Origin: Candidatus Desantisbacteria bacterium CG1_02_38_46
GTDB lineage: Bacteria; Desantisbacteria; UBA1551; UBA1559
Assembly (NCBI GenBank): GCA_001871015.1
Contig: MNUO01000065.1
Location: 1 to 10,979, forward strand
Direction: 5' to 3'
Length of the DNA stretch: 10,979 nucleotides
Made by a program: the position numbers and the translations under genes
Shown here: positions 1 to 10,979 of the stretch, piece by piece
How the letters are laid out: the number at the start of each line of letters is the position of its first letter
How positions within the stretch are numbered: position 1 is the first letter of the stretch
Notes under the pieces: generated by a model
Database searches by the model: none
Seen by the model: the letters and a program-made list of their open reading frames with translations, nothing else
Told to the model about the DNA's origin: nothing

Positions 1-61
1 CTCAAATTTAGTCAACGATCTTCTCAACCTAAAAACCTATTATCGCTATTAGAATTTTGAA

Positions 62-190
62 ATACTGCTTGTGGATAATGACGCTCTGTGGAAATTGATG
101 GATAACGATAGAGAGTAAGGCAAATAAGAGTGTTACCCACAATTTCCACATCGCTTGGATAACTCTTTGAGTTACCCACATTATCCACTA
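62..190. repeat. Cluster of DnaA-box-like sites
   Basis: Eight 9-bp sites resembling the DnaA box TTATCCACA fall within about 120 bp. 70-78 is a perfect box on the minus strand. 87-95 (ATTTCCACA), 97-105 (TTATCCATC) and 154-162 (TTATCCAAG) are minus-strand variants. 133-141 and 172-180 are TTACCCACA, 142-150 is ATTTCCACA and 181-189 is TTATCCACT. The block is partly palindromic: GTGGATAATG at 71-80 mirrors 179-188, TGTGGAAATTG at 87-97 mirrors 140-150, and 157-165 mirrors 169-177 with one mismatch. A 65-residue minus-strand reading frame (24-221) crosses it but looks like a by-product of the repeats. It could be a replication origin, a DnaA-titration site or a plain intergenic repeat. No dnaA, dnaN or par gene is visible. 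Confidence 0.55.
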
Positions 191-298
191 AGCACGGCGA
201 CTGTTTTTCAATATTTTTCAAAGACCAAGAAATGGCTTCATTAGCAACCGTTTTCTATACGCTACCAAATCCTTAATAAAACTGTATAAAAATAAAAC

Positions 299-338
299 TT
301 GACAAATGTAATAATTTGTGTTATACTATGTATATACA
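299..338 (+). promoter_or_regulatory. Strong sigma-70 promoter and probable operators of the CopG antitoxin gene
   Basis: TTGACA at 299-304 and TATACT at 322-327 are separated by 17 bp. An inverted repeat ACAAAT (302-307) / ATTTGT (314-319) occupies the spacer. A perfect palindrome TGTATATACA (329-338) lies between the -10 box and the start codon. The predicted transcript start is at about 333-336, only a few bases before the ATG at 339, so the mRNA is nearly leaderless. The palindrome sits where a ribbon-helix-helix antitoxin would be expected to bind for autorepression; that is inference. Confidence 0.75.
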
Positions 339-629
339 ATGAAGAAGTTAAAAAAATTACCAGAATTTAAAAACGAAGAGGAAGAATTTGAGTTTTGGTC
401 AACTCATGACTCTACTGAATATTTGGATTGGAACAAAGCTAAAAGAGCGATTTTCCCCAACCTCAGACCCACCATGAAATTGATATCGGTACGAATACCC
501 GTTTTAATGATAGAGAGATTGAAGCTTTTAGCAAATAAAAGGGATGTACCTTATCAATCTTTAATAAAGATTTTTCTAATGCGGGGAATAAACGAAGAAT
601 TAAAAACAGAAACACTGATTAGAAAATAA
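339..629 (+). CDS. CopG/BrnA-type antitoxin (orphan)
   Basis: A 96-residue protein. Its N-terminal part is charged and acidic (about residues 8-31), with the KLPEF, FEFWSTHDSTEYLDW signature of the CopG-type antitoxins paired with BrnT-like toxins. The C-terminal half (about 46-86) fits a ribbon-helix-helix fold: the strand KLISVRIP, then two helices ending at about NEEL. Such proteins dimerise, bind operator DNA through the ribbon and neutralise a toxin. The reading frame opens at a GTG (318), but that lies upstream of the -10 box, so ATG 339 is chosen. No BrnT-like gene lies upstream, since the promoter directly precedes the gene, and the next genes belong to another TA family. It is therefore probably an orphan antitoxin or an autonomous regulator. 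Confidence 0.8.
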   Translation: MKKLKKLPEFKNEEEEFEFWSTHDSTEYLDWNKAKRAIFPNLRPTMKLISVRIPVLMIERLKLLANKRDVPYQSLIKIFLMRGINEELKTETLIRK

Positions 630-663
630 AGAGTCAACCACGAGAAAAAGCAGTGAGTTTGAG

Positions 664-720
664 TGGTATACTATTCTCAATTTGATACAGATTTACTTTT
701 AGAGAGAAACAAGGAGGTGA
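664..720 (+). promoter_or_regulatory. Extended -10 promoter and ribosome binding site of the DUF433/DUF5615 pair
   Basis: TGG followed by TATACT at 664-672 is an extended -10 element. The -35 position (about 644-649) is poor. AAGGAGGTGA at 711-720 is a near-perfect Shine-Dalgarno sequence 4 bases before the ATG at 725. The pair could also be read from the upstream CopG promoter, since no terminator is visible between 629 and 664. Confidence 0.5.
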
Positions 721-724
721 AAAC

Positions 725-961
725 ATGTTTACTAGAATAGTTGTAGATCCAACGATTCAACATGGAAAGCCTTGTATAAAAGGAACGCGCATCCCTGTTT
801 ATGTCGTTCTGGAATCTTTAGCACAAGGGTTAACTTATGAGAAAATTAAAGATGAATATCCATTTCTCAATGAGGAAGATATTAAAGAGTGTATTCTCTA
901 TGCGGCCATGTTGACCAATGAAGAGGAAATTGTCCCCAAAATGGTGGATGTAAAACAATGA
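725..961 (+). CDS. DUF433 antitoxin
   Basis: A 78-residue protein that fits the DUF433 family almost end to end. It shows IVVDPTIQHGKPCIKGTRIPV near the N terminus (residues 5-25), then LAQGLTYEKIKDEYPFLNEEDIKECILYA (32-60), the small helical DNA-binding domain of the family. The C-terminal tail (about 61-78) is acidic to neutral and would be the part that contacts the toxin. DUF433 proteins are usually encoded directly before a DUF5615 PIN-like protein, as here. The stop codon overlaps the next start by 4 bp (ATGA), which implies translational coupling. The start is set by the strong ribosome binding site at 711-720. Confidence 0.88.
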   Translation: MFTRIVVDPTIQHGKPCIKGTRIPVYVVLESLAQGLTYEKIKDEYPFLNEEDIKECILYAAMLTNEEEIVPKMVDVKQ

Positions 962-1311
962 AATTTCTCATAGATGCCGATGTCCCACGGCGAGTTTTCT
1001 ATGCACTAAAGAAATTAGGACATGATGTTGTTGATATTAGAGAAAGAAAACCCACTGGGATTTCAGATGATGAAATCTATTCTTTTGCTCAGCAAGAGCA
1101 GAGGATAATTATTACAAGAGATTTAGGTTTTAGTAATATTATCATCTATCCGTTAGGAGAGCACTGCGGTATAATAGTGTTGAGAGTTCATATGCTTTTT
1201 ACTGAACAAATGACGTGGCTCATAGAAAATTTTCTTAGCTATGTTTCAGAGAAAGAACTCAAAGGTTCTTTAGCAATTATCCAAGAAAATAGATATAGAA
1301 TTAAAAGGTAA
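958..1311 (+). CDS. DUF5615 PIN-like toxin (putative ribonuclease)
   Basis: A 117-residue protein of the DUF5615 (Mut7-C/PIN-like) family. It starts with MKFLIDADVPRRV, giving the first acidic pair D6/D8. It continues with LGHDVVDIRE (20-29), the D37-D38-E39 acidic cluster before a helix, and IIITRDLGFS (50-59) with D55. These acidic residues are the ones expected to hold the divalent metal of PIN-type RNases. The C-terminal half alternates strand and helix and ends in a basic tail (ENRYRIKR). Together with the overlapping DUF433 gene it forms a complete two-gene type II TA operon, antitoxin first, followed by a strong intrinsic terminator. RNA cleavage is known for PIN toxins and is inferred here. 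Confidence 0.87.
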   Translation: MKFLIDADVPRRVFYALKKLGHDVVDIRERKPTGISDDEIYSFAQQEQRIIITRDLGFSNIIIYPLGEHCGIIVLRVHMLFTEQMTWLIENFLSYVSEKELKGSLAIIQENRYRIKR

Positions 1312-1375
1312 TATCTGGAAAAATTAATTCAGCAAATTTAAAATTAAGTAATAGCGTAGAAAACATAAGCAAGCA

Positions 1376-1425
1376 GGGTAGGGGATCTAAATTTAACAGA
1401 TTCCCTGCCCCTTTTTGTTTGTTTT
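1376..1425 (+). terminator. Intrinsic terminator of the TA operon
   Basis: A 13-bp stem (1376-1388 with 1398-1410) contains two G-T wobbles and closes a 9-base loop. It is followed by a T-rich tract (TTTTTGTTTGTTTT, 1412-1425). It lies 65 bases after the DUF5615 stop codon. Confidence 0.85.
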
Positions 1426-2017
1426 CTTACAAAATTCGTAACTCAGGGCTTTAGCACTGACAGGCTTTGGCCCTGATGTTCTTTCAAAAACGGCTTTACC
1501 AAAAGTAGGCTCACTTACTCGCCAGAAGCCTGTAGATTTGGTCGAAATAAGTTATGGATTTCTAGAAACAAATCGCTAGCCGAAAGTTCAGGTTCTTCTT
1601 ATTGTCTACTTCGTATAATATATGTTATGTCAAGTTGATAATAGAAAAACACATTTTTTTCTATTCCCCTGCCCACCCCACCCTACCATAAACATTGACG
1701 GACTCTTGCAGTTGAAAAATAACGCGCACAGGAGCCCGTATCATGCCTGAGGTAGATCCTCCTTTGGCGGAGAAGCATTAAATCTTAAAATTTGACATTC
1801 TTGCTTTGTAACCACGCATTCAATCGAAAACTTGACAAAGTAAACTAAATATGCTTTATGTTAGCAGTTTAATTGAGTTTTTTTAATCCCGACGGGAAAA
1901 AGAAATTTTCTAAAAGTGGCAATTTAATACTCACAACATAATTAAGAGACACAACACATAATTATGACTTTAAGTTTTTAAGGAAATAAATCAATAAATT
2001 CGCAAAATCTCCTCAGA
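1426..2017. other. Non-coding, structured intergenic region left of the recombinase trio
   Basis: No convincing gene on either strand. Visible structure: TCAGGGC (1443-1449) pairs with GCCCTGA (1470-1476). GGCTT (1492-1496) pairs with AAGCC (1526-1530). TTTCTAGAAA (1559-1568) is a palindrome. AATAGAAAAA (1640-1649) pairs with TTTTTCTATT (1656-1665). Base composition changes sharply at about 1665-1775, a GC-rich patch (CCCCTGCCC, CCTCC) inside AT-rich DNA. An isolated TTGACA at 1832-1837 lacks a good -10 box. A 24-bp motif at 1530-1553 recurs in diverged form at 5406-5430. The 16-bp repeat ACTCACAACATAATTA is at 1929-1944, with a degenerate copy at 1949-1964. This is probably end DNA of the RIT element plus older mobile-element debris. 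Confidence 0.5.
1929..1944 (+). repeat. 16-bp repeat copy 1 (ACTCACAACATAATTA)
   Basis: Perfect match to the copies at 2087-2102 and 6161-6176, all in the same orientation. It lies about 74 bp beyond the stop codon of the third recombinase. A looser copy follows at 1949-1964, where CACAAC and ATAATTA are separated by two extra bases. Read on the minus strand it encodes NYVVS in frame with an open 19-residue tail. Confidence 0.75.
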
Positions 2018-3061
2018 TTACAAGGATTTTAACAAGTCAAAAATGTTTTTGTCTTGTTCTGATTGATTGTCTTTTTCATCAAAAAAACTCACAACATAAT
2101 TAGGAGGGGCAAATTTAGTAAGCACCTCTCGCTTTTTCTTTAAATCAACATCTAAATATCTACTGGTAGTGCTGATACTGGCATGCCCAAGCCATGCCTT
2201 GATCAGGTTTAATTCTACCCCGCTTTCAAGAAGGTGCACAGCTGTAGTATGACGCAGACTGTGTGCAGATAAATGCTTTTCTTCTAATCTTTTATTCTTT
2301 TTTGCTGCTGCCTGAAGGTATTTCTTCACGATGTCCCAAACGCCAAAGCGGGTAAGGGATTGCCCACGCTGATTAATAAAAAGATAATCCTCAGATCCTT
2401 TCTGAGGAGTGCGGCGATATTTCCCTACGTATGTTTTCAAAAGACGGGCAGTAGATGGCCAGAGTGGACAGATGCGTTCCTTATCGCCCTTTCCCCAAAT
2501 TCTTACCTGCAGGTTTCCTTCCAGACTTAAGGAAGAGATTTTTGTATGGGCTACTTCATCTGCTCTTGCTCCGGTATTATACATCAAGAGAATAAGTGCT
2601 AAATCACGAAATCCCTCCTTTTTAAAAGAATCTATCTGGCGAAACAATAACTCCATTTCTTCCTTTTCCAGATAGGCAATAGTAGAACTGGAGGTTCTTT
2701 TAACAGGAATGGAAAGTATCTTCTTTGCCTGGGGAGCATAAACTTCACTTTGTAAGTTAAGATAACGAAAAAAGCAATGGATAGCTGCTAATCTCAGATT
2801 GCGGCTGCAGGGCCTGTTGCCCCTTCCTTTTTCTTTATCCTCCAGATAATTCAAGAAAGAAAGGACAGTCTTTACATCCAGGTCAAATACAGTAAATTCT
2901 TTTAAAAAATCCCCACCATTTTTAACAGAAAGAAAATTCAATAAAAGCCGGAATGTATCTCTGTAACTGGAAATGGTATTCTTGCTTAATCCCCTCTGTC
3001 CCTGCAGATACGAAGTAAAGAAAAGCTTCAGATGATTAGACAAAAGAAATGCTTCATTCAT
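2018..3061 (-). CDS. Tyrosine recombinase, third gene of the RIT trio
   Basis: A 347-residue tyrosine recombinase. The N-terminal SAM-like core-binding domain covers about residues 9-110 (GLSKNTISSYRDTFRLLLNFL). The catalytic domain covers about 125-318. Visible active-site residues are R166 (NTGARADEV), K191 (GKGDKER), H267 and R270 (AHSLRH), H293 (LGH) and nucleophile Y302 (TSRYLDVD). The start codon overlaps the stop of the preceding gene by 4 bp (ATGA), so it is translationally coupled. An acidic, polar tail follows the catalytic domain (about 321-347). The sequence encoding NYVVS (321-325) is one copy of the 16-bp repeat found on both sides of the module. If that repeat is a crossover site, the last 22 residues come from flanking DNA. 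By position it corresponds to RitC. Confidence 0.9.
   Translation of the reverse strand: MNEAFLLSNHLKLFFTSYLQGQRGLSKNTISSYRDTFRLLLNFLSVKNGGDFLKEFTVFDLDVKTVLSFLNYLEDKEKGRGNRPCSRNLRLAAIHCFFRYLNLQSEVYAPQAKKILSIPVKRTSSSTIAYLEKEEMELLFRQIDSFKKEGFRDLALILLMYNTGARADEVAHTKISSLSLEGNLQVRIWGKGDKERICPLWPSTARLLKTYVGKYRRTPQKGSEDYLFINQRGQSLTRFGVWDIVKKYLQAAAKKNKRLEEKHLSAHSLRHTTAVHLLESGVELNLIKAWLGHASISTTSRYLDVDLKKKREVLTKFAPPNYVVSFFDEKDNQSEQDKNIFDLLKSL
2087..2102 (+). repeat. 16-bp repeat copy 2, inside the third recombinase gene
   Basis: A perfect copy of ACTCACAACATAATTA, located in the coding sequence of the third recombinase, about 22 codons before its stop. On the minus strand it encodes NYVVS. Upstream context is partly shared with the copy at 6161: CTTTTTCA occurs 8-9 bases before each (2071-2078 and 6149-6156). 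Confidence 0.8.
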
Positions 3062-4071
3062 CTTTTTATCTTCCCTAATTTAATATCACCAAACTTTTCC
3101 TGAAATCGCTTATTCGCCTCTTTTAAGAGGGCATTGGAAATAGTAAGATATACCTGGGTTGATTCAATGTCCACATGTCCCATGTAGATGGAGAGAAGAG
3201 GTAGCTTATTTAAGACATCCTTTTCTTCCTGGTACCATTTGTAAAGCCTGTGCACGGCAAAGGAGTGCCTAAAATCATGCAGGCGAGGAGGGTTTTTCCC
3301 TTTAACTCTAAGGCCAAGATTGCAGGTGAGGGCGCGAAAATGGGCTTCAATAGTTAATTTAGAATATGCCTTTCTGTATCTACTCATAAATAAAGGTTCT
3401 TCCTGGCTTTGTGGTGGATATTTCTTGCCCCTTCGCATGAGAAATTCTTCCAATTTTTGTTTTACCTTTTCTGAAAAAGGGATAAGCCTTTCTTTACCAA
3501 ACTTACCTTTATAAATAAAAATAGTTCTTTCTTCAAGATTGATATCCTTAAGCCGGATATTCAATGCTTCACTTATTCTCAATCCCAGGGCATAGAGGAG
3601 ATAGATAATGGTGTAATGAGTGAGGTTTTCGTAAGGGTGGTTGCGGTGCATATTTCTCGCTTCCCCGAGAATTCTCAATATCTGCTCAACGGTATAGATA
3701 TAGGGTGAGTATTTTTTTACCTTGGGAGGAATAATTCCTTGCGCAGGATTAAATGTAATTACTTCTACTCTTTGCAAATATTTAAAGAACGACCTTACCT
3801 GGGAAAGCAAAAGGGTTTTAGTAAAGGGGCTTAAATAAGAGTGGTGATTAATCCATGAAAGTATAAATGCCCGATTAATTTCGCAAAGAGAATTTATTCC
3901 CTCTCTGACTAAAAATCTGTCAAAGTTTTTAAGCAGGGAAAGATTTGTCCCATACTTGTAGCCCAGACCTTGCATAAACTGGAAATAAGAATAAAGATAA
4001 TCTTTGAGGGAACTTCTAAAAGGATTAATCTTTTTTTCCATCTTTTCTTTGGCATCACAGGAGATTTGCAT
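3058..4071 (-). CDS. Tyrosine recombinase, second gene of the RIT trio
   Basis: About 337 residues from ATG 4071, or 340 from a GTG at 4080. Both starts lie inside the end of the upstream gene, so translation is coupled; neither has a well-spaced ribosome binding site (AGAGG is 3 bases from the GTG, 12 from the ATG). Numbering from the GTG, the core-binding domain is about 24-120 and the catalytic domain about 130-320. Active-site residues are R168 (LGLRISEA), K193 (YKGKFGKERL), H268 and R271 (LHDFRHS), H302 (MGH) and Y311 (TQVYLTIS). All six are present, so it should be catalytically competent. The last 15 residues are basic (GDIKLGKIKR). By position it corresponds to RitB. The three proteins probably act together in strand exchange; individual roles cannot be read from sequence. 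Confidence 0.9.
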   Translation of the reverse strand: MQISCDAKEKMEKKINPFRSSLKDYLYSYFQFMQGLGYKYGTNLSLLKNFDRFLVREGINSLCEINRAFILSWINHHSYLSPFTKTLLLSQVRSFFKYLQRVEVITFNPAQGIIPPKVKKYSPYIYTVEQILRILGEARNMHRNHPYENLTHYTIIYLLYALGLRISEALNIRLKDINLEERTIFIYKGKFGKERLIPFSEKVKQKLEEFLMRRGKKYPPQSQEEPLFMSRYRKAYSKLTIEAHFRALTCNLGLRVKGKNPPRLHDFRHSFAVHRLYKWYQEEKDVLNKLPLLSIYMGHVDIESTQVYLTISNALLKEANKRFQEKFGDIKLGKIKR

Positions 4072-5326
4072 AATTATCACTAACCTCTCGCAATTGTTCT
4101 AAATTTATCCTGATATATCTCATTGTGGAACAAATAGATTTGTGTCCAAGAATTTTAGAAATAATAGTAAGGGGTACTCCCTGGTCAAGCAGGTGCTTGG
4201 CTAAAGAATGCCTGAAGATATGTGCCCCTTTACTGGGGGGATTTAGCCCTGCTTTTTTTATGTATTTCCTTACTGTATTACTTACCCAATTTGGGCTTAA
4301 GGGTCGTACAGGAGCAGTGGCGCTAAGAAATAACTGGGGATATTCTTTCTTTGGCCGGCCAAACCTAAGATAATGTCCAATTGCCAAAGAGACTTCCTCT
4401 TTTAAGGGAAGGATTAATGTATCGCCGGATTTGCGCAAAGAAAAAACAATCTTTTTCTCTTTCCAGTCAATATCTTTAATCTTGAGATTAGTTATCTCTT
4501 TACTCCTTAATCCATAACTAACAAGTAGGACCAACACCGCATAATCCCTTTTGCCAACAGGAGTGTGAACATCTACTTGTTTTAATACCAATTCTATTTC
4601 TTTTCTGGATATATGTTTTGGTATTAATTTATCCCTGTACATTTTTGGAGAAATAATATGCAAAGAAATGTCCTTATTAATTTTCCCCGTAATAAAGAGA
4701 TAACGCAGGAAATTGCGAAGTACCCATTGTATAGATTGAAGACTACCTTGAGATAGAGATGATGTATAATTGAGCACAAATTCATCCAGGTTGGTAATCT
4801 TAAGGGATTTGAAATCCTTAATTTTCCTTTGCTCCAGGTATTGACCCATTCGCAGAATCCAGTGCCGATGTTTTTTTATGGTTCCTGTACTCAATCCACG
4901 ATAAATACGGCAGAAATTCAGATAATCCTCAATGAAAGGAACAACAACTTCTGGACAAGATGGTTTTTCTTCAAAATACCCCTTAAATTCTATTAGCCCC
5001 TGCTGATGTAGATAGAAAAGAAAACCCTTTATCATCCCATAAATAAGTTTCTGATATTTTTCCTTCAGGGATCTTCTAAACTTCTTTTTGAATTTTTTGT
5101 TCCTGTAGGAAAGATAATTCATTAAATCCTGTGGAGAAATTTGAGATAAGCAGTTTACCTTTCTCTTATGCAGATACTTTGCAAAGTGAAGGATATGTTC
5201 CAGTCCATGGTAAATTTTCCATTGGGAATAGCTGTTTTGCAAAAGATAGTCCAGGTATTCTTCCAGGTAAGGGGTAAAAATTCCCTTTTTGCAATTTTCT
5301 CTTACTTTTTTAAACAATCCTGTCAA
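4055..5326 (-). CDS. Tyrosine recombinase, first gene of the RIT trio
   Basis: A 423-residue tyrosine recombinase, longer than its two partners. It carries an extra N-terminal helical region (about 17-115) before a second SAM-like core-binding segment (about 130-215) and the catalytic domain (about 235-415). Active-site residues are R274 (YGLRSKEI), K299 (LRKSGD), H369 and R372 (HIFRHS), H395 (LGH) and Y404 (TMRYIRI), all present. The start is a TTG at 5326. No nearby ATG competes, and AAGGAGG sits 6 bases upstream, an excellent ribosome binding site that decides the start. It is first in the operon and overlaps the second gene. By size and order it corresponds to RitA. Confidence 0.9.
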   Translation of the reverse strand: MTGLFKKVRENCKKGIFTPYLEEYLDYLLQNSYSQWKIYHGLEHILHFAKYLHKRKVNCLSQISPQDLMNYLSYRNKKFKKKFRRSLKEKYQKLIYGMIKGFLFYLHQQGLIEFKGYFEEKPSCPEVVVPFIEDYLNFCRIYRGLSTGTIKKHRHWILRMGQYLEQRKIKDFKSLKITNLDEFVLNYTSSLSQGSLQSIQWVLRNFLRYLFITGKINKDISLHIISPKMYRDKLIPKHISRKEIELVLKQVDVHTPVGKRDYAVLVLLVSYGLRSKEITNLKIKDIDWKEKKIVFSLRKSGDTLILPLKEEVSLAIGHYLRFGRPKKEYPQLFLSATAPVRPLSPNWVSNTVRKYIKKAGLNPPSKGAHIFRHSLAKHLLDQGVPLTIISKILGHKSICSTMRYIRINLEQLREVSDNYANLL

Positions 5327-5629
5327 GATTTCCTCCTTAAAAGAAAATATTTCCTTATCCTACAACCTATTTTACACTATCTTTTTAAGATTTCAAGAGC
5401 GAACTCTGTTGATTTCAGCCGAAGTAAGCTCTTGTAAGAGGAAAAAAGCGTTTTTTTGGACAGTCCAGAGAGGATTTAAGAAGTTCAGATTATCCCCCTG
5501 ACTTACAGAAAAGGGTAATAAGGGAGAAGAATGAAGGCGGGAAAGAAAAAAGGCAGGATTTTTCTTTCCAGAAGTTGCTTCCGGGTAGGGATTTCCTGAC
5601 GAAGACTTTCAAAAAGAAGAGAGAATCTT
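5327..5629. other. Non-coding gap between the trio and the zinc-ribbon gene
   Basis: No gene is supported. Besides the trio promoter it holds a perfect 11-bp inverted repeat, GGAAAGAAAAA (5540-5550) with TTTTTCTTTCC (5559-5569), around the 8-base loop AGGCAGGA. This is a plausible processing or termination hairpin after the zinc-ribbon gene on the minus strand, though no clean T tract follows. The near-palindrome AAAAAAGCGTTTTTTT lies at 5443-5458. Confidence 0.45.
5369..5434 (-). promoter_or_regulatory. Promoter and inverted-repeat operator of the recombinase trio
   Basis: On the minus strand TTGAAA (5391-5396) and TAAAAT (5369-5374) are 16 bp apart and face the TTG start at 5326. The -35 box lies at the edge of an inverted repeat CAAGAGC (5394-5400) / GCTCTTG (5428-5434). 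A direct repeat GATTTCA occurs at 5389-5395 and 5411-5417. Part of this block (5406-5430) resembles 1530-1553 on the other side of the trio. Such repeats next to the -35 box suggest that the recombinases, or a regulator, bind here; that is inference. Confidence 0.55.
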
Positions 5630-6040
5630 TTAAAGGTTTCGGACCTGCTTGAATTTTTTACACCAGTGTTTTATGGTACTAATTGCCGGTTCAAGTTCAT
5701 ATTTCTGGCACAATTCATCGGCGATCTTTTCATAGGTAGAATCCTTCTTTTTCTTAACCACAAAAGAAATTATCTCTTTGGGATAGCGATGGTATTTGAC
5801 AAGGAAATCAGGAAGATAGGTAAAATTTTTCCCACAAGCCTTGCAGTGCACACGCTTGATGGTCAGGGTAAGAGGCCCCTTTGGTGTGATTACCGTTCTT
5901 TTATATGTTGCACACCAGATTAGACATTTCTTGTCAGTACATCCACAGCGTTCACATTTCTCTGGTTTGCGGAGCGTCTTTTCTTCTACTGAACGTTGAT
6001 AATACTTGACTTTTTGTACAAAACTGGTATAATTATACAT
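5630..6040 (-). CDS. Small zinc-ribbon protein, DUF6431-like
   Basis: 136 residues from ATG 6040. A two-part zinc ribbon is clear: C29-x2-C32 with C34 (KPEKCERCGC), then C66-x2-C69 (VHCKACGKNF), followed by the family-like stretch TYLPDFLVKYHRYPKEII (74-91). The C-terminal third (about 100-130) can form a helix-turn-helix (STYEKIADEL...STIKHWCKKF), as in the DNA-binding ends of transposase-like proteins. The frame extends to an ATG at 6091, but those 17 residues fall inside a 76-bp inverted repeat and do not look like the family, so ATG 6040 is preferred. Neither start has a good ribosome binding site. It lies upstream of the trio on the same strand with its own promoter. A DNA-binding accessory role in mobility is inferred; no catalytic residues are seen. 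Confidence 0.65.
   Translation of the reverse strand: MYNYTSFVQKVKYYQRSVEEKTLRKPEKCERCGCTDKKCLIWCATYKRTVITPKGPLTLTIKRVHCKACGKNFTYLPDFLVKYHRYPKEIISFVVKKKKDSTYEKIADELCQKYELEPAISTIKHWCKKFKQVRNL
6006..6033 (+). promoter_or_regulatory. Possible plus-strand promoter inside the zinc-ribbon gene
   Basis: TTGACT (6006-6011) and TATAAT (6028-6033) are 16 bp apart, reading right. The -10 box lies in the palindrome GTATAATTATAC (6027-6038). A transcript would start near 6040 at the edge of the 76-bp inverted repeat, run against the promoter at 6118-6145 and could reach the MNT gene at 6230. It overlaps codons of the minus-strand gene, so it may be fortuitous. Confidence 0.4.
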
Positions 6041-6116
6041 TGTAGGGGGAGAGGGAACGAAAAAAAGCGTCCCTTTGTATTTTTCTCCCATCAGAAGGGA
6101 AAATCGTCCCCCTACA
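6041..6116. repeat. 76-bp inverted-repeat (hairpin) element
   Basis: Perfect 10-bp ends TGTAGGGGGA (6041-6050) and TCCCCCTACA (6107-6116) enclose smaller stems: GGGAACG with CGTCCC (6053-6072) and TTTCTCCC with GGGAAAA (about 6081-6103). On the minus strand it forms almost the whole predicted 5' leader of the zinc-ribbon gene and ends directly at its ATG. It could be an mRNA control structure, a MITE-like repeat or the end of a mobile element. Confidence 0.6.
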
Positions 6117-6117
6117 T

Positions 6118-6145
6118 ATTATATTCTATTTTCTCTAATTGTAAA
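6118..6145 (-). promoter_or_regulatory. Promoter of the zinc-ribbon gene
   Basis: On the minus strand TTTACA (6140-6145) and TATAAT (6118-6123) are 16 bp apart. The predicted start is at about 6111, just inside the 76-bp hairpin element, so the transcript would begin with the hairpin and meet the ATG at 6040. Confidence 0.55.
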
Positions 6146-6160
6146 GACCTTTTTCAAAGA

Positions 6161-6176
6161 ACTCACAACATAATTA
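6161..6176 (+). repeat. 16-bp repeat copy 3
   Basis: A perfect copy of ACTCACAACATAATTA, 4,074 bp to the right of the copy inside the third recombinase gene and in the same orientation. It sits between the zinc-ribbon promoter and the MNT promoter. On the minus strand NYVVS continues in frame as SLKKVFTIRENRI and then a stop. Confidence 0.8.
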
Positions 6177-6208
6177 AACTCACAACATAATATGATATAA
6201 TGTGAGTT
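6174..6208 (+). promoter_or_regulatory. Promoter and operator-like palindrome of the MNT/HEPN pair
   Basis: A perfect -10 box TATAAT (6196-6201) has only a weak -35 (TTAAAC, 6174-6179). The 8-bp inverted repeat AACTCACA (6177-6184) / TGTGAGTT (6201-6208) spans the promoter, as expected for an autorepressed TA operon. GAGGTG (6219-6224) is the ribosome binding site, 5 bases before ATG 6230. Confidence 0.6.
6178..6191 (+). repeat. 16-bp repeat copy 4 (first 14 bp)
   Basis: ACTCACAACATAAT, identical to the first 14 bases of the repeat, starts 17 bp after copy 3. Its first bases form the left arm of the palindrome AACTCACA (6177-6184) / TGTGAGTT (6201-6208). Confidence 0.75.
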
Positions 6209-6229
6209 AGAGAGAACCGAGGTGTTAAA

Positions 6230-6592
6230 ATGAAAAGAAAAATAAATTCTTACAGAGATGCGTGGAAAAAACGATGGCTTGAGGACGTAAAAAACCGACA
6301 TATAAAATCTGATGCGGCAGAGAAAGCAGCTAAAAAAATATCCCTGATGTTAATCCGAAAATTTAAAGTGAATAAAATAATCTTATTTGGCTCTGTAATT
6401 AAAAAAGAGTTTGATTCTGGTTCAGATATAGATTTAGCTGTAGAAGGGTTAAAAAAAGAATTTTATATTAAGGCTTTAGTGGAAGCAGAAAATTTGGTTA
6501 ATTTTCCTGTAGACATAAAACCATTAGAAGAATGTAAGGGTTTTTTCAAAGAACAAATCCAGACAAAAGGAAGGGTATTATATGAGAAGTAA
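6230..6592 (+). CDS. MNT-type minimal nucleotidyltransferase antitoxin
   Basis: A 120-residue protein with a nucleotidyltransferase core at about residues 35-115. The diagnostic motif is ILFGSVIKKEFDSGSDIDLAV (51-71): G54-S55 and the metal-binding acidic pair D66 and D68, with the third acidic residue probably D95 (FPVDIKPLE). In the family these antitoxins pair with HEPN RNases and inactivate them by adding AMP residues to the toxin. The first 30 residues are strongly basic and aromatic (SYRDAWKKRWLEDVKNRH), an extension often seen when the partner is a HepT-like protein. It overlaps the next gene by 11 bp, so the two are coupled. The catalytic residues are intact, although its partner is broken. 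Confidence 0.85.
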   Translation: MKRKINSYRDAWKKRWLEDVKNRHIKSDAAEKAAKKISLMLIRKFKVNKIILFGSVIKKEFDSGSDIDLAVEGLKKEFYIKALVEAENLVNFPVDIKPLEECKGFFKEQIQTKGRVLYEK

Positions 6593-7013
6593 AGAGCAGA
6601 TACTTACTTTGATTTCAGAAATAGAAGAGGAATTAAAAAATATCCAGGTCTTGGAAGAAAGCATATCTAATTTAAGATCCAGAATTACGAATGTCACTGA
6701 AGAAGATAGAAGGTATCTAATAGAAAGCGCCGCACTGGAATTTCATAACTTTTATCTCGCGTGTGAGAGGATATTTGAGAAAATTGCTGTAGAAATTAAT
6801 GGTGGAATATCTTCTACCCCAGATTGGCATAGCCGACTTCTTAACAATATGACTTTAGAAATAAAGGAAATAAGACCCTCTGTGATCACTAAAGACTTAG
6901 CGCGAGATTTAATGCGATTACTTGAAAAAGAACCAAAAGTATGCTATAATATTTTTTGTCAAGAGTGGGGATTTTTCCCCTGCAAAAAGTGGGTATTTTT
7001 ACTTTGCAACTGA
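6582..7013 (+). pseudogene. HEPN (HepT-like) toxin, C-terminally truncated
   Basis: The first ~115 residues look like a HepT-like HEPN protein: a helical N terminus (SKEQILTLISEIEEELKNI) and the family stretch ESAALEFHNFYLACERIFEKIAVEINGGISSTPDWHSRLLNNMTLEIKEIRP. The family then needs an R-x4-6-H RNase motif in the last helices, of the kind LRxFRHxxRHxYG. Here the frame instead runs LARDLMRLLEKEPKVCYNIF and then QEWGFFPCKKWVFLLCN, which is read from an IS21-like end. No R-x4-6-H motif occurs, so the toxin should be inactive. The homologous part ends at about 6925. The gene starts at ATG 6582 with GGAAGGG upstream. It was probably destroyed by insertion followed by deletion. Confidence 0.75.
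6922..6950 (+). promoter_or_regulatory. Promoter-like sequence at the broken toxin end
   Basis: TTGAAA (6922-6927) and TATAAT (6945-6950) are 17 bp apart, with the extended -10 TGC at 6942-6944. It begins where HEPN homology stops and ends just before the IS21-like end, and no gene follows. It may be the orphaned promoter of a lost gene or a chance match. Confidence 0.4.
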
Positions 7014-7016
7014 CAC
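6957..7016 (+). mobile_element. Solo IS21-family-like end
   Basis: Starts with TGTC and contains two direct repeats 24 bp apart: GTGGGGATTTTTCCCCTGCA (6965-6984) and GTGGGTATTTTTACTTTGCA (6989-7008). It ends in CAACTGACAC. Tandem GTGGGnATTTTT units near the tip are typical of IS21-type ends. No istA or istB gene is present in the window, so this is a remnant. Confidence 0.55.
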
Positions 7017-7290
7017 TATACCTATGCAATTAATTCCCCTCTTGTCTGGCAATCCTGGGGTTCAGAGTCTCCTAAACCCAGTGATAATGTCAAAGGATTA
7101 AGATGGAAAATTAATTCCCTTGGACCAAGTTAGACAAAAAATATTTACTTTGAGATTAAGGTGTTATGTGAGTAGTTTAAAAGAATTTCTTATTCTCGAG
7201 GGGAACCCGCCAAGAATTAGTGGCGGGCTAAAGGAAGGAATTTAGCACTGGCCACATAATCAGGAAGAGATTCTTGCTTGGCCGCAATCC
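7017..7290. other. Non-coding gap between IS21-like remnant and TA pair
   Basis: No gene is supported. CCCGCCA (7206-7212) pairs perfectly with TGGCGGG (7221-7227), a 7-bp GC-rich stem 64 bases beyond the DUF2283 stop codon. It may stabilise or end that minus-strand transcript, although no T tract follows. CTGGG (7055-7059) / CCCAG (7077-7081) is a second weak stem. The remainder of the HEPN gene was not found here. Confidence 0.45.
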
Positions 7291-7563
7291 TTATTGCCCT
7301 GTTTTAGCCAATATCTTCTCATCCTGGTCCCGGAGGCAAAAATATGCGGTAAGAGGAAGAGGGAAAGATTCTATTTTCCTTTTATTTCTAAACCTTTCCT
7401 CAAAGTGAAGAATGGTAAACCCGATCACTTCCTTAGTCTTGGGATGCATTTTTACATAAATCTCGTCACCAATTTCTAAAGAAATGGACTCACGTGAACC
7501 ACCAAGGGAAATATTTAATTCATCAGCGTGCTTATCATATGAATAGGTTAGTCTTTTTTCCAT
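7291..7563 (-). CDS. DUF2283 protein, putative antitoxin
   Basis: 90 residues. The N-terminal two thirds match DUF2283: LTYSYDKHADELNISLG (5-21), then SISLEIGDEIYVKMHPKTKEVIGFTILHFEERF (26-58), a small beta-rich domain. The last 30 residues (KRKIESFPLPL...) are less conserved. The family has no proven activity, but its members often sit beside small RelE-, DUF4258- or PBECR-like proteins, where they are taken to be antitoxins. That fits here: it overlaps the end of the upstream nuclease-like gene by 16 bp in the same operon. The start is supported by AAAGGAGGTGA located 6 bases upstream of ATG 7563. Gene order is toxin first, the reverse of the DUF433 pair. Confidence 0.75.
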   Translation of the reverse strand: MEKRLTYSYDKHADELNISLGGSRESISLEIGDEIYVKMHPKTKEVIGFTILHFEERFRNKRKIESFPLPLTAYFCLRDQDEKILAKTGQ

Positions 7564-7868
7564 AGTAATTCACCTCCTTTGCTCAAATTATATACGGGAA
7601 AACTAGTTTTTACATAGCCGTGATGTACTTTTATTTCTACCACAACGAGAAGGTAGAAGTGGCCATATTTAAAATGTGTATGTCCTCTAAAATACAAGTG
7701 GGAAGTTTTACTAATCTTGCTTTGAAATATACAATCAGGATCTTCCAAGGTTTGTTTTATCTCCTTATGAAAGTGTTTCATAATAGGATGTTCAGGGATG
7801 ATATGGTTATTCCAGCAAACCCTGGACAAAGAAACAGTTATTCCGCGCGGATCTTTTACTTTAAACAT
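7548..7868 (-). CDS. Putative RelE/Barnase-like (PBECR-type) RNase toxin
   Basis: 106 residues. The pattern resembles the PBECR group of the Barnase-EndoU-ColicinE5/D-RelE superfamily: VSLSRVCWNNHIIPEHPIM (12-30) with W19, H22 and H27, then IKQTLEDPDCIFQS (37-50), a strand pair HLYFR...HFYLLVVVEI (57-78) and GYVKTSFPVYNLSKGGELLWKK (84-105). Histidines H22 and H27 and the K/T of YVKTS are candidate catalytic residues by analogy. Family assignment is from pattern memory only; a DUF4258-like protein is the main alternative. It is first in a two-gene operon with the DUF2283 gene. Its promoter lies at 7924-7952. The ribosome binding site is weak (AAAGGT), in contrast to the strong one of the DUF2283 gene, as expected for toxin-low, antitoxin-high expression. 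Confidence 0.55.
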   Translation of the reverse strand: MFKVKDPRGITVSLSRVCWNNHIIPEHPIMKHFHKEIKQTLEDPDCIFQSKISKTSHLYFRGHTHFKYGHFYLLVVVEIKVHHGYVKTSFPVYNLSKGGELLWKKD

Positions 7869-7923
7869 CTATACCTTTGAAACTATAAACTTTTTGCTCC
7901 ATTTTCTTTTTATCTTCAAATAT

Positions 7924-7952
7924 AGTATACATTAAAATGAAGGAAAAGTCAA
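7924..7952 (-). promoter_or_regulatory. Promoter of the nuclease/DUF2283 operon
   Basis: On the minus strand TTGACT (7947-7952) and TATACT (7924-7929) are 17 bp apart. The start would be near 7917, giving a leader of about 50 bases to ATG 7868. The whole promoter lies just outside the left end of the IS (7968), so it survived the insertion, and it is overlapped by the run-on 3' end of the transposase reading frame. Confidence 0.7.
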
Positions 7953-9053
7953 GAAATTAAATCGCTTTTTTTGGAAAAGGGAAGGTACATGGTATCCCCA
8001 TCTCTCATAGAATTGAGACATTGATTTAAAGCTGGAGAAGTTAGAACAAGCAGAAATTTTTTGAGCTAACAATTCATCCAAATCAACCGGAGGCAATCTG
8101 GTAACCTCAGGATTAATATGGGGCGCTATTTCTTTTAAGATTTCAAGGGGTGTCTTATCATCTTTGTAGCTATTTTTTCTTAGTTCATTGAAAAATAGGT
8201 TGTGAGTTGTAACCTTTGACCAGAAACTTTCTTTGGAATCAAAGGTTTCTAAGTCAAAAAACTCATCTTCAATTAAGCGGTGAACAGTTTCTGTATCACT
8301 GTTATAGATGTGTGCTCCAGGAGGAATACGACCATGTTTACAACCATATACTTCCTCAAGGACAAGAGTAAATTCTGATGGATTTTTTGTGTTGCAGGTT
8401 AATCCATATTCAGGTCCATTATCTGACTGCCACTTAACTTTTCTTAAGTTAACCCCACAGGATTCAAGATGTTGATTGACATATTCAACAAAGACAATAG
8501 AATGTGCAAGGCTTGATTCTTTTGCATATCCTAAGAATTGTATTCCAGCTCTGACATCCCTTGCAGTGTATTGAACCTTAGGTAAATCCAAACTCATCAT
8601 TTGGGGCCAGTAATTGGGAATGTCATTAAGAACTTTTGTGTCGGTTCCAATCTGCTGGAAGACTTCCCACTTAGATTTTACTTTTCTTAAATCGTTCTTT
8701 GTTTTGTGTTTCTTCTTTCTTTGTCTGGTTAAGTTATATGCTTTGTATATCCGCTGTATTGCCTTATGGGAGCAAGGTATATCAAAATCCCTCTTTAATC
8801 TTTCTGCTCCCCAGGTTTTAAGACGGGTGCGCAGGTCCACAACTCTTTTCTCTATTTCTAAGGATGTCTTATGTGGAATGTTGTGAGGGGCACGGGATTC
8901 CTCTTTTAGTCCGGACAATCCCTTTTCCTCATATAGCCTTCTCCATTTACGCACAGTCTTAACAGTAGTAGAGAAAACCTTTGCACAGGGCTTATTGCCA
9001 TACTTCTTAGCATACATTACCATTTTAAGGCGTAAATCAAAGGGGTTCTTCAT
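7932..9053 (-). CDS. DDE transposase, IS481-like
   Basis: 373 residues from ATG 9053; a TTG at 9065 would add four. Domains: helix-turn-helix at about 14-52 (YAKKYGNKPCAKVFSTTVKTVRKWRRLYEEKGLSGLKE), a linker with WGAERLKRDFDIPCSHKAIQRIY (81-103), then an RNase H-like integrase core. The candidate catalytic triad is D138 (QIGTDTKVL), D211 (WQSDNGPEYG) and E255 (NSDTETVHRLIEDEFF). Length and architecture fit the IS481 group, though related IS3-type families share the core. The frame has no stop within the IS: the C terminus reads through the left inverted repeat (GYHVPSLFQK) and about 11 residues of flanking DNA before ending at 7932. The core is intact, so the protein may be active. Confidence 0.85.
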   Translation of the reverse strand: MKNPFDLRLKMVMYAKKYGNKPCAKVFSTTVKTVRKWRRLYEEKGLSGLKEESRAPHNIPHKTSLEIEKRVVDLRTRLKTWGAERLKRDFDIPCSHKAIQRIYKAYNLTRQRKKKHKTKNDLRKVKSKWEVFQQIGTDTKVLNDIPNYWPQMMSLDLPKVQYTARDVRAGIQFLGYAKESSLAHSIVFVEYVNQHLESCGVNLRKVKWQSDNGPEYGLTCNTKNPSEFTLVLEEVYGCKHGRIPPGAHIYNSDTETVHRLIEDEFFDLETFDSKESFWSKVTTHNLFFNELRKNSYKDDKTPLEILKEIAPHINPEVTRLPPVDLDELLAQKISACSNFSSFKSMSQFYERWGYHVPSLFQKKRFNFLTFPSF

Positions 9054-9207
9054 TTGTCTTACCAAATCAAAATGTGAAATATAACCTCTTTTGAAATTTT
9101 TTGGCCCCAGGGCTTATTTACTACTTTTTCCAGTTCTCTAAATCTCTTCTCTGAAAGACAGGTGATTTGCCTTGGGGGGATACCATGTACCTTCCCTTTT
9201 CCAAAAA
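7968..9207 (-). mobile_element. Insertion sequence with perfect 32-bp terminal inverted repeats
   Basis: The left end (7968-7999) and right end (9176-9207) are perfect inverted copies over 32 bp, starting TTTTTGGAAAAGGG and ending GGTATCCCC. The element is 1,240 bp and holds one transposase gene. Perfect repeats and an undamaged gene point to recent arrival. No direct target duplication was recognised: CGCTT lies outside the left end and TTCAA outside the right. It separates the promoter of the nuclease/DUF2283 pair from that of the GntR gene. Confidence 0.92.
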
Positions 9208-9221
9208 TTCAATGTGAAAAC

Positions 9222-9249
9222 TTGACAAATTGAAAAATTTGTGTATAAT
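9222..9249 (+). promoter_or_regulatory. Promoter of the GntR gene with inverted repeat in the spacer
   Basis: TTGACA (9222-9227) and TATAAT (9244-9249) are 16 bp apart. ACAAATT (9225-9231) and AATTTGT (9236-9242) form an inverted repeat across the spacer. The block from AAAACTTGACAAAT to AATTTGTGT is nearly the same as in the CopG antitoxin promoter (295-320). The -35 box starts only 15 bases outside the right end of the IS. Confidence 0.8.
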
Positions 9250-9289
9250 GGTTTAAAATGGTATACAATATGCAGGTAAAGGAAAAAAA

Positions 9290-9952
9290 ATGAAAGAAAA
9301 AAATAATTTTCTTAAAAGGCAGAATTTCAGTGATTCTATTTACCAGAATATTCTTGAAGAAATTTTCTGTCGCAAGTTAAAACATGGAACAAGATTAAAG
9401 GAAAGAGAAGTTGCAGAAAAATTAGGAGTAAGCCGTACACCTGTAAGAGAGGCATTTTACAAATTATCTAAGGATGGAATAATTGATATTATTCCCTTTC
9501 GTGGAGCGGTTGTTAAAAAATGGAATGGTAAAGATTTAAAAGAAGTCTATGAAATTCGTTCAAGCTTAGAGTGTTTAGCCATTCGTTTAGCCCTGCCAAA
9601 TATTCCAGAAAAAAAACTAAAGAATTTAAAAGAAAGATTGAAAAAGGTTAAAGAAGAAAAGGATTTTATGAAACCAGACCTTTCATTACATCGTTTAGTT
9701 ATGAATCATTGCGGGAATGAAAGGTTGGGTTCAATTTTAGGAAATTTACATAATCTTGTGCATACATTTCGTATTCTCGATGCTCAGTTTCCCCAGAGAA
9801 ACAAACAATCGCGAAAAGAGCATCTCCAGATTATTGATGCCCTTTTAAGAAGAGATGCTCAGGAAAGTGTAAGTTTAATGGCAAAGCATATTGAAAATAC
9901 AAAAAATAATATCCTGGAAGACTTTTTCAAAGAAGAAGGAAACAGTGAATAA
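9290..9952 (+). CDS. GntR-family regulator, FadR/FCD subgroup
   Basis: 220 residues. The winged helix-turn-helix is at about 14-76, with the family signature LKEREVAEKLGVSRTPVREAFYKLSKDGII (36-65) and the wing FRGAVV (70-75). The FCD effector domain follows (about 82-212). Its metal-binding residues are visible: D130 and H134 (DLSLH), H178 (KEHLQIIDAL) and H200 (AKHIENT). Such regulators sense small carboxylates or sugar acids and usually repress neighbouring catabolic genes. The next gene, a secreted LamG protein, makes control of carbohydrate use likely, but the ligand cannot be told. AAAGGA at 9278-9283 is an acceptable ribosome binding site for ATG 9290. The inverted repeat in its promoter is a candidate autoregulatory site. 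Confidence 0.88.
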   Translation: MKEKNNFLKRQNFSDSIYQNILEEIFCRKLKHGTRLKEREVAEKLGVSRTPVREAFYKLSKDGIIDIIPFRGAVVKKWNGKDLKEVYEIRSSLECLAIRLALPNIPEKKLKNLKERLKKVKEEKDFMKPDLSLHRLVMNHCGNERLGSILGNLHNLVHTFRILDAQFPQRNKQSRKEHLQIIDALLRRDAQESVSLMAKHIENTKNNILEDFFKEEGNSE

Positions 9953-9995
9953 TGATGGTTTTACAATTGGTTTTATTATTATTAGTGGGTAAAAA

Positions 9996-10979
9996 ATGAA
10001 GAAATTGATAATCTTAGGACTGATATTAGGAGTAGGAATAATGGGAAAAATTTCTGCACAAGAAAAAGGTCTTATTGCCTACTGGAATTTTGATGAAGGA
10101 AAAGGAGAAATAACAAAAGACCTTTCTGGCAATGACAATTATGGAGAAATTAATAATGCCAAATGGGTGAAAGGAATAAAAGGAAGCGCTCTTAAATTCA
10201 ATGGAGCAGACGCTTATGTGGAAATTGAAATGAACGAAAGTTTACAATCTCCAGAGGAAATCAGTATTGAAGCCTGGATTTATCCTGCCCCACCACATCA
10301 GAGTGGATATGGCGGGATAATCAATAACATTAACGGTGCCGGCAATAGCAGGTTGCTTGTGATGAATGATGGTAAACTTCTTGCCCAGCTTCATGGTACA
10401 AAAGGCAGTGATAATGTTTTTGGACCGGAAGTAAAAAACAATGCCTGGAATTATGTTGTTTATATCTATAATGGTAAAGAAGAATCCTGGTATCTCAATG
10501 GAGTAAAAGCAGCTTCTTCTCCCTATACTGAAGAAATGCCCACAGGAGGAAGTTCATTAACCATTGGCTGGGGATATACAAGTCCGGAAAATTATCATTT
10601 CAATGGTATAATTGATGAATTGAGAATTTATAACCGCTTCCTCTCCGAAAAAAAAATCCAGGAACATTATAAAGAAATGGGAGGGAAAGTGGAAACGAAA
10701 AGCAAGAAAAAGAAAACATCAGAAAATGCAGGTTTTATTGAACATGGCATACCTGCTCCTGTATCAGAAAGCCGTGGAGTAGCCGCTACCTGTGACGTTA
10801 ACAGCAAACCCCTTATTCTCATTTGTTCCTGGGATAATTTACGTGGCGGTGGAACCAGAAACTCACTTTTAGTAGTTGATGCCATAACAGGTAAGACTGA
10901 GCAGTATTACTATCTTGATGAAAATTCCCCGAATGGACCTCCATATCACTTCCTGCTTTCCAGTAAAAACCGCTTTTAT
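9996..10979 (+). CDS. Secreted LamG-domain protein (partial, runs off the window)
   Basis: 328 codons without a stop up to the window edge. Residues 1-22 are a signal peptide (MKKLIILGLILGVGIMGKISAQ), so the product is exported. A LamG/concanavalin-type lectin domain covers about 25-226, with the usual landmarks YWNFDEGKG (29-37), KDLSGNDNYG (41-50), GSALKFNGADAYVEI (63-77), ISIEAWIYP (89-97) and IDELRIYNRFLSEKKIQEHYKE (206-227). A short lysine-rich linker (231-240) leads into a new domain. SLLVVDAITGKTEQYYY (290-306) looks like the first blade of a beta-propeller. These domains bind carbohydrate in secreted glycan-degrading proteins; the enzymatic part, if any, lies beyond the window. It follows the GntR gene by 43 bp on the same strand and may be cotranscribed. 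Confidence 0.85.
   Translation, partial: MKKLIILGLILGVGIMGKISAQEKGLIAYWNFDEGKGEITKDLSGNDNYGEINNAKWVKGIKGSALKFNGADAYVEIEMNESLQSPEEISIEAWIYPAPPHQSGYGGIINNINGAGNSRLLVMNDGKLLAQLHGTKGSDNVFGPEVKNNAWNYVVYIYNGKEESWYLNGVKAASSPYTEEMPTGGSSLTIGWGYTSPENYHFNGIIDELRIYNRFLSEKKIQEHYKEMGGKVETKSKKKKTSENAGFIEHGIPAPVSESRGVAATCDVNSKPLILICSWDNLRGGGTRNSLLVVDAITGKTEQYYYLDENSPNGPPYHFLLSSKNRFY

Follow-up and report, generated by a model that had tools for sequence, protein, structure and literature searches.

RIT (recombinase in trio) elements, described by Van Houdt et al. (2009, 2012; PMC3414803), consist of the three genes ritABC. Their terminal inverted repeats measure about 34 bp (PMC10214605), and RitA is distinguished by two successive core-binding domains (PMC8138268). 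GInts carry a ginABCD operon at one end with cargo behind it and are flanked by direct repeats of 10–11 nt (PMC5385486); both GInts and SEs combine three tyrosine recombinases with a small non-recombinase gene (GinD or Srap; PMC5385486, PMC10214605). Tn554 has two recombinases together with TnpC. In the Xer/dif system, which acts at a chromosome dimer site, the half-site starts with TTATGT and the overlap measures 6 bp. The ends of RIT elements are reportedly treated in the main by Ricker et al. in 2013.

The window, by which we mean the whole analysed stretch of 10,979 nucleotides (contig MNUO01000065.1 of Candidatus Desantisbacteria bacterium CG1_02_38_46), very probably carries, at positions 1856–6190, a RIT element whose subgroup is also represented in Elusimicrobia; it would comprise RitABC plus a DUF6431 gene, use a repeated 16-mer as predicted recombinase half-site, and be inserted in the promoter of an MNT-HEPN operon. 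Its genes are:

2018–3061, minus strand: RitC, tyrosine recombinase of 347 aa
3058–4080, minus strand: RitB, tyrosine recombinase of 340 aa
4055–5326, minus strand: RitA, tyrosine recombinase of 423 aa, whose predicted model has two four-helix domains in succession at the N-terminus
5630–6091, minus strand: DUF6431 zinc-ribbon and HTH-like gene, the fourth in the element (PF20020, E 2.2e-10), starting perhaps at an ATG at 6040

The recombinase genes lie on one strand in the order A-B-C, overlapping by 26 bp (RitA/RitB) and 4 bp (RitB/RitC), and the R, HxxRH, GH and Y motifs are intact in all three proteins. Upon a RitC profile search of a GTDB collection, 67 of 80 loci were seen to contain counterparts of RitA, RitB and RitC, likewise arranged A-B-C. 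This arrangement, the slight overlaps and the gene-by-gene counterparts identify the trio as a RIT element, as the original prediction had proposed; family searches also bore out the identities it had assigned to the proteins, i.e., three tyrosine recombinases and a DUF6431 zinc ribbon. RitA resembles XerD structures by profile match, and in its predicted model (mean pLDDT 86.6) helices 18–108 and 129–212 form two four-helix units before the catalytic domain, of which Pfam recognises the second only; as modelled, RitA has the two core-binding domains expected of a RIT. The C-terminal segment of RitC can be aligned, with L344 being invariant. The element occurs once in the assembly, where no second copy was found. 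Scans of genome and viral contigs with RitA as a single protein retrieved no relative, whereas the RitC profile did; the only other genome in the host phylum has no RIT match, and a subgroup-profile scan of viral contigs retrieved more distant RITs only.

The repeats on which the element boundaries are based are distributed over both ends. Listed as predicted half-sites, they are:

1856–1884, plus strand: outermost half-site(s) of the RitC end, 20/29 identical to the RitA-end pair in inverted orientation, the second half-site being degenerate
1929–1944, minus strand: inner half-site of the RitC end, second of a pair spaced 20 bp, 16-mer
1949–1964, minus strand: inner half-site of the RitC end, first of that pair, 13/16
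2087–2102, minus strand: half-site within the RitC coding region, in the length-variable C-terminal linker, 16-mer
6161–6176, minus strand: inner member of the outer pair at the RitA end, 16-mer
6178–6193, minus strand: outermost half-site of the RitA end, 17 bp from 6161, its TTATG closing the element at 6190

The exact 16-mer ACTCACAACATAATTA occurs at 1929, 2087 and 6161, in each case in plus orientation (reading TAATTATGTTGTGAGT on the opposite strand), and a 14-bp copy in the same orientation follows at 6178. A weaker copy with three mismatches is present at 1949, and a diverged, inverted copy at 1856 constitutes the outermost RitC-end half-site. Allowing up to three mismatches, the window contains seven matches, while 0.20 are expected from shuffles. 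With up to two mismatches, a single further match (C76:34699) was found in the whole assembly (1.73 Mb, 133 contigs), and hence the 16-mer is not scattered through the genome, a distribution which would have spoken against a link to recombinases. The original prediction had listed the first four copies, placing that at 2087 in the 3' coding end of RitC, where it indeed lies in frame and encodes the residues PPNYVV, and that at 6161 just past the promoter of the zinc-ribbon gene; this copy and that at 6178 are located upstream of the DUF6431 start. The mismatch search confirmed all four, while the copy at 1949 and the true outer end, the inverted copy at 1856, had been missed. Most likely, the repeats are recognition sequences of the recombinases at the element ends, as had been suggested; their further interpretation as simple boundary repeats or crossover sites is not sustained by the comparison with other RITs.

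For this comparison, about 90 other RIT loci were used. The terminal inverted repeats of plasmid and genome RITs are made up of two TTATGTG-like half-sites, and to these is added an inner half-site in opposite orientation. In all 40 RITs with both ends mapped, the outer pair is spaced 17 bp at both ends (the detection script admitted spacings of 16–18) and the outermost half-site of one end is inverted with respect to that of the other; the two ends are nearly identical in most cases, and the median length is 3,484 bp. Of 65 loci not belonging to the subgroup, 50 have the inner, opposite half-site between −20 and +40, counted from the RitC stop. Many RITs show a 20-bp half-site palindrome in the target adjoining one end, a feature that is absent at the window element, and the 6-bp flanks of other RITs mostly agree in inverted orientation (perfectly in 14 of 34).

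At the RitA end of the window element, the pair at 6161/6178 has precisely the 17-bp RIT spacing and the outward orientation seen in relatives. At the RitC end, the site at 1856, TTATGTTAGCAGTTTAATTGAG, is the best match to the RitA end (6161–6190) within the 706 bp of 1312–2017, with 6 of 2000 shuffles reaching an equal match; the resulting terminal inverted repeat is weaker than those of relatives (20/29); its RitC-end copy is diverged. A 22-bp inverted match at 1478/6162, considered as an alternative end, carries no half-site, and it is the site at 1856 that fits the positions in relatives. With the outer half-sites at 1856 and 6178 and a RitC-end layout as in relatives, the element is taken to extend over approximately 1856–6190 (4,335 bp).

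These closest relatives are three Elusimicrobia MAG loci, namely L109 (JACQYT010000017.1), L110 (JAPLKK010000120.1) and L111 (PFUL01000091.1), with which the window RitC forms one clade (support 1.0; long branch, sister clade) at about 48–50% identity over the full length. With the final base of the RitC stop as reference point and inner sites taken in coding orientation, the window has half-sites at −81, +57 and +77 and the outermost inverted one at +162. The corresponding positions are −75, +53 and +73 in L111; −75, +53 and, for the outermost inverted site, +159 in L109; and +74 and, again for the outermost inverted site, +159 in L110. In L109, a diverged second pair member, TATATGGCGAGT, is visible about 20 bp further along. 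Thus, the RitC-end layout of the window is mostly or wholly kept in the three Elusimicrobia RITs within a few bases, including, in L109 and L111, the RitC-internal half-site, which encodes an FxPPxYV segment in a linker whose length differs among RITs. L110 likewise has a 6-bp overlap in direct orientation, and its RitA is preceded by a small cysteine-rich ORF. Differences concern the lack of DUF6431 in all three relatives, a RitA that is shorter in L110 and longer in L111, and the loss of RitA and most of RitB in L109. The layout of this RIT subgroup is drawn from these three relatives.

It could be argued that the window holds a plain RIT of about 3.4–3.5 kb with its RitA end near 5430, the DUF6431 gene and the 6161/6178 pair lying outside, e.g., beside a DUF6431-type transposon. 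The distance between the RitA start and the end is normally 22–193 bp in mapped RITs versus 864 bp here; in L124, a DUF6431 gene is located just outside the RIT; and DUF6431 genes elsewhere adjoin DDE transposase and ATPase genes (as annotated in PMC12323340). Against this stand the lack of any half-site with up to three mismatches between 5326 and 6161, the exact spacing and outward orientation of the 6161/6178 pair, and the similarly long leader of L110 (711 bp), whose cysteine-rich ORF of 174 aa before RitA is unrelated to DUF6431. Since RitA ends were sought within 420 bp of RitA, the mapping would miss elements with large leaders; a separate inverted-repeat search extending to 2,500 bp upstream yielded one clear long-leader element, L110. 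We regard the plain RIT as improbable and, because no half-site intervenes between 5326 and 6161, place the DUF6431 gene within the element. The zinc-ribbon gene had been predicted to lie inside, which is borne out by the RitA end at 6161/6178. It had also been proposed as a conserved RIT partner, which does not hold, as none of the other roughly 90 RIT loci was found to have a DUF6431 gene inside. The protein matches the N-terminus of ISH6 transposase (NCBIfam, E 3.3e-11, below the curated cut-off) and a PHROG transposase (E 1e-5); neither a transposase remnant downstream of the gene (tblastn) nor a DUF6431 match in plasmids was found. Most likely, the DUF6431 protein binds DNA, as a passenger or an accessory, and stems from the N-terminus of a transposase.

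Tyrosine recombinases are able to excise DNA between direct sites. In line with this, the copies at 2087 and 6161—perfectly identical over 16 bp and in the same orientation—had been proposed as crossover sites that release the four genes together on a circle of 4,074 bp. Such a crossover would sever the conserved C-terminal segment from RitC; further, the RitC-internal half-site is common to relatives with outer ends 159 bp past the stop, and crossover in RIT relatives takes place at the outermost half-sites, whose orientation in the 40 mapped RITs is inverted, not direct, the copies in equal orientation being inner half-sites of the RitC end. Given their matching positions in relatives, the copies at 1929, 1949 and 2087 are subgroup features and, therefore, not boundaries of a circle, which makes its release very improbable. 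Comparison with related loci, proposed as a check, revealed half-sites of this type at RIT ends, yet no role of the same-orientation inner copies as boundaries.

In the four-gene RIT favoured here, RitA, RitB and RitC would bind to the 16-mer half-sites, of which the RitA end has two copies 17 bp apart, and the RitC end the inverted 1856 site, the 1949/1929 pair and the copy at 2087; cutting would occur at the 6-bp overlap (TATGCT/TATGAT) outside the outermost half-sites. The features at the predicted insertion site and in the leader are:

1832–1837, plus strand: TTGACA, orphan −35 box outside the element, from the MNT-HEPN promoter of the putative empty site
1850–1855, no strand: TATGCT, 6-bp overlap at the RitC-end junction, nearly identical to that at the other junction
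6006–6033, plus strand: outward promoter-like TTGACT-16-TATAAT (11/12), part of a repeat with further copies at C76, C75, C62 and C63
6118–6145, minus strand: promoter-like TTTACA-16-TATAAT (11/12), reading into DUF6431-RitA-RitB-RitC
6191–6196, no strand: TATGAT, 6-bp overlap at the RitA-end junction, outside the outermost half-site
6196–6201, plus strand: TATAAT, orphan −10 box belonging to the MNT-HEPN operon and lying outside the element, evident from the sequence and the joined flanks
6230–6592, plus strand: MNT nucleotidyltransferase antitoxin gene in the flank (PF18765, E 2e-14)
6582–7013, plus strand: HepT-like (HEPN) toxin gene in the flank (PF20797, E 1.1e-13)

The TATGCT and TATGAT flanks extend to a common AATATG. 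Joining the flanks at AATATG gives AAAACTTGACAAAGTAAACTAAATATGATATAATG, a TTGACA-17-TATAAT promoter (12/12) directly upstream of MNT-HEPN, whereas either flank by itself has one of the two boxes only; among arbitrary nearby joins, 118 of 8000 gave such a promoter. The element would thus have integrated so as to separate the −35 box of the MNT-HEPN toxin-antitoxin operon from its −10 box, with TTGACAAAGTAAACTAAATATGATATAATGTGAG as the predicted flank-to-flank junction of the empty site; no true empty site was found. In L110, TGGAAC is directly repeated at both junctions. As the 6-bp overlap is direct in the window and in L110 only and mostly inverted elsewhere, the subgroup may handle it differently from other RITs, with two cases being too few for certainty.

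Four further copies of the repeat that carries the outward promoter were found in the assembly, each facing a downstream gene or operon; the repeat family precedes other small operons, another MNT-HEPN among them. From its position inside the element, the outward promoter may drive or restore MNT-HEPN expression. The window yielded no match to an RNA family. At C76, a 174-bp copy (94%) of 6001–6174 has one half-site at its end and no RIT genes, and it is bordered on the outside by a group II intron; this copy may be what is left of another element copy, or a mobile promoter cassette. The notion that the RitA-end repeats belong to the promoter repeat, as the C76 copy might suggest, is outweighed by the 17-bp pair, its orientation and the layout in relatives. 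A reading of the 16-mers as operators or leaders of MNT-HEPN or of the mobile promoter repeat, with no role in recombination, fits the 14-mer ending the promoter-bearing C76 copy and the recurrence of the repeat family before small operons, but leaves the copies at 1929, 1949 and 2087, with conserved positions in RIT relatives, unaccounted for; moreover, the 14-mer is missing from the shorter copies of the repeat at C75, C62 and C63. We regard this reading as very improbable.

With RIT elements, the window shares gene order, short overlaps, tyrosine recombinase motifs, the extra N-terminal domain of RitA, terminal inverted repeats and insertion into other genes or elements. It differs from them in length (4,335 versus about 3,480 bp), in its fourth gene (DUF6431) before RitA, in its asymmetric ends, in the RitC-internal half-site, and in the direct instead of inverted 6-bp flank; RITs are passenger-free as an observed norm rather than by a formal criterion, and here DUF6431 lies between RitA and the RitA end. 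As in GInts and SEs, three tyrosine recombinases are accompanied by a small non-recombinase gene; ginD, however, follows the integrases, while the zinc-ribbon gene precedes RitA, the ends are inverted, and no cargo lies behind the recombinases. Tn554 is alike in its small added gene. The TTATGT-type half-site and the putative 6-bp overlap resemble those of Xer/dif; dif is a chromosomal site, whereas the window holds a presumably mobile element with multiple half-sites per end.

The window is a variant, with four genes and asymmetric ends, of the already known RIT kind; the role of its fourth gene and its mobility we infer from sequence. For RITs at large, it has been considered hard to see why three recombinases are needed, and mobility is undemonstrated (PMC3414803). 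Rather doubtful is the wider proposition of a deep candidate-phyla RIT subgroup with asymmetric ends and a RitC-encoded binding site, in which a direct, Xer-like 6-bp overlap would replace palindromic targets, a zinc ribbon would act as accessory DNA-binding factor, and an outward promoter would sustain the interrupted toxin-antitoxin operon. The comparison of RITs supplies a concrete end anatomy—17-bp outer pairs at each end and an inner inverted half-site near the RitC stop in most mapped RITs, and palindromic targets beside one end in many—and, with the window being a natural variant with rearranged half-sites, a model of three recombinases acting on three half-sites becomes directly testable.

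Toxin-antitoxin-like modules are abundant in the window; besides the MNT-HEPN operon (nucleotidyltransferase antitoxin and HepT-like toxin) flanking the recombinase-in-trio (RIT) element, such genes are found at 318-1311 and 7291-7868, comprising a BrnA-like gene, a DUF433-DUF5615 pair, and a DUF2283 gene with a PBECR2-like ORF. An IS481-like transposase is located at 7932-9207, with perfect 32-bp inverted repeats (7968-7999 / 9176-9207), and short left-flank sequences (1437-1528) are found again on contigs C58, C99 and C65 of the same assembly, some copies being near-tandem.

A repeat carrying a promoter (TTGACT-16-TATAAT) and a hairpin leader is present in several copies in the assembly, which precede unrelated genes, with ndk and a second MNT-HEPN pair among them:

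window, 6001-6174: promoter-bearing repeat
contig C76, 34540-34712 (4541-4713 of locus L006): promoter-bearing repeat
contigs C75, C62 and C63: promoter-bearing repeat

Outside the window, only the C76 copy, in contrast to those on C75, C62 and C63, contains a RIT half-site (a terminal 16-mer-like repeat, putatively recombinase-bound). The C76 14-mer is directly adjoined by an inserted group II intron with a reverse transcriptase (L006 4747-6607).

Among the comparison loci, an Armatimonadetes RIT (L124) has a DUF6431 gene immediately upstream, outside the element (53-805). IS21-type istA/istB genes are a repeated location of RITs, which lie within or next to them (Elusimicrobia locus L109, 8171-9891; L095, L097, L098). 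In many RIT loci (e.g., L165, L176, L178, L181), half-sites form a 20-bp palindrome in the target DNA next to one end of the element, and inverted repeats make up the 6-bp flanks at both ends, which together suggests that these RITs target a specific palindrome.
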